Made by a program: the position numbers and the translations under genes. DNA of 64,000 nucleotides, taken from the IMG/VR virus record IMGVR_UViG_3300046507_000667, positions 124,001 to 188,000 of that record, one strand, 5' to 3'. Positions within the stretch are counted from its first letter, which is position 1. Each line of letters begins with the position of its first letter. This document shows positions 1-64,000 of the stretch, piece by piece. The DNA comes from a virus. The notes beneath the pieces were generated by a model. That model did not search any database and was not told the DNA's origin. It worked only from the letters and a program-made list of their open reading frames with translations.

Positions 1-3000
1 TAGCTGTAACGGCACCCTTAATACGCTGCTTAAAGCCCATTGTAAACTTACTAAATCTTGTACCCATTGGTCCAGTATACTGATAGGAACCAATCTTACC
101 ATCTACTACGTAAACATGTAGAGGACGACGACGAGTTAGATTAATAAGTTCTGAATGATTGCTTACATAAACAGCTTCACCACTCTTACCCATTTGGCCA
201 AAATGACCTACACCTAGTACTCTACCAGCTACTCTTGATGCAGTATTAACTACTCCACGTGCAGCAGTTAGACCAAATTTAGCTACAGAAGCAGCTAATT
301 TAAGGAGACCTACAGTAGCATGACCTAAACCCTTTACGAAGGTATTAATTACTGGAACTGCACTCTTAATAAGTGTAGTAGTAATTGATGCTAATCCCTT
401 AGCTAATGGGACAGCTACCTGTGACATAAAGTGTCCAGCAGCTTCAACGATAGATGAAATAGCTTTAGTTGCAGCCTTTAGTAATGAAGTAGCAACTTGA
501 CCTACAGATACAATCGCATGACCTAGAAGTTCAACACCAGCCTTAACTGCTTTACCTAATGCATTGGCAAGAGTAGGAATGATATTTAGAACACCCTTGG
601 TAATACTAATACCTGCTTGGAAAATAGCCTTACCTAATTGCTTAGGAATTTGCCATAGACCCTTTACTACACCACTAATCATACTAGTTGCAGTATTAAG
701 AAGCTTAAATGGAGCCTTAAGAATCCCCATTGTCATATCTTTCATCCAACGAAGTGGATTACTAAAGAATGATGTCTTGCTTCCTGCATATTTAGCTGGT
801 TTACCCTTTAGACGACGTAGAATATTTTCAACTCGTGTATCGAGTCTAGTCATATTTTTACGCATAAAGCCTAGAATGCTACCTGTATTTTGAGCAGTTA
901 GTCGTAGATCTGAACCATTTAGCGGAGTTAATGCTTTACCTGTTCTTGTCTTAGCAGCTTCAGCATGAACCTTTGGAGCAGTTTCTGCTGATAGATTAGC
1001 TACATCTACAGTATTACGATCATTATGCTCATGAATATTGGTACCTACTTGAGCGCCATGTGAAGAATGTGGCTTAAGAACTGTACCATCTTCAGCAATA
1101 TGACCACTTCTTTGTAGAGAAGAGATTTCAGCTGGAGTTACAGTACGTCCTGCAGCAGCCTGAGCAATCTTTACAGCACCTCTAGCACTACCATTAGCTG
1201 TACCTGATGGACCTAAATTAAGGAAGTTAAAGAACTTACCTGACTTATTTAGACCTTCTAGACGTGCTCTTTCAGCAGCACTAAAGTTTCCTCTACCAGA
1301 CTTTAACTGGTTAAACTTCATTGTATCCGTAACTCCCTTTAGGAAGTTAGTAGGAATACGAAGTAGGAATCTAAATACCTTAGAAAGACCATCTGTAAGC
1401 TTCTTAGTTAGACTATTTAGAGGATCAAGGATATTAGTACGTAGAATATCTACTAACTCATCACCAAAAATCTTCCTAAATAGACCTTTACCTACTGTCT
1501 GGAAGCCACCAAATAATGTAGTCTTTAATTGACCCCATTGATACTTAAGTTCTTCACCTAAAACTGAACGGAATTCCTTAAATACTGGACCAAATAATTC
1601 TTTTGCAGTTTCCTTTAATGGTTTGATGAATTTATCTTGAAATCCACCCCATACTGACTTAAGAAACTTGGAACTTTCTTCCTTTAGGTTAGCCATAAAG
1701 CCTTGCTTAGCTGCTTTATCCTGACCAAATAGAAGTTTATTGAAAAATGGTGAAAAAGTCTCACCTAGATTTCTAAAGAATCCATTCTTTCTCTTGTCTC
1801 CACCAAAAAGTAATGCATTTAACGGCTGAACTAGCTTTTCTTGGAATGCTACACTGATAGATTTGAAAAATGATGTCTTGAAAGCTTCCTTTCTAGAACG
1901 ACCACCTTCTTCACCGCCTAAAAGCCAGAACTTAATTGGAGTCATTAGGTTCTTATTTAAAGAATATCCTAATACTTGACCAAAAGTCATTCTCTTAGCA
2001 GATGCACCATTACCACCTAGCATCCATGTCTTTACTGGTAGAAGGACTGATTTCTCAAACCTTTGACCAAAAGCAGACATTAATGATGTATTTTTTAGAG
2101 TTTTTAGGTTTGTATCACTACCTAATAGAACTCTCTTCATTGGAATGAATACTGAACGTTCTAAACGATGTCCAATAGCCTTCCAAATAGTAAAACCTTT
2201 AGCTTTAGCTTCATTACCACCTAGTAAAGCCTTCTTTAATGGCATTAAAAGAGTACGATCAAATGCTAAACCAATTGATTTAAGAATCGGGGTATTAATT
2301 GCATCTTTTACTGATGTACCTTTACCTAGAAGAGCCATTTTTAGTGGCACTAGGATAGAACGATCGAATCTAAATTGTAAAGTCTGTAGAAAACTATACT
2401 CTCCTGCTCTGCCTTTAGCTTTTTTACCTAAAATTACTTCTTTTAAAGGCATTACAATAGATTTATCAAATCGAAACTTGATAGCATCTACTAGAGTCAT
2501 ATTCTTGTCATTAGTACCTACAGCAGATCCATTAACTGAGTTAACACCTGCACCACCTAGATGAGAAAGACCACGTTTTCCACTGTTTCTACCTGTAAGT
2601 AGCCCAATTAATGGTCCTGAGATCTTATCATGGAAAGCGTCAACGAAACTGGTACCAAAGTTACCTAGTGCGTCAGCAAACTTACCTACAAAACCACCAT
2701 TTCCACCACCGGGAATATTTACATGAGCACCTTGTGCAGATCCATCAGCATTTCTGCCAAAAAGATCCATAATTTGTGTCTTATTGACCTTACCGCCTTT
2801 AATATTTCTCCAAAGCCCGCCTAAACCACCTGCTCTTTGATTCTGTTCAGCACGTAGTGCATCAATTCTATTACGACGACGATTACGTAGTGGAGAATCA
2901 ATACCTTCTTCAGAAGTTAAACCTGGAGTCATACCCATTAGGATGGCAGAATGCTCTTCAGCAGAGCCTAGCTTATCACTAATTGACTTCATTTCATTCA

Positions 3001-4531
3001 AACGTGTATACTTATTACCATAAAATGCACGTTTTAGATCAGAAAGTCCACCTGTGCCTGCTTCTTTCTTAATTTGCTCCCATGCCGCCTGAACCATAGG
3101 ATCATGGTGACGAATATTCTCAAATTTAATCTTGTGAGAATCTTTTCTTAATGAAAGCTTAAGAAGGTGGTCACGCATTGCTTCACGTTGAGCAGTACTT
3201 AGACGTGAATTGACTTTATCATTGTAATTTAAGAACTGTAGCTCACGGCCAATACCACCATGATAGTTACCTTTATTAATTTCATCTACTTTACCAGTTA
3301 AACCAGCATATCCTTTCTTATCTGTAGTAAAACGACCTTTTTCATAATCATAAACTTCATGATGATCAGTCTTACTTACAGCTTTAAGGATCTTAGAAAG
3401 ATACATTGGAATGACATCAACGATAGCTTTTCGTGTCTTACCATCGAAGTCAACTGCTCCATCATGGTATCCACCTAACTTAACGTTAGATTGTCCTTCT
3501 CGATCAATCTTTAATAGATTGCCAATGCTTCTAAGTAAAGTATCTTTGAATCCTGAGCCTACTTTCTTAGACCAATTCTCAAAAGTTCCTTGTGCTCTAT
3601 AGGCTAATGAATTAAAAGTTGACTTAATAGTATCAATAGTGCCAGCAAACATCTTGGTTACGGCAGTAGAGATACCAAACTTTACAATCATGCCTAGAGG
3701 ATCTTGAGAAACTTCCTTAAAAAATCCTTTAAGTGGTGAAATCTCACCAAAAAGCATCTCAAAATTACCTTCAGTAAGCTTTTTAGCAATACGAGAAGGA
3801 TCAAAGAGCTTATCTTGGAAAGAAGATTCATTAGGATCTTTCTTAGCCCTAGCATCACGCTTATTCTTGAGGTCTATTAGGTGTTCCTGTAGAGGATCCA
3901 TAATTTCTTCAATTCTACTGGATAAACTGACGCCTACTTTAAGGGCATCTAGTGTATCTCTATAGAATGCAGAAGTCTGTTCCTCATGGAATCTACCAAT
4001 AGCTTCTAAGTGTCGATCAATAGAGGGTAAAGTTTCTCCAAGAATATTAGCCATTTGAGCATTTACTGCAATACCATAGCTCATTTTCTCAGAAATTATA
4101 GCTTCACCCTTAGTAAAGCCACCCTGTTTCTTGAGTTGCTTAGCTATTGGATTATCTACAATAATATTATTGACAACATTATGGTTTAATGTATCATGAC
4201 TATCGGCAGACATGGAAAAACTACTTCCATCTGTATCAAAGTCAAAATCCATCTTACCTAGCATGTCATCCATGCGGTCGTCTTCAGTAGTACCGAATTT
4301 ACCAGTCTTAAGTTGTTTATTAAGGTTCTTTGCCATAGCACTGAACCCTTCGAAACCACTGGTAGTATCTTTTATCTGCTTACTAGCTTTCTTAAAAATG
4401 TCTTTAGCATCATCTTGACGCTGCTTAAATTCACTCCATGCTGAAGTTTCATTAGGAAAAACTGATCTTCCTACTTCAGGGAGAGTCTTCTCCATGAGTG
4501 AATTAGCTAAACTTTTAAGGTACTTTGCCAT
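1..4531 (-). CDS. Tape-measure-like virion structural protein, C-terminus outside window
   Basis: The frame opens at ATG 4531 behind an AAGAAGG-type ribosome site and stays open to the left edge, so at least 1,510 codons are present and the C-terminus is missing. Residues 1-620 are mixed and charged. Residues about 630-980 hold roughly ten imperfect repeats of about 35 residues with core F-[DE]-[RK]-S-hyd-hyd-x-P-hyd-K-x3-LG. Residues about 1290-1435 are a long Ala/Gly/Ile/Val-rich run of hydrophobic helices. Great length, internal repeats and hydrophobic helices are typical of tail tape measure proteins, which set tail length and are ejected with DNA. The call is by architecture, not by a recognised domain; another large virion protein is possible. 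Confidence 0.6.
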   Translation of the reverse strand, partial: MAKYLKSLANSLMEKTLPEVGRSVFPNETSAWSEFKQRQDDAKDIFKKASKQIKDTTSGFEGFSAMAKNLNKQLKTGKFGTTEDDRMDDMLGKMDFDFDTDGSSFSMSADSHDTLNHNVVNNIIVDNPIAKQLKKQGGFTKGEAIISEKMSYGIAVNAQMANILGETLPSIDRHLEAIGRFHEEQTSAFYRDTLDALKVGVSLSSRIEEIMDPLQEHLIDLKNKRDARAKKDPNESSFQDKLFDPSRIAKKLTEGNFEMLFGEISPLKGFFKEVSQDPLGMIVKFGISTAVTKMFAGTIDTIKSTFNSLAYRAQGTFENWSKKVGSGFKDTLLRSIGNLLKIDREGQSNVKLGGYHDGAVDFDGKTRKAIVDVIPMYLSKILKAVSKTDHHEVYDYEKGRFTTDKKGYAGLTGKVDEINKGNYHGGIGRELQFLNYNDKVNSRLSTAQREAMRDHLLKLSLRKDSHKIKFENIRHHDPMVQAAWEQIKKEAGTGGLSDLKRAFYGNKYTRLNEMKSISDKLGSAEEHSAILMGMTPGLTSEEGIDSPLRNRRRNRIDALRAEQNQRAGGLGGLWRNIKGGKVNKTQIMDLFGRNADGSAQGAHVNIPGGGNGGFVGKFADALGNFGTSFVDAFHDKISGPLIGLLTGRNSGKRGLSHLGGAGVNSVNGSAVGTNDKNMTLVDAIKFRFDKSIVMPLKEVILGKKAKGRAGEYSFLQTLQFRFDRSILVPLKMALLGKGTSVKDAINTPILKSIGLAFDRTLLMPLKKALLGGNEAKAKGFTIWKAIGHRLERSVFIPMKRVLLGSDTNLKTLKNTSLMSAFGQRFEKSVLLPVKTWMLGGNGASAKRMTFGQVLGYSLNKNLMTPIKFWLLGGEEGGRSRKEAFKTSFFKSISVAFQEKLVQPLNALLFGGDKRKNGFFRNLGETFSPFFNKLLFGQDKAAKQGFMANLKEESSKFLKSVWGGFQDKFIKPLKETAKELFGPVFKEFRSVLGEELKYQWGQLKTTLFGGFQTVGKGLFRKIFGDELVDILRTNILDPLNSLTKKLTDGLSKVFRFLLRIPTNFLKGVTDTMKFNQLKSGRGNFSAAERARLEGLNKSGKFFNFLNLGPSGTANGSARGAVKIAQAAAGRTVTPAEISSLQRSGHIAEDGTVLKPHSSHGAQVGTNIHEHNDRNTVDVANLSAETAPKVHAEAAKTRTGKALTPLNGSDLRLTAQNTGSILGFMRKNMTRLDTRVENILRRLKGKPAKYAGSKTSFFSNPLRWMKDMTMGILKAPFKLLNTATSMISGVVKGLWQIPKQLGKAIFQAGISITKGVLNIIPTLANALGKAVKAGVELLGHAIVSVGQVATSLLKAATKAISSIVEAAGHFMSQVAVPLAKGLASITTTLIKSAVPVINTFVKGLGHATVGLLKLAASVAKFGLTAARGVVNTASRVAGRVLGVGHFGQMGKSGEAVYVSNHSELINLTRRRPLHVYVVDGKIGSYQYTGPMGTRFSKFTMGFKQRIKGAVTA

Positions 4532-4615
4532 AATAGTCTCGCCTTCTTGTTAAAAATCTATAATTCTGTTATGTAACATGAAAATAGTCAAGAATTTTCT
4601 ATAAGGAACCTAAAC
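4532..4615. promoter_or_regulatory. Divergent intergenic region
   Basis: These 84 bases separate the leftward tape-measure-like gene from the rightward gene at 4616. They must hold both ribosome sites (AAGAAGG on the minus strand, AAGGAACC on the plus strand) and probably both promoters. AT-rich TATAAT-like strings are visible around 4558-4566, but no box matches the conserved element found elsewhere in the window. Confidence 0.35.
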
Positions 4616-5995
4616 GTGGTTACTTTAACTGATTTAAGCAAGAGAATTATTATCTCTGATAGTGTATCACAAACTACTGATACAATACTGGATTCTACTA
4701 GTCCTCCACACTTAAGACTAAATACAGACATCCTAGCACAGATTTCCACTACCCTATATGGTAAACAAGAGCTAATTGCTGAATCAATGGCTCTATCTAA
4801 GTATATGGCTCAAACTCTAAGAGAAGGGTTAGCAGATACTAACTACCATTTACAAGAAACTTTAGATGCCATTAATACCTTTAATGGGAAGACAGATATT
4901 CCATCGATTAATCTGTCTACTGTAGCTTCTCCATCAGTAATGTCAATGATGAGCTTTTTACCTACTACTGGTGTAGCTCCCGGCATTTCTGGTTATGTAA
5001 ATAATATAGTTGGATCAGCTTCTTCAGGTTTAGATAGAGCGGGTAATAGTATCATGGGAATGGCTTCTAAATTCTCACCTGATGCTTTACTTTCAAATCC
5101 ATTAGGTGCAATAGCTTCATTAGCTAAACTCTTACTTTGTCCTGAAAGAACTTTCCTTTCCGACATTACAAATGCTTTTAATAGTATTGCTTCAGGTTAC
5201 AATAATTTCAACCCTAGCAGTTTACTAAATACAGCTATGGGAGATCTATCTCAGTTCCTAAATAATTACGTACCGGGATTCTCTCCTTTAATGAGCTTCG
5301 TATCACTCCTTTCCAGATATCTAAAGACTGGAGGATCAGATATTGATTCAGCTATGTCAATGGTTGATCAGATTCTTAATGGTAATCAACTTGATCGCTC
5401 ATACTTACTGAATATTTCTCAGTTACAAGCATTAAAAGATCAGTTATCACCATCTAGCCCATATTATCAGTCTTCTACATCGAAGATTACTACTCCATTA
5501 GCCTTACCACAGGCTATAGATAGAACTAGGTGTTCAGAGCTAGCTAAAGTCATTAAACAACTCTTAGACACCTATAGAGCAGATAATAGATTTGAAGATG
5601 TACAGCTAAGAACCGACCTACTTTCTTCTATTAAGGATCCTGTACTAGCTAACAAAGTATCTAAATATATGGATGCTTCAGTTAAATGGTCACAAGATCA
5701 AAAGAAAAAAGACTTGGTAGATTCTATGGGTTATCAGAATACTACAGCCTTAAACTCAGCCCTAGCTGTATCGATGGTAAATGCTCAGACCATCAATAAT
5801 ACTAAGCAGGAACTAAAAGCTGTGAATGGTGATCCCGATAAACTATCTGTAGCTCAGGTTAACGCTAATAATAACTTACCCTACATACAGACAGTTAACA
5901 ATCAATCCATTCAAGATCTAAAATCATTCGAAGAGGGTATCGATTCAATAACTCGTACAGCTAATGTCTACAATATGAGCAAAGTATACGTTTAA
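4616..5995 (+). CDS. Unknown protein, probably virion-associated (459 aa)
   Basis: Starts at GTG 4616 with AAGGAACC about 10 nt upstream; no better ATG lies near. The product is rich in Ser, Asn, Leu and Thr, has no signal peptide, and shows alternating helical and loop segments without long hydrophobic helices. No domain recognised. It is transcribed divergently from the tape-measure-like gene and lies upstream of the prohead protease in the same direction, so a morphogenesis role is a reasonable inference only. Confidence 0.75.
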   Translation: MVTLTDLSKRIIISDSVSQTTDTILDSTSPPHLRLNTDILAQISTTLYGKQELIAESMALSKYMAQTLREGLADTNYHLQETLDAINTFNGKTDIPSINLSTVASPSVMSMMSFLPTTGVAPGISGYVNNIVGSASSGLDRAGNSIMGMASKFSPDALLSNPLGAIASLAKLLLCPERTFLSDITNAFNSIASGYNNFNPSSLLNTAMGDLSQFLNNYVPGFSPLMSFVSLLSRYLKTGGSDIDSAMSMVDQILNGNQLDRSYLLNISQLQALKDQLSPSSPYYQSSTSKITTPLALPQAIDRTRCSELAKVIKQLLDTYRADNRFEDVQLRTDLLSSIKDPVLANKVSKYMDASVKWSQDQKKKDLVDSMGYQNTTALNSALAVSMVNAQTINNTKQELKAVNGDPDKLSVAQVNANNNLPYIQTVNNQSIQDLKSFEEGIDSITRTANVYNMSKVYV

Positions 5996-6006
5996 TATTT
6001 TCACCA

Positions 6007-6016
6007 TATAAATATC
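6007..6016 (+). promoter_or_regulatory. TATAAATA box upstream of repeat copy 1
   Basis: TATAAATATC at 6007-6016 matches the T4 late promoter consensus TATAAATA. It lies 21 nt (counted from AAATATC) before repeat copy 1. A variant, TATAAAAATATC, lies at 6306-6317 at the same distance from copy 3. A T4-type late promoter is inferred from sequence alone; boxes of this kind are not evident before the other structural genes. Confidence 0.35.
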
Positions 6017-6028
6017 AAAACTACATTT

Positions 6029-6069
6029 TTAAAACCCTAGGGAGAAAAATCGTGATTTAATATTTTAAT
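6029..6069 (+). repeat. Intergenic repeat copy 1 (CCCTAGGG element)
   Basis: Core AAAACCCTAGGGAGAAAA begins at 6031, with palindrome CCCTAGGG at its centre, and is followed 29 nt after the core start by ATATTTTAAT (6060-6069). Two more copies follow at about 150-nt spacing. The stretch has no plausible gene. Confidence 0.85.
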
Positions 6070-6180
6070 AGTACACTCACTATCACAAACTCAACTCCTT
6101 CAGATTTCCACTATGAGTAAGTCTCTCATATTTTCCGTAACCTAATAATGAAATATAAGCTAGAATCGCATCTATCCAGT

Positions 6181-6220
6181 TTAAAACCCTAGGGAGAAAA
6201 TTAGGTAGATATATTTCAAT
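6181..6220 (+). repeat. Intergenic repeat copy 2
   Basis: The same AAAACCCTAGGGAGAAAA core starts at 6183 and the downstream box appears as ATATTTCAAT at 6211-6220 (offset 28). The upstream TATAAA-type box is degenerate here (TATAAGCT at 6154). Confidence 0.85.
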
Positions 6221-6329
6221 AGAGAAATTTTCTTGGGAAGGTAAGTCCTTGGGAAAACGTATAATCTGAAAGGTTGAGTAAAATATATTGTGGGTAATTT
6301 TATGCTATAAAAATATCGAATTTGATTTT

Positions 6330-6370
6330 TTAAAACCCTAGGGAGAAAAATAGGAGAATGATATTTTAAT
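6330..6370 (+). repeat. Intergenic repeat copy 3
   Basis: The core starts at 6332 and ATATTTTAAT lies at 6361-6370 (offset 29), so it matches copy 1 closely, including the upstream AAATATC. An AAATATATTGTG string occurs near 6282 and again at 6440, the latter running into the next gene's GTG start. Confidence 0.85.
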
Positions 6371-6448
6371 GGGAAATTGTATAGAATTAGTTTAATAGAG
6401 ATTTTGAATTAGAAACTTTTTACTGAAACTTCAAGGGAAAAATATATT

Positions 6449-7231
6449 GTGAAATATGATTTAGATACTTACACAACTCTATATTTAAATAAGAACTACC
6501 TAAAATATGACCAACTCCGTGACTTTTATTACAGTTTACGAGGTCAGACCTATCCTCTCGTTATTTCTATAGTAACAGATCTTTTCAGTAAACTTGGTTA
6601 CACTAACCTAAATTCCATCTTTTATCCTGACTCTCTAACTGAGCTCCAATCCAATAATCTATTAGATAAAAACTTCTTTGATGGATTATTTGAACAGCGA
6701 CTTGATGGTTTTATTGTAAATATTCCAAATAACTTTATTTCACCATTACTTTCAGGTAACTATTTACTAAGTGATCTTCTTACTTTAGACTCATCTAGTG
6801 AGTATGGTTTTATACTGAGTAGAAAGAATGACTTTGTGAGAGAAATAGCTAAGTCTCTAAGTGGTAATTCTAGTTTATTTAAGGATTACTGTAGTAGGCT
6901 GTATGCTAATCTCGTGGTCTCGAATAAGATTGATACTGACGTTTTGATTTTTATACTTTATTCTTTCCTGAGTGAGTGTAAGGAATCAACTAGGGATATT
7001 GAGATTATTCGTAGTATGTATAAAGGGTATTTGGATAGGTTTAGCTGGAGAGTGTTATCTGAATTGAAGTTTATTGGGATGACGCTAGATAACGTAGATA
7101 GTGACATTAAAATCATTAGTAGGTTTAGCTTGATGTCTATTACTAATCAGGGTAAATGGGTTAGGTTTCTTAGTGATCTAAGGGGTAGTGGAAAGATGAC
7201 TGACCTAGTTGATATGCTTGATATACTTTGA
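6449..7231 (+). CDS. Unknown protein (260 aa), morphogenesis region
   Basis: Starts at GTG 6449 with AAGGGAAA upstream. The product is rich in Leu, Ser, Asp and Tyr, predicted mostly helical, with no signal peptide or membrane segment and no domain I recognise. It follows the three-copy repeat region and lies upstream of the prohead protease on the same strand, so its expression may be controlled by those repeats. Confidence 0.75.
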   Translation: MKYDLDTYTTLYLNKNYLKYDQLRDFYYSLRGQTYPLVISIVTDLFSKLGYTNLNSIFYPDSLTELQSNNLLDKNFFDGLFEQRLDGFIVNIPNNFISPLLSGNYLLSDLLTLDSSSEYGFILSRKNDFVREIAKSLSGNSSLFKDYCSRLYANLVVSNKIDTDVLIFILYSFLSECKESTRDIEIIRSMYKGYLDRFSWRVLSELKFIGMTLDNVDSDIKIISRFSLMSITNQGKWVRFLSDLRGSGKMTDLVDMLDIL

Positions 7232-7280
7232 TGATAGCTAGTGTAAAACATTGAAATAATTGTCATTTACTTTGAGGGAA

Positions 7281-7349
7281 ATGAAAATGAAAGATCTGTG
7301 GCCGATTCATAGTGAAGGGACTGGTTTATTTGAGGGCTGGGATCTATAA
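7281..7349 (+). CDS. Possible 22-residue peptide upstream of the prohead protease
   Basis: ATG 7281 follows GAGGGAA at good spacing and runs 22 codons to TAA 7347-7349. The peptide has two Trp and acidic and aromatic residues. Its stop overlaps a second ATG (7349) that opens a 12-codon frame ending at 7387, just before the protease ribosome site. T4 also has small prohead-core genes upstream of its protease gene, but similarity cannot be claimed. It may instead be a leader peptide. Confidence 0.3.
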   Translation: MKMKDLWPIHSEGTGLFEGWDL

Positions 7350-7398
7350 TGGATATTAGATCTCTAGATAAGCTACCAAAGGCTTAAAGGAATATAAA

Positions 7399-8205
7399 AT
7401 GGAAGAGAAAGTTATTGGTAGGATTTTCCTAGAGAGTCCTACTTTAGTTGAAGAAGATCTTAGGTCTATTAAGCGTATTAGTAGCACTAAGGTTGTAATG
7501 GAAGCTGTTCTTCAAGACGTTGATACTCTTAATCGTAATAAGCGAGTGTATCCTAAAAAGGTTATTGAAGAAGCACTTAAGCATCCATTCGTAGTAGAGA
7601 AGCTTAAAACTAAGAGCCTTCTTGGTGAATCTAACCATCCACCTCCCGGTTCTTCTATCCAACGTCAAATGAACGTTGATATGAATAACGTTTCACACGT
7701 AATCAAAGAAGTTTATTGGGATCCTAAGAATCCTAAAATCCTTCTAGGTCGTGTTGAGACAGCTGGTACCCAGATTGGTAAGAACCTTGCTGGTCTTATC
7801 CTTGAGAATGGTATGCAATGCTCATTCTCTATGCGTGGTGCTGGTGACGTTGTTCAAAAGAAGACTCACGTAGAAGTAAAAAGTCCTATGCGTCTTATTA
7901 CATGGGACAATGTGCATTATCCTAGCCATCAAACAGCTTATATGCGTTCGATTATCAATGAAGCCACTACTGAAGTAGCGGTTACTACTGATAAATTGGC
8001 CGAATATATTGCAAAAGAGTCTAGCAATGTACAGACTTTACAAGAAAGTATTCTCTGTTTCGATACTTCAGCTTTCAATTACAAAATTGATGATGGTAAA
8101 GTATTGATTCAAGAAGCTGGTACTGGTCGTAACCTAGGTTTTGCTTTAATGGAAGCTAAGCTCAAGGATGAATTTGAAGACGCAATGCGTTCATTCAATT
8201 TCTAA
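7399..8205 (+). CDS. Prohead core protease (T4 gp21-type serine protease)
   Basis: The 268-residue product has the signature of phage prohead proteases that cleave the scaffold and other head proteins before DNA packaging. The motif LLGESNHPP gives the likely catalytic His80, and CSFSMRGAGD gives the likely catalytic Ser144 followed by the conserved R-G; an upstream Asp (for example D40 or D42) would complete the triad. Sequence after about residue 175 is less conserved in the family. The ATG has AAAGGAA upstream and the gene ends directly before a terminator hairpin. Confidence 0.85.
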   Translation: MEEKVIGRIFLESPTLVEEDLRSIKRISSTKVVMEAVLQDVDTLNRNKRVYPKKVIEEALKHPFVVEKLKTKSLLGESNHPPPGSSIQRQMNVDMNNVSHVIKEVYWDPKNPKILLGRVETAGTQIGKNLAGLILENGMQCSFSMRGAGDVVQKKTHVEVKSPMRLITWDNVHYPSHQTAYMRSIINEATTEVAVTTDKLAEYIAKESSNVQTLQESILCFDTSAFNYKIDDGKVLIQEAGTGRNLGFALMEAKLKDEFEDAMRSFNF

Positions 8206-8229
8206 AAAAAAAAATGATGTAAATGAACT

Positions 8230-8270
8230 CCCTATACCTTTCGTAATGAAGGGTATAGGGGTTTTAATTT
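8230..8270. terminator. Terminator hairpin, CCCTATACC class
   Basis: Perfect stem CCCTATACC/GGTATAGGG (8230-8238 with 8252-8260) followed on the plus strand by GTTTTAATTT. It lies between convergent genes (protease and the 8278 gene) and could serve both strands. Confidence 0.85.
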
Positions 8271-8277
8271 AGAAGAA

Positions 8278-8637
8278 TTATTGATATAAATTTACTTTAA
8301 TACGATTTTTTGCATAATGCGCAAGTTCTCTTTCCTTCCAACCTTCTTTATAGTCTCGATTACAATATTCTTCAATGATTGGAATAGTCAATACTTTTTC
8401 ATCCATGATCTTACTAATACCATATTCACAGATTTGAATCTTTCTTTCTATACGACGAGCAGCGGCAAGTGCTGCATTTTCTGCATTACGACCTTCATAT
8501 TCTTCAAATTTGCCTGTAACAACACATTCAAAGATATCAATCGCAAGACTACTAAGAGTAACCTCACATACTCGCCATACTATTTCATTATTTTTCTTTT
8601 TAAAAGGGAAATAGGTAATTAAGTTATCAGCCGACAT
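8278..8637 (-). CDS. Unknown small protein (119 aa)
   Basis: ATG 8637 follows a GGAAAAG ribosome site. The product is soluble and charged, with an Ala/Arg/Glu-rich helix (around residues 49-68). No family recognised. It is a monocistronic unit: its own promoter-like box at 8687-8715 and a terminator at 8230-8260. Confidence 0.7.
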   Translation of the reverse strand: MSADNLITYFPFKKKNNEIVWRVCEVTLSSLAIDIFECVVTGKFEEYEGRNAENAALAAARRIERKIQICEYGISKIMDEKVLTIPIIEEYCNRDYKEGWKERELAHYAKNRIKVNLYQ

Positions 8638-8686
8638 AATCTTTTCCTTTAAATATTAGAAGAATTATTAATTTCAATACAATCGA

Positions 8687-8715
8687 ATAATATATCAATA
8701 AAAAATGAAGTAATA
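8687..8715 (-). promoter_or_regulatory. Promoter-like element, ATATATTAT class
   Basis: On the minus strand a T-rich tract (ATTTTTTATT) leads into GATATATTAT at 8696-8687, about 50 nt before ATG 8637. Almost the same arrangement precedes the genes ending at 8758 and 9244. Confidence 0.65.
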
Positions 8716-8723
8716 CGATAATT

Positions 8724-8750
8724 CCTATATCCCTCTATGAAGGATATAGG
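8724..8750. terminator. Terminator hairpin
   Basis: Stem CCTATATCC/GGATATAGG directly downstream of the minus gene 8758-9090. The U-tract on the minus strand is weak; the stem sequence is a variant of the recurrent class. Confidence 0.7.
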
Positions 8751-8757
8751 AGTTTAC

Positions 8758-9090
8758 TCACCAATAAGTAGGATCATTTTCAACTACAATTGATCTCATT
8801 ATTGGCTTGACTATCTCTTGTTTAGGTGCAAAGACACCTTCACTGAAAAGATAATCAAGTATCATTCGATAGCCATCTTCTTCATATACATTACTGTATC
8901 CGTCAAACATGGCATGAAGATTTGTATTGGATTCAAGCTTCCAATACTCGAAATCACCATCAAAGCCAACTTGCTTTTTAGTAATCCCATGATTAATGCA
9001 AAATTCTTCAACAGATTGAGATACTTTAATGAAATAAATTCCCCGTTCATTACAGTACTCTTTTGCTGACAATGCATTTTCAAGACACAT
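8758..9090 (-). CDS. Unknown small protein (110 aa)
   Basis: ATG 9090 follows AAGAGAAAA. The product is acidic and aromatic-rich with three Cys in the N-terminal third, and no signal peptide or membrane segment. No family recognised. It sits between its own promoter-like box (9136-9167) and a hairpin (8724-8750). Confidence 0.7.
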   Translation of the reverse strand: MCLENALSAKEYCNERGIYFIKVSQSVEEFCINHGITKKQVGFDGDFEYWKLESNTNLHAMFDGYSNVYEEDGYRMILDYLFSEGVFAPKQEIVKPIMRSIVVENDPTYW

Positions 9091-9135
9091 TATATTTTCT
9101 CTTGTGCTAGAAGGTTATTATTGCTATTCACTCAA

Positions 9136-9167
9136 ATAATATATCATTAAAAAATAAAGTGATACGA
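9136..9167 (-). promoter_or_regulatory. Promoter-like element, ATATATTAT class
   Basis: Minus-strand order is GTATCACTTTATTTTTTAAT then GATATATTAT (9145-9136), about 45 nt before ATG 9090. It begins a few bases after the terminator of the upstream gene. Confidence 0.65.
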
Positions 9168-9173
9168 TAAACT

Positions 9174-9202
9174 CCCTATACCTTCCGAAGAAGATATAGG
9201 GG
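9174..9202. terminator. Terminator hairpin, CCCTATACC class
   Basis: Stem CCCTATACCTT/AAGATATAGGG with one A-C mismatch, downstream of the minus gene 9244-9648. Confidence 0.7.
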
Positions 9203-9243
9203 TTTATTCTTTACCACGCTCTCAGGTCTACCACGTCCTACCC

Positions 9244-9648
9244 TTACAGGTGATAGCCATTGATTAATAGGCGTTCACCAATTTCGAATAGTGTTTCATG
9301 ATTATCATCATAGACCGAATAAATCTTTTGACGGAGTTTGCCATTTGCTAAAGCATAGACATACTCATCACCAACCCATTGTTGGAGTTCGGTATCATAG
9401 CGAATATCCATGCGGAACTTAATGTCCACATCATTCTTTTCAAGACGAAAAGTTGCTTTGCTGGTGAAAGGTGCAAGAATCGTTTCATTCTTAACAGAAA
9501 TCAAATCATTTGCCCAAGTCATCAGGTCAGAAATAAATTCTGCTTTTTGTGAAGAATGTCGATCTTCTTCTTTGACTTTCTTTAGAAGACTTTCAGTAAT
9601 CTTAACGAAATCTACACCAAAACCCGGTTGTACTTGATCAGTACTCAT
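9244..9648 (-). CDS. Unknown small protein (134 aa)
   Basis: ATG 9648 follows AGAGGAAAAGAA. The product is soluble with a charged N-terminal helical half and a predicted beta-rich C-terminal half. No family recognised. It has its own promoter-like box at 9695-9726 and a hairpin at 9174-9202. Confidence 0.7.
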   Translation of the reverse strand: MSTDQVQPGFGVDFVKITESLLKKVKEEDRHSSQKAEFISDLMTWANDLISVKNETILAPFTSKATFRLEKNDVDIKFRMDIRYDTELQQWVGDEYVYALANGKLRQKIYSVYDDNHETLFEIGERLLINGYHL

Positions 9649-9694
9649 TTCTTTTCCTCTTTAATTAAAGATTTATGTAATACTTGTCAATGGT

Positions 9695-9726
9695 ATAATA
9701 TATCACCAAAAAATAAAGAGATACGC
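9695..9726 (-). promoter_or_regulatory. Promoter-like element, ATATATTAT class
   Basis: Minus strand reads GTATCTCTTTATTTTTTGG followed by TGATATATTATACC; the box is at 9704-9695, about 45 nt before ATG 9648. This is the clearest copy of the consensus. Confidence 0.7.
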
Positions 9727-9730
9727 TATA

Positions 9731-9760
9731 CCCCATACCTCCATCAAGGAAGGTATGGGG
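9731..9760. terminator. Terminator hairpin, CCCCATACC variant
   Basis: Stem CCCCATACCT/AGGTATGGGG downstream of the minus gene 9771-10076, closing the 11144-9771 operon. Confidence 0.8.
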
Positions 9761-9770
9761 ATAATATAAG

Positions 9771-10076
9771 TTAGCTGTCAGCTATCCTATTGAGCAATGC
9801 TGCATAATACTCTTTTGTGTCATAACCATCAGACACTGACTTGTCTGCATCATCAATATAATTTCTTAAAGCAAAGATGAATGCATCCATATCTTCTTCA
9901 TACGATGTATCAGGATCATAGTACTTGAATTCAGTACCAATCAAAGCTGCTAACTTTGAAACCTGACCTATCGTAGCATCAGAAAATATCAAGTCATATT
10001 GTTCCTTCACGTCAAGAGAGCTTTCACGGATATTCTCACAAATACCATGAATGAGTTCTAACTTGAACAGCAGCAT
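9771..10076 (-). CDS. Unknown small acidic protein (101 aa)
   Basis: ATG 10076 overlaps the ribosome-site region left by the upstream gene (9-nt gap), so it is the last gene of a short operon. The product is very acidic with many Asp and Tyr, and probably all-helical. No family recognised. Confidence 0.65.
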   Translation of the reverse strand: MLLFKLELIHGICENIRESSLDVKEQYDLIFSDATIGQVSKLAALIGTEFKYYDPDTSYEEDMDAFIFALRNYIDDADKSVSDGYDTKEYYAALLNRIADS

Positions 10077-10085
10077 TATTTCTCC

Positions 10086-10604
10086 TTAATAATCTTTACC
10101 ACGTACATCATTAAGCTCTTTATCAAGCTTAACAGTACTTACTGATACACATTGAGAGCTAATACGATCTGTCTTTAATTTCTCACAGATATACTTACAA
10201 GCTTGCTCAGTAGTAAGCTTTCCCTCAGTGTACCAAATAGACAATCGGCGATTGCCACGCATACCGAAATCATGATCAAGTTCAATCTTAGTAATAGTAT
10301 TGGTAGATTTACTATCAAGATTGCCTTTAGCTGCAGCATCCTCATATGCTGATTCTTCAGAAGTAAAATACCCTTCTGAAAGTTTTTCAAGCTTGTCGTT
10401 GAACCAATACCACTTATTAGATGTCATCGCTTTAGAGGCAAAGTAACCTGCAGAGTTACAAATGTCTTTAAGCGTACCTTTTTCAGCATCCTTCTTAATC
10501 TGTTCAAGCAAATCAAGAATTTGCTTAACTGACATCGAGTCACTCTTCTTATATTCGCTGAAAACTGCGATTCTTTCTTCGATTGACTTAACCAACGAGT
10601 TCAT
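10086..10604 (-). CDS. Unknown protein (172 aa)
   Basis: ATG 10604 follows AAGGAAAGAAG. A charged N-terminal helical region is followed by a mixed C-terminal half containing an RGNRR stretch. No family recognised. It lies 9 nt before the next gene and 12 nt after the previous one, in one operon. Confidence 0.7.
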   Translation of the reverse strand: MNSLVKSIEERIAVFSEYKKSDSMSVKQILDLLEQIKKDAEKGTLKDICNSAGYFASKAMTSNKWYWFNDKLEKLSEGYFTSEESAYEDAAAKGNLDSKSTNTITKIELDHDFGMRGNRRLSIWYTEGKLTTEQACKYICEKLKTDRISSQCVSVSTVKLDKELNDVRGKDY

Positions 10605-10616
10605 TTTCTTCTTTCC

Positions 10617-11030
10617 TTAGATGATTTCTTGATAATTTTTATAGAAAATACACTGCATCAATTCAAAACAAGCTTCTTCTTTTGTCAAGAAGTATTTTTT
10701 GACAGTCAGTACTTGCTGAAGCTTCTCATTATCATATGCAAGTTCATAAAACTTGAATTGCTTACGAGAAGGACAAAAGTGAGCATAGGCATGATAGTCA
10801 ATCATACCTTCAGTCTTACGTGTCTCAACAATCTGAGTATTCAAGCAACCTAAAACATGCTCACGATTACGGTCAAGCTTTTTGAGAATAACCTTAATCT
10901 GATCAAGACCTCCTACAACTGGAGTTCCTTTCATAGAGATAGGCTTATTTTCATGAAGCTTTTTCGTTACTTCGGCAGCAGCTAAATCAACACCTTCCAA
11001 GGCGCAAGAAACATCAGCCATGGTAACCAT
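10617..11030 (-). CDS. Unknown small protein (137 aa)
   Basis: ATG 11030 follows AAGGAAAAG. The N-terminal half is helical and Lys/Glu-rich; the C-terminal half is aromatic-rich with three Cys. No family recognised. It lies within the operon led by the 34-residue membrane peptide. Confidence 0.7.
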   Translation of the reverse strand: MVTMADVSCALEGVDLAAAEVTKKLHENKPISMKGTPVVGGLDQIKVILKKLDRNREHVLGCLNTQIVETRKTEGMIDYHAYAHFCPSRKQFKFYELAYDNEKLQQVLTVKKYFLTKEEACFELMQCIFYKNYQEII

Positions 11031-11039
11031 TACTTTTCC

Positions 11040-11144
11040 TTAGTTTAAATAGTTATACCACAAATAAAGCAGTGATGCAACAACAGGTGTAACAAGATAC
11101 AGATAGTTGGATGCTACAAATTTCCTAGGTTTATCATCATCCAT
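11040..11144 (-). CDS. 34-residue single-pass membrane peptide
   Basis: ATG 11144 follows AAGAAAAGA and encodes 34 residues ending at TAA 11040-11042. The N-terminus is charged (DDDKPRK) and is followed by a hydrophobic helix of about 20 residues rich in Leu, Val, Tyr and Trp, so an N-in inner-membrane peptide is likely. It is the first gene of the operon; its stop lies 9 nt before the next ATG and overlaps that gene's ribosome-site region. Confidence 0.55.
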   Translation of the reverse strand: MDDDKPRKFVASNYLYLVTPVVASLLYLWYNYLN

Positions 11145-11180
11145 ACAATCTTTTCTTGGAACACAGAAAAACAATGATAA

Positions 11181-11214
11181 TCCTATACTCTCCCTCGTAT
11201 GAAAGAGTATAGGA
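11181..11214. terminator. Terminator hairpin, CCTATACTC variant
   Basis: Stem TCCTATACTCT/AGAGTATAGGA downstream of the minus gene 11229-11438. Confidence 0.75.
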
Positions 11215-11228
11215 TTCCATTACACTAT

Positions 11229-11438
11229 TTAATGTAAAGACATACTGGCCGCGTAATTATTTTCAAGTAGCATACCCATTTCCACTCGCTCTTTTGTTTC
11301 CAACATGTTCTTTCGAACTTCAGGAATCTCCAGATTGAGGAAGTTATGCGCTCCTACATCAAGCAAGTAGAGATGCTCCATGATAGTATTACGCATAACA
11401 AGCTGATGCAAGAATTCTGTTTCAGAGTCAAAGCACAT
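11229..11438 (-). CDS. Unknown small protein (69 aa)
   Basis: The open frame extends upstream to 11555, but ATG 11438 has a strong AAAGGAAAAAT ribosome site and the upstream part overlaps the next gene and an AT-rich leader, so 11438 is chosen. The product is Met/Leu/Glu-rich and helical. No family recognised. A hairpin follows. Confidence 0.6.
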   Translation of the reverse strand: MCFDSETEFLHQLVMRNTIMEHLYLLDVGAHNFLNLEIPEVRKNMLETKERVEMGMLLENNYAASMSLH

Positions 11439-11520
11439 GATTTTTCCTTTTGCAATTAGTAGAATTATTGATTTTATAGTTACAAAGATAAAATATATGT
11501 CTGATTGCTGCTTCAATACC

Positions 11521-11907
11521 CTATGGAAGTTGGGCGTTGATATCTTGCTGAACAAGCTCAGGCTTTTCTAATCGTTTCCAAATTAATAAGCTTGCCACAT
11601 ATGCAGATAATTGATGGAGAACAGTCTGCACCTCTATAAGATAGTGCATTTGATCATTCTTGTCGTCCATTAAGTATATACATATTGCCGTTATCTGATC
11701 TTCGTTATAACGTTGACAATCTAATAATTTTTTAAGCCGAGTAGTATAGTTTTTTGCAATCTTGATCTCTTGCAAGGTAACAAGACTTTTCATTTCTTCA
11801 ATCTTGTTAAAGTATGATTGGATATAAGATACATCATACTTCTTGCCATGTTGAGTGAACTTTTTGAGTTCAGACTTTAGAGACCTTAAAGATGGTAGTT
11901 GTGCCAC
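11521..11907 (-). CDS. Unknown helical protein (128 aa), possible relative of the 12110 product
   Basis: ATG 11907 follows AGGAGATAAAAG. The product is Lys/Leu/Gln-rich, mostly helical, and starts with an L-P-S-L-x-x-L motif matched by the neighbouring 12110-12472 product at the same place; similar size and helical layout suggest old tandem paralogues. No known family. Confidence 0.65.
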   Translation of the reverse strand: MAQLPSLRSLKSELKKFTQHGKKYDVSYIQSYFNKIEEMKSLVTLQEIKIAKNYTTRLKKLLDCQRYNEDQITAICIYLMDDKNDQMHYLIEVQTVLHQLSAYVASLLIWKRLEKPELVQQDINAQLP

Positions 11908-11951
11908 TTTTATCTCCTATAACTGTACTATACATCAGGTACGACATAAAA

Positions 11952-11985
11952 ATAATATATATTTAAACAAAAAATAAGTACAGTA
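11952..11985 (-). promoter_or_regulatory. Promoter-like element, ATATATTAT class
   Basis: Minus strand shows GTACTTATTTTTTG followed by ATATATTAT at 11961-11952, about 45 nt before ATG 11907. Confidence 0.6.
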
Positions 11986-12007
11986 GTAGTAAACCCTATC
12001 CTTCTAA

Positions 12008-12050
12008 ATTAAAATAGTTATATATCGCTACACTCAAATACTATTTTAAT
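12008..12050. repeat. Inverted repeat, 11-bp arms
   Basis: ATTAAAATAGT (12008-12018) and ACTATTTTAAT (12040-12050) are perfect complements around a 21-nt loop. It lies between the terminator of one minus gene and the promoter-like element of the next. An operator or an AT-rich hairpin are both possible. Confidence 0.6.
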
Positions 12051-12069
12051 AAAAACAAAGTTATCACAC

Positions 12070-12101
12070 CCCCTACTCCTTCTCTCAATAAGGAGTAGGG
12101 G
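12070..12101. terminator. Terminator hairpin
   Basis: Perfect 12-bp stem CCCCTACTCCTT/AAGGAGTAGGGG downstream of the minus gene 12110-12472. Confidence 0.8.
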
Positions 12102-12109
12102 ATTATACT

Positions 12110-12472
12110 TTATTCTATATGGGCTAGCTCCTGTTTAGGTTTGTCTAGCTCCAATCGTCGAGTATATAGAACTTTCTTAATCTCTTTAATAGTATTCATT
12201 CGTTTTTTGATGTCTAATACTTCTCTATTGAACATGTAGTCTACGAATTGAACTGCAATATTACCAAACCTCCTAGCAATTAATCGGTTCTCGCCATGAA
12301 TGCGACGAGTTTTCTGATAAAGGAGTTCTAACTGAAACATCACATCACTGTAGTGTTTTCGCTTTCTATTTATAGTACTTTTATCCATGCTTTTGAAGCC
12401 AGTTTTATAGTAATGGAGAGATGCTTCCAAATTAGCAAGACTTGGTATTTCAACCTTTACTGGTGCTGGCAT
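12110..12472 (-). CDS. Unknown basic helical protein (120 aa)
   Basis: ATG 12472 follows GAAAGGAAGATG. The product is rich in Arg and Lys (a KRKH and an RRFG patch) and helical, so nucleic-acid binding is possible but unproven. Its N-terminal I-P-S-L-x-x-L segment resembles the 11521 product. It is a monocistronic unit with its own box and hairpin. Confidence 0.65.
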   Translation of the reverse strand: MPAPVKVEIPSLANLEASLHYYKTGFKSMDKSTINRKRKHYSDVMFQLELLYQKTRRIHGENRLIARRFGNIAVQFVDYMFNREVLDIKKRMNTIKEIKKVLYTRRLELDKPKQELAHIE

Positions 12473-12540
12473 TTCATCTTCCTTTCAAATATTAATATAT
12501 TGCTGACTACTTTTGCAACGGTACTACGTACATCAAATAT

Positions 12541-12570
12541 ATAATATATTTACAAAAAATAAGCAAGTAC
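12541..12570 (-). promoter_or_regulatory. Promoter-like element, ATATATTAT class
   Basis: Minus strand shows CTTGCTTATTTTTTGTAA followed by ATATATTAT at 12549-12541, about 70 nt before ATG 12472. Confidence 0.6.
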
Positions 12571-12578
12571 AAAAATAA

Positions 12579-12607
12579 CCCCATACCCTCTTTTCGAAGG
12601 TATGGGG
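12579..12607. terminator. Terminator hairpin, CCCCATACC variant
   Basis: Stem CCCCATACC/GGTATGGGG downstream of the minus gene 12615-13328. Confidence 0.8.
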
Positions 12608-12614
12608 AATTCAA

Positions 12615-13328
12615 TTACTCATCACGCTTATAGTTAACTTGACGGCTATCCATTACAGCACGCATATCTGCAAGAAGCTTTTCAAAGTTTGCAAGATCTG
12701 CAGCATTCGTTCTAATAAGATCATCAATTCGCTTATCAAACTTCTTATTCACATAAGCTAAGCCAACTGTTTCAATTGACGGATCTTCACTAGTGAGTCG
12801 ATGCAATTCAGCCATTTCTTCATGGCGTTCCTTGTTAATCTTATCAATAGCTTGACCATTCTCTTGCTTTAGTTGCTTAACCTGAACACGAAGACGCTCA
12901 TGAAGAGAAGTTAATGAACTATTGATAGTTTCATTTAATCCTTTACGAAACTCATCACTAGGTGCAATAAGTGCCTTAAACTTAACTTGAATCTCATCTT
13001 CACCATAAACAGCCAGCTTAACATCTTCAGTATTGGCAATACCAAGAAGTGCGAGATGATGATTCATCATTAAAATAAAATCATTAAACTTCTTAAGAGT
13101 ATTATATTCACGAGAATTATAAGACCTTAGATGTTTAACAAGTGCATCGATATTTTTATTATGCAAATTAACATAAGAGCCGGGATTATCAGTATTAATC
13201 TCAACTTCCTTAACGTTATTATTCATAGCTAGATGAATCTTAGTACGAATATTGCTAAAAGCTGTGATAAAATCAGCAAATAGATTAGCGTATTTACTTT
13301 GGGGAAGAGGATGAATTGTAGCAGTCAT
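12615..13328 (-). CDS. Unknown coiled-coil-rich protein (237 aa)
   Basis: ATG 13328 overlaps the stop of the upstream gene by 4 nt, implying translational coupling. Residues about 135-235 are Lys/Glu/Leu-rich with heptad-like spacing, suggesting a coiled coil. No signal or membrane segment and no family recognised. Confidence 0.7.
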   Translation of the reverse strand: MTATIHPLPQSKYANLFADFITAFSNIRTKIHLAMNNNVKEVEINTDNPGSYVNLHNKNIDALVKHLRSYNSREYNTLKKFNDFILMMNHHLALLGIANTEDVKLAVYGEDEIQVKFKALIAPSDEFRKGLNETINSSLTSLHERLRVQVKQLKQENGQAIDKINKERHEEMAELHRLTSEDPSIETVGLAYVNKKFDKRIDDLIRTNAADLANFEKLLADMRAVMDSRQVNYKRDE

Positions 13329-13630
13329 TTGTTAACCTTTTGGGTGAGTTCTTTGAGATAATTGTACTGCTCGATAGGCTCTTTAGTAAAAGCAAGCATG
13401 ATTTCAGAATGCATTGCTTCTACTAAACGAATCATTTCTCTACTAACTTCAGATTTCTTGAAAGCATCAGCTTCAATCAATACTGGACCACTATTGTGGC
13501 GATATCCTACTCTACCATCCTCAAGTATGATTACATCATACAAGTTTCTTGCTGTCTCGTGAGTCAATCGAATAGCTTTAGTTGACTCTTTGGTCTTTTG
13601 GTTTACGAAGACATTGGTAGCAAAGTACAT
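13325..13630 (-). CDS. Unknown small protein (101 aa)
   Basis: ATG 13630 lies 3 nt after the upstream gene's stop and its own stop overlaps the next start, so it is a middle cistron of the 14551-12615 group. Soluble, with no recognised domain. Confidence 0.65.
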   Translation of the reverse strand: MYFATNVFVNQKTKESTKAIRLTHETARNLYDVIILEDGRVGYRHNSGPVLIEADAFKKSEVSREMIRLVEAMHSEIMLAFTKEPIEQYNYLKELTQKVNK

Positions 13631-13633
13631 AGA

Positions 13634-14221
13634 TTATCGCCGTGGTAGTTGAAATACAGGAGCCTTTGCAACTGCTGAAAGAGCAATTGATGAAGCTTCT
13701 TGATTAGCAAAATCAGGATTGCATTCAGGGCGATATACAACCTTGTAATTACGCGCACGCTGTTCAAAACTAACTACATGGCGTAGCTTAATAACTTCAA
13801 CATATGCCTCCCAATGACGTGGAAGACCATCTTTCTTTTCATAAAACTTTTGGAAAGATACTGCAAAGATCTTTTCAACCTTGAATGGATCTGGATGATC
13901 AACGAATGCACAAACTGAATGATTCTTAAGAAGTTCAGCAAGCTGTAGTTGTCGTTCAGCTAGAGTCGTGCCATCAGAAATAAGAGACTGGCGCATCCAA
14001 GCATTGACTTTAGTTGCAATGGCTGGATGAGGAAACTCATTATAACCGCCCATATTCAAATGCATTGCCATTGCTTCAAGAAGATTCCTCTTGGTACGCT
14101 CAATAAAATGATGCTTACCAGTCTTTTCATTGAAACTATAATGACTAATTGACTGTGGCATTGGCTTTACTTGCCGATCAAGAAGTTTACCATCTTTCTT
14201 AAGTTCAAATACGTTTGACAT
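13634..14221 (-). CDS. Unknown protein (195 aa)
   Basis: ATG 14221 follows AAGGAAAGTATC. The product is a His-, Lys- and Arg-rich soluble protein with a predicted beta-rich middle. The C-terminus is Ala/Val-rich and ends in RR. No family recognised. It leads two coupled downstream genes. Confidence 0.7.
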   Translation of the reverse strand: MSNVFELKKDGKLLDRQVKPMPQSISHYSFNEKTGKHHFIERTKRNLLEAMAMHLNMGGYNEFPHPAIATKVNAWMRQSLISDGTTLAERQLQLAELLKNHSVCAFVDHPDPFKVEKIFAVSFQKFYEKKDGLPRHWEAYVEVIKLRHVVSFEQRARNYKVVYRPECNPDFANQEASSIALSAVAKAPVFQLPRR

Positions 14222-14254
14222 GATACTTTCCTTAGTAGATTTATTAGTAAAAAA

Positions 14255-14551
14255 TTAAGCTGATACAGGGATTAAGTTATTAATATTACTGTAATCAAAT
14301 TCACTAGCTGTACAACGACCACGATCTGAGGCACGGTTATAGCGCCAACCTAGACCATTGGATGCACCATCATTTCCTTGGATACACTCATATGGAGTTC
14401 CTTCATTGGAAATTTTGATGATCTTAATCTTCTTACCACCGATTGTATAATAGATCTTACCTACTTTAAAAGGTACACTCTTATCAATCAATGCTTGAAA
14501 TTCTTCTTTCGTAAAACGACGATTCTTTTTGCTTTTAGCGTATGAAGGCAT
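14255..14551 (-). CDS. Unknown small basic protein (98 aa)
   Basis: ATG 14551 follows AAGAGCTACC. The N-terminus is very basic (KSKKNRRF), followed by a small beta-rich domain with GG and NG turns and two Cys. It could be a small nucleic-acid-binding protein, which is inference from charge only. Confidence 0.65.
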   Translation of the reverse strand: MPSYAKSKKNRRFTKEEFQALIDKSVPFKVGKIYYTIGGKKIKIIKISNEGTPYECIQGNDGASNGLGWRYNRASDRGRCTASEFDYSNINNLIPVSA

Positions 14552-14581
14552 GGTAGCTCTTTTATTAGAAGAAAAAGAAAA

Positions 14582-14604
14582 AAGGAACCCATTTAGGATT
14601 CCTT
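14582..14604. terminator. Terminator hairpin
   Basis: Stem AAGGAACCC/GGATTCCTT (one mismatch) downstream of the minus gene 14617-14859, followed on the minus strand by a T-rich run (TTTTTTCTTTTTC). Confidence 0.65.
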
Positions 14605-14616
14605 CTCTGCAATTAT

Positions 14617-14859
14617 TTAAACTGCATTAAATGAGGTCTTTTGCGCCTCATCGGGATTTTCTATTATTTCTTTATAATTATTATATGCAATCACTGTAAA
14701 GAAGATGAAAGTGATTGCCATCGTTACAAGCGCAGCCTTGCGACCAGCAAACAGAAGTACGAAGAAGTTGATAGCTGTAAAGAACATTACAGCTACAGCT
14801 ATTTTCAATGATACCGCCACTTGCAAGGCAGGAATCATCGAAAGATCTATCGTATTCAT
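14617..14859 (-). CDS. Small two-helix membrane protein (80 aa)
   Basis: ATG 14859 follows GAAAGGAAAGAAAC. Two hydrophobic helices (about residues 14-35 and 42-58) are joined by a short RK-containing turn, then a polar tail. It is the last of three consecutive small membrane proteins. No known family; an inner-membrane location is inferred. Confidence 0.65.
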   Translation of the reverse strand: MNTIDLSMIPALQVAVSLKIAVAVMFFTAINFFVLLFAGRKAALVTMAITFIFFTVIAYNNYKEIIENPDEAQKTSFNAV

Positions 14860-14897
14860 GTGTTTCTTTCCTTTCAGTCCGAAGACTCTAATTAGAT

Positions 14898-15116
14898 TTA
14901 TAGCGACTTACGATCAGTAACGATGCTACATAGTAATGCCATAGCAATTACAATCATAACCGACAGGCCTGCACCTACTTTACTAAATGCCTTAATATGC
15001 TCAAAAGGCATTGCCACCATATTCAAAATCATAAAGATAATGATTGGCAGTATAAGAATAACTGCAAGTACACTAAACAGTCCGGGCGTTTTGCCGTTGG
15101 CTTTATTATTAATCAT
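14898..15116 (-). CDS. Small two-helix membrane protein (72 aa)
   Basis: ATG 15116. A short charged N-terminus precedes two hydrophobic helices (about residues 14-35 and 45-63). Size and layout match its two neighbours, though sequence identity is low. Confidence 0.6.
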   Translation of the reverse strand: MINNKANGKTPGLFSVLAVILILPIIIFMILNMVAMPFEHIKAFSKVGAGLSVMIVIAMALLCSIVTDRKSL

Positions 15117-15174
15117 GACGTTATTTACTTTGGTTTGAATATTTATTGGTTTACCTGCAGCTACTCAAATTCAA

Positions 15175-15444
15175 TTAACGCTGATAATGGCTATAGTAAC
15201 GCTTGCCATTGAATTGCTTACGACGTGCCAGACTGATAGCCTGAATGATACGACCATCCATAATCAGCACATACAACGTTCCGAGAAGGAGAGCAATTAC
15301 AAAGAGCAAATTGAAAACGATGATATTTTCTTGAATGAACGGAATCGTTTTGAACTTCTCATAGATACGAGCAAGAAGATTCCAACCAAGAATGATCGTC
15401 GTAACAGTTGCAGCGAAAACAACAGAATTGATAAACTTTTTCAT
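15175..15444 (-). CDS. Small two-helix membrane protein (89 aa)
   Basis: ATG 15444 starts a product with hydrophobic helices at about residues 5-24 and 41-62 followed by a basic tail rich in Arg, Lys and Tyr, probably cytoplasmic. It is the first of three adjacent membrane proteins. The other strand is also open here, but lacks ribosome sites. Confidence 0.6.
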   Translation of the reverse strand: MKKFINSVVFAATVTTIILGWNLLARIYEKFKTIPFIQENIIVFNLLFVIALLLGTLYVLIMDGRIIQAISLARRKQFNGKRYYSHYQR

Positions 15445-15472
15445 GATTCTTTATGATTAATTAGAATGAGAA

Positions 15473-16075
15473 TTAGATAGAATATGGCATTTCTGCCACT
15501 TCCTTTGCATCAACACATTGAAGATCCACTACATTCCAGAACTTATCGATCTGAGCTTTACGATTATTAATCGCATGATCAATCGCTGATTGCTGATCTG
15601 GAAAATCCTGCTGTACTATTGATACATAGTTATTTGCTGCACGAATATCTTTAAGACTTGCAGAGAGAACTGCATATGCATCATCATCATCACCCGTCAT
15701 ATTGCAATGATGAAGTAATTGCTCATCAAATCTCGATACAGCAAGATTATTTGATAAATCAACTACATGCGTCGTGTCTTTATCTTTTTCAGACGCCTTC
15801 TCGAACGCCAGAGGATTAGGGTTACTGTAAAGCGCATCATGGATGGTCTCACCAACAAGGCATTCTTCTTCGTCGCCAAGAGGGATGTGACGCCCAAAAT
15901 CTTCTTGGTAAAGGATTGCATTTGCCGCTCCGATCTTATTTCCGGGAAGACCTGCAACTTCTTTGATTACGAATGAATCCGGATGTTCCTCTGTATTATA
16001 GTGAACTTCAAATTCACCATCTGAATCATCTGTGACAAAACGAAACTTTTCACCTTGTTTAATACGGATTTCCAT
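15473..16075 (-). CDS. Unknown acidic protein (200 aa)
   Basis: ATG 16075 follows AAGGAAAAGAATG. The product is strongly acidic with DDSDGE and DDDD stretches. The N-terminal half is predicted beta-rich and the C-terminal half helical. No domain recognised. It precedes the three small membrane proteins on the same strand. Confidence 0.7.
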   Translation of the reverse strand: MEIRIKQGEKFRFVTDDSDGEFEVHYNTEEHPDSFVIKEVAGLPGNKIGAANAILYQEDFGRHIPLGDEEECLVGETIHDALYSNPNPLAFEKASEKDKDTTHVVDLSNNLAVSRFDEQLLHHCNMTGDDDDAYAVLSASLKDIRAANNYVSIVQQDFPDQQSAIDHAINNRKAQIDKFWNVVDLQCVDAKEVAEMPYSI

Positions 16076-16092
16076 TCTTTTCCTTAATTGGA

Positions 16093-16428
16093 TTAGATTT
16101 CTGGAGGTGCTACAGGAGCAAAGGGAAGAGGTTTATACTCTAATAGAGCCTCGATCCTTGCTATCAATTCTTGTGGTGCTGTAAGTTTAAGCCAAGGTAA
16201 TACTTCTTGGAATAATTGGTAGCAATCTGATTCACGAAAATGTTCTCCTCGTTTATCATATCCTCGCATTATGGCATTTGCAAACCATGAATGCATCCAT
16301 TCTTCATCAAGAGCAGCTACAGGTTCTTTTGTTTTAAGAATATCAACAAAACCTTTAGCCCAATCTCTAGCATCAAAAGAATGATACCAATCTGGTACCT
16401 TACTAGCCCCTTTATCTGAACTTGTCAT
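16093..16428 (-). CDS. Unknown protein (111 aa), probably from a leaderless mRNA
   Basis: ATG 16428 lies only 5 nt downstream of the conserved ATATATTAT box (16442-16434), so transcription should begin at or next to the start codon, and no Shine-Dalgarno sequence is visible. The next Met is residue 45. The product is Trp-rich with a Pro-rich C-terminus. No family recognised. Confidence 0.65.
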   Translation of the reverse strand: MTSSDKGASKVPDWYHSFDARDWAKGFVDILKTKEPVAALDEEWMHSWFANAIMRGYDKRGEHFRESDCYQLFQEVLPWLKLTAPQELIARIEALLEYKPLPFAPVAPPEI

Positions 16429-16433
16429 GAAGA

Positions 16434-16456
16434 TAATATATCAATAAAGAAGATTT
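16434..16456 (-). promoter_or_regulatory. Promoter-like element, ATATATTAT class
   Basis: Minus strand shows TTCTTTATT followed by GATATATTAT (16443-16434), then CTTC and the ATG of the 16093-16428 gene. It starts directly after the hairpin at 16462-16489. Confidence 0.65.
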
Positions 16457-16461
16457 AAATA

Positions 16462-16489
16462 CCCTATACCCTCCGAAGAAGGTATAGGG
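16462..16489. terminator. Terminator hairpin, CCCTATACC class
   Basis: Perfect stem CCCTATACC/GGTATAGGG downstream of the LemA-like gene, closing the 19187-16497 operon. Confidence 0.85.
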
Positions 16490-16496
16490 ATTTTAA

Positions 16497-17066
16497 TTAA
16501 CGAAGCTTAAGCGGACCTGATTCTTTCTTACTATTAAAGACAGCTTGAGTCTTATCCGTAGTAACGATATCATATTCAGCAAGATCAATTTTTGGATAAC
16601 CTGCCATAGACAGCAGCTTACCCTTCCAGAAATAACCTAGATTTGTTTCATAGTTACGCTTTTGATCAAGAAGACGAGTCTGACCATTCTGGAATTCATC
16701 ACGACCTGCAATGATTACTTCTTGAATCTTACGATATAGAGTAGCATCTAGTGTAGGATTCTGTTCCTTAATAGCTTGAAAGACTGCCTTGGAACCATCC
16801 TTACCATAACGACCACTAATAGCCGCAGATGTTACCTTATTGATATCATCACGATACATTTCAGGTACTTGTGCAACCTCCATGACCTTTTGAGTATAGG
16901 TTGCATAGATATTTTGGTTATTCTTATAAGTTGCCTTGATGCCTTGTTCAGCCGAATTACCATAATTGCTTGCTGACACATATGACATAAAGAGAAATGC
17001 AAATACAACAAATAGTGCTACGATGATAACTACTGCGCTTGTTGCAATACCTTGTTGCTTTTTCAT
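16497..17066 (-). CDS. LemA-like membrane-anchored protein (189 aa)
   Basis: ATG 17066 follows AGGAAAGAAAATC. A basic N-terminus (KKQQG) and one transmembrane helix (about residues 10-31) precede a helical soluble domain. The layout and the segments VMEVAQVPEMYRDDI, ISGRYG and the C-terminal region resemble bacterial LemA-family proteins, which are N-terminally anchored helical-bundle proteins with helices facing the periplasm. The preceding gene is TPM-like, and LemA and TPM proteins are a common bacterial pair. The match is by motif and context, not alignment. Confidence 0.55.
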   Translation of the reverse strand: MKKQQGIATSAVVIIVALFVVFAFLFMSYVSASNYGNSAEQGIKATYKNNQNIYATYTQKVMEVAQVPEMYRDDINKVTSAAISGRYGKDGSKAVFQAIKEQNPTLDATLYRKIQEVIIAGRDEFQNGQTRLLDQKRNYETNLGYFWKGKLLSMAGYPKIDLAEYDIVTTDKTQAVFNSKKESGPLKLR

Positions 17067-17086
17067 GATTTTCTTTCCTATTAATA

Positions 17087-18133
17087 TTATTTACTACGAA
17101 CGTATATGAGATTGAGGAAAAATGCTACGGCAAGAATAATACCATCTACAATCCACACCCATACAGGGAATGACTCTTCTGACTCAAGATATTTAAAATC
17201 TTTCATATGCTTACGCTGAAAGCTTTCAATAATATTCTTTCGAATAGCTCGATCAATATCAATATATTTATTGATATCACCGATATCTTGAATTTCATCA
17301 GCTAATTTAGTCTTGAAAAGCTGATTATCAGTCCAACTGAGTATCTTTACCCAATTAATAGTTGAGTTGGTTGCGCTCATTACTACAATTACATCATTCT
17401 TCTTACCACCTAACCATGCATGTTTGAGTGCATAGAAATAATCACCATCTTTTACATCAGTGATATAGACAACGACATTCACCTGCTTTTGAGGACCAAT
17501 ATCGCTAAGAATAAATGAAATATCCTTAGCCCATTCACTTTGATTAGGTACACTTACACCTGAACCAAGTACCCGACTAATCTTATAATAATCATAAATT
17601 GAATCAGGATAAGGAATAATGGTCTTCTTATATTTTTCAAATGCAGCTTTTTCTGCTGAAGCATTGAATAGCGATTCAGGTGATGCCTTAATATAGTTAG
17701 TGTAATAATGATCACATGCAGCAGGTTCACCAATTACAATACGGTCATATCGTTTTGGTATACGACGTGGACTATCCGTTGTACCTACTTTAATATCACC
17801 AACTGTAGTATAAGCATGCCAATTATACTCATCAACATGCCGCCAACAAGTTTGGCAACTGCCTTTGCTATCACAATTACAAGGATATGACTCATCATAT
17901 GAATCATCTGTCATACCCTTGCTAGTTACTTCACCATTCCAAATCTCAATATCACGAGTTTGATACCCGAGACCAAAGACTAAGAATGCTACAGAAATCA
18001 TCATTACAAGTATATTTAATGCTATTGCTGCTCTTGGATCACGATAACGTCCAGTATTCTTTACTGACCATATCATGAACCCAACAATGATCAAAATATT
18101 GACCATGATGATGAAAAACTTAATGGCGTTCAT
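17087..18133 (-). CDS. TPM-domain-like membrane protein (348 aa)
   Basis: ATG 18133 directly follows the upstream stop and has GAAGGAATG upstream. Two N-terminal helices (about residues 4-22 and 37-56) lead to a large domain with a Cys cluster (CNC..C..C around residues 84-92) and a C-terminal helix (about 322-343). The central part, with VNVVVYITDVKDGDYF, ALKHAWLGGKKNDVIVVMSA and a following helix, fits the fold pattern of TPM (YgcG-type) domains. Coupling to a LemA-like gene supports this. The Cys cluster is extra and may bind metal or form disulphides. Confidence 0.5.
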   Translation of the reverse strand: MNAIKFFIIMVNILIIVGFMIWSVKNTGRYRDPRAAIALNILVMMISVAFLVFGLGYQTRDIEIWNGEVTSKGMTDDSYDESYPCNCDSKGSCQTCWRHVDEYNWHAYTTVGDIKVGTTDSPRRIPKRYDRIVIGEPAACDHYYTNYIKASPESLFNASAEKAAFEKYKKTIIPYPDSIYDYYKISRVLGSGVSVPNQSEWAKDISFILSDIGPQKQVNVVVYITDVKDGDYFYALKHAWLGGKKNDVIVVMSATNSTINWVKILSWTDNQLFKTKLADEIQDIGDINKYIDIDRAIRKNIIESFQRKHMKDFKYLESEESFPVWVWIVDGIILAVAFFLNLIYVRSK

Positions 18134-18568
18134 TTACATTCCTTCATTAAGGAACCTGCTGATTTTTGTTAATTTTCTACAGAACCAATCAAGTTGTATA
18201 TCATCTATATCTGCAAGATTGCCCTTGTAAATATAGTAGCCAATCTTAAGATTGACATGAAACTTGTAACGCTCTTCAATTGGTACTGCTAGGGTTATTG
18301 TATGACCTTTAGAATAATCAAAGATTTTATCATGGTCATCAATAATTCTTAGATTAAATACTTTCTCATCCCTTAAAGCTTTCAAAAAGTCAAGATAGGC
18401 TAAGAATTCCAATTCTTTTTCACTATCATGCTCAGCCATAAAGAATAGCTCTATATAGTCATACTTAGAGATACGACTATATAGAATTTGGTTCAGAAAC
18501 CAACACCAATGACAAAACTTGAAAAGCTTTTTACCTGAAATCTTTTTTAGTTTATTTAAGTGGAACAT
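18134..18568 (-). CDS. Unknown protein (144 aa)
   Basis: ATG 18568 lies next to the upstream stop (18571); no clear ribosome site is visible, so expression may depend on coupling. An alternative start is Met44 (about 18439). The N-terminal part is basic and aromatic with an HWCWF patch; the rest is mixed and acidic. No family recognised. It is a member of the LemA/TPM operon. Confidence 0.55.
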   Translation of the reverse strand: MFHLNKLKKISGKKLFKFCHWCWFLNQILYSRISKYDYIELFFMAEHDSEKELEFLAYLDFLKALRDEKVFNLRIIDDHDKIFDYSKGHTITLAVPIEERYKFHVNLKIGYYIYKGNLADIDDIQLDWFCRKLTKISRFLNEGM

Positions 18569-18570
18569 GA

Positions 18571-18861
18571 TTAATTAAATGCAATACGTCCTTGGAAGGA
18601 ACGAGCTAGGAAAAGAACTAAATTAGCTTTAAGTTCTTTAATAGTCAAGAAACCATCAACAACTTGCCCTTTATTAACTTGAATAAGCAGTGAATCAATT
18701 TCCATTTTAAAAGCATCGTCACGTTGATAACTTCTAGGACAAAGATACATATGGCCTTCACGTTGCTCTTTAGGCTTCTTTGCATCCTCTAGAATTTCAA
18801 TGAAGAATTTTTGAATTGCTTCATATTCCATTGCTTCTTTTGCAATAGGCAACAAGCTCAT
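18571..18861 (-). CDS. Unknown helical protein (96 aa)
   Basis: ATG 18861 overlaps the upstream stop by 4 nt. Soluble helical product with many Glu and Lys. No recognised domain. It is the second gene of the operon leading to the LemA/TPM pair. Confidence 0.65.
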   Translation of the reverse strand: MSLLPIAKEAMEYEAIQKFFIEILEDAKKPKEQREGHMYLCPRSYQRDDAFKMEIDSLLIQVNKGQVVDGFLTIKELKANLVLFLARSFQGRIAFN

Positions 18862-19187
18862 TTTAAAAGTTCCTTTAAATAAAGATTAACTGCAACAACG
18901 GTCTGTTTTGCACGACTAGGTCTCGGATATTCTTTAATAGTTTTATAGTGAATATCATCTATGAAGACTTGCCTAGGTTTATTACCATAAATTCTACCCG
19001 GATGAGTCTTTGTGCTAGTCTGTATAAAGATTTCATTACGTTTAAAACCACCACTAATAGGTGGTCTTTGCTTAGGATGTCCTTCATATTCAAGCATACT
19101 CATTGAATCGAGTACAATCTTTGGAATATCTGGATTACCCATAGATTCATTAACGATCTTGGCAAATTCTTCTACTGTGATATCCAT
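18858..19187 (-). CDS. Unknown small basic protein (109 aa)
   Basis: ATG 19187 follows a weak TATAGG site just beyond the sbcC-like gene's terminator. The product has a basic middle with PPISGG, GRIYGNKPRQ and RPSRAKQ patches. No family recognised. It is the first gene of a tightly coupled operon (4-nt overlap with the next). Confidence 0.65.
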   Translation of the reverse strand: MDITVEEFAKIVNESMGNPDIPKIVLDSMSMLEYEGHPKQRPPISGGFKRNEIFIQTSTKTHPGRIYGNKPRQVFIDDIHYKTIKEYPRPSRAKQTVVAVNLYLKELLK

Positions 19188-19204
19188 AATTTACCTATAA
19201 AAAT

Positions 19205-19235
19205 ATCCGTAAGAATCACATAGACTCTTACGGAT
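19205..19235. terminator. Terminator hairpin downstream of the SbcC-like gene
   Basis: Perfect 10-bp stem ATCCGTAAGA/TCTTACGGAT followed on the minus strand by ATATTTTTATAG. This stem differs from the recurrent CCCTATACC class. Confidence 0.8.
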
Positions 19236-19246
19236 CATAGAAATAT

Positions 19247-22009
19247 TTAGAACTCGAAGACTACATCTTTATTATTCATAAAGAGTTCATCATCCTTATC
19301 TACCGTATTACCGGGAAGTAAAATTAATGCTGCTCGACTTGCCATAAATGCATCATTGTGAGTAATAATGAAACATTGCTCACTATCAAGAGAATCAAGC
19401 TGTCTATCAAGAATTTCTGTAAATGCTGCACGATTCTTTTTATCTAGCTCTGCATCAATTTCATCAAGACATGCAATATTATAACCATTGGTAGATGATT
19501 TAATAGCTTCACTCACAATACCTAGTGATAGTGAAGTCTTTACCATTGAAATTTCACCTTGTGAGCATTCTTTGATATCATCGCCATTCTTTACCCCATT
19601 CTTATAAACTGGAATAGAGAATTCTGTATCTGAAATAGCAAAATCAATAATAAAGTTACCCTTGAATGCCATATTCAATAGGCGATTAGTATTAGTCTTG
19701 ATAGCCTCAAGATATTGACCTACTAGTACTAGAGGAATACCAGACTTAATATCTAGTGAATCTTTAATCAATGATAGCTTTAGCTTGCGAGCATTCAATG
19801 AAGTCAAACGAGTTTCATATTCTTCAATACGACTTGCATCAAGACGAAGCTTAGCTAAAATTTTCTCAGCTTCTTCAAGAGCTTCAGTATAACTTTCTAG
19901 CTCTTCAGCAATTTCTGATCGATTACTTTTATATCCTTCAATTTCATCGATAAGCTTTTGATTCTGAGCAGCCTGAGCATCTAATTTTTTCTTTTCAGCC
20001 TTAGCTAAATTGATTTGATGTAGATGTTCCTGAAGGTTTTGAAGAGTTGTAACGACATCTTGAACACGAGTAATACGATGCTTTAACTCATCATGATCTG
20101 GAGCTAGTTCATCAATAATGACTTTTTGCTTATGGATCTTTTCATCAAGTGCTTTAATTTGTGCATTGATGAGAGTTACTGCAGCATCATTTTGGCTATA
20201 TTTAGCAATATCTAATTCTGCACGACTAATAGAATTCTTCCACTTATTGATTTCTTTAGTCTTATAAAGAGCATCTAGCACCTCTTGTTGAGGCTTGATA
20301 TAGTCTCTATCAATTACAGCCGAATTAGCTTCAATAGCTAGACGAGTAAAATCAATATCTTCAGAAGGTGGCTTATTATTCTCAATTCGCTTAAGATATT
20401 TGAGATATGATGCTACTTGAGTATATTGACTTTTAATAGTTCTTTTAGCTGCACGATTAGAGCTAATGATTTTATCATTTTCTTCAACTAACTCTCGTGC
20501 ATTATCACTCGATAGGCTATGAATATACTCAGTTACTTTACAATCTTCACCGAGATTACATTCTGGCATATCATCGATGATCTGAGAAACTGCTTGAGAT
20601 TTACCAAGTAATTCTGCATTTTGCTTGGTTAGCGCTTCAATCTGAGTATCTAAAGTTTCTAGTTCAGTATCCCATGTTTCTAAGAACTTTTCACAACGTT
20701 CAATAGCTCGCTTAACTATCAATGCCGAACGTGATTCATCAATATCATAATAGATATCATCAATCAATTCCTGATTCATATCAGGTCGTTCAATAGCTAC
20801 TAAAGATGATAGAGTATTTAATTCAGCAATAAGTTTACTCAGTGAAGTAATAGCATCTTCTAATTCATCTTCCTGTTCAAACTCAGGAATTTCATATTCA
20901 TTACTAATGAACCATTGAGTAACATTCTCCAGCTTAACTTTATATGAGTCTAGAAGCTCATTAAGCTTATGGAGTTCTCGTTGAGCATTATCTGGAGCCA
21001 ACTTTTTACGATCAGTATCAAGCTGCTTTTGTTCATTGACATGGGAGTTATAAACTTGCTGTGCAGTTTGAATCTTGACTGCTAGTTCAGATACTTTTTC
21101 TTTATACTTAGTAATATTTTCTGAACGAGTCTTAATTTCTTCAGCAAGCTGTTCTTTAGTTACTTCACCATCAGGAAAAAGCTTTTTATACTTGGTAATG
21201 ATAGCTTCAGCACCTGCCTCATGCTGATTAATAGTACTTGTAATATCAGCTAATGCTTCTTTTAGCTTATCAAACTCCTCACTTTTCTCATTGAACTCAG
21301 CAAGCTTTAGCTTAATAACTTCAAGCTTTGCAGCAATCCTTGCAATAGTAGCTTTATACTTCTTGATCGTAGTCTCTTGAATGATACTATTCTTTTCAAT
21401 TGTAGATTTATCTTCAAGCTTAGCACTCTCATCTACAATGAACTTGATATCACGAGTTACATCAGTTAGACGCTGAGACACATTCTTATATGCAACTAAG
21501 AATGGCTCTACATCTGGAGTAAAATTACCGATGAAAGATTTACGAGCAGTTGAGATAAGATCAATGAAATTATCTGATTGACTACCAATCTTTAGCAGCT
21601 TAAAGAAATCTTTCGATACACCAAGATGGTTTAGTACAGCTTCAACAAAGCCTGTTACATTACCTGCTGGATTTAGATCTTCTTCAGTACCATCAGAATA
21701 AACCTTCTTAATGAATGACTTATTCTTCTTTGGCATCATATGGTGATGAATCTTGTAAACTACATCATCATCAATAATATCGATCTCTTTCTCACCAGTT
21801 TTACCATCAATGATGATCTTTTTACGATCATCAAAGGTATCAATGAAAGGGGTCAGAGCCGACATAATAGTAGATTTTCCGCTACCATTTTGACCTAATA
21901 GCAGAATCTTACGGCATTCAGTCTTAGTAAAGTCGAGTTCAATCTCAAAACGACTCATACCACTGTAAATACCAATGTAATTCTTAAGCTTCATACGTCC
22001 AATGCGCAT
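19247..22009 (-). CDS. SbcC/Rad50-family ATPase (T4 gp46-like)
   Basis: ATG 22009 is preferred over the upstream in-frame start at 22030 because AAAGGAAAGC precedes it; the product is 920 aa. It has Walker A GQNGSGKST at residues 39-47, long heptad-rich coiled coils, a signature-like ECSQGEISM near the C-terminus, Walker B with CLDEIDAELD and an H-loop IITHND. It should work with the SbcD-like nuclease (51949-53208) in end processing and recombination. The central hook position shows ECNLGEDC (CX5C) instead of the usual CXXC. Confidence 0.9.
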   Translation of the reverse strand: MRIGRMKLKNYIGIYSGMSRFEIELDFTKTECRKILLLGQNGSGKSTIMSALTPFIDTFDDRKKIIIDGKTGEKEIDIIDDDVVYKIHHHMMPKKNKSFIKKVYSDGTEEDLNPAGNVTGFVEAVLNHLGVSKDFFKLLKIGSQSDNFIDLISTARKSFIGNFTPDVEPFLVAYKNVSQRLTDVTRDIKFIVDESAKLEDKSTIEKNSIIQETTIKKYKATIARIAAKLEVIKLKLAEFNEKSEEFDKLKEALADITSTINQHEAGAEAIITKYKKLFPDGEVTKEQLAEEIKTRSENITKYKEKVSELAVKIQTAQQVYNSHVNEQKQLDTDRKKLAPDNAQRELHKLNELLDSYKVKLENVTQWFISNEYEIPEFEQEDELEDAITSLSKLIAELNTLSSLVAIERPDMNQELIDDIYYDIDESRSALIVKRAIERCEKFLETWDTELETLDTQIEALTKQNAELLGKSQAVSQIIDDMPECNLGEDCKVTEYIHSLSSDNARELVEENDKIISSNRAAKRTIKSQYTQVASYLKYLKRIENNKPPSEDIDFTRLAIEANSAVIDRDYIKPQQEVLDALYKTKEINKWKNSISRAELDIAKYSQNDAAVTLINAQIKALDEKIHKQKVIIDELAPDHDELKHRITRVQDVVTTLQNLQEHLHQINLAKAEKKKLDAQAAQNQKLIDEIEGYKSNRSEIAEELESYTEALEEAEKILAKLRLDASRIEEYETRLTSLNARKLKLSLIKDSLDIKSGIPLVLVGQYLEAIKTNTNRLLNMAFKGNFIIDFAISDTEFSIPVYKNGVKNGDDIKECSQGEISMVKTSLSLGIVSEAIKSSTNGYNIACLDEIDAELDKKNRAAFTEILDRQLDSLDSEQCFIITHNDAFMASRAALILLPGNTVDKDDELFMNNKDVVFEF

Positions 22010-22048
22010 ATGCTTTCCTTTTAAAGTCATTGTACTTTTGTCAATATA

Positions 22049-22058
22049 ATAATATATT
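22049..22058 (-). promoter_or_regulatory. Promoter-like box, ATATATTAT class
   Basis: AATATATTAT on the minus strand, about 40 nt before ATG 22009. It lies in the 200-nt divergent region (22031-22234), which otherwise holds AT-rich sequence and no gene. Confidence 0.55.
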
Positions 22059-22234
22059 CCCGAAAATTCTTTAGTAATTGCTTTAAAATAATATCCAAGC
22101 TAAAATTGAATACTGAAAATTTTAAAGAAAATAAAGCAGATTTGTCACTTTCAAGTTGAAATTAACCATAGAATAGTCAAAAACTCGTTCTTAGAATGAG
22201 TCAAAAATAACTTAATTTTCTTGAAAGGAAAATC

Positions 22235-22792
22235 ATGTCAAAAAATAAGCTACTAGTCATTGGCGGTGCATCTGGTTCAGGTAAATCAACTCTTGAACGT
22301 AATCTTATCGAAGCTTATCCTGATCTATTTCATAAGCTTCAGCAAGCAACTACTCGTAAAAAGCGTGTAGGTGAACGTGATGGTGATCCATACATCTTCC
22401 TACAACCATCAGGCTTTGATCATATTCAAGATAAACTGATTGGCCGCCTTGGAGTACGTCCTAATTCACTCTTCAAAGATCGTTATGGTTCATTTCCTGA
22501 CTTTGTTGAAGGTAAGGTATCTACCATTATTCTAGCTGAAGAAGCTCTCTATGACCTTCGTGAGTCAATTGCAATAGGTGTAATTGATGCTGAAGTATAC
22601 GTACTAGGTCTTGATGTAGCTTATGAAGATTTAGCGGCTGATGCTAAACGTGAAGGTCGTGATGAATCATTCTTAGAAAAAGAACGTTCATTCTTAAAGC
22701 TTGCAAATACCGTTTATCGTAATACAAACGGTAAATATATTCAACCAAAGACAGTCGTTGCTCTTCTGCAAGACCACTTCTTCCTAGATTGA
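22235..22792 (+). CDS. Guanylate-kinase-like nucleotide kinase (185 aa)
   Basis: ATG 22235 follows GAAAGGAAAATC. Walker A GGASGSGKST is at residues 10-19, and ATTRKKRVGERDGDPYIF at about 38-55 corresponds to the nucleotide-monophosphate-binding segment of guanylate kinases. Length is close to the family norm of about 200. Reaction expected: phosphate transfer from ATP to GMP or dGMP for phage DNA synthesis. The C-terminal part is less typical, so substrate is uncertain. Terminator hairpin follows. Confidence 0.75.
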   Translation: MSKNKLLVIGGASGSGKSTLERNLIEAYPDLFHKLQQATTRKKRVGERDGDPYIFLQPSGFDHIQDKLIGRLGVRPNSLFKDRYGSFPDFVEGKVSTIILAEEALYDLRESIAIGVIDAEVYVLGLDVAYEDLAADAKREGRDESFLEKERSFLKLANTVYRNTNGKYIQPKTVVALLQDHFFLD

Positions 22793-22806
22793 ATTAAATG
22801 AAAACT

Positions 22807-22833
22807 CCCATAGTCTCTATCTGAGGCTATGGG
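22807..22833 (+). terminator. Terminator hairpin
   Basis: Stem CCCATAGTCTC/GAGGCTATGGG (one G-T pair) followed by ATTATTTTCG, downstream of the kinase-like gene. Confidence 0.8.
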
Positions 22834-22867
22834 ATTATTTTCGTATTTTTGCCTTGGAACATTCATA

Positions 22868-22895
22868 TAGTTTAAGTTTGTCTATATTTAAACTA
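22868..22895. promoter_or_regulatory. Dyad in leader of the 22934 gene
   Basis: TAGTTTAA (22868-22875) and TTAAACTA (22888-22895) are complementary around a 12-nt centre, about 40 nt before the start codon. It could be an operator or leader hairpin. Confidence 0.4.
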
Positions 22896-22933
22896 AGTTC
22901 GGAAGTAATTCCTAATCTATGAAGGAGAGGTAT

Positions 22934-23239
22934 ATGTTAGGTGCTCTTAAGCAACTACTGGCTAAGATTTTTAAGCTCTTTGGCCGTAAACAGCCTCTCG
23001 AACCTGTCATTGATAGCACTGCCGATAAGGTAATTGCTGCCGTTGATAAGGTAGAGAAGGTTGTGGATGAAGCTGTAGCTACAGAAAAAGTTCTCGCTCC
23101 TGTTATTGGTACAATTTCACCAGTAGCTGGAAAGGTAGCTGATGCTGTTGTTGCTGCTGAACCTGTTGTAGATGCTGCTACTTCTAGTGTTAAATCTTTA
23201 GCTCAAGCAGTTAAAGATGCACCTGATGCAGTTGCATAA
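22934..23239 (+). CDS. Small Ala/Val-rich helical protein (101 aa)
   Basis: ATG 22934 follows GAAGGAGAGGT, the strongest ribosome site in this part; the upstream in-frame ATG at 22919 overlaps it. A short amphipathic N-terminal helix (LKQLLAKIFKLFG) is followed by a run of Ala, Val, Lys and Asp repeats that could form long amphipathic helices. No family recognised; membrane-surface or structural roles are both possible. Confidence 0.65.
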   Translation: MLGALKQLLAKIFKLFGRKQPLEPVIDSTADKVIAAVDKVEKVVDEAVATEKVLAPVIGTISPVAGKVADAVVAAEPVVDAATSSVKSLAQAVKDAPDAVA

Positions 23240-23254
23240 GTAGTGAAGTAATCT

Positions 23255-23278
23255 AGGAGGGATAGAAATATCCCTTCT
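23255..23278 (+). terminator. Terminator hairpin
   Basis: Stem AGGAGGGATA/TATCCCTTCT with a GAAA tetraloop, followed by TTTTCTCTTTTTG, between the small Ala/Val-rich gene and phoH. Confidence 0.85.
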
Positions 23279-23316
23279 TTTCTCTTTTTGTTTTACCTTT
23301 TAATGTAGGTGATATC

Positions 23317-24108
23317 ATGGGCGCACGGGCAAAGCGGAGAACCAGAGGTAACGAAAACTTTGATGAACAAGGTGGATTTCAAAAATCACAGCGAGTTCAA
23401 CGAGGTCAGAAACAAACTTCCAATTCACAAGAGTATACTAATAGAGATCCTCGTGAAACAGACTTCCGTATTAAGTTTCAGCCTAAAACTGAACGTCAGC
23501 AAGATATGGTTGTTGGTATCGAAATGTCTACAGTTACAATTGGTATTGGTCCCGCTGGTACAGGTAAGACTGCAGTAGGTACATTTAAAGCTGCGGAATT
23601 TCTGCACAAGAGAAGAGTCAAACAGATTATTTTAACCCGTCCAATTGTTGAAATCGGTAAAACTATTGGTCACTTACCCGGAGATGTAAACGAGAAATAT
23701 GCGCCATATCTCGTGCCTTTCAAAGAACATCTTGTCCAAGCATTTGGTCCTAGCGGTTTCGAAGCCAGACTAGGTAAAACTATTCTACCTCTTGCAATCA
23801 ATTTCATCCAAGGTCATACTTGGGATGATGCTTTTGTATTGATTGATGAAGCACAAAACATGACTGAACAAGAAATGTATATGCTTCTTACTCGTATTGG
23901 TGTGAATACACATGTGGTTATCACAGGTGATACAAAACAGACAGCTACTGGTGCGCTTAAGCGTGACAATGGCCTTGCTGACCTAATGAGCCGACTTGGT
24001 AATTCAGGTCTATTTGATGAAAATGAAATTACAACTATTCGCTTCACAAGCGATGATATTGTACGTTCAGAATTTGTTAAAAAGATCGTCAAGATGTATG
24101 ATGAATAA
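23317..24108 (+). CDS. phoH: PhoH-like P-loop ATPase
   Basis: ATG 23317 follows a weak TAGGTG site. After a basic, Gln-rich N-terminal tail (1-48) comes the PhoH ATPase core: Walker A GPAGTGKT at residues 78-85, a TRPIVE/GHLPGD segment, Walker B VLIDEAQNM at about 172-180, and VITGDTKQ. This matches PhoH proteins, common in large lytic phages, whose biochemical role in infection is still unclear (RNA-related helicase activity is proposed for the family). Length of 263 aa is typical. Confidence 0.93.
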   Translation: MGARAKRRTRGNENFDEQGGFQKSQRVQRGQKQTSNSQEYTNRDPRETDFRIKFQPKTERQQDMVVGIEMSTVTIGIGPAGTGKTAVGTFKAAEFLHKRRVKQIILTRPIVEIGKTIGHLPGDVNEKYAPYLVPFKEHLVQAFGPSGFEARLGKTILPLAINFIQGHTWDDAFVLIDEAQNMTEQEMYMLLTRIGVNTHVVITGDTKQTATGALKRDNGLADLMSRLGNSGLFDENEITTIRFTSDDIVRSEFVKKIVKMYDE

Positions 24109-24113
24109 AATAT

Positions 24114-24142
24114 CCCCATACCTCCTTTCGGGGGTATGGGGG
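24114..24142. terminator. Bidirectional terminator hairpin, CCCCATACC variant
   Basis: Stem CCCCATACC/GGTATGGGG between the convergent phoH gene and the first tail-collar gene; followed by ATTTTATT on the plus strand and preceded by an A-rich stretch, so both directions are served. Confidence 0.85.
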
Positions 24143-24148
24143 ATTTTA

Positions 24149-25228
24149 TTAGTACTTAATCATAACAGGGAATGCAAGATTCTTAGGTACGTTCTGTGAA
24201 CCACCAGAAGCAGCAACATATACTACGTGATTATGTTGACCTGAAGCAGCTTGTCCAAGATTATGAGAATGAGCACCATCACCATAGATTGTAACATTGT
24301 GAGCATGACCACCTGCCCATGATGTCATAAATGCATAGTTGTCATAGTCAGACTTATTAGTACCCCATTGGTTTGGACCACTTGCTACACCAAATGGAGA
24401 AGCTGCATTTTCACCAAAGCCTGAATCATGTTGGTGATCGCCTACTCCACCAGCACTACCACTGTGTGTATGGTTATTTTGCCCATCAGTCCATGCACTA
24501 TGAGCATGTGAACCTTGAGCATCAGTACCACCACCATGATTATGTGAATAGAATGCTTGATCTTGCCATGAGCCTACGTTACGTGCTGGACCAACCGCAT
24601 TATTGTTGGTACCTGTAACAGTACAACGGATAAATTGACCACGACAATCTGGAAGATTGAATGTAGTTGATCCATCACCTGCACCATACATTGTACCAAT
24701 TAATGCAAAAAGTTTAGCATAAGTGGCTCGATTTACTGCTTGACCATTACAATATAACCATCCATCTGGAGCAGTTTTACCAGCATAAAACATCACCATT
24801 CCAGGAGTAATAGTAGATGATAATCTAGCCATTACCCATGCTGTAGTTGGAATCAGAGTACTATTATCACTAGGAGAAATAACCTGATTAGGATCTACAG
24901 TAGGAATACCAGTAAACTTAGGACTATCAATATTTGCTTTATTTGCAGGATTAAAATTACCTGCAGTCCAAACTACATCATTATTTACATAAAGTTGTTT
25001 GGTATTAAAGTCATAATGATAACCACCTTGAGTAGCATCTTGCCAACCGGCACCATTACTATCTTGATAATATTGTGGTGCTGGATTGAAAGGTACAATT
25101 ACTGCATTTGATAATTTATAATAACCGGTATAGTTATCTGTCTTATCAAAGAAGATCTCTCCAACTTGTACATCAGCATGGTTAGATGCAGCCGCCAAGA
25201 ATGGAGTAATAATAACACGTTCTGTCAT
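24149..25228 (-). CDS. Tail-collar-domain fibre/tip protein A (359 aa)
   Basis: ATG 25228 follows AAGGAGTTAC. An N-terminal module (about 1-110, with GEIFFD and a YVNND segment) is followed by a phage tail collar domain at about 140-200 (PDGWLYCNGQAV, YGAGDGSTTFNLPD) and a Gly/His-rich C-terminal part with seven HxH motifs. In T4 gp12 such HxH motifs bind metal inside the trimeric fibre tip. It is the third gene, in transcription order, of three tandem paralogues. Confidence 0.85.
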   Translation of the reverse strand: MTERVIITPFLAAASNHADVQVGEIFFDKTDNYTGYYKLSNAVIVPFNPAPQYYQDSNGAGWQDATQGGYHYDFNTKQLYVNNDVVWTAGNFNPANKANIDSPKFTGIPTVDPNQVISPSDNSTLIPTTAWVMARLSSTITPGMVMFYAGKTAPDGWLYCNGQAVNRATYAKLFALIGTMYGAGDGSTTFNLPDCRGQFIRCTVTGTNNNAVGPARNVGSWQDQAFYSHNHGGGTDAQGSHAHSAWTDGQNNHTHSGSAGGVGDHQHDSGFGENAASPFGVASGPNQWGTNKSDYDNYAFMTSWAGGHAHNVTIYGDGAHSHNLGQAASGQHNHVVYVAASGGSQNVPKNLAFPVMIKY

Positions 25229-25237
25229 TGTAACTCC

Positions 25238-26323
25238 TTAAGCTTTAATGCAGCACAGTAGTGCCATATTATATGGACGACTTTCATTTACACCTGCTGC
25301 GACAGCATTTCCATAGATAGATACATTGTGAGCATGATTACCTGCATCACCTAATCCAACATTGTGAGCATGATTACCTGCACCATTTAAACCAATACTA
25401 TGGGTATGTCCACCTGCAGCGCCAGTCCAAATCCATCCATCATCAGTATCTGATTTAGCTGAACCAAGATTATTCATTGATGGACGAATTGGAGAGTTAC
25501 CCCAAGGACCGGCACTATCTTTTTCACCCCATGCACTATCATGCTGGTGGTCACCTACACCATCGGTCCATCCATTATGAGCATGATAACCTTGTGTATC
25601 GGCATAGACAGCATGGCTATGATATGCTTGTTGATCTGAGCTACCATTGTGACTGTGTGAAATATATCCATCTGGTTGGTAAGAACCAAAACCACGGCTT
25701 GGATCAACACCACGACCATCATCCCAAGCTCTAGGAAAAATAGACCGCATATCTGGAATATTAAAGGTAGTAAATCCATCACCTGCACCATACGTTGTGC
25801 CAATCACATTAAAGAGATTGACGTAATTTGTACGGTTCAGTGCGCTACCATTAAGTTTTAACCAGCCTTGTGGCGGTACTGAACCCATGAAGAACATGAT
25901 TGACCCTGTAGGGAAAATCTTGTTTAGATTGGTTGTAATCCATGCTGTATTAGGAATTGTTTTATCATTGCTATTAATATCTGGAGTAGGTACTGTAGGA
26001 ATACCAGTAAATGTCTGTCCAGACACATTAGCTTTTTTAGTAGGATCGAAGGTAGATGCAGACCATGCAGCATCATTATTTACATAGAGTTTATGTGTTG
26101 AAAACTCATAGTAAAAACCTTGTCCTGATGCATCTTTCATTCCTGCACCACTGCTAGACTCATAAAAGTTCTTAGCTGCAGTGAAAGGAAGTACAGCGCC
26201 AGTAGGACTTAGATAGTATCCATACCCTGTAATTGGATCAAAAAAGATTTCACCTTTAGATACCTTTGTTACATTAGTAGGATCATCCGTTACTGGAAAA
26301 TAAGAAACACGATTCTTTGCCAT
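25238..26323 (-). CDS. Tail-collar-domain fibre/tip protein B (361 aa)
   Basis: ATG 26323 follows AAAGGACTTC. Same layout as its neighbours: GEIFFD-containing N-terminal module, collar domain (PPQGWLKLNGSAL, YGAGDGFTTFNIPD), then a Gly/Asp/His-rich C-terminal region with seven HxH motifs. The N-terminal and collar parts are most alike among the three copies, while the His-rich part diverges, as expected for host-range variation. Confidence 0.85.
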   Translation of the reverse strand: MAKNRVSYFPVTDDPTNVTKVSKGEIFFDPITGYGYYLSPTGAVLPFTAAKNFYESSSGAGMKDASGQGFYYEFSTHKLYVNNDAAWSASTFDPTKKANVSGQTFTGIPTVPTPDINSNDKTIPNTAWITTNLNKIFPTGSIMFFMGSVPPQGWLKLNGSALNRTNYVNLFNVIGTTYGAGDGFTTFNIPDMRSIFPRAWDDGRGVDPSRGFGSYQPDGYISHSHNGSSDQQAYHSHAVYADTQGYHAHNGWTDGVGDHQHDSAWGEKDSAGPWGNSPIRPSMNNLGSAKSDTDDGWIWTGAAGGHTHSIGLNGAGNHAHNVGLGDAGNHAHNVSIYGNAVAAGVNESRPYNMALLCCIKA

Positions 26324-26332
26324 AGAAGTCCT

Positions 26333-27421
26333 TTAATACTTAACAAAAGGTCTAAAAGCAATATTTACAGGTCTAAATTCTTCAGCACCTTGATAATCTA
26401 ATGCTACATTATGGGCATGATTACCTACTGCTGCAACTGTAATATTGTGACCATGAATACCTTGTGCATCAGTACCAATATTATGACTATGACCACCTGC
26501 GCCACTTGTCAAAAATGCATAGTTATCAAAGTCATCACTATTTGTACCTAAATGGGTATTACTTCCATCATAATAACCAAAGCGAGCATATGACTGATCA
26601 CGTTCACCCCAAGGATTAACGTGTTGATGTTGACCTTGGAAATCAGTAGTTCCACCATGACCATGCCAACCTTGAGTATCAGTCCATGTAGAGTGATTAT
26701 GTTGACCTGCAGCAGCCATTGATGCTATATGAGTATGTGAGATAATAGCTTGTGCTTGGAAGGTATTTAAAGCACGTCCAGCATCAACACCACGACCATC
26801 ATCCCAACCACGAATGAAGTATCCACCAGCATTAGGAAGATTGAATGTAGTCGTTCCATCACCTGCACCAAAACCAGTACCAATCATTGCAAATAATGTT
26901 GCATATTGAGTACGACTTACTGCTTGGCCATTCATCAGCAACCAGCCATCAATATTATTAGCTGGAGTTGCACTCCATAATACTGTACCTGTGGCAACTG
27001 CTGAACTAACTCTTGAATTTACCCATGAAGTATTTGGAATTGTACCATCTGCACTGTTAATTGATGGAGTGGGTACCCTACCATTACTTAAAACTGGACT
27101 ATTCAGATTTGCTTTAAGGCTAGGATTAAAATTACCTGCAGTCCATACTAAATCACCACTAAATGTACCATCTGCATTTTCTTTACCTTGTAGATAAAGC
27201 TGTTTGTCTGCAAAATGGTAATATATCGAATTTGTACCATCATCGAATCCAGCATCTTTAGATGTCTGAATCCAATGTGGCGCTGACGTAAATGCTACAA
27301 CCTTACCACCATTAGTTAGATAATAACCTCGTCCATTCGTATCAAAGAAGATTTCACCTGGCTTTGCTTGAGTTGGAGTTGGCGTATCAATTAATGGCTT
27401 ATAAATAAGCGTTCTATTCAT
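26333..27421 (-). CDS. Tail-collar-domain fibre/tip protein C (362 aa)
   Basis: ATG 27421. First of the three tandem collar paralogues in transcription order: GEIFFD-containing N-terminal module, collar domain (IDGWLLMNGQAV, FGAGDGTTTFNLPN), and a C-terminal region with seven HxH motifs. Spacing to the next gene is 9 nt, so the three are co-transcribed. The terminator before it belongs to the 27478 gene. Confidence 0.85.
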   Translation of the reverse strand: MNRTLIYKPLIDTPTPTQAKPGEIFFDTNGRGYYLTNGGKVVAFTSAPHWIQTSKDAGFDDGTNSIYYHFADKQLYLQGKENADGTFSGDLVWTAGNFNPSLKANLNSPVLSNGRVPTPSINSADGTIPNTSWVNSRVSSAVATGTVLWSATPANNIDGWLLMNGQAVSRTQYATLFAMIGTGFGAGDGTTTFNLPNAGGYFIRGWDDGRGVDAGRALNTFQAQAIISHTHIASMAAAGQHNHSTWTDTQGWHGHGGTTDFQGQHQHVNPWGERDQSYARFGYYDGSNTHLGTNSDDFDNYAFLTSGAGGHSHNIGTDAQGIHGHNITVAAVGNHAHNVALDYQGAEEFRPVNIAFRPFVKY

Positions 27422-27443
27422 AATTCATTTCTCTTATATAGAA

Positions 27444-27473
27444 ATAGGATATCTACTTTCGTAGATACCCTAT
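27444..27473. terminator. Terminator hairpin
   Basis: Stem ATAGGATATCTAC/GTAGATACCCTAT with one mismatch and a TTTC loop, downstream of the minus gene 27478-28908. Confidence 0.75.
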
Positions 27474-27477
27474 TCAA

Positions 27478-28908
27478 TTAAAATACAGATGGATCGATAT
27501 CGCCAAATGCATCCCACTCATTATCACTGCTAATCTTAATAAGAGTAATAACGGAGCCTGTGCCTGAAGTATGAAGTCCGCCAGAAATTGGAGGATAAAT
27601 GGTTACAACTTCATCTGGGAAGTCTGTATCTACGATACCAGTAATGGCTACTTTACCTGTATTAGCTTGACGAATGATAATCTTATCACCAACACTAAAG
27701 CGCGGTGTAGCATTGGTAGGATCGTCCCAAGGTAATGAGTAAGTTACATCATTTGTACCTGTGTGACGAAGATAAGATGAAGCATCATTTGAATCCAGAT
27801 TAATATCAGTGGTATTATTTTTTACTGGAAAGCGTAGTAATGCCTTAGCTTGCTGTACTGCTGCAAGTGCTGATTGATTTGATACTTCTGCAGCTTTAGC
27901 TGAAGCATCTGCTGCACTAGCTTTAGCATTAATAGTTGGAAGTATATTAGTTGATAGATCAGTATACTTTGTAGAGAAATCAGTATAACTGGAACCAAAT
28001 GAATTATACTTACTATTAAATGCATTAATAGTATCATTTACTGTTGCAGCTGCAGTATTAAATGCATCTAAATTAGCTTTCGTAGTATCTTGATAGCCTT
28101 TAATAGTTGACTGAATTGTAGTTACAGCAGTCTTTACACCATTAACTGTAGTAACTGCATCATTAACAGTTTGAATTGTACTATTTAGCTGATCAAGTTG
28201 CTGGGAAGCTTGTGTAGCTAACTGCTGTGACTGAGTAATCTGGTTGTTAATAGTAGTTACTTGTTGTGCAATATTATTTGCAGCTTGAGTAGCACTATTA
28301 GCTGCAGTAGTTGCATCTTGAAGCATTTGAGTAACTTGAGTTACTGTACTTGATAGACGATTAGCTGCAGCTTGTGCATCAGTTGTAATAGCAGTTGCAC
28401 TTTGAATTGTAGTCGCTAAACCAGCTAATGTAGAATTAACTGAACTAGCAGAGTCTGAAGCAGTCTTTGCATCACGAGCAGCTTGTGCTGCTAAATCTTT
28501 CATTGTAGAAAGATCAACAGTGATATCATTAAAAGACTGGTTCATTGTATCTAAAACTTTCTGTGCATTTAGCGCAGAAGTAGCTGAAGCTTGAGCAGAT
28601 TGTGCTGCAGCATCAGCTTTCTGAGAAATTGTAACAGCCTGATCTACCACCTCATCACGGATTTCAGTAACATTAGCTGTCAAAAGTACAAGATTATCTT
28701 GACTTTGAAGAATAACGTTTAGAAGACGCTTATATGATGGAACTGGACCACTGTCAACTTGAACAATGGTATTTTCATCGCCGTTAATGATCGCATAAAT
28801 CTTGGCTGTAGCAGTTTCTCCACGCTCTACTAATGCCTCGATACGAGCATAGTAGTCTGATAAATCTAGTGAATCACCACCAGTATCTGAGTAATCTGGA
28901 GTTGCCAT
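27478..28908 (-). CDS. Coiled-coil tail-fibre-like protein (476 aa)
   Basis: ATG 28908. The N-terminal module (about 1-75) contains GDENT, VPSY and a D-Y-A segment shared with the 43446 product. It is followed by about 270 residues of Ala/Thr/Gln/Ser-rich sequence with heptad pattern, a probable long coiled-coil shaft, and a C-terminal beta-rich domain (about 365-476). Shaft plus shared N-terminal module suggests a trimeric fibre docking to the same tail site as the 43446 product. Confidence 0.7.
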   Translation of the reverse strand: MATPDYSDTGGDSLDLSDYYARIEALVERGETATAKIYAIINGDENTIVQVDSGPVPSYKRLLNVILQSQDNLVLLTANVTEIRDEVVDQAVTISQKADAAAQSAQASATSALNAQKVLDTMNQSFNDITVDLSTMKDLAAQAARDAKTASDSASSVNSTLAGLATTIQSATAITTDAQAAANRLSSTVTQVTQMLQDATTAANSATQAANNIAQQVTTINNQITQSQQLATQASQQLDQLNSTIQTVNDAVTTVNGVKTAVTTIQSTIKGYQDTTKANLDAFNTAAATVNDTINAFNSKYNSFGSSYTDFSTKYTDLSTNILPTINAKASAADASAKAAEVSNQSALAAVQQAKALLRFPVKNNTTDINLDSNDASSYLRHTGTNDVTYSLPWDDPTNATPRFSVGDKIIIRQANTGKVAITGIVDTDFPDEVVTIYPPISGGLHTSGTGSVITLIKISSDNEWDAFGDIDPSVF

Positions 28909-29014
28909 ATTTTAGCCTTATAAACTTGAATAAGAATTCTTAAGCTTGTGAACTATAAACATGTTTGCAATAAAGCTATATATGCAAAAAGAAAAGTAAT
29001 TAAAGTGATAAAAC

Positions 29015-29044
29015 CCCTATACCCTCTTTTATAAGGGTATAGGG
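29015..29044. terminator. Terminator hairpin, CCCTATACC class
   Basis: Stem CCCTATACCCT/AGGGTATAGGG downstream of the minus gene 29070-29675. Confidence 0.85.
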
Positions 29045-29069
29045 ATTCGACTTGCTTTTATTTTTATGC

Positions 29070-29675
29070 TTAGCTACTTGGAGTAGTCGTTGTATCTACT
29101 ACAGAAGCTACCGATTGTCTACGGATATTAATAAAGATACAGGCAGGTTCAGAGACTTGCCCATAAATATTAATGAATCGATAACTAAAGCTTTCACGAC
29201 CATCCTGATACTTTGGTAGATAAGCAATAGACTTTCTATCAGATCCAATTCGAGCAATACCTGCAGCTGGTCTGGAAAGAATTTCAGGATAGAATGGAAC
29301 ACCGATCTGAAATCCTGGACCTACTGATTCTTGAATTGGTGCTAGTGGAATGACAAATCTTTCAAATGCCATTACATCATACCATTTACGAAGAACGTAA
29401 TTACCAGCTGTGTTTACTGTAAGTTTACCATTGACAATATCAAAGTCACGTAGTTTACCATTCAGTAAAGTAGGATTAGTTAGAGGAACCCCATTAGCAA
29501 GAACATCAATCGACCCTAATGTATAACTACCATCAAAATTAATAGATGTAGTAAACGAGATATCCTCATATGCAGGAATCGGGGTCCAATCGTCTGGTGT
29601 CCATTCTAGAATAGCATCAACGTTGCCAGCAACGGGATCAGCATATCTAAAAATAGTATCAGATGTTACACCCAT
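29070..29675 (-). CDS. Unknown tail-associated beta-rich protein (201 aa)
   Basis: ATG 29675 lies 12 nt after the stop of the 1,166-residue gene, so the two are co-transcribed. The product is beta-rich with many Pro, Tyr and Ile, and a Thr/Ser-rich C-terminus. No domain recognised; the setting within the tail block suggests a baseplate or fibre accessory. Confidence 0.65.
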   Translation of the reverse strand: MGVTSDTIFRYADPVAGNVDAILEWTPDDWTPIPAYEDISFTTSINFDGSYTLGSIDVLANGVPLTNPTLLNGKLRDFDIVNGKLTVNTAGNYVLRKWYDVMAFERFVIPLAPIQESVGPGFQIGVPFYPEILSRPAAGIARIGSDRKSIAYLPKYQDGRESFSYRFINIYGQVSEPACIFINIRRQSVASVVDTTTTPSS

Positions 29676-29687
29676 GATTAATCCTTA

Positions 29688-32600
29688 TTAGTTAATCCAG
29701 AGACGTTGACCATTACTGTTATTTCTTGAGATAGGAATAATACTACAGACAATACCTGTTGCTACATCAGGAATAACGAGAAAGCCATAACGACCTTGTG
29801 AATCTTGGAAATACTGTACTTTACTTGGATCAAGACCCATTTCAGCTACATAGTTCTTAGCAACAGCCAAACTACCAAGTCCAGTAGTCTTTGCATCAAT
29901 ATTATAAGTTACAATAGATGTATCATATACCATATATTGTAAGAAATTAGCAATAGTCTTATCCACTGGACGACGTGAATAGGCTTTACTAATATCAATC
30001 TTGTATACTGTATTAGAAGACTTTAGACCATATGTAGGTGAAATTGCAAAGAACTTAGTTATTCCTCTTACCATAAAGGTAGGATTCTGTACAAATACTT
30101 TAGCTTGACCTGCTTGCTGATAGGTCATATCAGTATAAATAAATACAGCGCTTCTTGGTGGAGCAGTCTCTCTGTACACTCCTTCCATATGAATATCAGG
30201 ACGTATTACGACTGTTACATTTTGCCATAGGTTCAATGCAAAGTCTTGTGTACGTTGAGCATATGCTGAATCTACTTGCTGTTGACTACCATAAAGACTG
30301 TAATTATACTGTGCAAGTATATTATAGGAATTACTATCTGTACTAGATATACCATAATTAGCCGTGGCTACATTAATATTGGTAGGCTTAAGGCTAGTCA
30401 TACTATTTGTATAACTATATGAGCCATTAATACTTAATGTATTATAACTCATATTAAATGAAGGTCGATTAAAATCTCCATTATTAATAGGTATAAAGAC
30501 ACTATTTACACCAATTTTAACTGTAGCTACATTATATATAAACCTATCACCATAGCTAATAAAATATGGATCATGTGCTAAATGCACCTGATATCCTGTC
30601 ATATTGTACCACTTATCATATGAATATGCAGAATTAACTGCACTCAGGATATATCCAAAAGCTACAGCTTTTTTGATAGTTGATACATTGTAAATATAAT
30701 TTGCTTGAGTTAAATAGCTTGGCGCAGTATTTTGTACACCAATACTATAACCGCTATTAACCATTTGCATATTTAAGTTAGATGTATTTCCATAAGCAAC
30801 TCCAGCATAATACATAACTTCAAATACAACTGAATTATATGTATTAGATGTAGCTAGAATATTTGGTCTACTTAATGGATAACCATCTACTGTAGCAGCT
30901 ATTACTTTATTGATACCACTATCAAATTTATTAGCATCAATAGACTCAATATGTGTATCAATACCAAGATAACCATTTACTATACTAGATTGTAAATCAG
31001 TTCGTGTTACATCATATGTATTACCATAGACTGTCAATGTTGTTCGTCTTGGATCTGGTAATTCATAATTAACTGATTGTAGTTGAGTCGAATCATGTAC
31101 TAATATGGTTTGGTCCATACTAAATACTGGACGATCCAATACATCTGGAATTGGCTGATCTTGAGATAATACTGTTGTAGAATCCTTTAATTGATAATCA
31201 TAGTACTGATCTGGTTGAGTCCATCGACGAGTTACTAATGCATTATCAAAGAATGCAACTACTGAATCCTGAGTTGAACCTACACCTTGGACAATTTCAG
31301 TTGTTTCAGGTAATTTTGTAGGTTGTGAGTTTAGCATATAGATATTATCTTCTAATTGCTGTTCAACCTCATACTTAACTACACCCTGAATAGGAATTGG
31401 TAAAGCTTGTAGTGTTACAATATGATTACCATACGCATCGTCAATATAATGGTATGATCGAGTTTGAGCCATCATCTGCATTAGATAACGGATATCAATT
31501 GTATGACCATTACCTACTGTACCAGTATCAATGAAGTCAGCATCAGTACCAGTACCATTCTTATCAATAGCAAACTGAAGAATACCCGGTTCTTTTGTAG
31601 TTAATGTACAAGTAAACCCTTCAGTCATACCAGTAATAGTCTGTGAGTCAGTCTCAATCAAAGTACCTGGAAATACATCAGTTGCTGAAGGTAATGTAAT
31701 TGGATTTGGTACTAAATTTGGTATAGAACGGAATACAAATGTTATTGGCTCAAATTCACTTAAAAGTTGGAGCACCCTTGAGTCGTAGTAATTAGTAAAC
31801 GCTGGACATGTAATACTAAGAACTGCGCCGTTTTCGAGGTACCCTGACGTAAACGCTTGACCATTATATTGAACCGTAAAACCATCGATATTATCAAATT
31901 GCACAAACTGTGCTCGTGCAAAGCTTAATGTATACGAAATAGTTTTAGCTGTGTTTAAAGGAATATCAAGAGTCTGTACTACTACACCAACTTTTGGTTG
32001 ATAAACTAAAAATGGTGGAGTAATATCAGTATATAGTGATGTGATATAGAATTCTTTATTCAATGCTGTAGAAGCATATGCAAAGTTGACATCTGGCGCA
32101 GATTTAAGTACACCATTATCAAAATATTCATTATCTGAAAGTGATGCAATATATTCATCACTATTATCTGATGATACACCTGTTGCTAAGAATTTCGTTT
32201 CATATTCAATAGTGTAAGTATAATCAAGATTATTGAATGTAATTACACGGTTATTATATGCATCAACTACCCATACTTTAGAAGCAATAGTAGTATCAAT
32301 TTGATTATCTGATGCAATAGAAGTAAATACACTATTAGCTGTAGCAAATCTTGTTGTAAGATTGCCACTGAGCCAAGTATAAATACCTTTGTTATTAGTA
32401 ACCCAAATGACATCTTTAATATCAGTAAAGATAGCAGTTGGATTTAAATTAGTCATTGGATATGAATGAACTAATGAAATTACAGTACTAACGGCACTAT
32501 ATACATTAATCTTATCATCATATGCTACAATAATCTGACTTTGCTGATTAGATGTTGCATATCTAGCATTTGCTGGAATTGCAAATGCTGCAGCATTATT

Positions 32601-33188
32601 CAAAGAAAAATCAGCATTAACTGGAATAATACTGTTTTCAGTTACAATATAGTCATATGCTACAGCTGTATCATCCTGAGTCCATAATGGGGTATAGACT
32701 GATGCAATAGGCATCGATGTAAGTGTAGCTTTTTTGACTTCATTTGTAGCACTGAAAAACCACACATCTTTCTTTACATAGTCAAAAACTGTTGTAACGT
32801 CAGATGGTGTAAATGTTTGTGTAGGTGTATATGGAGTCTCAATGACTGCAGCTGTATCAGTATCAATACTGATAAACTTTCCATATGAAGTACCTGTCAT
32901 TTGACGAAGCTTTGAGGCATCATCAAGGTAATAATAACGTCCTGCTGCAGGTGGAGTTACAATACACCAGTCAAAAGTCTTTCCAAGATACGATACTGGA
33001 ATAGTCTTACTTGTTGTAGTACTGGTAGAGATCGTAAACGAATCATTTTGTTTGACATTGATGTCAGTATTTGGCTGATACGTTGTCCCATTGTAAGTAA
33101 CTGTAGCATTAACGTTTAATACCCCTGATAAATCGGCAGTCACTGTTGTAGAAACAGTACCACTGCCATAAGTAACTGGAATATACAT
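29688..33188 (-). CDS. Very large tail-fibre or baseplate-associated protein (1,166 aa)
   Basis: ATG 33188 follows AAAAAGGACTG. Beta-rich throughout with high Thr, Ser, Tyr, Asn and Val, few charged residues and no long coiled coil. Residues about 120-380 show recurring W-V-x-D/N-x-Y-N-x-R-V and W-V-T-N-N-K-G-I-Y-T-type segments reminiscent of beta-propeller blades. A C-terminal part with PLSRP and long Tyr/Asn-rich beta stretches may be the receptor-facing region. Structural role by context; the blade reading is tentative. Confidence 0.7.
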   Translation of the reverse strand: MYIPVTYGSGTVSTTVTADLSGVLNVNATVTYNGTTYQPNTDINVKQNDSFTISTSTTTSKTIPVSYLGKTFDWCIVTPPAAGRYYYLDDASKLRQMTGTSYGKFISIDTDTAAVIETPYTPTQTFTPSDVTTVFDYVKKDVWFFSATNEVKKATLTSMPIASVYTPLWTQDDTAVAYDYIVTENSIIPVNADFSLNNAAAFAIPANARYATSNQQSQIIVAYDDKINVYSAVSTVISLVHSYPMTNLNPTAIFTDIKDVIWVTNNKGIYTWLSGNLTTRFATANSVFTSIASDNQIDTTIASKVWVVDAYNNRVITFNNLDYTYTIEYETKFLATGVSSDNSDEYIASLSDNEYFDNGVLKSAPDVNFAYASTALNKEFYITSLYTDITPPFLVYQPKVGVVVQTLDIPLNTAKTISYTLSFARAQFVQFDNIDGFTVQYNGQAFTSGYLENGAVLSITCPAFTNYYDSRVLQLLSEFEPITFVFRSIPNLVPNPITLPSATDVFPGTLIETDSQTITGMTEGFTCTLTTKEPGILQFAIDKNGTGTDADFIDTGTVGNGHTIDIRYLMQMMAQTRSYHYIDDAYGNHIVTLQALPIPIQGVVKYEVEQQLEDNIYMLNSQPTKLPETTEIVQGVGSTQDSVVAFFDNALVTRRWTQPDQYYDYQLKDSTTVLSQDQPIPDVLDRPVFSMDQTILVHDSTQLQSVNYELPDPRRTTLTVYGNTYDVTRTDLQSSIVNGYLGIDTHIESIDANKFDSGINKVIAATVDGYPLSRPNILATSNTYNSVVFEVMYYAGVAYGNTSNLNMQMVNSGYSIGVQNTAPSYLTQANYIYNVSTIKKAVAFGYILSAVNSAYSYDKWYNMTGYQVHLAHDPYFISYGDRFIYNVATVKIGVNSVFIPINNGDFNRPSFNMSYNTLSINGSYSYTNSMTSLKPTNINVATANYGISSTDSNSYNILAQYNYSLYGSQQQVDSAYAQRTQDFALNLWQNVTVVIRPDIHMEGVYRETAPPRSAVFIYTDMTYQQAGQAKVFVQNPTFMVRGITKFFAISPTYGLKSSNTVYKIDISKAYSRRPVDKTIANFLQYMVYDTSIVTYNIDAKTTGLGSLAVAKNYVAEMGLDPSKVQYFQDSQGRYGFLVIPDVATGIVCSIIPISRNNSNGQRLWIN

Positions 33189-33207
33189 TTTACAGTCCTT
33201 TTTCTAT

Positions 33208-33225
33208 AAGTATCATAGGATACTT
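33208..33225. repeat. Short dyad in leader of the 29688 gene
   Basis: AAGTATC/GATACTT with a short spacer, about 20-37 nt before ATG 33188, may form a leader hairpin. Confidence 0.35.
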
Positions 33226-33264
33226 CTGTCATGCATTAATTAACTAATAAAAGGTTAAAGAAAT

Positions 33265-33292
33265 CCCTATACTGGCATTGACCAGTATAGGG
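33265..33292. terminator. Terminator hairpin, CCCTATACTGG variant
   Basis: Perfect 11-bp stem CCCTATACTGG/CCAGTATAGGG downstream of the minus gene 33317-34630, closing the LamG-like fibre operon. Confidence 0.85.
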
Positions 33293-33316
33293 AATTAATA
33301 AGCTTTCATCAGTCAA

Positions 33317-34630
33317 CTAGGTAGTAAAACCTACTTCAAGGTTTGCTAAATCTGCCGCTCCAAATAATGTACCATCTTTACGAGCAGTAAATAAACCATT
33401 CATAGGATAGGCGGAACCTACTGGAACTGAATTAGGTGCAAAAGCAGTATCGATAGTTGTATTTGGATTTGAACTATTATAAGTACTAGCAGATAGACTC
33501 ATAGCTGAGTCACTAGAATTAAAGGAAGTAGCATTTACACCAATTCCAAAAATATTTTTTGGTACTTTTGAAAATGGAAATTTATAAGTATCTTTAATTC
33601 CAATAGTCGTTGCTGATACATATTCAGTGGCAGACATAGCTTCATAATAGTTCAATCTACCTGCATCAAAACGACTAAAATTAGAATTACTTCCATTGGC
33701 ATTTGGTGATACTCTACTAATATACTGCGGACCAATAGGAAATTGCATATTTGGATCAGCTGTACCAGTACTATAGATGATTAAATCATCCAACCAGAAT
33801 CCGCCACCCTTGGTATATCCATTCCAAGGACTACCAAATGCTACATATGGATAAGATTGAGCAGTAGTTGAGCCAGGATTACCTAATCCTTCATCAACAG
33901 GACCACCAAATTCCATATTACCATCAATATATGTTATTGAATATGATCGATGATATATTGTACTTGCTTGAGTCCATGTATATTGAAAACCAAGCATCTC
34001 AATCCAATGCCATTTATTGTCATTCAACTGAGTAGTTCCAGTCACTAATGGCTGAGTATAGATTGAATTAAAGCAAGGATTAGCAAAAACAATACTACCC
34101 TTATTATAATAAATATCCATCCAGCCAAGACTATCTGTGGATGACGATGCCATAGCTGCAAGAGAAGCTGGTCTTGTCATAAATCGGCAATAAGCAACAC
34201 CATTACCATACCACACATTAGGATCAAATCTAACCCAGAAACCAATAGCGGTTGTTATATTAACTGAAGGAGTTAATAAGCTTGGATCTGGTGCTGCAGA
34301 TAAGGTACCGAAATTTTTTCTATTACTCAATGCATTGCCAATTGGAGAAAATCCAACACAAGACATAAGAGGAAAATAGAGACTTGACGGACTAGATGGA
34401 ATTGCAGGATTTTGCCTATCTACTAAAGGTTTAACTGTCGTACTAATACCAATTGTCCATGTCGATGGAGTGCTAGAATTAGCTCTAGATCCACTATCAT
34501 ATACAGTAGCTGTATTATAACTAAATGCATTAAGTGCAGATGCTGCATTTGTAAATACATTACTAGCTGTTAATGCTGTAGCATGGGCTAAATTTGGATA
34601 ATCAAAACCTTCATAACGAAGGACAGCCAT
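33317..34630 (-). CDS. LamG-like tail fibre paralogue D (437 aa)
   Basis: ATG 34630 follows AGGAGGATTT. Begins with the family's YEGFDYP motif and has the shared landmarks GFWVRF, WHWIEM, FWLDDLIIY and a FPIG segment, which fit a concanavalin/LamG-like beta-sandwich. The C-terminal third is variable. Last of four paralogues in transcription order, preceded by the 88-residue repeat protein. Expected location: distal tail fibre or receptor-binding apparatus. Confidence 0.75.
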   Translation of the reverse strand: MAVLRYEGFDYPNLAHATALTASNVFTNAASALNAFSYNTATVYDSGSRANSSTPSTWTIGISTTVKPLVDRQNPAIPSSPSSLYFPLMSCVGFSPIGNALSNRKNFGTLSAAPDPSLLTPSVNITTAIGFWVRFDPNVWYGNGVAYCRFMTRPASLAAMASSSTDSLGWMDIYYNKGSIVFANPCFNSIYTQPLVTGTTQLNDNKWHWIEMLGFQYTWTQASTIYHRSYSITYIDGNMEFGGPVDEGLGNPGSTTAQSYPYVAFGSPWNGYTKGGGFWLDDLIIYSTGTADPNMQFPIGPQYISRVSPNANGSNSNFSRFDAGRLNYYEAMSATEYVSATTIGIKDTYKFPFSKVPKNIFGIGVNATSFNSSDSAMSLSASTYNSSNPNTTIDTAFAPNSVPVGSAYPMNGLFTARKDGTLFGAADLANLEVGFTT

Positions 34631-34638
34631 AAATCCTC

Positions 34639-34905
34639 CTATGAGAGATTTTTAATTGCTTTTTTTGGACGTGAAATATTAGGCTTAGTTGCAGCAGAAT
34701 AAATAATATCATATGTAACATTATTTACTTGTAAGCCCTTTGCAAAACTACAAATGAAGTCAAAATACATATTGTTTATCGTAATTCGACGATCATCAAC
34801 ATTTGCCACAAAATCATATGACATATTATCAAATGTGATTTTGCGGTCATCAATATTTGTTATAAAGTCATAAGAAGTATTATCGAAGCCAAATTGATTA
34901 GCCAT
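34639..34905 (-). CDS. 18-residue-repeat protein, short version (88 aa)
   Basis: ATG 34905 follows AAGGAAATAAT. Contains about four repeats of 18 residues, each with a YDF-type beta segment and a D-D-R end (NIDDR, NVDDR), then the C-terminal RPKKAIKNLS shared with the 36254 product. It lies between two LamG-like fibres with 8-9 nt gaps. Function unknown; a small fibre adaptor or chaperone is an inference. Confidence 0.7.
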   Translation of the reverse strand: MANQFGFDNTSYDFITNIDDRKITFDNMSYDFVANVDDRRITINNMYFDFICSFAKGLQVNNVTYDIIYSAATKPNISRPKKAIKNLS

Positions 34906-34914
34906 ATTATTTCC

Positions 34915-36243
34915 TTATGACTTATATATGCCAAATTCCATTTGACCTGTTGCTACATAGTTAGCTGGAATGAATGCAGTTTTTGCAGCATCACCTTCAG
35001 TATAAGTATCAATTAATGTTGTTATATTAGTAAATGATAATGTATTACTTAATGTAATTGCAGTAGTTGAACTCTTTAAATTATTAAAAGCCGTTCCCTG
35101 AGAATCATTTCTATTAGCAGCATAAATAGATGTATTAGACATCGTATTAATTGCTGAAATATTAATAGCAACTGCAAAAACTATATTAGGTGTAAAATCT
35201 AATGGTTGATGATGGTATGTTTCAGTTACCCCACTAGTAGTTGTAGATACATATGTTGCAGTATCAGTACTTGATGCAGCCTGCCAATTAGCTAAACTAC
35301 CATTACTAGATACCATTGAATTTTCAGAAGCTCGCATTGAAGGACCACTAGGAAATCTACGCTGAATTCTAGTACGTCCAATAGGCCAATATACTCTAGA
35401 ATCAATAGTCTTACCATGATAAAATAAAGTCATATCATCAATCCAAAAACCAGATGCATAACCAGTTGCCATAGTATTGGTAGTACCAAGTGATAGATAT
35501 GGATTAGGTGTTGCCACTGTATTTGGATTAACTAAGTTTGCTGATTGTATTGCTGCAATATCGACAAAATAGTCTACATATAGGCCGCTATATGTATACT
35601 GCCACATATTTGAACCATTGACATAATATTGCTGACTAATATATATTTCAACCCAATGCCAATTTCCATCTAAAATATTAGTAATACCTGTACCAACTCC
35701 AGCAGGAGCAAGAGAATGAACTCCTACACTACTAAATACTACTGTACCGTCCGCTTTCTTAGTAAGTGCTAATGCAGTAATTGCACCACCGCCAGCAGCA
35801 CCTCTTGCATTTATAGGACTATTTCCTTTAGATAAAAGCCTATATGTAGCAGCCGTAGCACCATTCCAAATAGCAGGATTTAGTTTAAACCAAAATCCAT
35901 AACTCCAACTAAATAGAGCAGCTGAAGGAGTTCCATTATTAGTACCGATAGCCACACTGGGCCAAAGTGTCATTGGTATAGCAGAAATACTTAATGCTGC
36001 TCCTTCTGGAAAATATACACTACATGGCGCAGTAGAAAATGGTTTTTCATTACGTTCTACTGTAGGTGCAGTAGCACTAATTCCAACTTGAGCAGGAGTG
36101 ATTGGAGTTTGATTGTTCGCTTGAATACTATTACCCCATAGAGTAGACATGCCATTGGTAAAAGCATTGTTTGCTGTCAATGCAGTACCATGTGGCATAG
36201 TACTTGCAGGATATTCAAATCCTTCATATAAGTATACACTCAT
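34915..36243 (-). CDS. LamG-like tail fibre paralogue C (442 aa)
   Basis: ATG 36243 follows AAGGAATTAAT. Starts with YEGFEYP; shared landmarks are GFWFKL, WHWVEI, FWIDDMTLFY and WPIGRTRIQR. The N-terminal two thirds resemble the other three paralogues, while the C-terminal third differs. Followed by the 88-residue repeat gene. Confidence 0.75.
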   Translation of the reverse strand: MSVYLYEGFEYPASTMPHGTALTANNAFTNGMSTLWGNSIQANNQTPITPAQVGISATAPTVERNEKPFSTAPCSVYFPEGAALSISAIPMTLWPSVAIGTNNGTPSAALFSWSYGFWFKLNPAIWNGATAATYRLLSKGNSPINARGAAGGGAITALALTKKADGTVVFSSVGVHSLAPAGVGTGITNILDGNWHWVEIYISQQYYVNGSNMWQYTYSGLYVDYFVDIAAIQSANLVNPNTVATPNPYLSLGTTNTMATGYASGFWIDDMTLFYHGKTIDSRVYWPIGRTRIQRRFPSGPSMRASENSMVSSNGSLANWQAASSTDTATYVSTTTSGVTETYHHQPLDFTPNIVFAVAINISAINTMSNTSIYAANRNDSQGTAFNNLKSSTTAITLSNTLSFTNITTLIDTYTEGDAAKTAFIPANYVATGQMEFGIYKS

Positions 36244-36253
36244 ATTAATTCCT

Positions 36254-36628
36254 TTAAGAAAGATTTTTAACAGCTTTCTTAGGCCGTAAAAAATTCACTT
36301 TTTGTTTTACTGAATGAATGACATCGATATAAAGATCGACAACATCTACTTCAGCACTGCGCATAGTACAAATAACATCTAAAGACATATCAAAAGCCTT
36401 TAGTGCTCTATCATTTGTACCCGCTACAGTATCAGTATATAAATCATAAACATTTGTAATTCTGTCATTAGTGCCACCTACAACATCTAATGAAGCGCTA
36501 TATACTCTTAGTTGTCTATCATTGGTACCAGCGATAGTATCTGCATATATATCATATATATTCATAACTCTATCATTGGTACCAGCGACAACATCTAAGC
36601 TAGCATTATACCAATTTAGGCTAGCCAT
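36254..36628 (-). CDS. 18-residue-repeat protein, long version (124 aa)
   Basis: ATG 36628 follows AAGGGTATATT. Six consecutive 18-residue repeats, four of which end in the near-identical V-A/G-G-TNDR (AGTNDR, GGTNDR), with alternating Y-D-x-Y-x-D and A-S-L-D-V beta segments, then C-terminal RPKKAVKNLS. The regular length suggests a beta-solenoid or stacked hairpins. It lies between LamG-like fibres B and C. Confidence 0.75.
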   Translation of the reverse strand: MASLNWYNASLDVVAGTNDRVMNIYDIYADTIAGTNDRQLRVYSASLDVVGGTNDRITNVYDLYTDTVAGTNDRALKAFDMSLDVICTMRSAEVDVVDLYIDVIHSVKQKVNFLRPKKAVKNLS

Positions 36629-36637
36629 AATATACCC

Positions 36638-37999
36638 TTACGGAGTCACATATTTAAAGCCAATTTCATACTTTGACCATTTAGTAGGATCAATATCATA
36701 ACGGGTAGTACCACCAGCATAAAGTTGATCAAAAATAAATGGGCTATATGTATAACCAGCATATGCAATATTGGTAGTCTGTGAAGTGTTTGATAAATTA
36801 GCTGTAACGTTAGCTAAAGTACTTGCACCTGCAGCAGCATCATCTGATGCTTTGACCATAGGGTATATTGCTTGTTGAGTCATAGTATTCGATGCTACAA
36901 GGACATATCCTACACCATTAATCTTATCAGGTATCCAATCTAATGGAGCAAATTTATATGTATCAACAGCACTTTGTGTAGTAGACACTGAATTACCAGT
37001 AGTTGTACCTTGTACTAATTGATAATTTGCCTTAGTATTATCACTTGGAGTAAATTGAGCATTGGAACCTGCAGCAATAGCACGTTTACGTGAAATTCGT
37101 TGACGCCCTAATGGAAATACTGTTTTCTGGCCAGCCGCATTAAAGTATACAATAATATCATCTAGAAAAATAGACATATTAGAAGAACCTGCTGCAGCTT
37201 CATTTCTAAAATAATTATAATATGTACCAGTAATTGCACTTGAAGACCATTGTACAATACCAGGAGTTATTTCAGAATAATCTATATATAAACGATAATA
37301 TTGCGCTGTAAGAGATGTAGAAAAGCCAGCTACAAGTTCAATCCAATGCCACTGATTATCAAATAAATTTATATTTGGTGTAGATATAGCTGGTGCTGCA
37401 TTAGTTCCACCAGCATATGCAGTTTGTATATAACCGTCAGTTCCACCAGAATTTCTTGATCCGCCATATGTAGGTGAAGATATTGCTAATAAAGTAGCTG
37501 GACCAGCATCTGAAGCTGTATTAAGTGCACTTGCATTTTTAATTAGTGGATAAGTAGTAAACGATGTAGTTTGCGCGGTTGATGAATATTTATTCCAACC
37601 AGTATCATACTTAATCCAAAAACCAAACCCAAAAGACATATTTGCTGAACTAGCTATAAAGTTATTATTATATGGACCAGTCGATGGTGATGCCCAAAAT
37701 GGATATACACTTAATAATGCTTGAGGAGCTAATTCTAAGCAAGATGATCCAGGATATAAAGCCTGTGATCTATTTACTTTGCAGTTAACTGTCTTTATAC
37801 TTGCTGCAAATGAATTTTCTGGACGTACATTTGGAGTATTCCCACCAGCACCAACTGGAATATTTGTACCAGTTGGAGTAACTGCATTAAAATTATTAAA
37901 TGGATGAAGATAGCTAGTCCAAACATTTGCCGATGTTAGTAATGTACCATCTGCTAAAGAACTAGGATAATCAAATCCTTCATATGCAACAATACTCAT
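36638..37999 (-). CDS. LamG-like tail fibre paralogue B (453 aa)
   Basis: ATG 37999 follows AAAGGAGAATAAT. Begins with YEGFDYP and carries GFWIKY, WHWIEL, FLDDIIVYF and FPLGRQRISR. Thr-, Ser-, Asn- and Ala-rich, typical of surface beta-structure. The gene order is fibre A, fibre B, long repeat protein, fibre C, short repeat protein, fibre D, pointing to unit duplication. Confidence 0.75.
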   Translation of the reverse strand: MSIVAYEGFDYPSSLADGTLLTSANVWTSYLHPFNNFNAVTPTGTNIPVGAGGNTPNVRPENSFAASIKTVNCKVNRSQALYPGSSCLELAPQALLSVYPFWASPSTGPYNNNFIASSANMSFGFGFWIKYDTGWNKYSSTAQTTSFTTYPLIKNASALNTASDAGPATLLAISSPTYGGSRNSGGTDGYIQTAYAGGTNAAPAISTPNINLFDNQWHWIELVAGFSTSLTAQYYRLYIDYSEITPGIVQWSSSAITGTYYNYFRNEAAAGSSNMSIFLDDIIVYFNAAGQKTVFPLGRQRISRKRAIAAGSNAQFTPSDNTKANYQLVQGTTTGNSVSTTQSAVDTYKFAPLDWIPDKINGVGYVLVASNTMTQQAIYPMVKASDDAAAGASTLANVTANLSNTSQTTNIAYAGYTYSPFIFDQLYAGGTTRYDIDPTKWSKYEIGFKYVTP

Positions 38000-38011
38000 T
38001 ATTATTCTCCT

Positions 38012-39352
38012 TTAGATAGTAATACCAAATTCAGCATTAATATAATCTATTGGTCTAAGCTGTGTCATAATTGGAACTGCTACACCGCCATTTGAGCCAT
38101 TAATACCAGTATAATATTGATCAAATAACATTGTAACACCAGTTATTGTATTCGTTGATAATGTAGCATAAACTACTTCATTATTTAGCCCATTAGCTGC
38201 AATAGTTGCATTATCATAATTATTATATAATCCCATTACAGTACCTGCTTGGAATAATGCACCGGCTGGAGGAATTAAAAAGGGCGAAATTTTTGTAGTA
38301 GCTAAAGTATTAGCCATAGCTACATTAAAACCATAACCAATAATTTTATCTGGATTAAATGGTAAAGGCTGAAATTTAAATCCTTCATATTTACCTGTAA
38401 CTGGAGTATTAAGATTATCTACTCCATTATTTTGAGTTACAGTCTGATATGGTGCTAGACCTGTATTACTATTTATAAAATCTTGCTTTGTACCATTAGT
38501 AATTGGTTTTGTTCTAAAAATTCTTTGGCGTCCAATAGGGAATACTGCAGGGCCATTATATTGGCCTGCAGCAGTGCTACCAGTAAGGGCATTATTATTA
38601 TTATAAAAAATTATATCATCTATAAAAATTGAAAAATTTGTAGCTGCATCATTAAAAAAATACTTTGCAAGATATGTATCAACAGTACCACCACTAGCAA
38701 AAGATCCAGATGTATATGGAAAATAATCTACATAGTGTTGATAGTATGTAGTATTTGTAGTAAATGACATTGCTACTTCAAACCAATGCCATCTATTATC
38801 AAACCATGTAGTTGGTGTAGCTGTAGTTGCTGTACTAAAGCTACTAGTAGTATTAGTACGATTGGTAATACTACCATCACCATTTACAGACATTTCACCT
38901 ACTTTTAATGCTGTATTATCTGTACCATTAACAATACCTCTAGCCATAAACCATACTTGGGCGCTTGAAGCTAAACTAGTGGCATTTGGACCAAATTTAA
39001 TCCAAAAACCCATACCTACCCGTCTTTGGTTAGCAGATCCATAGTTTGTACCACCATTTGGCTGTCCATTGAATGTAGCAGTTGTAGCATCTCGCCATAA
39101 ATTTGCAACTGAAAAACCTGCTCCTGGAGGAAGTTCAATACAAGTTCCACCAAATTGAGATTGTGAACGATTTACTAAGCAGCCCCATGAATATGAAACA
39201 GGCGATCCACGATTTGTACCTTGACCATAGTTACCAGTTCCTACTCCTAAAGCACTATAGCTATTAGTCTGAATGGTTGAATTGGTAAGTAAAGTACCTT
39301 CAGCCATTGAATCAGGATAATCAAATCCTTCGTAACAAAATAAACTACCCAT
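38012..39352 (-). CDS. LamG-like tail fibre paralogue A (446 aa)
   Basis: ATG 39352 follows AAAGGAAATTTATC. Begins with YEGFDYP and has GFWIKF, WHWFEV, FIDDIIFY and FPIGRQRIFR. Closest in landmarks to paralogue B. First of the fibre operon in transcription order; the terminator before it belongs to the 39452 gene. Confidence 0.75.
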   Translation of the reverse strand: MGSLFCYEGFDYPDSMAEGTLLTNSTIQTNSYSALGVGTGNYGQGTNRGSPVSYSWGCLVNRSQSQFGGTCIELPPGAGFSVANLWRDATTATFNGQPNGGTNYGSANQRRVGMGFWIKFGPNATSLASSAQVWFMARGIVNGTDNTALKVGEMSVNGDGSITNRTNTTSSFSTATTATPTTWFDNRWHWFEVAMSFTTNTTYYQHYVDYFPYTSGSFASGGTVDTYLAKYFFNDAATNFSIFIDDIIFYNNNNALTGSTAAGQYNGPAVFPIGRQRIFRTKPITNGTKQDFINSNTGLAPYQTVTQNNGVDNLNTPVTGKYEGFKFQPLPFNPDKIIGYGFNVAMANTLATTKISPFLIPPAGALFQAGTVMGLYNNYDNATIAANGLNNEVVYATLSTNTITGVTMLFDQYYTGINGSNGGVAVPIMTQLRPIDYINAEFGITI

Positions 39353-39379
39353 GATAAATTTCCTTTGTAAAAAGAAAAC

Positions 39380-39407
39380 CCTCTAACTCCCTTTCGGAAG
39401 TTAGAGG
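39380..39407 (-). terminator. Terminator hairpin
   Basis: Stem CCTCTAACT/AGTTAGAGG followed on the minus strand by GTTTTCTTTTTAC, downstream of the 39452 gene. Confidence 0.85.
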
Positions 39408-39451
39408 ATCTTTATATTGCTTAATACTTAACTAATAAATTGTATTATTAA

Positions 39452-40795
39452 TTAAGAAGTACCGCCAACCTGAACAAGTGTTAGCATACGAAGTAGTGTG
39501 TTATTCGAGCCTGAAGCTTGCATTGCACGATAAACACGAGCTACTGTTTCACCATATAGAGTTAGAGGAATTTCTGACTCTTGAGCAACGACATCAGCTG
39601 CAGTATATGCAATGAGGTCTAGCTCATGGGTATAAGCATAACGGTTTGTGTTAAGACGGTTAGGAATAGTAATTAGATACTTATTACCTGTAGCAATACC
39701 AACTTGCTGATTTGAGTTAATAATTGCTGAAGAAATTGGGCTATCTAGGTTAGCACGGACGCTTGGTGTTGGAACTGAAACGTCATCTTCATTAACTACA
39801 AACTTGTATAGAGCAGCAATAGGCTTAGTAGTTGTTGATGCTTGGTTAAGATCTGATTGTGAAACAATTGTAAGAGCGCCAACAGCAGCAATTGTATCAT
39901 TAACAGCCTTTGTAACCATAGCTTGTACATTATCTTTATAATATACTTGCTGTACTGTAGCATTATTAACGTTAGTAGTACTATTAACGTTAGTTACTGT
40001 GCCAGTATAGGCTGTTTGAGCAGGATTAGCTGTCATGATTGGATTAACAATGCTTGTAATCGATGTTAGTGGCATCGATTGATTAAGCTTTGTTGCCCAA
40101 TTGCCGTTAAGCTGTGTAATTAGTGTATCAATTGTACCTTGCTCATAGATAGCATCGATACGATTGTTTGGTGCATATACACAGAATACTGGTGAATGTG
40201 AATCTGTAAGTGGAGCACCAGTCTTATTATCTACTGGAGATTGAACAGTAACCCATGAGAACTGTGGAGTTTTTTCTTGTGCATCACCCCATACCCATAG
40301 ATAGAAACCATGATCTGATAGACCGATTTGATATGACATCGGGTTACCAGTAAGATCGCTGTACTGTGACTTAGCACGTACAATGAACATGCTACCTGGA
40401 TCCATATCAACAGAAGCTGTTGAAGCATCATCCCATTTACGACCAAGCATACCGGCAATATTAGATGCACGGAAAGCGGCTGTACCGGGATATGAAGCTA
40501 CAGTACCAGTATTGCTAATCTGTGTTGGGTTAGCAATTGCTACGCGTACTGATTCGTTCTTTTGAACTTCAATGTAAATACGATACTTTTGCTTTGTATT
40601 TACAGGGTTAACTGCAGCAGTTGATTCTAGAACAGCAATAAAGCTACCATCAGTACCGGGAGAAATAGCTGTGCTTGGGAATACTTTTGTAAAGTATGCG
40701 GTTGTATCGCTTGTAAGATCATTAATGATGGCAAGCATCAGTGATGATAGTGTAGTAAGCGCTGAACCAGTCTTTACTTTAATCGTAGTTGCCAT
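39452..40795 (-). CDS. Unknown tail structural protein (447 aa)
   Basis: ATG 40795 follows GGAAAAAGATA. Mixed alpha/beta, Thr/Val/Ala-rich, no signal peptide. Residues 1-200 look like a compact domain with FYLWVWGD; a Thr/Asn-rich linker at about 250-285 is followed by a C-terminal domain. No family recognised. Monocistronic by its own terminator and the gap before it; abundant-virion-protein composition. Confidence 0.7.
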   Translation of the reverse strand: MATTIKVKTGSALTTLSSLMLAIINDLTSDTTAYFTKVFPSTAISPGTDGSFIAVLESTAAVNPVNTKQKYRIYIEVQKNESVRVAIANPTQISNTGTVASYPGTAAFRASNIAGMLGRKWDDASTASVDMDPGSMFIVRAKSQYSDLTGNPMSYQIGLSDHGFYLWVWGDAQEKTPQFSWVTVQSPVDNKTGAPLTDSHSPVFCVYAPNNRIDAIYEQGTIDTLITQLNGNWATKLNQSMPLTSITSIVNPIMTANPAQTAYTGTVTNVNSTTNVNNATVQQVYYKDNVQAMVTKAVNDTIAAVGALTIVSQSDLNQASTTTKPIAALYKFVVNEDDVSVPTPSVRANLDSPISSAIINSNQQVGIATGNKYLITIPNRLNTNRYAYTHELDLIAYTAADVVAQESEIPLTLYGETVARVYRAMQASGSNNTLLRMLTLVQVGGTS

Positions 40796-40863
40796 TATCT
40801 TTTTCCTAAATTAATTAAAGAATAAGCTTGTAAAAACATGCGTCTATATGAATGTTACTTTAC

Positions 40864-42000
40864 TTATTGGATATTACGTACTGCTTGGATCGAAATGAAA
40901 AGATTTATAGCAGCAGTCATTCCAGTAGTATCATTACCCGGTACTTCAATGTTATCTGGTGCAGTAATATAGAAGTTATCATTGCGACCAAGGTTTACAT
41001 CAGTATCAAGATTTAATGTACCACTAGAACTATTTGCAGGAAATAAAATAGTTCCTACATGAGTAGTATTAACGAATACATCAAATGTAAGATCATAGTT
41101 AGCTGCAAGATCAAATGAAAATAAATGATTTGCTTCAGCTTTCAAAATTGTTGTAGCTTTACCAGCAATATAGCGAAGTACTCGTGCTCCATTTTTGATA
41201 TCACGATCTGAAAAGTCAGATGCAATTTCAATAGGAATATTCTTTAAATCGCCATAGAGCAGATTTACATCTGGACCAGTATATCCATTAACTGTCTGAA
41301 TACCTGATTTTGGTAATTGAATAGCTACAGGTGTAGCTGGTACACCATCTGCAGTAATAGATAAAAGGAGTTTATTCGTCGCATTATCAACTACTGCACT
41401 GATACCAATTTTAGGTACTTTATCAGCAAGCTTACTAAGATCAATTGTACTATATTGACCGGGATTAGTAGACTTTGAATATAATAGAGAGAATGTAGCT
41501 GGATCAAATTTAAGGTCATTAACTGAATCAGTTACTAAATCCTTAAATAATGGTGCAAAATCTACAGACTTAATACTCCCATCCATGTGAGTAAAGTCAA
41601 GACCTTTAACACCAGTTGCTGTAGAAAGAGCTACTTCTTTGAATGCACCAGCATATGGCTTAAGTGCATCATCAAGAGCTTTCTTAATAAGATCTGAAGC
41701 CTTATCTACAATTTCTTGGTCAACTAAATCTGGAAGCGTCTTCTGTACATCTTCAATGATCTGTGAAATATATTGAGTAAGCGCATCAGAAATAGCCTTA
41801 GCTACTTCGGCATCTACAATAGTATTTACAGTATCTTCAGTAATACCTAGAGTTTTAATCAGATCAATAACTTGACCCATATTTGTGGCATGTGTATCCA
41901 CAATTGCGTCTGGAACTACTGCAGGAGTTTTGAACTCTGCATCATAGAACTTTTGAGTCATTGCTGGCGGAGTATACTCAGGTGTAGTTGTATCTGCCAT
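40864..42000 (-). CDS. Tail-fibre-like protein (378 aa)
   Basis: ATG 42000. An N-terminal Pro/Thr-rich tail and a helical Asp/Ile/Lys-rich segment (about 40-135) with heptad-like pattern precede a beta-rich C-terminal half. The pattern fits a short trimeric fibre with coiled-coil neck. No known family. A perfect 11-bp inverted repeat lies in its leader. Confidence 0.7.
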   Translation of the reverse strand: MADTTTPEYTPPAMTQKFYDAEFKTPAVVPDAIVDTHATNMGQVIDLIKTLGITEDTVNTIVDAEVAKAISDALTQYISQIIEDVQKTLPDLVDQEIVDKASDLIKKALDDALKPYAGAFKEVALSTATGVKGLDFTHMDGSIKSVDFAPLFKDLVTDSVNDLKFDPATFSLLYSKSTNPGQYSTIDLSKLADKVPKIGISAVVDNATNKLLLSITADGVPATPVAIQLPKSGIQTVNGYTGPDVNLLYGDLKNIPIEIASDFSDRDIKNGARVLRYIAGKATTILKAEANHLFSFDLAANYDLTFDVFVNTTHVGTILFPANSSSGTLNLDTDVNLGRNDNFYITAPDNIEVPGNDTTGMTAAINLFISIQAVRNIQ

Positions 42001-42009
42001 TTTGGATCT

Positions 42010-42048
42010 CTTTATATAGTGAGTGTTAATGCTTTAGACTATATAAAG
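42010..42048. repeat. Perfect inverted repeat in leader of the 40864 gene
   Basis: CTTTATATAGT (42010-42020) and ACTATATAAAG (42038-42048) are perfect complements around 17 nt, 10-48 nt before ATG 42000. Operator-like dyad or leader hairpin; the TATATAG string could also be promoter sequence. Confidence 0.6.
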
Positions 42049-42086
42049 GTTATGATTTTGTACAAAAAATAAAAGAATAAATAAAC

Positions 42087-42114
42087 GGCTTATCACCCTT
42101 TCGGATGATAAGCC
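42087..42114. terminator. Terminator hairpin
   Basis: Stem GGCTTATCA/TGATAAGCC followed on the minus strand by GTTTATTTATTCTTTTATTTT, downstream of the 42121 gene. Confidence 0.8.
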
Positions 42115-42120
42115 AATTTA

Positions 42121-42672
42121 TTAGATACTATATTTACCCCAAATATTACCAATCCATTTTGATGTGATAGCATCCCATCTAATTTCAATGATTGTTGGAG
42201 AAGTATCAAGAGTAATTGAACCTGAAGCTAAATTTAGGTTATCGATACTAAAAGTAGTACCACCACTAGCAGTTAGACGAAGGAAATAACTTGTATTATA
42301 TCCTACTGGAACTGATCCAGTGATACTAAAAGTGATATCACCTGTTGCATTACATATAATTTCAGTACAATCAGTGAAATCTAAACTAACTGCACCAACT
42401 ACATCACCTAAATTAATTACCTTGCCAAAGCTAGTCTTTGAAGCAAGAGTACCATCTAATGATTGAGCACCACTTTTCCCTAGTTTAGCAGCCAAGTAAG
42501 TTTGTAAATCAGTAGGTGTTACATTTAACTGAATTACATTCTCACCTGTTTCGTCTAACGTATAAATTGCTTTATCTGCTAGATTGACCGCTAAAACTCC
42601 TTCAGATAAAGATCCTACAGCAGGAATTCTACCCGGAACAATAGATCTTAGGATTTTAACGGTTGCTGTCAT
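42121..42672 (-). CDS. Tail-fibre protein with N-terminal LR-VPGRIP module (183 aa)
   Basis: ATG 42672 overlaps the upstream stop by one base (TAATG), so it is translationally coupled. The N-terminal 45 residues (LRSIVPGRIP, EGVLAVNLAD, IYTLDETG) form a phage-fibre module seen again in the 42672 product. The rest is beta-rich. Probably a fibre or knob subunit. Confidence 0.7.
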   Translation of the reverse strand: MTATVKILRSIVPGRIPAVGSLSEGVLAVNLADKAIYTLDETGENVIQLNVTPTDLQTYLAAKLGKSGAQSLDGTLASKTSFGKVINLGDVVGAVSLDFTDCTEIICNATGDITFSITGSVPVGYNTSYFLRLTASGGTTFSIDNLNLASGSITLDTSPTIIEIRWDAITSKWIGNIWGKYSI

Positions 42673-43352
42673 TAGAATGTACCTGAATCAACTGTATCTA
42701 CAGAAAGATTACCTGTACCATCTACTGCTAAACCTGAACCTGAAGCAACTTTAACACCGCCTAGAGTTGTATCTGTAGCTGCTTGAAGTAATGGTGCAAC
42801 ACTATTATCAATGTAATCCCATTTTGTACCATCTGATACCAGCCAATCACCAATAGCCCATTTTGAATGGCCATCAATAGCTGTTGTACCAGCTACACCT
42901 ACAATGTAATATTGACCTTTATTATCAGCTGCTGCTGCTGGAATTGCAGGAGTATTTGTAGATGCATCCCAAGTTGTTTGATAAACAACGGCACCTACTA
43001 GTGATGCAGGAATCTGTGCTGAAGTAAGTTTACCAGAACCATCTAGTGTTGCAACTCCATTATTAGCACCTTTAGCACTATTAGGAATAACACTTGAAAG
43101 ATCAGCAGAAAGTACACCTGTACCTGAATCAATAATTAGATTTGCACCAACCTTAACCCCACCAAGAACTGTATCACTTGCTGTCGGTAAAGAATAAGCT
43201 GGATCAATACCAAGTCCAATTACATCACCATTGCTATCCTTAGTAAAGATTTTACCATCTGCTAAGTTAATTGCAATTTGACCTTCAGCAACTTCAGCTG
43301 CTGAAGGAATGCGGCCTGGAACACTAGTACGTAAATGTTGATAGACTGCCAT
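42672..43352 (-). CDS. Tail-fibre protein with N-terminal LR-VPGRIP module (226 aa)
   Basis: ATG 43352 follows AAGGAAAATTAAA. The N-terminal module has LRTSVPGRIP, EGQIAINLAD and IFTKDSNG, a pattern common in phage fibre proteins. Two LGGVKV-type segments (near residues 63 and 200) bracket a central domain with WDASTNTPAIP, as in many fibre proteins. Paralogous at its N-terminus to the next gene. Confidence 0.75.
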   Translation of the reverse strand: MAVYQHLRTSVPGRIPSAAEVAEGQIAINLADGKIFTKDSNGDVIGLGIDPAYSLPTASDTVLGGVKVGANLIIDSGTGVLSADLSSVIPNSAKGANNGVATLDGSGKLTSAQIPASLVGAVVYQTTWDASTNTPAIPAAAADNKGQYYIVGVAGTTAIDGHSKWAIGDWLVSDGTKWDYIDNSVAPLLQAATDTTLGGVKVASGSGLAVDGTGNLSVDTVDSGTF

Positions 43353-43377
43353 TTTAATTTTCCTTAAGAAAGAAAAA

Positions 43378-43402
43378 TGCGGAATCCACTATGAACTCCG
43401 CA
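43378..43402 (-). terminator. Terminator hairpin
   Basis: Stem TGCGGA/TCCGCA followed on the minus strand by TTTTTCTTTC, downstream of the 43446 gene. Confidence 0.7.
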
Positions 43403-43445
43403 TACATCCCCATACGAAAAAAGTAAAGAGATACTATCTTAAGGT

Positions 43446-44699
43446 TTAATTAATCTTACCATAGATTGATACAATTCTTCCTACAGAATCATTAGATAGA
43501 CCAAACCATGCTCCGGAACTGATATTCGAAAAGACTGGATCGTTACGAACATCAGTAAAATTAATACTCTGCTTAGAGCCTGCAGAACTATCATTGAATT
43601 GCTGAGTAGTTAATAGACCGACTGAAGTAGCTCCATTAGCAATAACCATACGATCAAATGTGATTCTATATGAAAGATCCATATTAAAATCAAATTGAAC
43701 AGAGGTAGCCACAGTACTTTCTTCAGATGCATCTGGTTGTACTTGATCTTTAGATACAAGAGTAAATAGATTCAGGTTACTAATAGATGCAATAGCTGGA
43801 TGTTTAAATAGAGTTCTTGCTGAAACTCCAGGAGTTCTACCAATTGCAGTACCTGATAGATAATACTCGGTAGTATCGCCCTTATTTGTGTCAGGTAAAG
43901 TATCCATTAGATCAGTCTTTGTATTTGGTACAAATAACTGAAGAATTAGATCAGTATCATCAATTGGAGGCAAATGTGATACGGAAGAGCTTGCAATATT
44001 GCCAATAATAGCTACTCGTACTTTTACTTGAGCACTAGTACTATAAGTAACCTTTGCAAACTTCTGACTATCTAATTCAATTTTAAACGGAACTTGAATT
44101 GGTTCACCAGTATCAATATCAAAAAAGTAAGCTGTTGGCCAAGCCAAGAATTGCATTGAGAAGGAAGTACTTCTTACTCCATCCAAAGCTTCAGTTTCTT
44201 CAAAGATATCATTAAATGTAAATGGAACAGCATCTGACTTTGATACTAGATACCTACCAAGCCTATTTAAATAGGTTACTGCATCATTGGTTTCATCTAG
44301 ATCAGATTTAGTCTTATCTGCTTCTGCCTTTACATCATCAATTTGCCCTTGAAGATTTGCACCAACTCTACCAGCTAAATCATCAATTTCTCGTTGAATG
44401 GTATCAAGTCTATTAAGAATATCTACAATTGATTGATTTGTAGTATCCGAGCTACCTTGCCATTCAGCTAATGCATCTTGAATTTGCTTTAAATTAACTT
44501 TCTCTTGATCTGTAAGATACTTGATAATCTTTGCATATGATGGAACTAGGCCATTGTCAGTAGCAACGTCTGTATTCTCATCGCCATTAGCAACTTGCTT
44601 TAGAATATTTACTGCTTGATTGCCTTTAGAGACAATCGCTTTAATTTGTACTGCATAGTCAATTAGACTAACGATATCGGTACCGTCACCTGTAGCCAT
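43446..44699 (-). CDS. Tail-fibre-like protein sharing N-terminal module with the 27478 product (417 aa)
   Basis: ATG 44699 follows AAAGGGTAAATC. The N-terminal module (about 1-65: IDYAVQIKAIV, ANGDENT, VPSYAKI) matches the start of the 27478 product. A helical region at about 65-155 with heptads (LDTIQREIDDLAGRV) is a likely coiled coil, followed by a beta-rich C-terminal domain. Probable fibre that docks by the shared module. Confidence 0.7.
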   Translation of the reverse strand: MATGDGTDIVSLIDYAVQIKAIVSKGNQAVNILKQVANGDENTDVATDNGLVPSYAKIIKYLTDQEKVNLKQIQDALAEWQGSSDTTNQSIVDILNRLDTIQREIDDLAGRVGANLQGQIDDVKAEADKTKSDLDETNDAVTYLNRLGRYLVSKSDAVPFTFNDIFEETEALDGVRSTSFSMQFLAWPTAYFFDIDTGEPIQVPFKIELDSQKFAKVTYSTSAQVKVRVAIIGNIASSSVSHLPPIDDTDLILQLFVPNTKTDLMDTLPDTNKGDTTEYYLSGTAIGRTPGVSARTLFKHPAIASISNLNLFTLVSKDQVQPDASEESTVATSVQFDFNMDLSYRITFDRMVIANGATSVGLLTTQQFNDSSAGSKQSINFTDVRNDPVFSNISSGAWFGLSNDSVGRIVSIYGKIN

Positions 44700-44709
44700 G
44701 ATTTACCCT

Positions 44710-45444
44710 TTAACTTTTTGGAAGATAGTTATAGAATGCACCTGTACCTTCAGGTAAAGTTACATTCGCAAGATTATACAGTTCATCAGTCCATTCCTCA
44801 GTGAAGTCAAAGATAGCAGCATAAATATCCTTGAATACTGGAGTCCAATTCATTGTAAAGTCATGATACATCGTTACATTAGCAAAGATGTATAGACGAT
44901 CCATACCTGAAGTATCCAGAGTGACATTACTCCAGCTTGAGCTTGGACGTAATGTATCGAATAGTGAGGTAGCTGACCAAGAATCATACTTATAGTCAAA
45001 GGAATCTCTGTCTGTAATAGTACGAGTTCTCTGATATGACAATGAAATGAATTTTTGAATCTTAGCTAAATCTTTAGCTGGAATGTACTTGATATTACTT
45101 AAATTAAACTGTGTAACTGAATAAATCTTATTACAGATCATAAGGATATACCATAGATCTGCATTATTATAGAGTCGTAGAGCTACCAATTCTGGACGAT
45201 ACATTTCTGAAGGATCAACATCAATTGTGTCAATGTATGGCTCAAAATAAAAGAACATATCCTTCAATGTGCATACAGGTTCCTGAATAGTATACTCATC
45301 TTTTTCAAATTCCACTAACACCCTATCAGAAAGATTATATAGCTGTAGCGGATTTGTTTTAGCATTATTAATTGATTCTGTAAACGTAGCATACGCAGAA
45401 GAATCATATTTAGCAAATGAAACATCTGTATTTAAGCTAGCCAT
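44710..45444 (-). CDS. Baseplate wedge protein, T4 gp53-like (244 aa)
   Basis: ATG 45444. The segment RPELVALRLYNNADLWYILMICN (split here as RPELVALRLYNN and ADLWYILMICN, about residues 83-105) matches the pattern of gp53-type wedge proteins, P-E-x-L-A-x-x-hyd-Y-G-N-x-x-L-Y-W-hyd-L-hyd-x-C-N. The C-terminal half is aromatic and acidic with no recognised domain. gp53 joins baseplate wedges to the hub in T4. Call rests on one motif plus context. Confidence 0.6.
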   Translation of the reverse strand: MASLNTDVSFAKYDSSAYATFTESINNAKTNPLQLYNLSDRVLVEFEKDEYTIQEPVCTLKDMFFYFEPYIDTIDVDPSEMYRPELVALRLYNNADLWYILMICNKIYSVTQFNLSNIKYIPAKDLAKIQKFISLSYQRTRTITDRDSFDYKYDSWSATSLFDTLRPSSSWSNVTLDTSGMDRLYIFANVTMYHDFTMNWTPVFKDIYAAIFDFTEEWTDELYNLANVTLPEGTGAFYNYLPKS

Positions 45445-45489
45445 ATATACCTTCTTATAGATGCCATAAATTTAAAAAAAAGAATCGGT

Positions 45490-45664
45490 AAAAAAAAAAA
45501 GATCCCTCCTGCAGAGAGGGATCGAAAAATTCCGCGCTCGGATTAGCTCACAAGTCTGGAATTAAGGAAAACTAGCACAAAGCACTTATCTATATTGCGA
45601 GATATAGATGAGTACTTTATGAGTAACAACCTATAAGGAATATTGCTATTCTCTATAGGTTGTC
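45490..45664 (-). ncRNA. Candidate structured noncoding RNA (about 175 nt)
   Basis: The minus strand carries a conserved promoter box (45680-45671), then four hairpins: a 10-bp stem (45654-45663 with 45626-45635) plus inner 5 bp, an 8-bp stem (45602-45609 with 45588-45595), a 6-bp stem (45558-45563 with 45528-45533), and an intrinsic terminator of 8 bp (45516-45523 with 45501-45508) followed by 11 U. The first hairpin begins at the predicted start of transcription. There is no open frame of note. Not a tRNA by inspection. Confidence 0.65.
45501..45523 (-). terminator. Intrinsic terminator of the candidate RNA
   Basis: Stem GATCCCTC/GAGGGATC followed on the minus strand by eleven T (45500-45490), the strongest intrinsic terminator in the window. 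Confidence 0.9.
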
Positions 45665-45670
45665 ATGAAA

Positions 45671-45680
45671 ATAATATATA
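45671..45680 (-). promoter_or_regulatory. Promoter-like box, ATATATTAT class
   Basis: TATATATTAT on the minus strand, 7 nt before the first hairpin of the candidate RNA and downstream of the 45703 gene. Confidence 0.6.
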
Positions 45681-45702
45681 CCTACCGGGCTATTTGTTAC
45701 GG

Positions 45703-46308
45703 TTATACACAGAACTTCTTTAATTGCTGTTTGAATGCCACTGGATCGAAATAAGTACGTTGTTTATACTTATATGGATAATCATAATTTAAATAATCAT
45801 CGATAAGTTTTTGACTATAACGCTTATAGTCAAAAATATCTTCCAGCCAATGTACACAGTCAATATAAGTGCCCATTCTTAATGTTTGTAATAATGGTGC
45901 AATGACTCTAGAAGCAAGAACACTATACATACGTTCATCTGGAATTCTTAACGAAAAGTCATCCTGAATAGCAATTACAATTGCATCTTGATAGAAAGAG
46001 TCAATATAAAAATTATCAATTAGACTACCAAGCCAAGGACTTCTATAGTTAAGCGGCGCTGCATTAAAAACTTCCCAATCATTCTGAATTTCATTTACAT
46101 AAAAATGAAATGGTACTTGATGAAGCTCTTGATTCTCCCTAAAGTAGTTAAATACTCTACGATAAGCATAATATGGTACATATCCTTCTAACTCTGGAGT
46201 TAGTGGATTAGTACGCAGAGAAAAATTACTAACCTGCGTTATAATAATATGCTTATTCACTCTACGTTTCTCAATTGAACGTAATGGATATAGTTTTGAT
46301 GGACCCAT
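45703..46308 (-). CDS. Unknown protein, probably tail or baseplate (201 aa)
   Basis: ATG 46308 is chosen over an upstream in-frame TTG at 46362 because an ATATTAT-like box (46343-46334) lies between them and would make the upstream part untranscribed. The product is rich in Tyr, Arg, Phe and Asp, soluble. No family recognised. Its location next to the baseplate gene and candidate RNA suggests a structural role. Confidence 0.65.
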   Translation of the reverse strand: MGPSKLYPLRSIEKRRVNKHIIITQVSNFSLRTNPLTPELEGYVPYYAYRRVFNYFRENQELHQVPFHFYVNEIQNDWEVFNAAPLNYRSPWLGSLIDNFYIDSFYQDAIVIAIQDDFSLRIPDERMYSVLASRVIAPLLQTLRMGTYIDCVHWLEDIFDYKRYSQKLIDDYLNYDYPYKYKQRTYFDPVAFKQQLKKFCV

Positions 46309-46333
46309 GAAATTTCTTTGAAGTTTGAGTGGA

Positions 46334-46343
46334 ATAATATCTA
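46334..46343 (-). promoter_or_regulatory. Weak promoter-like box
   Basis: TAGATATTAT on the minus strand, about 25 nt before ATG 46308; one or two mismatches from the window's common box. Confidence 0.35.
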
Positions 46344-46400
46344 TTTGTTGAAAAGAATGCAAAACATGAAATTAATTAAAACTGATTAGGAAAGTATTAC

Positions 46401-47285
46401 ATGTTTTTATATCTTTCAGCTATATTACTCTTCTTATCAGGAGGATTGATTACACTTGTATCGATATTTTTCTCGATTCATGGTTTTCTTTCATTTGTAC
46501 CTGATCCGAATCTTTATTATGGTATTCTTGGTTTGGGTATTGGTTTTGAGATTGCAAAAGTAACAGTCTCTACATTCCTTTTCCATGCTTGGAATGATAA
46601 GGGATTTCCTTGGTTTATTAAAAGTTATATGCTGGTAGCTGTAGTATCACTCATTGCGTTTAGTAGTATTTTTACATTCGTTCACTTGAATTCTTCGATA
46701 TCAGGTGTAAGCGCAGATACTACATTGAATGATACTAAAGTTACACAACTACAGGAAAGAAATAAGACTATTCAAGCAGAAATTGATTCTCTTAATCAAC
46801 AGGTAGCAGCTATTCCTAGTAATATGAATAGTGCTAGAATGCGATTAATGGATAAGATTACTCCTAGAAAAGATAAACTTTCTAAAGAATTGGAAGACAA
46901 TAGTAAAACTATCTCTGAAGTACAGGTTCAAACTGTAAAAGACGATAAATTTGTATTCTTAACTAGTATCAGCAATATGACTGGTATGAGTCGAGAAAGT
47001 ATCGTTGTCAAGGTAATTTTATTTATTGTACTATCAATTGATCCTTTAGCAATCAGTCTTTTTCTTGCAGCGTCATTTATTCTATCTAAGCTTAAGCCTA
47101 AAATAGAAGAAATAAAGCCTATTGAGAAGATTGTATCAGAAGTAATTACTCCAATTAAAGAACCAGAGCCTATTATTGATCCAATAGTAGAAACTCTACC
47201 AGTACAAGAATTTGAAGAAGAACTTCCAATTGAGAAGCCTTTGAATAGTCGAATGGTGAAAATGATCAAAAAACAGAAAGATTAA
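46401..47285 (+). CDS. Four-helix membrane protein with coiled-coil loop (294 aa)
   Basis: ATG 46401 follows TAGGAAAG. Hydrophobic helices at about residues 2-30, 38-62 and 72-96 are followed by a periplasm- or cytoplasm-facing heptad-rich segment (about 112-175, QERNKTIQAEIDSLNQQ region), a fourth helix (about 203-230) and a Pro/Glu/Ile-rich tail. The layout resembles DUF4407-type membrane proteins in general shape. No holin or spanin motif is evident. Sole plus-strand gene between minus-strand blocks. Confidence 0.7.
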   Translation: MFLYLSAILLFLSGGLITLVSIFFSIHGFLSFVPDPNLYYGILGLGIGFEIAKVTVSTFLFHAWNDKGFPWFIKSYMLVAVVSLIAFSSIFTFVHLNSSISGVSADTTLNDTKVTQLQERNKTIQAEIDSLNQQVAAIPSNMNSARMRLMDKITPRKDKLSKELEDNSKTISEVQVQTVKDDKFVFLTSISNMTGMSRESIVVKVILFIVLSIDPLAISLFLAASFILSKLKPKIEEIKPIEKIVSEVITPIKEPEPIIDPIVETLPVQEFEEELPIEKPLNSRMVKMIKKQKD

Positions 47286-47291
47286 AAGACT

Positions 47292-47319
47292 CCCTATACC
47301 CTCGAAAGAAGGTATAGGG
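47292..47319. terminator. Bidirectional terminator hairpin, CCCTATACC class
   Basis: Perfect stem CCCTATACC/GGTATAGGG between the convergent membrane-protein gene and the 47325 gene; followed by TTTCTTTATAA on the plus strand. Confidence 0.85.
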
Positions 47320-47324
47320 TTTCT

Positions 47325-47735
47325 TTATAATTCAAGATTAGTACGAATGCTATAAAATCCACTAGCAATATAACGTTTCCATAAGTTTTCTAAAAACTTT
47401 TCAAATTCTTCCACGTTACCAGTATCTGGTAATTTTGTAATTTTCTCCATTACTTCATAACCAAAAGCAATACTAGATCTATTCCTTCGTAGGTCTAATT
47501 CAATAGATCTATCGCCATATCTAAATATGATATGATGTACTTCCGCTACATTACCACCATTATGTCTATTGTATATAAATTCAATCTTTTGAGGAATTCC
47601 TAAAAGACTAGTGTATGCTCTAAGTTCTTTAAACTTCAGCGATTTCGTTATTGGTGGTACAGTTGTAGAGGATTTCAAATCCTTTTGTTCCTTGTAAATA
47701 GGAAACATCGGAGAAATCTCGAAGGAATTGCTCAT
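47325..47735 (-). CDS. Small paralogue 3 of a tandem family, start uncertain
   Basis: The frame is open from 47807, but its first part overlaps the 47629 gene. Candidate starts are ATG 47735 (weak AGGTA site) and TTG 47678 behind AAGGAACAAAAGG, which would give a size matching its paralogues. The product shares RYGD and a final F-x-K-F-L-x-x-L helix with the next two genes. Function unknown. Confidence 0.55.
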   Translation of the reverse strand: MSNSFEISPMFPIYKEQKDLKSSTTVPPITKSLKFKELRAYTSLLGIPQKIEFIYNRHNGGNVAEVHHIIFRYGDRSIELDLRRNRSSIAFGYEVMEKITKLPDTGNVEEFEKFLENLWKRYIASGFYSIRTNLEL

Positions 47736-48003
47736 AATCGTGTTGTACCTTAGGCATCCAAGTAGTTTCTTCTGAAAAGACAATCTCAGTATACATATTA
47801 TCACCATAGCAAAATCTTACAGCTGCTATAGATATAATATCTCCCATATGTCTAATATCTCTTTTACCATGAATAAAATCTATGGATTCAGGCGGCATTA
47901 ATATTAGATAATTAAGTAACTGAGCTATCTCAGGATCTAATGGCATGCTTACATCTCCATCAAAATCTATACCTAAAAGATAACCACCACTAGCAGTCAT
48001 CAT
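47629..48003 (-). CDS. Small paralogue 2 of a tandem family (124 aa)
   Basis: ATG 48003, or the next codon's ATG 48000, follows the upstream stop by 3 nt. It shares LLNYLILMPPES with LINFVKLCPPTE of the 48007 product, then an R-F-x-YGD beta segment and a final acidic helix (F-L-R-D). It overlaps the downstream paralogue in another frame by at least 50 nt. Function unknown. Confidence 0.65.
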   Translation of the reverse strand: MMTASGGYLLGIDFDGDVSMPLDPEIAQLLNYLILMPPESIDFIHGKRDIRHMGDIISIAAVRFCYGDNMYTEIVFSEETTWMPKVQHDYEQFLRDFSDVSYLQGTKGFEILYNCTTNNEIAEV

Positions 48004-48006
48004 TAC

Positions 48007-48306
48007 TTAGACTAACCCATTGAACATAATGGTTCCAGAAATATTATCAAATTCTAAATATTGGTCTATACTTAGTAGAAATTTAACAAGATCGTCTTCA
48101 CTCTCATATCTAGCAAATGGTCTACCTGTAAAATGAATCAAGATATATTCTTCACCATAATACAATCTAATCATGGTAAGAAATCGTTCGCCTTTAACAC
48201 TAACAGAATTTTTATGGTCTTTATCTACGGATTCTCTAACTTCAGTAGGAGGACAGAGCTTTACAAAATTGATGAGTTTTTGAATATCTTTTCTTTCAAT
48301 AGACAT
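48007..48306 (-). CDS. Small paralogue 1 of a tandem family (99 aa)
   Basis: ATG 48306 has GGGGAT at about 8 nt, which is the descending arm of the hairpin at 48315-48339, so the ribosome site may be partly sequestered. LINFVKLCPPTE, RLYYGEEY and a final helix are shared with the next two genes. Function unknown. Confidence 0.65.
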   Translation of the reverse strand: MSIERKDIQKLINFVKLCPPTEVRESVDKDHKNSVSVKGERFLTMIRLYYGEEYILIHFTGRPFARYESEDDLVKFLLSIDQYLEFDNISGTIMFNGLV

Positions 48307-48314
48307 AGATTAAT

Positions 48315-48339
48315 CCCCATACCTTATTAGGGTATGGGG
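48315..48339. terminator. Terminator hairpin, CCCCATACC variant
   Basis: Stem CCCCATACC/GGTATGGGG downstream of the helicase gene on the minus strand; its 3' arm doubles as the likely ribosome site of the next gene. Confidence 0.8.
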
Positions 48340-48346
48340 AATTTAA

Positions 48347-49318
48347 TTATTCTTCTTCGCCGATTTCATCAGCTAGATTAATAGTCTTTACTCGGTTACG
48401 TGGTGCTGCAGATGGTTTCTTTTTAATTCCACCACCATTAATATAACCCTGTGAATCTTCATTCAATTCATCTTCTTCATCCTGATCTTCCATCACGAAT
48501 GAGCCAAGGGTATCAGCAATCTTATCTACAGATGCTGACTCTTTTAATTCATAATCTTCAACTAGACGCATACCATTATCAGGCTCAAATGGATGTGCAA
48601 AATAACCCGCTGTAATACGAGTTTGATTCTTATCTGCACGATTCTTTAAGTCTTTAAAAGTAAGCCACATACTCTTTGTACTTACAGCATATTCCCGATT
48701 AATACCGGCAACAAAGTCTGCATTTTCAAGAAGCATATTGGATTCAGAAATCATAGCTTGAGTAATTTTATTACCCACGTCCATTTTCTTTTTACCGTCT
48801 GCTGATGTCTCTTCAAGAACACGATAAGCTTCACGGTTAAGCTGATTAGCTGTAATCACTGGAATCTTACGTGCTTTCGAAAGAGTACTAAATTCATTAA
48901 TAGCTTCACCAATATCAATACGTAGATCACCTGTAGGAAAATCTGGCTTAATACGTTTAATATAGTCATGAATAATAATCTTTACTTCTACATTTTCTTC
49001 AGATTCAACTTCATTGATAATACCTTCAATATCACCAGTGGAAATTGAATTCTTTGGACGGTATTTAATCTGTAAGTCCCAACGTCCATCCCGTAGCTTT
49101 TCCCTTACCATATTGGCAAGGATTTCATTAGTACCTAGTGCTTTACCATCATCATTCAGCCCTTTAACATATGAAATGGTACGTTCAAGGGTTTCATGAT
49201 TATCATTTTCTTGTGATAGATATAAAACACAGGGTCTTTTTGATCTATCATTGCATACAATATCATCATTATATTTACAAGCCCAAAATGCTACATTAAG
49301 CAATAGGCCGGATTTCCC
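48347..49318 (-). CDS. DnaB-like replicative helicase, exon 2
   Basis: Begins with GGGAAATCC (GKS) at 49318, completing Walker A as GTSSGKS when joined to exon 1. It then carries LYLSQEND, a Walker-B-like VKIIIHDYI followed by KRIKPD, and TANQLNREA, the usual DnaB-family order (H1a to H4). Ends in an acidic tail. The exon adds 323 residues, giving about 564 in total, in the size range of phage gp41-like helicases. An in-frame TTG at 49303 can mislead gene callers. Confidence 0.85.
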   Translation of the reverse strand, partial: GKSGLLLNVAFWACKYNDDIVCNDRSKRPCVLYLSQENDNHETLERTISYVKGLNDDGKALGTNEILANMVREKLRDGRWDLQIKYRPKNSISTGDIEGIINEVESEENVEVKIIIHDYIKRIKPDFPTGDLRIDIGEAINEFSTLSKARKIPVITANQLNREAYRVLEETSADGKKKMDVGNKITQAMISESNMLLENADFVAGINREYAVSTKSMWLTFKDLKNRADKNQTRITAGYFAHPFEPDNGMRLVEDYELKESASVDKIADTLGSFVMEDQDEEDELNEDSQGYINGGGIKKKPSAAPRNRVKTINLADEIGEEE

Positions 49319-50486
49319 ATTTATGTTATCGGTGATCGTTAATCACCTTCTTATGTTTTCACATAAGATCAGACTATATCTTATTGAGAAATAAAATATT
49401 TCTCAATATCTATATTTCCAGAATCACTTGATTCCGTACTCTCACTATGGAGATAGTCGTTGAACATTATTTCTAATAATCTGCCAAGATTATCGAATTC
49501 CCAATAGGGAATTCTAACTAAACCAATTCCGTTATCAATACAAAATTTATTCTTATATTGATCAATTTCCTGCCTTTTTATAAATTCGACCTTATGCTTT
49601 TCTAAATTTAAAAATGCTTCATAATGAAAGCGACCATCATACTCAATAAAGAAATAGCCTTCAGGTAAATCTATTTTAAAATCATATTTAATAAATTTAC
49701 TACGTGTATTTGGTGGATTATACTGTTCTGAAAAACTAATATTATGCTTAGTTAACCATTGTCGTATAAATTCTTCACCTTTAGAAGATATGCAATTTGG
49801 ACAGCGATTTCCCTTCACAATAAAGTTATTTGGTCTCATAGTAAAAATAGTATTACATTCTTTATGAATGAATTTCTTTTTATCATGAGTATTAGTATAT
49901 TCATCTATAAATTCATACTCATTATTAGTAATAGTACTAATTTGAGATTTAAATTCATCAGTAGAATACCTATAACTTCTATGTGAACATTTAGGACATC
50001 TAGTACCACCACCTAAAAAACCTTTTGGTGTAACTTCAAATTCATTCCCACAAATATGACGTAAAATTACTTTTTCATTATAATTTGTATAATTACTTAA
50101 GCATATATAGCTATTTATATGAGATATTTTTTCTTCAAAAGATTCTTTAGTAACTTTCATAAATCCAGCACAAAAAGGGCATCTAGTACCTTTTCGTTTA
50201 CTTGATCCTCTGAAGTCACCACGTTTAGCACTAAAAGTTCTTTTACAAACTTCATGTCTAAATTCAATAGGTGTATGATACTTTTTATATTCGGATAGCA
50301 CCGTATATTCATCGCCAACCAAATCACGAACTTCTAAGAGAAATTCTTTGTGAGTTGTTTGTCGTGGCATACATATCCCTTAAAATTTCTTGGCAGAGAT
50401 GAAATAATGCTGCTGATTGCCCTCGTCTTAATACGTTAGGGGTTTCCAGCAATTAATAGATTTTATAGTGAACTGAAAGTTAATCC
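49319..50486 (-). other. Group I intron in the helicase gene (about 1,168 nt)
   Basis: Interrupts Walker A between GTSS and GKS. Group I hallmarks on the minus strand: AATTGCTGGAAAC (50454-50442), AATCAGCAGC (50418-50409), the P7 5' strand GTTCAACGACTAT (49465-49453), a P8-like 10-bp hairpin (49406-49384), and P7 3' strand GATATAGTC (49380-49372). GG occurs at both splice borders, so the junction could be shifted by one or two bases; translation fixes the joined codons as AGT GGG AAA. Confidence 0.85.
49381..50370 (-). CDS. EDxHD-type homing endonuclease in the helicase intron (329 aa)
   Basis: ATG 50370 follows AAGGGATAT. Three consecutive zinc-finger-like repeats of about 65 residues, each ending in a CP-x-C or C-x-H-x-C type cluster (RCPFC, RCPKC, RCPNC), precede a Vsr-like nuclease domain with IEYDGRFHYE at about residue 242, the EDxHD signature of the I-Bth0305I family. 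The last 24 or so codons, from MFNDYLHS on, are encoded by the intron core (P7, P8), so the ORF ends just at P7 3'. Likely mobilises the intron. Confidence 0.85.
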   Translation of the reverse strand: MPRQTTHKEFLLEVRDLVGDEYTVLSEYKKYHTPIEFRHEVCKRTFSAKRGDFRGSSKRKGTRCPFCAGFMKVTKESFEEKISHINSYICLSNYTNYNEKVILRHICGNEFEVTPKGFLGGGTRCPKCSHRSYRYSTDEFKSQISTITNNEYEFIDEYTNTHDKKKFIHKECNTIFTMRPNNFIVKGNRCPNCISSKGEEFIRQWLTKHNISFSEQYNPPNTRSKFIKYDFKIDLPEGYFFIEYDGRFHYEAFLNLEKHKVEFIKRQEIDQYKNKFCIDNGIGLVRIPYWEFDNLGRLLEIMFNDYLHSESTESSDSGNIDIEKYFISQ

Positions 50487-51209
50487 ACTTGAAGTGCCAC
50501 AAAACACATAGCAACGACCCGGTTGAAAACCACCATTAAGCATCTTATTTAGGCGCTTAATACCTGTCTTAATATAACGCTTTGAGTCATTCATATTACG
50601 TCGAACACCATCCAATGCATGAATAAAAGCATCATTGGAAAAACTCATATCTGGAATTGATAGAGAGGTGGTTGACTTAGAGATAATAGTACGATTAAGA
50701 CGTTTACACGCAGCACTCATTAGATTCACACCTTCTTGGAATGAATCAACTTCGTGATTTTCGAATGCTGAGATTGCTTCTTTTACTTCTTGAACCATTG
50801 GCATTGCTGTTACATAGTTCAGTCGAGAAATAATCTCATTTTCAATGAATACTGCTTTATTTGAATCAAATGGTTCATTTTCTAGTAATTCGCTAAGATC
50901 ATCTGTTAATTGATCATAGTCTTCTTTATTCTTTGGTGATTCAAGTAATGCTGTACAAATTAAACTTGTATCATCAATATTTTCATCAATTGCAATCTTT
51001 AAGAAATCACGAGCAAATCTATAATGTAATTCAATATCCGCATCTTCAAGGTAGATCTTTGTGTCTACTGTAAAAAAGAATAAATCGAGCTTGGTAAGGA
51101 AGATCCGACTTCTATACTCAGATAGAAGATACATACACAATTGCTCAAATAGATACTGAGGCATTGTAACTGTCGGCTTTGCCTTAGATGAAACTTTTCT
51201 TTTTTTCAT
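50487..51209 (-). CDS. DnaB-like replicative helicase, exon 1
   Basis: ATG 51209 follows AGGTACTAC. Encodes 241 residues: a basic N-terminus, a helical N-terminal domain and linker, then GIKRLNKMLNGGFQPGRCYVF and CGTSS, where the frame is cut by the intron; unspliced translation adds six residues and stops. With exon 2 this makes the RecA-like ATPase that would unwind DNA at the replication fork with a primase. The 5' leader carries a long hairpin at 51249-51291. Confidence 0.85.
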
Positions 51210-51248
51210 TCAAGTAGTACCTATTAAAATATTTATTAATTCTGTCAC

Positions 51249-51291
51249 ATACGAATATTCTTTCAAACTTCAAGAAAAAAAGTATTCGTAT
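51249..51291. repeat. Hairpin in helicase leader
   Basis: ATACGAATA/TATTCGTAT arms, with inner T-rich/A-rich pairing, form a long stem 40-82 nt before the helicase start. Possible operator, leader structure or promoter-proximal attenuator. Confidence 0.55.
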
Positions 51292-51333
51292 AAGTACATA
51301 TTACAAATATCGTCCTTTAGTATTTCTTTGTTG

Positions 51334-51369
51334 GTAGAGTGTGAAATTTCCCGTTATTCCACACTCTAC
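51334..51369. terminator. Terminator hairpin
   Basis: Perfect 10-bp stem GTAGAGTGTG/CACACTCTAC downstream of the minus gene 51395-51880. Confidence 0.75.
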
Positions 51370-51394
51370 TTCTTATTTACTATAGAACGCTATT

Positions 51395-51880
51395 TCAGAT
51401 AAGAGCTTTACGCATGATAAAGTTCAGATCTTCATCGCTTGCAGTATCAATAATATCTGCATGCTTACCATTAGTAATCTTATTAATAAAAGCACGAAGA
51501 CGATCTGCTGTAGCAATGGTCAAAGTGACAGGCTTAAAAGTTTCTTCTTTAACTTCAGTAACTACTTTAGCCTTCTTTGCTAGCTTCTTTTCTTTATGAT
51601 GGACACCATTGGAATGATCAAACTTTTCTTGATCAAAACGAATATTCTTAACTTCATTAAACCAGTATTCACCTTTACCATTATCACTAGCCATATTAGC
51701 ACGAACTAGATGACGAAGAATACGAATTACATTTGGTTTTGAAGTATTATGCTGACCATCAGCAATCTTCTTATCATGACGAATTTCATTGTACACTTCA
51801 TGTACAGAAACTGATTCATTCGAACGAAGAATTTTAACGATTGCTTCAGCAATATTGATAGTTTGTTGGGTCGATGCCAT
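51395..51880 (-). CDS. Winged-helix-like DNA-binding protein (161 aa)
   Basis: ATG 51880 follows AAGGTATTATC. Residues about 8-75 have a helix-turn-helix pattern with a wing: SVHEVYNEIRHD, then KPNVIRILRHLVRANMASDNGKGEYWF. A basic linker (KKLAKKAK) and a small C-terminal helical domain follow. It could be a transcription regulator or replication accessory; the location between helicase and SbcD-like nuclease does not decide this. Confidence 0.6.
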   Translation of the reverse strand: MASTQQTINIAEAIVKILRSNESVSVHEVYNEIRHDKKIADGQHNTSKPNVIRILRHLVRANMASDNGKGEYWFNEVKNIRFDQEKFDHSNGVHHKEKKLAKKAKVVTEVKEETFKPVTLTIATADRLRAFINKITNGKHADIIDTASDEDLNFIMRKALI

Positions 51881-51915
51881 GATAATACCTTTCTTTATTA
51901 AATTAGAATAAGAAT

Positions 51916-51943
51916 ACCACTACCTAATTTCTCAGGTAGTGGT
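51916..51943. terminator. Terminator hairpin
   Basis: Perfect 10-bp stem ACCACTACCT/AGGTAGTGGT downstream of the SbcD-like gene. Confidence 0.8.
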
Positions 51944-51948
51944 TTCAT

Positions 51949-53208
51949 TTATTTTACAGCAGAGATTGATTCACGGATAAAATCAAGATCGACTTCGTCA
52001 AATCGATCTGTATGCTTCAATTTAATAAACTCTAAAACTTTTTCATCAAGCTGTAGTTCATTACCAAATAGAAATTCATAACGAGATTCAGCAACCGTTA
52101 CTTCTTCCTCTCCATTTTCATTAGTTTCAATATCACCACCGACTTCAATCATTTCGCCAGTCTTTAATACTAGACCAGCTGCTTCAATAACAATTGATCG
52201 CTTGCCATAATTATTGAAATAATTCTTAAGGAGTTCTACAATAGCTGGATTCTCTTCGATCGTATCTTTTTGAATCTTGACCTTAAGAAAATCAATACCT
52301 TTCTCTTTAGTTACCTTGATAGCTTTAATAGCAGTATCAAAGTTTAGTTCACCTTTTACAATCTTATCTAGAAATACTGTACGATAAGTTTGTGTAAGTT
52401 CATTTTCAATAAAATGAACTTGGTGTTCTTCATGATCCATCAAAGTAAGTAAGAAACCTTTCTTATCCTGATCACTATGGCAATTAGTTGAGAAAGAGCC
52501 ATTGTAGTATACTTGATCTTTATAGCTAGACCTGATATGATCATGGCCAAAAATAGTCAATCGTGAGATCTTGATAATTTCATCTTGATCAAAGATTGGC
52601 ATTTCAGGCATTGCTTTTTCTACTTCATTTTTATTGAAGCAATTATATTTGAAAAATCCATGCCCGAGGATCAGATCATATTTCTTGTTGAAATAAGGTG
52701 CATAAAATTCATCTTGATTCTTCATGTATTCTTCCGGAACACACAAAGTTTTGATGCCATTAAAATCTAATTCAGTGACATTATTGACAAGAATGAATCG
52801 ATCTTCAAACTCATGGGTAAATGGTTCAAAGATATTGATCTGTGAATAATCATGAGAATATGTACCACGAATAATAATAAGCTTCGCAGTTGGATGTCTC
52901 TTAATAACTACTTCAATCAATGCATGGATAAGATCCATTGCAAATTTTGCATGCTGACTATTTAATCCGATTTGATGTTCAAATAGATCACCACAGATTG
53001 CTAGTCCTGCAAAGTTCATACCTTCTTTCAAATATTCATCGATATAGAAAAGAAGCTTCGTAAAGAATCCATTATCTTCATCGAAGAATTCTTTGATATT
53101 CTGATGGACAGGTTGATGACCAATGTGAATATCACTAATCGTGAAAAAGAAAGAAGGCTGTAACAGTTGTTCTACTGCTTTAGTTACTGCCTTCTTCTTT
53201 GGAGCCAT
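51949..53208 (-). CDS. SbcD/Mre11-family nuclease (T4 gp47-like, 419 aa)
   Basis: ATG 53208. Calcineurin-like phosphoesterase motifs in order: SDIHIG (D26, H28), GDLFEH (D74, H78), RGTYSHD (H119, D120), LGHGFF and FGHDH. Partner of the SbcC-like ATPase at 19247-22009, although the genes are 30 kb apart; together they would process DNA ends for recombination-dependent replication. Motif III is GTYSHD rather than the usual GNHD, so the metal-bridging Asn is displaced. Confidence 0.85.
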   Translation of the reverse strand: MAPKKKAVTKAVEQLLQPSFFFTISDIHIGHQPVHQNIKEFFDEDNGFFTKLLFYIDEYLKEGMNFAGLAICGDLFEHQIGLNSQHAKFAMDLIHALIEVVIKRHPTAKLIIIRGTYSHDYSQINIFEPFTHEFEDRFILVNNVTELDFNGIKTLCVPEEYMKNQDEFYAPYFNKKYDLILGHGFFKYNCFNKNEVEKAMPEMPIFDQDEIIKISRLTIFGHDHIRSSYKDQVYYNGSFSTNCHSDQDKKGFLLTLMDHEEHQVHFIENELTQTYRTVFLDKIVKGELNFDTAIKAIKVTKEKGIDFLKVKIQKDTIEENPAIVELLKNYFNNYGKRSIVIEAAGLVLKTGEMIEVGGDIETNENGEEEVTVAESRYEFLFGNELQLDEKVLEFIKLKHTDRFDEVDLDFIRESISAVK

Positions 53209-53209
53209 A

Positions 53210-54070
53210 TTAATCTAGCATTTGAAGAGAATGGCGGAGTTCATGTACTGCATTGACGTCCGCAAAGTTATCACCTTCTCGCATAAACTGATACTTCGTT
53301 ACCAAACGCTTAGTTTCGAAATCAATATATGTCGAGACATACAATACAAATACAAATGAGCCAGTGTCTGAATAGTTTGTATAATAGAAATTAGTACGAG
53401 CCGAATTAAGCTCAATACCATTCTTTACTGAACTAACGTGATATTCTGGCTTTACTTCCAGATTATAGTCTCGTTGTGAGAAAAGGATTGTATCCTTAAG
53501 CTGACGAAGACTTGGCGTAACTGGTGGTGTAAGCAGACGTGAAATAGTTGCAAAGAACTTATTGAAATACAAAAAGCTATGTGATAGGAACATTGCCTTT
53601 GCCGCTGCTGCAGCTTCTGGATTATCTGCAGGAGGATTCATGACAAATGCTTCAATAGCAGTACCATGAGTACGATTCAACAGCTTAAGAATTGGATTCT
53701 CACTGTGTTCATCTGCATCTGGAGCAATCTCAATAATTTCATTGAGTCGATTCCAGTTAATATAAATAATTAGATTAGTCGAGTTATCTTTGGGAGGATA
53801 AGCACGATTGACACATTCCCAGATAGCCTTTTTAACTTCTGGATCAGCTACATTAAGCGCATCAAATGGATTTGCATCACTAATAAACCATAGTGAAGTA
53901 CGAGCATCAGCACGATAGCAACCAAGAAGATTTACAAATACATTACCGAAAACAATTCCGGGATATGTAGCAAATTCTTTTGGAAATACAATAGTTGGAC
54001 GATTTGCACCTGGAGCTACTGCTACTTCAGCTTGAGCTGCACCATTGACAAAGCTATTAATATCAGCCAT
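53210..54070 (-). CDS. Unknown protein (286 aa), co-transcribed with the SbcD-like gene
   Basis: ATG 54070 follows AAGGAAAATAAAG; the stop lies 1 nt before the SbcD start. Soluble, Ala/Asn/Pro/Phe-rich with mixed alpha/beta prediction. No domain recognised. Tight coupling suggests related expression; composition would also suit a structural protein. Confidence 0.65.
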   Translation of the reverse strand: MADINSFVNGAAQAEVAVAPGANRPTIVFPKEFATYPGIVFGNVFVNLLGCYRADARTSLWFISDANPFDALNVADPEVKKAIWECVNRAYPPKDNSTNLIIYINWNRLNEIIEIAPDADEHSENPILKLLNRTHGTAIEAFVMNPPADNPEAAAAAKAMFLSHSFLYFNKFFATISRLLTPPVTPSLRQLKDTILFSQRDYNLEVKPEYHVSSVKNGIELNSARTNFYYTNYSDTGSFVFVLYVSTYIDFETKRLVTKYQFMREGDNFADVNAVHELRHSLQMLD

Positions 54071-54093
54071 TGCTTTATTTTCCTTAAACGGAT

Positions 54094-54837
54094 TTATTGA
54101 TTGTAAGAATGAAGGGATTCAACTTTGATGTCATTTTCTAGCTTACGCTGATCAAATGAGAAATCATACGTCATATTAAGCGTAAGATCATCATAGTTGA
54201 TTAGCATATATGAGTAAAGCCTTGTTTGCACTGGATTAGAATGTACCATACGGCCATCATAATCCTTCACAAACATCGTGGGGGTCTGGGAAAGAAGACG
54301 AATTGGTTTATTTAGGAAATTACCAAACCATACTTCAAAATTGATACTGATTGGACTGTCAGTATTCGATTCTAATACTTCAGTAATATTCTTTCCATTA
54401 ATGGGTTCAGCATCCATTAGTTTCCATTTTTGGATGTCTACTGAATCCATTGCAATTTCATTGGTAGACCCTTTGATAAATTGTGCACGACCAAAGAAAC
54501 TATCAATGATACCAAAGATATCTAGTTCTCTAGAGTATCGAACTTTCAGTGATTCACGCTCAAAATTAAATCGAATGATGATGGTATAGATATCATCATC
54601 AATAAAGTGATTCATATCGATAAATTGTTTCCAAATCAGATCGGAATCTGCAGTATAGCTATCATTCCGAATAATATCGTAGCCGGTAATAATACGTACT
54701 TTTTCGGTACCTTCCAGTACAATAAATCGCTCTGTTACAGCAATATTAAAATTTTCATTGACTGGAAGAACAAAAGGCTTTAAAGCTTCTTTGTTAGCGA
54801 AATTATAGTTAATACCTTTATAGCCTAGATCAGACAT
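54094..54837 (-). CDS. Unknown beta-rich protein (247 aa)
   Basis: ATG 54837 follows AAGGAATGTTTA. Alternating beta segments with aromatic and Asp residues; no signal peptide. No domain recognised. First gene of the 54837-51949 group; a promoter-like box lies at 54917-54926. Confidence 0.65.
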   Translation of the reverse strand: MSDLGYKGINYNFANKEALKPFVLPVNENFNIAVTERFIVLEGTEKVRIITGYDIIRNDSYTADSDLIWKQFIDMNHFIDDDIYTIIIRFNFERESLKVRYSRELDIFGIIDSFFGRAQFIKGSTNEIAMDSVDIQKWKLMDAEPINGKNITEVLESNTDSPISINFEVWFGNFLNKPIRLLSQTPTMFVKDYDGRMVHSNPVQTRLYSYMLINYDDLTLNMTYDFSFDQRKLENDIKVESLHSYNQ

Positions 54838-54916
54838 TTAAACATTCCTTAGTTTAAGAATTTTCATTTGATAATCCCGCATAATGTCTAATTATTATTA
54901 TCTTATCAACAACTTT

Positions 54917-54926
54917 ATAATATATT
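54917..54926 (-). promoter_or_regulatory. Promoter-like box in a divergent region
   Basis: AATATATTAT on the minus strand, about 80 nt before ATG 54837. It is near-palindromic, so it could also read toward the plus gene at 54945 (TATAATATAT). Confidence 0.45.
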
Positions 54927-54944
54927 TCTATAACGAGTTTTAAA

Positions 54945-55664
54945 ATGATCAACATTAACACTCTGGTTAACCATGTGAAAGCTCGTCTAGGTACACATGT
55001 CCGTCATCTAGAAATGGATGATGAAGCAATCATTAACTGTTTACAGCAAGAAACCCTTCCTACGCTTAGCATTTTCTTCCCTTATTACTGTCAGTATCTA
55101 CTGAATCTAAAGGAAGCAGAAGTGCAACCTGGAATGAATACATATTTCTTACCTACAGAGATTGAAGACTTCTCTGTAATGGGAGTTGAAGGTTTCTTAC
55201 CAGCTTATCGTGGATTAGCTTCACAGTCTTATTTCTTTGCACCAATGGGTAGTGATTTACAATCTATTATGGGTGCATTGAATAGTACTAAGCTTGCTAA
55301 TACACTGGCTTCAGCTATTATTAATCCATCAACATTTACTTGGATGCCACCTAATATGGTTAGACTTTCATCTAACTATAGTATGGAACAAGTAATCTTT
55401 TGTCTTAGAACTACTCATAAGAAAGATTTCTCTACATTTCCATATGGTGCAATGGAGACAATCAAGAAGTTAGCTCTATATGATGTAGCAATGGATATTT
55501 ATAGTATTCGAAAGCACTTTGCTCAAATTAATACTATCTTTGCTCAGATTAATCTTGATATGGATTTCTTTAATAGTATTCCTGATAAACGTGATGATCT
55601 GGTAGAAAGGCTGCGTAAAGAACAGCTTAAGTATAGCAACGCCAAAAAAATTTATATTTATTAA
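54945..55664 (+). CDS. Unknown protein, possibly neck or head completion (239 aa)
   Basis: ATG 54945; only a weak site (AACGAGTTTTAAA) precedes. The product is helical with aromatic stretches and a DDEAI segment, and TWMPPNMVRLSS about midway. No membrane segments. Composition and lone placement resemble connector or neck proteins of large myoviruses, but no motif decides it. Confidence 0.65.
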   Translation: MININTLVNHVKARLGTHVRHLEMDDEAIINCLQQETLPTLSIFFPYYCQYLLNLKEAEVQPGMNTYFLPTEIEDFSVMGVEGFLPAYRGLASQSYFFAPMGSDLQSIMGALNSTKLANTLASAIINPSTFTWMPPNMVRLSSNYSMEQVIFCLRTTHKKDFSTFPYGAMETIKKLALYDVAMDIYSIRKHFAQINTIFAQINLDMDFFNSIPDKRDDLVERLRKEQLKYSNAKKIYIY

Positions 55665-55671
55665 AAATTAT

Positions 55672-55701
55672 CCCCTATACCTTCTTTTGAGGGTATAGGG
55701 G
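55672..55701. terminator. Bidirectional terminator hairpin, CCCTATACC class
   Basis: Stem CCCCTATACC/GGTATAGGGG between the convergent 54945 and 55708 genes; followed by TTTAATTTA on the plus strand and A-rich before it. Confidence 0.85.
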
Positions 55702-55707
55702 TTTAAT

Positions 55708-56022
55708 TTAATAAGTCATAGTCAAATATGTCTTTCCATCTTTGAAATTCCAGAAGTAACGCAACGGGTCGGCATTAATATTGGAGCAATAACGAATAAA
55801 AACAGAAGGTGCCATTCTTAGATTTTTACCATCAATAGCATATGGTAATTTATATAAAATCAAATAATCTAATGAGCGCTTTGGAGGATTTGTAATAGTA
55901 CAACCAGCCACATCTGTATCATAGGTGCATGTACATGATCGTTGATTTGTATCTACATCTGCTGCAAAGGATGAGCCACTAAAAGCGAGAGACACAATAA
56001 GCGATAAGAGAAATTTTTTCAT
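55708..56022 (-). CDS. Small secreted protein with signal peptide (104 aa)
   Basis: ATG 56022. A typical signal peptide (MKKFLLSLIVSLAFSGSSFA) with probable cleavage after residue 20 (SFA-A). No lipobox Cys. The mature part of about 84 residues has four Cys, three near its N-terminus (CTCTYD, GC), which could form disulphides in the periplasm, and a beta-rich rest. Such small exported phage proteins can affect lysis, superinfection or envelope, but function here is unknown. Confidence 0.75.
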   Translation of the reverse strand: MKKFLLSLIVSLAFSGSSFAADVDTNQRSCTCTYDTDVAGCTITNPPKRSLDYLILYKLPYAIDGKNLRMAPSVFIRYCSNINADPLRYFWNFKDGKTYLTMTY

Positions 56023-56073
56023 GATTATTATAGGTAATTATTATTAAAAAAAAAGAGATACAAAGGATAGAAA

Positions 56074-56121
56074 TCGCATCACCATTTTTGACTTTATTAA
56101 GTCATTAATGGCAATGCGATC
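56074..56121. repeat. Stacked three-helix hairpin upstream of the secreted-protein gene
   Basis: ATCGCAT/ATGCGAT, CCATT/AATGG and TGACTT/AAGTCA nest in one 48-nt hairpin between the 56161 and 55708 genes on the minus strand. A T-rich run (56055-56045) follows about 20 nt later, before the next gene. Terminator or leader structure. Confidence 0.6.
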
Positions 56122-56160
56122 TCGGAACTTCGTTTCAGACTCTCTAACTAATAAGACAGA

Positions 56161-56493
56161 TTAATTTGCTGTCTTATTTTTGATGGTGGTACGACGTCGC
56201 AAATAATTGCTTCGCTTAGGACCATAACCAGCATAGTCGGTATCTCGTGACGAGTGACTGACAGCGCTGTTATGTCCACCTGCCATTGCCACAGATTGGT
56301 CAAAACCGAAATTACCGTTAAACGTATCTTGATGCAATGCTTTGATGCTATCAACGACACGCTGAATAGATGGGGTTTGCTGCTCTACTTCAAAGATATC
56401 CTGCCTGCTCTTTACGCTGTTTTGTTCAGCTGTCGCTACTACCGTTGCGTTGGTGCCGAATACTGCATTAAGAATGCGGTCTTTGAAAGACAT
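56161..56493 (-). CDS. Unknown small protein (110 aa)
   Basis: ATG 56493 follows AGAGGTATTTAATC. Soluble; the C-terminal third is basic with an RSNYLRRR patch. Ser-, Ala- and Gln-rich. No family recognised. It is preceded by about 200 nt of untranslated sequence with a small hairpin (ATACCAT/ATGGTAT near 56588-56605). Confidence 0.6.
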   Translation of the reverse strand: MSFKDRILNAVFGTNATVVATAEQNSVKSRQDIFEVEQQTPSIQRVVDSIKALHQDTFNGNFGFDQSVAMAGGHNSAVSHSSRDTDYAGYGPKRSNYLRRRTTIKNKTAN

Positions 56494-56729
56494 GATTAAA
56501 TACCTCTAGAATGGCTCTGACGCTCTCCCAGTACTACCCACATCAGTGCCCATACAGTTATATATTTGACTACTTTTACCTGCAATACCATTGTGATGGT
56601 ATGAATTTTTGCGAGTTGGTTTTACATAATGGTAAAGCTTAATATTTTAATACATCTGTCTTATAGTGTTACACGCTTTAAATTCTCCTATAATGCGATT
56701 ACTTACTCATAGATATAATATATACTTAT
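56494..56729 (-). other. Long untranslated leader or second RNA region
   Basis: About 235 nt without a credible gene on either strand. It begins with a promoter-like box (56724-56715), contains an ATACCAT/ATGGTAT hairpin near 56588-56605, and ends at the 56161 gene's ribosome site, so it is most simply a long 5' leader of that gene. Confidence 0.45.
56715..56724 (-). promoter_or_regulatory. Promoter-like box, ATATATTAT class
   Basis: TATATATTAT on the minus strand just after the closing stem of the candidate RNA at 56730-56864; would drive the 56161 gene. Confidence 0.5.
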
Positions 56730-56864
56730 TAATGTAGCAGGTTCGATTGCTTTAAAAGTCCCCCTATCAGTACAACGCAGTATCACTTAGGGGACGACCT
56801 TTATGATAGTCTTTCTGCATCTGATAGGGGAATGAAATTCAAAGCTCACTTACCTTTGCTACAT
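56730..56864 (-). ncRNA. Candidate elongated-hairpin noncoding RNA (about 135 nt)
   Basis: Nested helices along the whole segment: ATGTAGCA/TGCTACAT (56732-56739 with 56857-56864), GCTTT(A)AA/TT(C)AAAGC (56749-56756 with 56838-56845), CCCCTATCAG/CTGATAGGGG (56761-56770 with 56821-56830), ACGCAG/CTGCAT (56775-56780 with 56815-56820) and TATCA/TGATA (56781-56785 with 56804-56808). A promoter-like box at 56869-56878 puts the start of transcription at the outer stem. No open frame. It overlaps no gene but follows gyrA's stop. The end signal is unclear. Confidence 0.6.
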
Positions 56865-56868
56865 CAAA

Positions 56869-56878
56869 ATAATATATT
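56869..56878 (-). promoter_or_regulatory. Promoter-like box, ATATATTAT class
   Basis: AATATATTAT on the minus strand, directly after the stop of the GyrA-like gene and 5 nt before the outer stem of the candidate RNA. Confidence 0.55.
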
Positions 56879-56883
56879 TGCAT

Positions 56884-59340
56884 TTATACCACAGTTACAT
56901 TTGCTACAGAGTCACCTTCTTCTAGTGTGATTAGACGATTTCCCTTAGCTTGACGGCTAAGTGAACTAAGTAGGCTATTATCTAGCTTAACTGACTTATT
57001 ATTGGCAGAATCAACAATAACTGATTGACCCTCAGTCACGATCTTACCTGCAATAAGATTGTCACCCTTATTTAGAGTTGCAATCTTTACAAGACCACCA
57101 CGACCACCATCACGACGACGATAAGCTACTTCAGTAAGTGCAACTGCTTTACCTTTACCTTGTGCTGTAACAATGACTGCTGCAGCATTTTCTGTAGCTG
57201 ATTCTGGTACAATATCCATTGAAACAACAACTTCACCTTCCCTCAATAGACAACGACCACGACCACTAGTAGGACGAAGCATTAGTTCAATATCACGTCC
57301 AGTTAACATCTTCTGGCATCGACCTTCTGAAGTAGTTACTAGTACAGTATCTTCTTCTGAATCTGAAAATGCTACTGCAACTAGATAATCACCTTCATTA
57401 ATCTTAATGGCAATATTACCACCCTTCATCCTACGTTCAGCTTTAAGATCAGTGATAGCTACACGCTTCATAAGAGAATCTGCAGTAATGAATACCACAG
57501 TCTCATTAGGATTGACCGGTTCTTTGATCTTCAAGACCGCAACCACAGCTTGACTACCGATATCTTCAATGGCATTACTAATATGCTTATGCCATAGATT
57601 CATCTGATAACCCTTTACATTGATCACCTTACCAGTATCCGTGAATACTAGAAGATCATCATGGCTATTTACAGTAAAGGTCTGCTCAAGCACCTTATTG
57701 TACTTTGGATCAATTACAGATTTACCCTTTCCTCCTCGAACAGCATAATCCTTCATTTCAGCTACTGGACGAGCATATACATACTTGTCCTTAGAAATAG
57801 CTACAAATAGATCTTCACTTTCAATAACATCACGGACATCAAAATCTCCGCCCTTATAGTTATTGGTAAGCTCAGTACGACGTTCTGTAGCAAACTTCTT
57901 AGCAATGTCAGTAAGCTGCTCTTTAATGATATCTAGAATCCGTTTTTCAGAAGATAGGATATCAACTCGGTTCTGTACTTCAATTTCAAGATTCTTAATT
58001 TCTTCCTTAAGCTTACCAACTTCAGTTGCCGAAATCTGATAAAGCTTAATATTAACAATATACTTTGCTTCTTTTTCAGTTAGATTAGCAAGTGCAGCAA
58101 CCTTTTGAATTGCATCTGCTTCACCTGTGGATTTCTTAATAAGATCAATAACCTTATCAATCATTCCCTGAATCTTTAACAAAGCACGACGGAAGAACAG
58201 AGTTTCTGTATACTTTGCAATCTCATAAGCATACTTACGTTGTAGAGTCTTGACCCGGAATTCGGTCCAGTGAGCTACAATCTGCTTAATATCAATATTG
58301 GCGGCTAGTTCTCCATCCTTCAACACATTACAGTTGTATGCAATATGATTACGAAGTTGAGTATGCTCAAGAAGCATATTCTGAAGTACTTCACAGGATA
58401 CATCTTTCTTAGGCCAAATTACCAGATTAACTTGTTGCTTCTTATCTGAATAATCATCCATATCTCCAACATATGCTTCTAGAAGACCAGGAGCCTTTGA
58501 CTTTGGATCAGGTTTACATAGAGAAGTAATCTGCTCCATAATAGCATTCGTAGTAACCTTATAAGGTAGATCCTTAACTACTAGTGCATCCTTACCACCA
58601 ATCTTTTCAAATTCAATACGTGATTGAATCCGAATGATACCTCGACCAGCTTTATAAATAGCTGGAAGATCAGCTTCATTAAGAATAATACCACCTGATG
58701 GAAAGTCAGGCCGGAAATTCTTAATTAGATCATCATGCTTGATATCTGGATTGGTAATGTACTTCTTTGTAATTTCACAAATATCCTGAACTCGATGAGG
58801 AAGAATATTTGTAGCAAACCCTGATGCAATACCAATTACACCAAGATTAAGAATCAATGGAAATGCAGATGGTAGATACTCTGGTTCTTGCATTGAAGCA
58901 TCATAGTTATCCTTAAAAGGAATATATGCTTCATTCAAATCACCAAGCAAAGTTTCACGAGAAAACTTTGAAAGACGAAGCTCAAGATATCGCATTGCTG
59001 CTTGACGATCACCTGAGATCTTACCATTATTACCTTCACTGTCTAGCAGTGGATTCAGACGGGTAAATGTCTGAGAGAGACCAACCATTGTGTCATAAAT
59101 TGACAAGTCACCATGAGGGTGATAATTTGCCATTACCTGACCAACGAACTTTGCAGCCTTCTTATATTTAAGTGCTGCAAGCTTCTCTTCATGAATAGCG
59201 TATAGAATACGACGGACTACAGGAGTTGCCGCATCTTCAATGGAAGGAATTGCTCGTGCTTTAACAGTTGCAACACCAAACTCAGACATTTTCTCGTTGA
59301 AAATATCTTCAATATCCATTCCTACAATAGCATCAGACAT
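56884..59340 (-). CDS. gyrA: GyrA-like type II topoisomerase subunit (818 aa)
   Basis: ATG 59340 follows AAGGAAAAAG. DNA breakage-reunion domain: YHPHGD at 73-78 and catalytic Tyr118 in AAMRYLE, then a long coiled coil (about 440-490) and a C-terminal repeat domain from about 505 on. The motif VRGGKGKS at 534-541 is close to the GyrA box (QRRGGKG), and RRDGGRGG occurs further on, so a DNA-wrapping pinwheel is probably kept. T4's counterpart gp52 lacks this domain. Partner is the GyrB-like gene at 60507-63965. Confidence 0.9.
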   Translation of the reverse strand: MSDAIVGMDIEDIFNEKMSEFGVATVKARAIPSIEDAATPVVRRILYAIHEEKLAALKYKKAAKFVGQVMANYHPHGDLSIYDTMVGLSQTFTRLNPLLDSEGNNGKISGDRQAAMRYLELRLSKFSRETLLGDLNEAYIPFKDNYDASMQEPEYLPSAFPLILNLGVIGIASGFATNILPHRVQDICEITKKYITNPDIKHDDLIKNFRPDFPSGGIILNEADLPAIYKAGRGIIRIQSRIEFEKIGGKDALVVKDLPYKVTTNAIMEQITSLCKPDPKSKAPGLLEAYVGDMDDYSDKKQQVNLVIWPKKDVSCEVLQNMLLEHTQLRNHIAYNCNVLKDGELAANIDIKQIVAHWTEFRVKTLQRKYAYEIAKYTETLFFRRALLKIQGMIDKVIDLIKKSTGEADAIQKVAALANLTEKEAKYIVNIKLYQISATEVGKLKEEIKNLEIEVQNRVDILSSEKRILDIIKEQLTDIAKKFATERRTELTNNYKGGDFDVRDVIESEDLFVAISKDKYVYARPVAEMKDYAVRGGKGKSVIDPKYNKVLEQTFTVNSHDDLLVFTDTGKVINVKGYQMNLWHKHISNAIEDIGSQAVVAVLKIKEPVNPNETVVFITADSLMKRVAITDLKAERRMKGGNIAIKINEGDYLVAVAFSDSEEDTVLVTTSEGRCQKMLTGRDIELMLRPTSGRGRCLLREGEVVVSMDIVPESATENAAAVIVTAQGKGKAVALTEVAYRRRDGGRGGLVKIATLNKGDNLIAGKIVTEGQSVIVDSANNKSVKLDNSLLSSLSRQAKGNRLITLEEGDSVANVTVV

Positions 59341-59406
59341 GAAACTTTTTCCTTTTTTAGTGGTACATCTATTTATTTGTTGATATTATAATGACTTTCA
59401 GAATTC

Positions 59407-59913
59407 TTATGAAATGTGATCAGGAAAATCTTGAGCAAGTTTATTAAGCATATCGTTGAAATCACCAATTACCAAAGTACCTGAGAATGCAAGCATCAAA
59501 TTAACAGGAAGCTTAAAGTCTTCAATAATCCATCCTTTATGATCAACCAATGGACGTGAATCAGATTGAACTAGAATGTTATTATTAGCTTGCATGCGCT
59601 TCATATAAGTCTTCTCAAAGCCCTTGGAATAACCATAGACTTTCTTACCAAGACCAAATGCATAAGCATATTCCCATACTGTACCTGAATCTGGCTCAGT
59701 ACCACGGAAGTCAGATAGGTCAGCGATAATTACATTTGCTGCATGAATCTGAGCTAGATTAGCTTGATAAATCTCTTGTGCATCAATAAGGATTGCATCA
59801 AGAGGATGAAGAAGATCAATATTACGATTAGCTGCAATAAGCTTTCGTTCTTGTGCTTGACGACGAGCATTAGGAGCAAATACACCTGGACCTGCATCAT
59901 ATACTTTAAGCAT
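59407..59913 (-). CDS. Nucleoside 2-deoxyribosyltransferase-like enzyme (168 aa)
   Basis: ATG 59913 overlaps the stop of the upstream gene by 8 nt. Family motifs: YDAGPGVF at residues 5-12, an ADLSDF turn at about 84-89 and GTVWEYAYAFGLGKKV at about 97-112, where the Glu is the likely nucleophile. Such enzymes exchange the base of deoxynucleosides or hydrolyse deoxynucleotides, acting in nucleotide salvage or in modified-base metabolism. Substrate cannot be told from sequence. Confidence 0.75.
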   Translation of the reverse strand: MLKVYDAGPGVFAPNARRQAQERKLIAANRNIDLLHPLDAILIDAQEIYQANLAQIHAANVIIADLSDFRGTEPDSGTVWEYAYAFGLGKKVYGYSKGFEKTYMKRMQANNNILVQSDSRPLVDHKGWIIEDFKLPVNLMLAFSGTLVIGDFNDMLNKLAQDFPDHIS

Positions 59914-60451
59914 TTTTCTTTCCTGAGATTAGATCGTCTTGTTTATTAATTAAAGTGAATGTCATTGCTGCATCGAAATCTGCAGCTAGTTTTGAATTAA
60001 AGTTTTCTGGTAATTCATCATCCAGTTCAATGAATACACCAAATTCTTGATGAGACTTTACCATGATCCACTCATTACCATGCTCTTTCGAGTGATCAGT
60101 TCCAATACGAGCTTTTAATCCAAAAAGACCAATCATATTAATCATGGTATCTTCTTGTAGTCTTCGTGGCATTGGTGCTACTGGCTGTCCAGTATTGACT
60201 AGATTAACTAATAGTCGTTGTGGATATATCTTATGTACTTCTGTAACAAAAGCAATTACATCAAATAAATCTACCGATTTATCAGAAAAGTCATATCGTA
60301 CATGCAACGTAGCATATACTGCCATATCACTTTCTTCTTTAATCGATTGGAGTAATGAAAGAGGAACTTGGGGTCTTTCTGAATTGTATTCAAGAATACA
60401 ATCGACACGAATTAATTGTGGTTTACGCTCAATTTGTACTGATTTAAACAT
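59906..60451 (-). CDS. Unknown protein (181 aa)
   Basis: The open frame extends to 60505, but the upstream part would overlap a terminator hairpin (60473-60498); ATG 60451 behind AAAGAG is chosen. Soluble alpha/beta protein with many Val, Asp and Leu. Its stop overlaps the next gene's start. No family recognised; co-transcription with a deoxyribosyltransferase-like gene hints at nucleotide metabolism. Confidence 0.6.
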   Translation of the reverse strand: MFKSVQIERKPQLIRVDCILEYNSERPQVPLSLLQSIKEESDMAVYATLHVRYDFSDKSVDLFDVIAFVTEVHKIYPQRLLVNLVNTGQPVAPMPRRLQEDTMINMIGLFGLKARIGTDHSKEHGNEWIMVKSHQEFGVFIELDDELPENFNSKLAADFDAAMTFTLINKQDDLISGKKNA

Positions 60452-60472
60452 TGTATACTCTTTAGAAAGACT

Positions 60473-60498
60473 CCCTATACTCTTTTCAGAGTATAGGG
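60473..60498. terminator. Terminator hairpin, CCCTATACTC variant
   Basis: Stem CCCTATACTCT/AGAGTATAGGG downstream of the GyrB-like gene. Confidence 0.8.
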
Positions 60499-60506
60499 AA
60501 TTCATA

Positions 60507-61577
60507 TTACTCTAGAACATCACTTGTATCAGTGCTATTAAAGATATTGATTAGGAATTCCTTACGGAACTCTGCATCTTTGCCCATGAATCGCTTCATA
60601 GTGTCTTTCATATCTTTGCCTGGAAGTACTTGGATAAGTTGACGACGCTCAGGATCAAGAGTCGAGTTCCAAATATCTTCAGCAGAAGCTTCTCCCCATC
60701 CCTTGAATCGTGTCACAATAACAGACTTCTTGACATGATCTAGGAGGTTATTGAATACTTCAAAGTATGAGTCACCTTCGATCTGCTTGCCACGGCTTGT
60801 TGTTTCAAAGCTATAGTTTGCAATTTCAGCTAGTGCTTCATAGAGATCTGATACATCTTGTACAAATTGACCACCATCGACATTGACAATACAAACGAAA
60901 TCTTCTTGGATTGCTCCCTTATAGAATCCGATAATATTTACATTGTCGCCAGTAGTTTCAGTTACTTCGATACGATCACCAAAATCAATCTCACCACCTT
61001 CGGCATCGAAGTTTTGTACAAAGACTGATTCAAAGATACGTGGATTGATATTGTACTTCTTTGCAGCTAGTTTAAGAGCATGCAGATAGTTACGAATTTT
61101 TCCAATTACCTTTTCTTTTTCAGACTTCTTAGAAACTTCCTTTTCATCTACAGTAAATTTGAATGAACTTTCAATCTCATTAACGAGATATGCATTCAAG
61201 TCTTTCTCATTACGTAGATAAGATAGCTTGTGACCATCTTTAATTACCCGATAAAGAGGTGATACTGCAATATACAGACGACCTGCTTCAATCAATGGTG
61301 CAGTAAGTTCACCGAACATGGTTGTTGCAAGCATTTCGATGTGCTTACCATCGGAGTCTGCATCGGCAAGGATGATGATTTTGTTGAACTTGAGCTTTTC
61401 AAGATTAAAGCTACTACCAGTATCACACTTAAGGATAGTAACAATATCGTCAATTTCATCATTATTTCGCGCTTTATGCGGTTCAAGTCCGAAGACATTT
61501 TTCGGCTTTCCTTTCAGTTTATATACTGCCTGAAAACGCTTATCACGAGCATCCTTTACTGTACCGCCAGCCGAATC
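60507..61577 (-). CDS. gyrB: GyrB-like topoisomerase subunit, exon 2
   Basis: Starts at GAT 61577, completing EGDSAGG after splicing; the ATG seen at 61580 is made of intron bases. TOPRIM motif ADADSDGKH (about 30 residues after DSAGG plus spacer) supplies the metal-binding Asps, and GWGEASAEDIWNSTLDPE near the end is the GyrB tail signature that contacts GyrA. The exon adds 356 residues; the mature protein would be about 802, close to GyrB of E. coli. Confidence 0.9.
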   Translation of the reverse strand, partial: DSAGGTVKDARDKRFQAVYKLKGKPKNVFGLEPHKARNNDEIDDIVTILKCDTGSSFNLEKLKFNKIIILADADSDGKHIEMLATTMFGELTAPLIEAGRLYIAVSPLYRVIKDGHKLSYLRNEKDLNAYLVNEIESSFKFTVDEKEVSKKSEKEKVIGKIRNYLHALKLAAKKYNINPRIFESVFVQNFDAEGGEIDFGDRIEVTETTGDNVNIIGFYKGAIQEDFVCIVNVDGGQFVQDVSDLYEALAEIANYSFETTSRGKQIEGDSYFEVFNNLLDHVKKSVIVTRFKGWGEASAEDIWNSTLDPERRQLIQVLPGKDMKDTMKRFMGKDAEFRKEFLINIFNSTDTSDVLE

Positions 61578-62627
61578 CATATGTTAACCCTAGTATCGTT
61601 ATTACTAAAGTATGTATGATTTAAATTTCTAAATCAATAATATCCCGCTCATATAATTGCTTAATGATAAAAGCAGATGTCATCATTCCATGTAGAGAAG
61701 GAACTCGAATTACTTCAATTCCATGCTCTTTGCAAAGTTTAAACTTAGTTTTGTCTCTATTCATTGTCTTTGGAAATTCAGCTTCTCTTCCTTGCTTGGA
61801 AATATAATGCTGTTCACCATCACATTCAATAGCTAAGTTGTACTCTGGTAGGAAGAAATCAATCCTAAGACCAAATTCTAGCTTAAGCCAGTCAAAAGTC
61901 TTTTCTTCTTCATATACAATTTCAACTTCATCCAGTACTTCTTTAACTGCAATTGAAGTCTTTGATTTAGTTTGATTACATGGACACCTAGTACCATTAT
62001 GAAATAAATCAGGACGAGTTTTCCAATCCTTTCCACAGGTCTTATGTCTAAGTAATACATGAGTTTTGTTATTCACATAGCTACTAATTAAAGTATATTC
62101 ATTTCCTGTCAAATCTTTTAGCTTTTGACTAAATTCTTCAGCAGTATAACTCCATGATCTATGTGTAGCACACTTGGGACAATTATTCGGTTTTGGTTTA
62201 AGAAAATCATAAGGAGACGTGGTTCCCCACTCATGCCCACACTTATTGTGTTTGAGCATAATAGGATCATGATTCCGAATATACTGTCCTAGAACTGTAT
62301 ACTCTTTACCATATCGATCGCTAACTCGTTTACAAAATTCATCATGTGTAAGTTGTTTTGGCATTACAATTCTCAGTAGTAGAAACTAAGAATCTGTTAC
62401 ACAATCACCCTCTACCGATACATATCTCATGCTTTCACATGAGTTCAGATCATATCTTCATACTTAGTTTCAAGTATGTCTCCCGTTTCCCCTGCACTTG
62501 CAGAGTACGCCTTATGGCTGATCGTTGAACGTTCCTTTTTCAAGGCTTCGCTGCTGATTGTCCTCATCTTTACATGTTAGGAGTTTCCAGCAATTAGAGA
62601 GATTTAATGAGAGCAACTCGGCAGTTT
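61578..62627 (-). other. Group I intron in the gyrB-like gene (1,050 nt)
   Basis: Exon 1 ends in GGT (U before the splice site) and the intron ends in ATG with exon 2 GATTCG, so U and terminal G fit group I rules. Core elements on the minus strand: AATTGCTGGAAAC (62595-62583), AATCAGCAGC (62559-62550), P7 5' strand GTTCAACGATCA (62530-62519), P8 hairpin with AAGTAT/ATACTT, and P7 3' strand AAGATATGATC (62458-62448). The whole core lies before the endonuclease gene. Confidence 0.9.
61621..62364 (-). CDS. EDxHD-type homing endonuclease in the gyrB intron (247 aa)
   Basis: ATG 62364. Two zinc-finger-like repeats (ending in NNCPKC and TRCPC) precede a Vsr-like domain with the EDxHD motif in AIECDGEQHY at about residue 172. 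N-terminal MPKQLTHDEF and the repeats resemble the helicase-intron enzyme, which has three repeats and starts MPRQTTHKEF. It lies after the intron core, in the peripheral P9 region, and probably cuts intronless gyrB alleles. Confidence 0.85.
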   Translation of the reverse strand: MPKQLTHDEFCKRVSDRYGKEYTVLGQYIRNHDPIMLKHNKCGHEWGTTSPYDFLKPKPNNCPKCATHRSWSYTAEEFSQKLKDLTGNEYTLISSYVNNKTHVLLRHKTCGKDWKTRPDLFHNGTRCPCNQTKSKTSIAVKEVLDEVEIVYEEEKTFDWLKLEFGLRIDFFLPEYNLAIECDGEQHYISKQGREAEFPKTMNRDKTKFKLCKEHGIEVIRVPSLHGMMTSAFIIKQLYERDIIDLEI

Positions 62628-63965
62628 ACCCTCAACGAGATATAGCTCTGTACGTACACCGTCTTTTTCTTGACAATCTACGAACTTTGAGATATTGGAA
62701 AGTGACGTTACAAATGAACCACTTTCTTTCTTCACATTCTCAAGAGCACGTTTCTGTGCTAGACGAGACTTAGCTGAAAGAGCAAACTTAGTCGCAAGGA
62801 TTTTCATTTCCTTTGGACTATTATTCATCCACTCATCTAGCTTTGCATTTGTATACGACAATACATGGCCCGCTACATCAGTATTGACAAGCTTCTGTTT
62901 AGTCTGTGATGAATATTTCGGATTGAATACGAATACTGATACTACTGCTTCAAGACCAACGAATACATCTTCATTGTCAATCTTTTCTTTCGTAAGATTC
63001 TTTTCACGAACGAATGCAGTTACTTTCTGACTCAATGACCGTTTGAAACCAGTCACATGAGTACCACCTTCAGTAGTCTTAATAGTATTGGTAAATGACG
63101 TAATATTGTCACTTGCAAAACTATCATTCCAAGTTAAAGCAATTTCAATCTTAGTATCATTAATAACTTCTGAGGCAAGAGATACAGGAGCAATGATACC
63201 TTTCTTACCTACTGCTTCGGCTAGGAAGTCAGCTACACCTTCCTTGAAGTTATGAATAATCGGCTTTTCTTGATGACAGCTATGATATTCAACTGTCAAG
63301 CCAGAATTAAGTTGTGCAACTTCACGGAGGAATTTGACAATTTCTTCTTCAATAGGTAAAGTACCTTCCTCAAAGAATTGAGGATTGAATTGGAAGTTGA
63401 CACGAGTTGAAGACTTCTTATAACGCTTATCAGCTGGTAAAGTAACATTTTTCGATACCTTTACCTTCTGCTCATAACCATTATTGAAGGTAATTTCACC
63501 CTTATCAGTTCCTCGTTGTGCTTCTACATAAAAGATTGCTGAAAGAGCATTAACACATGACGCACCAACACCATTTAGACCAGTAGAATATACTGTCTTC
63601 TTTTCAAAGTTACGACCAGCATGGAGCTTGCCAAAAATCTTTGATAGGGTATTGGAACCATCATCTTGCTTATCAAATGGAACACCTCGGCCATTATCAT
63701 AGACAGAGAAGCTATAGTCATCATGCCGTGTAACAATGATAGCCGTTGCAAAACCTGCAAGAAATTCATCAACTGAGTTATTGATGATTTCTCGAATAGC
63801 TGTCAAATAACCTGCAGAGTCATTTGGACCAATATACATCTGTGGACGTACTTGGACACATTCCGGAAATGGAAGTTCTTTAATGTCCTTACCAGTATAG
63901 TCATTTGCTACTTTAGTAGCTGCTGCAGCAATAGCCGTTTTTTCTACAGACTTAGTACGAGCCAT
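62628..63965 (-). CDS. gyrB: GyrB-like topoisomerase subunit, exon 1
   Basis: ATG 63965 follows AAAGGTAGAAATTC. Encodes 446 residues with GHKL ATPase motifs: REIINNSVDEF at about 58-68, DNGRGVP at about 92-98, TGLNGVGASCVNALS at about 128-142, and the transducer domain. The exon ends with LYLVEG, cut by the intron before DSAGG; unspliced translation adds a short tail and stops. With exon 2 and the GyrA-like subunit this forms an A2B2 enzyme. Confidence 0.9.
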
Positions 63966-64000
63966 GAATTTCTACCTTTCAAATATTTATTTTAGCGAAT

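What the first reader, a model, noticed from the sequence alone, without database searches (positions are those of the whole stretch)
5996..6448. Three CCCTAGGG-centred repeats at about 150-nt spacing in a 450-nt noncoding region
AAAACCCTAGGGAGAAAA occurs at 6031, 6183 and 6332, each followed 28-29 nt later by ATATTT[TC]AAT. Copies 1 and 3 are also preceded, at a fixed 21 nt, by a TATAAA(A)ATATC box. Fixed internal spacing and nearly regular period suggest a protein-binding array: iterons of a replication origin, a packaging or partition site, or three tandem T4-late-like promoters with a conserved +1 region. I do not recognise the element.
Basis: seen in the sequence. Interest (0 to 1): 0.7.

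Follow-up and report, generated by a model that had tools for sequence, protein, structure and literature searches.

The report
Three repeated palindrome sites in jumbo-phage spacer
A giant bacterial virus carries three copies of one short palindromic DNA site, evenly spaced in the longest noncoding gap examined; they are probably docking sites for an unknown viral protein, are not the virus's normal promoters, and no relative of them was found elsewhere.

Summary
The repeats are real. TTTAAAACCCTAGGGAGAAAA (21 nt) is identical in three copies, spaced 152 and 149 nt, followed at a fixed distance by ATATTT[TC]AAT. They occur nowhere else in the 249-kb record. The window is a jumbo phage related to Yersinia phage phiR1-37. 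The 453-nt block lies between homologues of phiR1-37 g081 and g080, which are 1 nt apart in phiR1-37. It is the longest gap in 144 kb and the only one with a long exact repeat. Identity falls to chance outside about 64 nt, so these are discrete sites, not a decayed 150-nt tandem repeat. The phage's own promoters were identified: early ATATATTAT-N6-G and late AACA-N6-TA(G), as in phage AR9. Neither is in the block; T4-late-like promoters are not supported. GC skew gives no origin signal. RNA folding is no stronger than in other long gaps and equal on both strands. Best explanation (moderate confidence): three operator-like sites, TTT-N4-CCCTAGGG-N4-AAA, for a dimeric phage protein, inside a late transcription unit; purpose undetermined. 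By-product: a late-promoter consensus for phiR1-37 (AACA-N6-TAG), which a 2017 paper says was not obtained.

The parts
5996..6448 (.). 453-nt noncoding block between the gp081-like and gp080-like genes; absent from phiR1-37 at this place
   Evidence: phiR1-37 g081 and g080 are 1 nt apart; longest gap in 144 kb; unique in the record
6028..6048 (+). core site 1, TTTAAAACCCTAGGGAGAAAA
   Evidence: identical in all three copies
6180..6200 (+). core site 2, same 21 nt
6329..6349 (+). core site 3, same 21 nt
6060..6069 (+). companion box 1, ATATTTTAAT
   Evidence: shared at fixed spacing, 0 of 300 shuffles as good
6211..6220 (+). companion box 2, ATATTTCAAT
6361..6370 (+). companion box 3, ATATTTTAAT
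6007..6016 (+). upstream box of copy 1, TATAAATATC
   Evidence: shared with copy 3 only
6306..6317 (+). upstream box of copy 3, TATAAAAATATC
4575..4586 (+). predicted late promoter AACA-N6-TA of the transcription unit that should run through the block
   Evidence: motif enriched upstream of genes
4616..5995 (+). gene homologous to phiR1-37 g081 (structural)
   Evidence: 28% identity over 318 aa
6449..7231 (+). gene homologous to phiR1-37 g080
   Evidence: 25% identity, E 1e-5 in a single comparison, same order and strand
7247..7258 (+). predicted separate late promoter of the protease gene
7399..8205 (+). head maturation protease, homologous to phiR1-37 g079

Best explanation
The block is a cis-acting DNA array of three binding sites. 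Each site is a roughly 22-bp dyad, TTT-N4-CCCTAGGG-N4-AAA (the outermost pair fails at site 2), with an AT-rich companion box about 22 bp from the palindrome's edge, and is bound by an unidentified dimeric phage protein. The array lies inside a late transcription unit that starts at the AACA-N6-TA promoter at 4575 and should run through the block into the gp080-like gene. Bound protein most likely acts locally, for example by damping transcription from gp081 into gp080; a DNA-handling site peculiar to this phage is the alternative. Shown: exact conservation limited to the sites, uniqueness in the record, no early or late phage promoter in the block. Inferred: protein binding, the dimer, readthrough, and any purpose.
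For: Core 21 nt identical in three copies while the flanks drop to chance beyond about 64 nt; differences between copies 1 and 3 avoid a 25-nt run (p 0.005). Central 8-bp palindrome, with weak further dyad symmetry at sites 1 and 3 (p about 0.01 and 0.014). Fixed companion box. Unique in the record. Longest gap, and the only one with an exact repeat over 12 nt, in 144 kb. No early or late promoter in the block. No RNA-specific signal.
Against: No binding protein is known and no binding was tested. Site 2 shows no dyad symmetry beyond the core (p 0.3-0.6). phiR1-37 has neither the block here nor a similar array in the 224 kb examined, so the array is not essential to this phage group. With no close relative, conservation over time could not be tested; three copies kept alike by recombination would look similar.
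Confidence: 0.42

Rival explanations
1. RNA-level element: the block is transcribed as a 453-nt spacer between two genes, and the three cores act as RNA sites. They could be protein-bound loops, or hairpins whose self-complementary CCCUAGGG loops pair with each other, controlling translation or stability of the gp080 message.
For: The block probably lies inside a transcript (late promoter at 4575, none in the block, no terminator called). Copies 2 and 3 can fold as hairpins with the core in the loop. The whole block folds better than shuffles (z -2.8; -4.4 for 5999-6376).
Against: Both strands fold equally well. Other long gaps fold better, z -7 and -10. Single copies are not better than shuffles by a useful margin. 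No covariation among the three copies. No Rfam family. G-U and A-C mismatches in the inverted arms are about equal, 10 and 7.
Confidence: 0.22
2. A relic without function: three short insertions or partial duplications of one segment in a spacer that is free to drift.
For: Absent from phiR1-37, no counterpart in any collection searched, noncoding, between genes that tolerate a 1-nt gap in the relative.
Against: Identity is sharply bounded and includes a companion box at fixed spacing; a uniformly decaying duplication would not leave 21 identical nt in three copies beside flanks at chance. Similar spacings (152, 149) are not expected of independent insertions.
Confidence: 0.17
3. A DNA-handling site: replication origin, partition site or packaging site.
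For: A unique multi-copy palindromic array in the largest noncoding gap; local GC skew swings from C-rich to G-rich within the block.
Against: Third-position skew of genes left and right of the block does not change as an origin predicts. The terminase-like match is about 52 kb away. The site lies inside a predicted transcription unit, and phiR1-37 lacks it here and shows no similar array in the 224 kb examined.
Confidence: 0.12
4. Three tandem promoters (T4-late-like, degenerate early, or variant late) driving gp080.
For: gp080 has no other recognisable promoter. TATAAATA at 6007 matches the T4-late box. The companion boxes read nATA-N6-T[AG], one or two letters off AACA-N6-T[AG].
Against: The best early-promoter score in the block is 2.7 bits, reached by 24% of 450-nt windows. 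The AATA variant of the late motif is not enriched upstream of genes (9 against 9.4 expected, while AACA-N6-TAG has 53 against 2.4). TATAAATA is not enriched. The phage encodes its own RNA polymerase; no gp55 homologue found (weak negative). The upstream box is missing from copy 2.
Confidence: 0.07

Closest known systems
Phage multi-site operator arrays (such as lambda OR/OL or mycobacteriophage stoperators; from general knowledge)
   Same: Several copies of one short site, palindromic centre, noncoding location
   Different: Spacing of about 150 nt is much wider than in lambda operators; no recognisable promoter beside the sites; no known binding protein; unrelated sequence
AR9 / phiR1-37 early and late promoters (PMC5312081, PMC4848604)
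   Same: Same phage group; AT-rich boxes near the cores; these promoters do serve the window's other genes
   Different: Neither ATATATTAT-N6-G nor AACA-N6-TA(G) is in the block
T4 late promoter (TATAAATA, gp55)
   Same: One exact box at 6007 and one near match at 6306
   Different: Box absent from copy 2 and not enriched in the genome; different transcription machinery
Iteron-type origins (such as lambda ori)
   Same: Repeated imperfect palindromes in an AT-rich region
   Different: Only three copies, 150 nt apart; no skew signal; no initiator gene identified

Membership tests
Dimer-binding operator array | Repeated site with conservation limited to the site | tested here: met
   21 nt identical in three copies, flanks at chance beyond about 64 nt
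Dimer-binding operator array | Dyad symmetry of the site | tested here: inconclusive
   8-bp palindrome in all; wider symmetry p 0.01, 0.3-0.6 and 0.014
Dimer-binding operator array | Bound by a specific protein | not testable with these tools
   needs gel shift or pull-down
AR9-type early promoter | ATATATTAT-N6-G | tested here: not met
   none in the block; best score 2.7 bits
AR9-type late promoter | AACA-N6-T[AG] | tested here: not met
   no AACA on either strand of the block; AATA variant not enriched
T4-type late promoter | TATAAATA box at every copy | tested here: not met
   exact in copy 1 only, absent from copy 2
T4-type late promoter | gp55 late sigma factor encoded | tested here: inconclusive
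   no match to phrog_234 in the record, but the search had no positive control
Iteron-type replication origin | Strand-composition change at the site | tested here: not met
   third-position skew left and right of the block runs against the prediction
Iteron-type replication origin | Replication starts there | not testable with these tools
   needs intracellular DNA depth
Structured noncoding RNA | Known family match, strand-specific folding, or covariation | tested here: not met
   no Rfam match above gathering score; both strands fold alike; no covariation among copies
Intrinsic terminator | GC-rich hairpin followed by a T run | tested here: not met
   none called in the block

The most novel reading that the evidence does not exclude
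The three cores are RNA hairpin loops with identical self-complementary CCCUAGGG sequences in one late phage transcript, pairing with each other or between molecules to build a defined RNA assembly; or they form an unknown genome-handling site peculiar to this branch of phiR1-37-like jumbo phages.
Probability: 0.07. Interest if true: 0.6.

Novelty: new member of a known kind. Interest (0 to 1): 0.32.

Why it matters
If the sites bind a phage protein, they are a unique, mutable handle on regulation or DNA handling in the AR9/phiR1-37 group of jumbo phages, where few cis elements beyond promoters are described. The work also gives a testable late-promoter consensus for phiR1-37 (AACA-N6-TAG), which the AR9 transcription study (PMC5312081) says was missing; that may be of wider use than the array itself.

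Tried and rejected
Searches for the element elsewhere: the exact 18-mer in IMG/VR gave two GC-rich phage contigs with a single copy just before a start codon, taken as chance. A tandem pattern with 125-155 nt between cores gave viral and bacterial hits that look coding or are unrelated tandem repeats (hits L050, L052 and L053 were not read). The core plus companion gave three unrelated single hits. The block as DNA against phages gave only two 25-27-nt chance matches. Closer relatives: flanking proteins found only phiR1-37 as a syntenic relative. Small peptides behind the AGGGAG (Shine-Dalgarno-like) motif: the frames are 2-3 codons and not shared by copy 2. Large nested palindrome with copy 1 pairing to copy 3: the inverted-repeat score beats shuffles (101.5 against a maximum of 92.5), but much of it follows from each core being palindromic, and the folding z is not exceptional among long gaps. 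Origin by skew: rejected. Companion box as a variant late promoter: rejected.

Full report
Observation. The 18-mer AAAACCCTAGGGAGAAAA is at 6031, 6183 and 6332 and nowhere else in the window or the 249-kb record, even with three mismatches. The run identical in all three copies is 21 nt, TTTAAAACCCTAGGGAGAAAA. A companion, ATATTT[TC]AAT, follows at 29, 28 and 29 nt from the 18-mer start, better than any of 300 shuffles. Copies 1 and 3 are alike over 64 nt (78%), including a TATAAA..ATATC box ending 14 nt before the 18-mer; copy 2 lacks that box.

Where it is. The window is part of a jumbo phage whose closest described relative is Yersinia phage phiR1-37 (head maturation protease 54% identical; an SbcD-like protein 43%; RNA polymerase beta homologue 46-58%). 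The genes on either side of the block match phiR1-37 g081 and g080 in order and strand (28% and 25% identity). In phiR1-37 these two genes are 1 nt apart; here 453 nt lie between them. The block is the longest gap in the 144 kb examined, and its 25-nt exact repeat is twice as long as the next in any gap (12 nt); the longest within a gap in 224 kb of phiR1-37 is also 12 nt. No other collection searched holds the element. Records very near this genome may be left out of those searches, so this is not proof of absence.

It is site-like. In register, the three copies are 15 of 15 identical in the core, 8-9 of 15 just after it, and near chance beyond about 64 nt. Between copies 1 and 3 the 14 differences leave a 25-nt identical run (p 0.005). 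This is the pattern of discrete sites, not of a uniformly decaying 150-nt tandem repeat. Around the palindrome CCCTAGGG, the letters TTT and AAA add symmetry (TTT-N4-CCCTAGGG-N4-AAA, read from the sequence; the outermost pair fails at site 2). Sites 1 and 3 show weak further dyad symmetry (p about 0.01 and 0.014); site 2 does not.

It is not a promoter array of a recognised type. The phage's promoters could be read from the sequence. ATATATTAT occurs 11 times in the window, always between genes. ATATATTAT-N6-G occurs 33 times in 144 kb, 31 of them intergenic, although gaps make up only 9% of the sequence. This matches the AR9 early promoter (AAATATATATTAT-6N-G, PMC5312081). AACA-N6-T[AG], the AR9 late promoter, is found upstream of 22 of 98 genes against 8.1 expected. 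Late promoters are predicted at 4575 (gp081), 4570 on the minus strand (the divergent gene, homologous to the phiR1-37 g082/g083 region) and 7247 (protease), but none is in the block on either strand. The best early score in the block is 2.7 bits. The companion box resembles AATA-N6-TA, but that variant is not enriched upstream of genes (9 against 9.4). TATAAATA is not enriched. A gp55 search was negative but had no positive control. By inference the block lies inside a transcript that starts near 4586 and continues into gp080; no terminator was called in the block.

It is not clearly a structured RNA. The whole block folds somewhat better than shuffles (z -2.8; -4.4 for 5999-6376), but equally on both strands, and other long gaps in the genome reach -7 and -10. 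Single copies fold little or no better than shuffles, the copies show no covariation, and no Rfam family matches. An RNA role remains possible because the block is probably transcribed.

It is not clearly an origin or packaging site. GC skew inside the block swings from C-rich to G-rich, but third-position skew of the genes on the two sides does not change as an origin predicts, and the terminase-like match is about 52 kb away (that family search also rang in 11 of 14 control genomes, so the location is provisional).

Conclusion. The best-supported explanation is a DNA array of three operator-like dyad sites for an unidentified dimeric phage protein, inside a late transcription unit. The steps shown are conservation, uniqueness, location and lack of promoters; binding and purpose are inferred. 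Confidence is moderate (0.42). As a kind of thing it is familiar (a multi-site binding array); as a sequence it is unmatched.

By-product. The same analysis applied to phiR1-37 gives AACA-N6-T[AG] upstream of 51 of 133 genes against 9.9 expected, with spacers of 5 or 7 at background. The next base, which the pattern did not ask for, is G in 88% of the 51 sites. AACA-N6-TAG occurs 53 times in upstream regions of the two phages against 2.4 expected. PMC5312081 states that no late consensus was obtained for phiR1-37; the papers listed were not all read.

Noticed in passing
Yersinia phage phiR1-37, loci L006 and L074-L077 (21.8-246.0 kb), and the window's phage: AACA-N6-TAG is strongly enriched upstream of genes in both phages (53 against 2.4 expected), with an unasked-for G after TA in 88% of phiR1-37 sites: a late-promoter consensus like AR9's, which PMC5312081 says was not obtained for phiR1-37.
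   Followed up: yes
window 8695, 9144, 9703, 11960, 12549, 16441, 22057, 45679, 54925, 56723, 56877 (minus strand): AR9-type early promoters, ATATATTAT usually followed after 6 nt by G, all in gaps; several have a longer shared element TTTTTTnnTGATATATTAT with upstream hairpins.
   Followed up: partly
window 62426-62653 (minus strand): Group I intron (Rfam RF00028, 77.8 bits) beside split type II topoisomerase genes (62604-63965 and 60507-61580), with a zinc-finger-type ORF at 61621-62364 that may be a homing endonuclease.
   Followed up: no
G000:C1:102174-107530 (L064, L065): The homologue of phiR1-37 RNA polymerase beta gene g099 is in two pieces that join at query residue 922-924, with about 1.2 kb between them: intron or intervening gene.
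   Followed up: no
G000:C1:101442-101832 (in L069): A strongly folding gap (z about -7 on both strands) beside the RNA polymerase beta gene; the phiR1-37 gap beside its g099 holds the small RNA misc_4 (PMC4848604), so a shared noncoding element is possible.
   Followed up: no
G000:C1:218076-218331 (in L072): A 256-nt gap with an early promoter and very strong folding on the plus strand only (z -10.2 against -4.4): candidate structured RNA.
   Followed up: no
window 36400-36598: In-frame tandem repeat (54-nt unit, four copies) inside ORF 36254-36628.
   Followed up: no

Follow-up and report, generated by a model that had tools for sequence, protein, structure and literature searches.

Organization of the locus

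The stretch of DNA analysed here, referred to as the window, comprises 64,000 nucleotides and corresponds to bases 124001–188000 of a 249,347-base virus record (IMG/VR record IMGVR_UViG_3300046507_000667). Between two structural genes on the minus strand of the window lies an intergenic region in which a promoter, a strongly folded segment and an intrinsic terminator follow one another. The following elements have been identified, given in window positions and in the direction of transcription:

46338..46349 (-), late promoter of the AR9 type, AACA-N6-TA, preceding the g046 homologue and recognized by the AR9 consensus (PMC5312081)
45703..46308 (-), upstream gene, homologue of the phiR1-37 structural protein g046 (~42% identity)
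45664..45679 (-), early promoter of the virion RNA polymerase type, ATATATTAT-N5-TG, with the predicted +1 at the G at 45664
45490..45664 (-), predicted noncoding RNA of about 165-175 nt, proposed from its fold, the lack of an ATG and the lack of an Rfam match at gathering score
45625..45664 (-), hairpin 1, 12 + 5 bp with one A.C mismatch and a GCAA loop, starting at +1 (fold and pairing probabilities)
45576..45621 (-), hairpin 2, 11 + 8 bp with one C.A mismatch and a 6-nt loop (fold and pairing probabilities)
45564..45575 (-), single-stranded C/U-rich linker CUAGUUUUCCUU, 12 nt (pairing probabilities)
45528..45563 (-), stem 3, weak and irregular, AAUUCC...GGAAUU (fold)
45490..45523 (-), intrinsic terminator, 9-bp stem GAUCCCUCU/GGAGGGAUC followed by U11
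44710..45444 (-), downstream gene, homologue of phiR1-37 g047, matching PHROG baseplate wedge profiles

These homologies bear out the initial annotation, in which the RNA was placed between a baseplate gene and another structural gene on the same strand. The source genome is assigned to a jumbo phage related to Yersinia phage phiR1-37. Its tail sheath and tail tube proteins have 53% and 65-66% identity, respectively, to their phiR1-37 counterparts; judged by the tail sheath, the next relatives are AR9, PBS1, BpSp, the staphylococcal S6-like phages and Listeria phage LPJP1. Because each of the six RNA polymerase subunits of phiR1-37 has a homologue in this genome (6/6), both a virion and a non-virion multisubunit RNA polymerase (RNAP) are present. 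No tRNA or tmRNA has been detected within the 64-kb window. Five group I introns reach the Rfam gathering score across the 249-kb record, one of them at window positions 62426-62653 (-) and the others at four other genome locations; one of the five interrupts the gene of a virion RNAP beta-like subunit.

The genes g046 and g047 overlap in phiR1-37, and the RNA unit is absent from the syntenic site there. Therefore the unit would have been either gained here or lost in phiR1-37, and on this comparison it is a discrete insertion or loss relative to that phage. The late motif of AR9, AACA-N6-TA/G, is enriched upstream of genes in the present genome (47 sites versus 18 in the reversed sequence), and its sites often precede structural genes; according to the authors of the AR9 study, no late promoters have been reported for phiR1-37 (PMC5312081).

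Early promoter and predicted transcription start

The box ATATATTAT is located past the stop codon of the upstream gene, at 45679-45671 on the minus strand, and is followed by TTTCAT and then by the G at 45664. The form ATATATTAT-N5-TG recurs at about 60 intergenic sites of the genome, and nearly all intergenic boxes carry TG 14-15 nt past the box start. In an enrichment control, 55 sites were counted for the box pattern versus 3 for the reversed pattern. The motif derived from the intergenic ATATATTAT boxes settles on 63 intergenic sites; all 63 have T at offset 14, and 62 of them have G at offset 15. Perfect ATATATTAT-N5-TG sites number 39 in the phiR1-37 genome, and the reversed control gives 1; the eight named relatives searched all show enrichment of ATATATTAT-N6-G.

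The mapped early promoters of AR9 have the consensus AAATATATATTAT-(6N)-G+1, are active without protein synthesis and have been assigned to the virion RNAP (PMC5312081), and RNA-seq of phiR1-37 has confirmed 56 predicted promoters of the A/dU-rich type (PMC4848604). The element and the spacing at 45679-45664 are the same as in the AR9 early promoters. The RNA had been described as having its own, conserved promoter box, the class of which was left unnamed; the recurrence of the box at about 60 intergenic sites and its identity with the element mapped in AR9 and phiR1-37 agree with that description, and the class is identified here as early, virion RNAP type. Since the box matches the early promoters of both phages, transcription is expected to begin at 45664 and to yield an early RNA. 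The predicted +1 G is the first base of hairpin 1, so that the first stem does begin exactly at the predicted start, as had been proposed. The locus has the composition of phiKZ-supergroup early units, namely ATATATTAT followed by 6 nt and G+1, in a genome encoding both virion and non-virion multisubunit RNAPs. That early transcripts start in a stem as a rule was considered and rejected, the enrichment being weak in this genome (12 of 61 early transcripts versus 6.1 expected) and lacking in phiR1-37.

Predicted structure of the RNA

The minus strand of the segment 45666-45487 folds with -63.9 kcal/mol versus -34.2 +/- 3.5 kcal/mol for dinucleotide shuffles (z -8.4), and the fold of the plus strand of the same region is weaker (z -6.6). 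Among 9,969 scanned segments of 175 nt, taken from both strands of the whole genome and ranked by energy corrected for dinucleotide content, the RNA occupies third place. Four stems in order are recovered, as originally described, and the pairs 45626-45635/45654-45663 and 45588-45595/45602-45609 are located where they had been put; the stems are not all perfect, however, as hairpins 1 and 2 have one mismatch each and stem 3 is weak. The earlier statements that the segment has no ORF and belongs to no known RNA family are upheld by the presence of zero ATG within the 175 nt and by the Rfam search, in which no family reaches the gathering threshold and the best weak match scores 23 bits versus the 65 needed.

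The hairpins themselves could be the active part of the RNA if a host RNA-binding enzyme (e.g. RNase III) or an RNA-sensing defence took them as a decoy or as a substrate for processing; the RNA would then not be a base-pairing regulator. Two long near-perfect duplexes of 17-19 bp, present from +1 on, are consistent with such a role, and interactions of this kind do exist, as structured RNA of staphylococcal phages is sensed by a host cyclase (PMC10686824). Nevertheless, there is no match in sequence or structure to known decoys, and the motif GCAAUAU, common to the apical loops of both hairpins, was rejected as a meaningful signal because it is expected in 13% of shuffles. An active role of the hairpins of this type is judged improbable.

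Terminator and organization of the predicted transcription unit

The intrinsic terminator with 11 U that had been claimed initially is found in the sequence as a 9-bp stem and the U11 run, which ranks among the three longest T-runs in the genome. The other early promoters in this genome mostly precede their gene by 30-90 nt. In both strict and permissive terminator scans, no early promoter of the genome other than that at 45671 is followed by a terminator ahead of the next gene on the same strand, gene positions being those of a simple coding-score caller, which may therefore miss small genes. Silencing of the baseplate genes early in infection needs no early promoter; the presence of both a promoter and a terminator points to the RNA itself as the product of the unit. 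It is reasonably probable that the locus is an independent gene for an early noncoding RNA in a jumbo phage of the phiR1-37/AR9 type; its promoter class, start position, fold, terminator and absence of an ORF are all read directly from the sequence.

Alternatively, the segment may be the 5' leader of the baseplate operon, in which partial read-through of the terminator sets the dose of the genes 44710 and 43446. Transcription from the early promoter, or from the late promoter at 46338, would then usually stop at the terminator, and the short RNA would be a by-product or would double as a regulator. In the stretch from the terminator to gene 44710 the motif scan revealed neither an early nor a late promoter motif, and gene 43446-44699, the next one, begins 10 nt past gene 44710-45444. 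Because of this gap, late transcription begun at 46338 may run on across the RNA unit, or there may be a late start that has escaped recognition, and dose control by a leader keeps a small but real share of the probability. A precedent is provided by the leader of phiKZ p40, for whose RNA of roughly 180 nt such a role has been proposed and for which larger read-through RNAs have been found (PMC8545117). On the other hand, no antiterminator fold has been identified: when the 3' arm of the terminator is left out, the 5' arm stays unpaired. A transcription attenuator or riboswitch leader, which calls for an alternative antiterminator structure, was rejected on this ground. It would, moreover, be odd for a structural operon to be transcribed early, and such a terminator is missing at the other early promoters. 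On balance, the leader of a baseplate operon is regarded as unlikely.

Search for related RNAs

Searching 50,697 phage records and plasmids with the locus and the RNA by blastn gave no homologue, the matches beyond the flanking gene being weak and at chance level. Promoter-plus-stem, stem-gap and linker patterns revealed no related RNA in IMG/VR; one set of the pattern matches proved to be other inverted repeats, and a further one, with 14 nt in common with the start of the RNA, precedes an ORF. Hairpin 2 was not found in the bacterial genomes searched. A covariance model, of limited reach because it is built from one sequence, detected no related RNA in phiR1-37, LPJP1, AR9, PBS1, BpSp, S6, Machias, SA1, phiKZ or two IMG/VR records, and its matches in phage and viral records were solely the RNA itself and its reverse strand. 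When the flanking proteins were compared with IMG/VR and bacterial genomes, phiR1-37 alone was matched. The tail tube search returned one 14.5-kb contig, 100% identical over the tail tube protein, which does not contain the RNA region. The predicted RNA is best filed as a singleton among phage noncoding RNAs.

A singleton with no detectable relatives, missing at the syntenic site of phiR1-37, might also have no RNA function and be what is left of an early promoter-terminator cassette that was once inserted, or a spacer that folds strongly. Yet an intact consensus promoter, a fold beginning exactly at +1, an intact terminator and one of the top three folds of the genome would be unlikely in decaying DNA, and a functionless relic or spacer is considered very improbable.

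Comparison with known phage RNAs

The nearest known case in kind is the phiKZ p40 5'-UTR RNA, of roughly 180 nt, with two stem-loops and possible premature termination, described by Grad-seq and Northern blotting (PMC8545117). Both RNAs are promoter-proximal, noncoding, of the same size and free of a small ORF, and both come from RNAP-encoding jumbo phages. Two stem-loops are common to both, the second being the possible premature terminator in the p40 RNA, whereas in the present unit the two hairpins are followed by a separate third stem and the U11 terminator, between late structural genes. In contrast to the unit described here, the p40 RNA is a leader, namely that of gene p40, and is accompanied by larger read-through transcripts. 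As to homology, the single-sequence covariance model, with its limited reach, found no match in the phiKZ genome.

For phiR1-37, the nearest named relative, a single intergenic RNA, misc_4, has been reported besides nine antisense RNAs (PMC4848604). At most, the present RNA would function in the manner of these and the p40 RNA. Like the present RNA, misc_4 (61,640-61,936, between g099 and g100; PMC4848604) is intergenic and without an ORF, but it lies at another locus, is not matched by the covariance model and contains no internal ATATATTAT-N5-TG site. The Hfq-type trans-encoded phage sRNAs, such as lambda PreS (PMC12197685), share with the predicted RNA an own promoter, a single-stranded linker and an intrinsic terminator with a long U tail; they differ from it in that its promoter is of the phage virion RNAP and not the host RNAP type, and there is no homology. 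Among phage noncoding RNAs, the distinguishing feature of this candidate is the predicted combination of a virion-RNAP promoter with its own terminator.

Proposed function

In the proposed mechanism, the virion RNAP, injected together with the DNA, would initiate transcription from the early promoter, at 45664, and stop at the U11 terminator, releasing an RNA of about 165-175 nt. This transcript should be stable because both of its ends are sealed in stems, and it would accumulate, while the terminator would shield the late baseplate genes downstream from early transcription. The RNA probably acts in trans, either by base pairing via the exposed C/U-rich linker or through hairpins that would bind a host or phage protein. 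A more specific suggestion, made only tentatively, is that this virion-RNAP RNA gene is among the first phage products and acts in trans in host takeover or counter-defence, its product being neither mRNA nor tRNA.

The linker CUAGUUUUCCUU is complementary to Shine-Dalgarno sequences of the AAGGAAAA type and pairs with several predicted phage start regions. In a scan of all predicted start regions, shuffled seeds were as good in 11 of 100 cases by the mean and in 24 of 100 by the best match; the linker is a possible antisense seed, but its pairing with Shine-Dalgarno regions is not significant versus shuffled seeds.

To our knowledge, the products of jumbo-phage virion RNAPs have been treated as messenger RNA. 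If true, an early RNA gene standing on its own would be a candidate for RNA-based host takeover that can be deleted cleanly, and the search rule for the AR9/phiR1-37 group (early promoter, no gene, terminator) would make more such RNAs findable.

Other structured loci with early promoters

Three further structured loci with early promoters have been observed in the genome. The first, at G000:C1:218141-218330 (+), is located outside the window and consists of an early promoter with a 176-nt leader (fold z -7.5) that contains a hairpin of roughly 23 bp, AATTTTCTCATC...GATGAGAAAATT, and is followed by an ORF of ~447 aa for which Pfam gives no match. The second is a closed structured domain of roughly 125 nt (GTAGCA...TGCTAC) at window positions 56738-56862 (-), transcribed from a predicted early promoter at 56869; it has no terminator or credible ORF, and a second early promoter, at 56715, follows it closely. 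The third, at G000:C1:229223-229397 (-), is the strongest fold of the genome scan and has an early promoter (229293) inside the inverted repeat TTAATGGTTA...TAACCATTAA.

Follow-up and report, generated by a model that had tools for sequence, protein, structure and literature searches.

The interrupted helicase gene

The window analysed here is a 64-kb stretch of a 249,347-base virus record, and the locus described is read on its minus strand. The annotated genomes nearest to the record are those of Yersinia phage phiR1-37 and Bacillus phages AR9/PBS1, and the source is a 249-kb jumbo phage related to phiR1-37. The locus holds a DnaB-like (divDNAB) replicative helicase gene in two exons, the 5' exon at 50483..51209 and the 3' exon at 48347..49317, separated by a group I intron of 1165 nt (49318..50482). 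Inserted in the P6 loop of the intron is the ORF of a 329-residue homing endonuclease (49381..50370). The ORF that contains exon 1 (51209..50463) matches the DnaB-like helicases of PHROG phrog_19 with an E value of 1.1e-6, and the 3' exon matches PF20307 (divDNAB) with an E value of 3.1e-15. The exon-1 ORF ends at a stop codon in frame with the exon (50463..50465), about 20 nt inside the intron; in-frame stops soon after the 5' splice site and the control of ORF translation have already been described (PMC3984707; PMC3073962).

An intron at the same site was found in one relative only, phiR1-37 (NC_016163), in which it lies between g335 and g337, carries the endonuclease g336 and has the same insertion codon and core type. 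In the phiR1-37 record g335 and g337 appear as hypothetical proteins annotated apart, and no intron feature is given; the comparison suggests that they are one intron-split helicase. Single-sequence scans of IMG/VR with the endonuclease or the helicase exon returned no close relatives, and the IMG/VR relatives of both proteins came from alignment queries instead.

The placement of the splice junction draws on the P1 pairing, the terminal intron G and about 20 homologues. The exon end AGUGGAU (50489-50483) pairs with the intron guide GUUCACU (50473-50467) to form P1 (50467..50489), with a U.G pair at the splice site and an A-U to C-G compensation in phiR1-37; the first base of the intron is U. 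At the 3' end (...AAAUG|GGAAA) the intron closes on its terminal G and is followed by exon GGAAATCC. By inspection, a P10 pairing is also possible between UUUC (50478-50475) and exon GAAA (49316-49313). The junction supported by these features, 50483|50482 ... 49318|49317, splits a Trp codon as T|GG. The 5' exon ends in ...GTSSG plus the T, the 3' exon begins with GG followed by AAA TCC, and the spliced product expected from structure and homologues would read GTSSGWKS.

The P-loops of intronless homologues are GLPKGFKS in AR9, GLPKSFKS in BpSp and GVPKSFKS in LPJP1, those of IMG/VR homologues are GLPKRFKS, GLQGGWKS, GMAKGFKS and GLQGEGKS, and the spacing from the first G to [F/W/G]KS is four residues in all of these. 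No gap is needed to align GTSSGWKS with GLPKGFKS, GLPKSFKS, GVPKSFKS, GLPKRFKS, GLQGGWKS or GLQGEGKS, and the sequence fits the divDNAB Walker A pattern G-x4-[GFW]-K-S. The phiR1-37 intron, which also has the P1 U.G pair and the terminal G, independently gives AISGGWKS, and its predicted spliced string is ATCAGGTGGCT|GGAAAAGT. An earlier, sequence-only reading had the intron separating GTSS from GKS. That the intron interrupts the P-loop stands, but by P1, the terminal G and the homologues the site is placed 4 nt later, and the reading of the helicase product is corrected to GTSSGWKS. The shorter, canonical-looking Walker A of a GTSS|GKS junction is very improbable: the frame would likewise stay open, but this junction has neither the U.G splice-site pair nor the terminal G, leaves a P-loop one residue short that needs a gap against all homologues, and disagrees with the GGWKS obtained independently from phiR1-37.

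The ribozyme core and the endonuclease

The 5' strand of P3 (AUCUAU, 50456..50461) pairs with AUAGAU at 49413-49408, with one A-U pair replaced by G-C in phiR1-37. P4/P5 occupies 50410..50452, with UUGCUGG (50452-50446) paired to UCAGCAG (50416-50410), and the 5' strand of P6, AUUAUUUC (50401..50408), forms 8 bp with GAAAUAAU at 49473-49466. The P6'/P7 5' segment GUUCAACGACUA lies at 49465-49454 and ends in GACUA (49458-49454), which pairs with the P7 3' strand UAGUC (49372..49376). P8 is a perfect 11-bp hairpin (49407-49383), and the region 49331..49367 is made up of a P9 hairpin (49367-49350), in which two pairs show two-sided changes in phiR1-37, and another hairpin on its 3' side (49347-49331). 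P3, P4, P6, P7, P8 and P9 pair in both phages, with one non-standard P6 pair in phiR1-37, and the P7.1 and P7.2 hairpins between P7 and P3 are present in the window, in phiR1-37 and in a 50-intron consensus.

The match to Rfam Intron_gpI is weak (21-25 bits, under the gathering score), since the core is broken up by the inserted endonuclease. A custom covariance model was therefore built on 50 IMG/VR introns that lack an ORF and had been picked out by scanning for a P7 pattern, with the window and phiR1-37 held out. This model matches the 3' core in the window at 49465-49348 with 70.2 bits (E value 2.6e-10), all modelled pairs being standard, and also matches phiR1-37 (E value 1.1e-7). On its core pairings, the P1 U.G pair, the terminal G and the presence of P7.1/P7.2, the intron is of the phage IA type of group I, with splicing predicted.

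The endonuclease ORF is preceded by an RBS-like AAGGGA (50381-50376) and matches the endonucleases of phrog_559 with an E value of 1.3e-68. A Pfam search gave no family above the cut-off, and a sequence search of the PDB gave a weak zinc-ribbon match only. The protein consists of zinc-ribbon repeats and a Vsr/EDxHD-like nuclease domain. In the AlphaFold2 model (mean pLDDT 75) the folded nuclease spans about residues 195-307; it matches Vsr (1cw0) with a Z score of 11.3 over 113 residues and the EDxHD homing endonuclease I-Bth0305I (3r3p) with a Z score of 10.1 over 94 residues, but the identity to the catalytic domain of the latter is 15%. Glu199, Asp230, Glu243, His249 and Asp270 are invariant in eight relatives and are candidate active-site residues. 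By its predicted fold the enzyme is thus of the EDxHD/Vsr type, and cleavage of the intronless allele is putative, by analogy with the family. Residues 300-307 prolong the last predicted helix, and pLDDT is below 50 for residues 310-329.

We note that in phiR1-37 a stable hairpin (L009 1758-1800; -13.6 kcal/mol, z -5.4) encloses both the RBS and the start codon of the endonuclease gene, and that it resembles the hairpin known to sequester the RBS in T4 td. In the window, the corresponding hairpin does not stand out from shuffled sequences (z 0.38).

Other group I introns are present in the same phage. Its record (G000, loci L001-L008) contains eight matches, five of them above the Rfam gathering score. 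A second complete intron in the window (62426-62653, minus strand; 77.8 bits with Rfam) splits a DNA gyrase subunit B-like gene close to the toprim motif; the flanks are 62604-63965 and 60507-61580, exon 1 ends in ...YLVEG and exon 2 has DSAGG. A Vsr-type endonuclease at 61621-62364, apparently in this gyrB intron, lies downstream of the core, and the two do not overlap. Next to a different intron of the phage, a Vsr-type endonuclease (L003:577-1356) carries an in-frame stop immediately following LLIEFDGK, past which homologous-looking sequence resumes; it is possibly a decayed copy.

The coding overlap and its relatives

The endonuclease gene ends inside the ribozyme core, as the sequence-only reading had it: the ORF (50370..49381) runs from the 3' strand of P6 through P8. 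The shared stretch is 93 nt (49381..49473) and comprises codons 300-329 and the stop. It takes in, in order, the P6 3' strand (49473-49466), the P7 5' strand (49458-49454), P7.1 (49453-49450/49443-49440), P7.2 (49435-49431/49424-49420), the P3 3' strand (49413-49408) and P8 (49407-49397/49393-49383). The stop codon TAA (49383-49381) shares its first base with P8. An overlap of some 24 codons with the P7 5' strand and a P8-like hairpin had been claimed; both elements are confirmed, but the extent is 30 codons plus the stop from 49473, and P6 3', P7.1, P7.2 and P3 3' had been omitted. The stop is close to the P7 3' strand but does not abut it, 4 nt lying between them.

The double role of this stretch, as coding sequence and as part of the ribozyme, is borne out by the held-out covariance search and by two-sided compensatory changes relative to phiR1-37, of which the overlap contains three in P6, one in P3, five in P7.2 and four in P8. 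The P3 change is silent, Asp GAU against GAC. The codons for FNDYLH are identical one for one in the two phages because the P7 5' RNA is identical in both. A codon-level comparison showed no extra constraint: synonymous conservation relative to phiR1-37 is 9/15 in the overlap and 58/88 in the rest of the gene, so that the pooled overlap codons are no more conserved. With no excess of codon identity, what supports the structure is the pairs together with the held-out model, not codon usage.

Most of about 70 distinct family members, found by the catalytic motif, stop directly behind the last helix and lack a tail, and the second endonuclease in the window (61621-62364) likewise has no such tail. 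In the sequence-only reading, a homologue that stops before the core would refute the claim; most homologues, this second endonuclease included, do so, but the overlap in the present intron is not undone. Where the endonucleases run into P7, the GUUCAACGACUA RNA is read in all three frames: as FNDY in the window and phiR1-37 (FNDQ in L115), as VQRL in one PBS1 gene and in L058, L102, L171 and L189, and as STTI in another PBS1 gene and in Goe21, L026, L243, L246 and L320. Measured from the start of P6'/P7, the tails in the three frames are 13-127 nt long. A double constraint, as implied by the sequence-only reading, is accordingly weaker than it seems: the tail lies outside the conserved fold, other members end earlier and the core is read in three frames, and the RNA therefore appears to dictate the tail peptide.

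Two further kinds of gene end were seen in the family. A member in Lactobacillus phage Lb338-1 (L257:3092-4099) ends at a TAG inside the GATATAGTC motif, which appears to be a further case of a stop located within P7 3'. The endonucleases of L299, L307, L329 and L348 end in ...CND, and from these peptide ends the P7 5' strand (AACGACTAA) probably supplies their stop codon.

The lengths expected by chance were taken from 186 ORF-less introns with the same core, the frame entering at GUUCAACGACUA; depending on the frame, 9%, 12% or 14% of these introns have no stop within the first 85 nt or more. The pattern-scan set contains 10 endonuclease ORFs that cross the P7 5' strand (the window and phiR1-37 included) and 19 that stop either at the first base of this strand or no more than 34 nt ahead of it. 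When the window and phiR1-37 are left out, tail lengths in this set show no excess over the null (P = 0.60). They are slightly longer than the null (P = 0.035) when the window, phiR1-37, PBS1, Goe21 and L115, which were not chosen blindly, are added. The tails of the window, phiR1-37, PBS1 and Goe21 fall in the top 3-9% of the null; these four are not an unbiased sample, and their length leaves room for selection in the jumbo-phage group.

Comparison with known introns and interpretation

The arrangement has been described by Edgell et al. (2011; PMC3073962), who named it core creep and tabulated overlaps of up to 81 nt. In the T4 td intron the P6-loop endonuclease I-TevI also runs into the core, and the 3' end of its gene forms part of P6a/P7 (Edgell et al. 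2011, PMC3073962), but that overlap is only 20 nt and the enzyme is of the GIY-YIG type, against 93 nt and a Vsr/EDxHD-type enzyme here. Longer overlaps, as in the present case, are those of the Synechococcus lividus LSU intron (81 nt; P6/P7/P3/P8/P9.0/P9) and the Bacillus thuringiensis nrdF intron (56 nt; P6a/P7/P7.1/P7.1a; both PMC3073962, Table 1), but the former has a LAGLIDADG enzyme, listed in P8, and the latter a GIY-YIG enzyme. The same-site counterpart is phiR1-37 g336, which belongs to the same family, is likewise inserted in P6 and continues through the P7 5' strand, P3' and P8 as here; its overlap is longer (135 nt) and its TAG stop lies inside P7 3'.

In our view, with a probability of roughly 90%, the locus is a case of core creep: a mobile phage IA-type intron in the helicase P-loop, the endonuclease frame of which has drifted into the core, with a tail that is most likely incidental. 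The intron would be expected to remove itself from the RNA and join ...GTSSG-T to GG-KS..., and the P6-loop endonuclease, judging from its family, would promote the spread of the intron through cleavage of helicase genes that lack it. The folded nuclease domain is predicted to end near the start of P6 3', and the frame, open on through P6', P7 5', P7.1, P7.2, P3' and P8, would add about 20-30 residues. What is conserved would be the RNA structure, as indicated by covariation and the held-out model, with the added residues most likely incidental. By analogy with T4 td, the core should be unfolded by ribosomes that translate as far as the tail; one RNA probably could not, therefore, splice and finish endonuclease translation simultaneously.

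This last point is the basis of an alternative in which the overlap is a selected regulatory device, translation of the tail unwinding P7, P3 and P8 and making splicing and endonuclease synthesis mutually exclusive, to the benefit of the phage or the intron. The frame does remain open over the whole core in the window and phiR1-37 despite large changes from P7.1 to P8, the four jumbo-phage tails and the pooled P value lean the same way, and so does the strong hairpin over the phiR1-37 endonuclease RBS. Against this, the pattern-scan set without these two introns has no excess of long tails, the window hairpin behaves like shuffles, and relatives differ in both reading frame and tail length. 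We consider it improbable that selection in the jumbo-phage group has kept the long overlap, with splicing and endonuclease synthesis as exclusive fates of one RNA.

Slightly less probable still is a tail that works as part of the endonuclease, for example in DNA or RNA binding, so that protein and ribozyme would both constrain the stretch. FNDYLHS and GNIDI.KY are common to the window and phiR1-37 and the last predicted helix is prolonged by residues 300-307, but conserved P7 5' and P3' RNA would in that frame specify just these shared residues, relatives translate this RNA as VQRL or STTI or have no tail, and pLDDT is low over residues 310-329. The evidence argues against a dedicated tail peptide.

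Core creep, as preferred here, carries the prediction that tail length should vary and that the tail may not be essential (PMC3073962). Our data agree with the variable length, and the predicted disorder of the tail and its absence from most relatives are consistent with its being dispensable. The overlap is long but not surprising; it looks like harmless read-through and not a new mechanism, in a composite mobile intron of a described type. Extreme cases are added to those known, with endonuclease genes entering the ribozyme core by 93 nt here and by 135 nt in phiR1-37, and the comparison across introns constitutes a computational test of the core-creep idea: since one core is read in three protein frames and the tails of the unselected set have chance-like lengths, it is the RNA, and not the protein, that appears to set the sequence.
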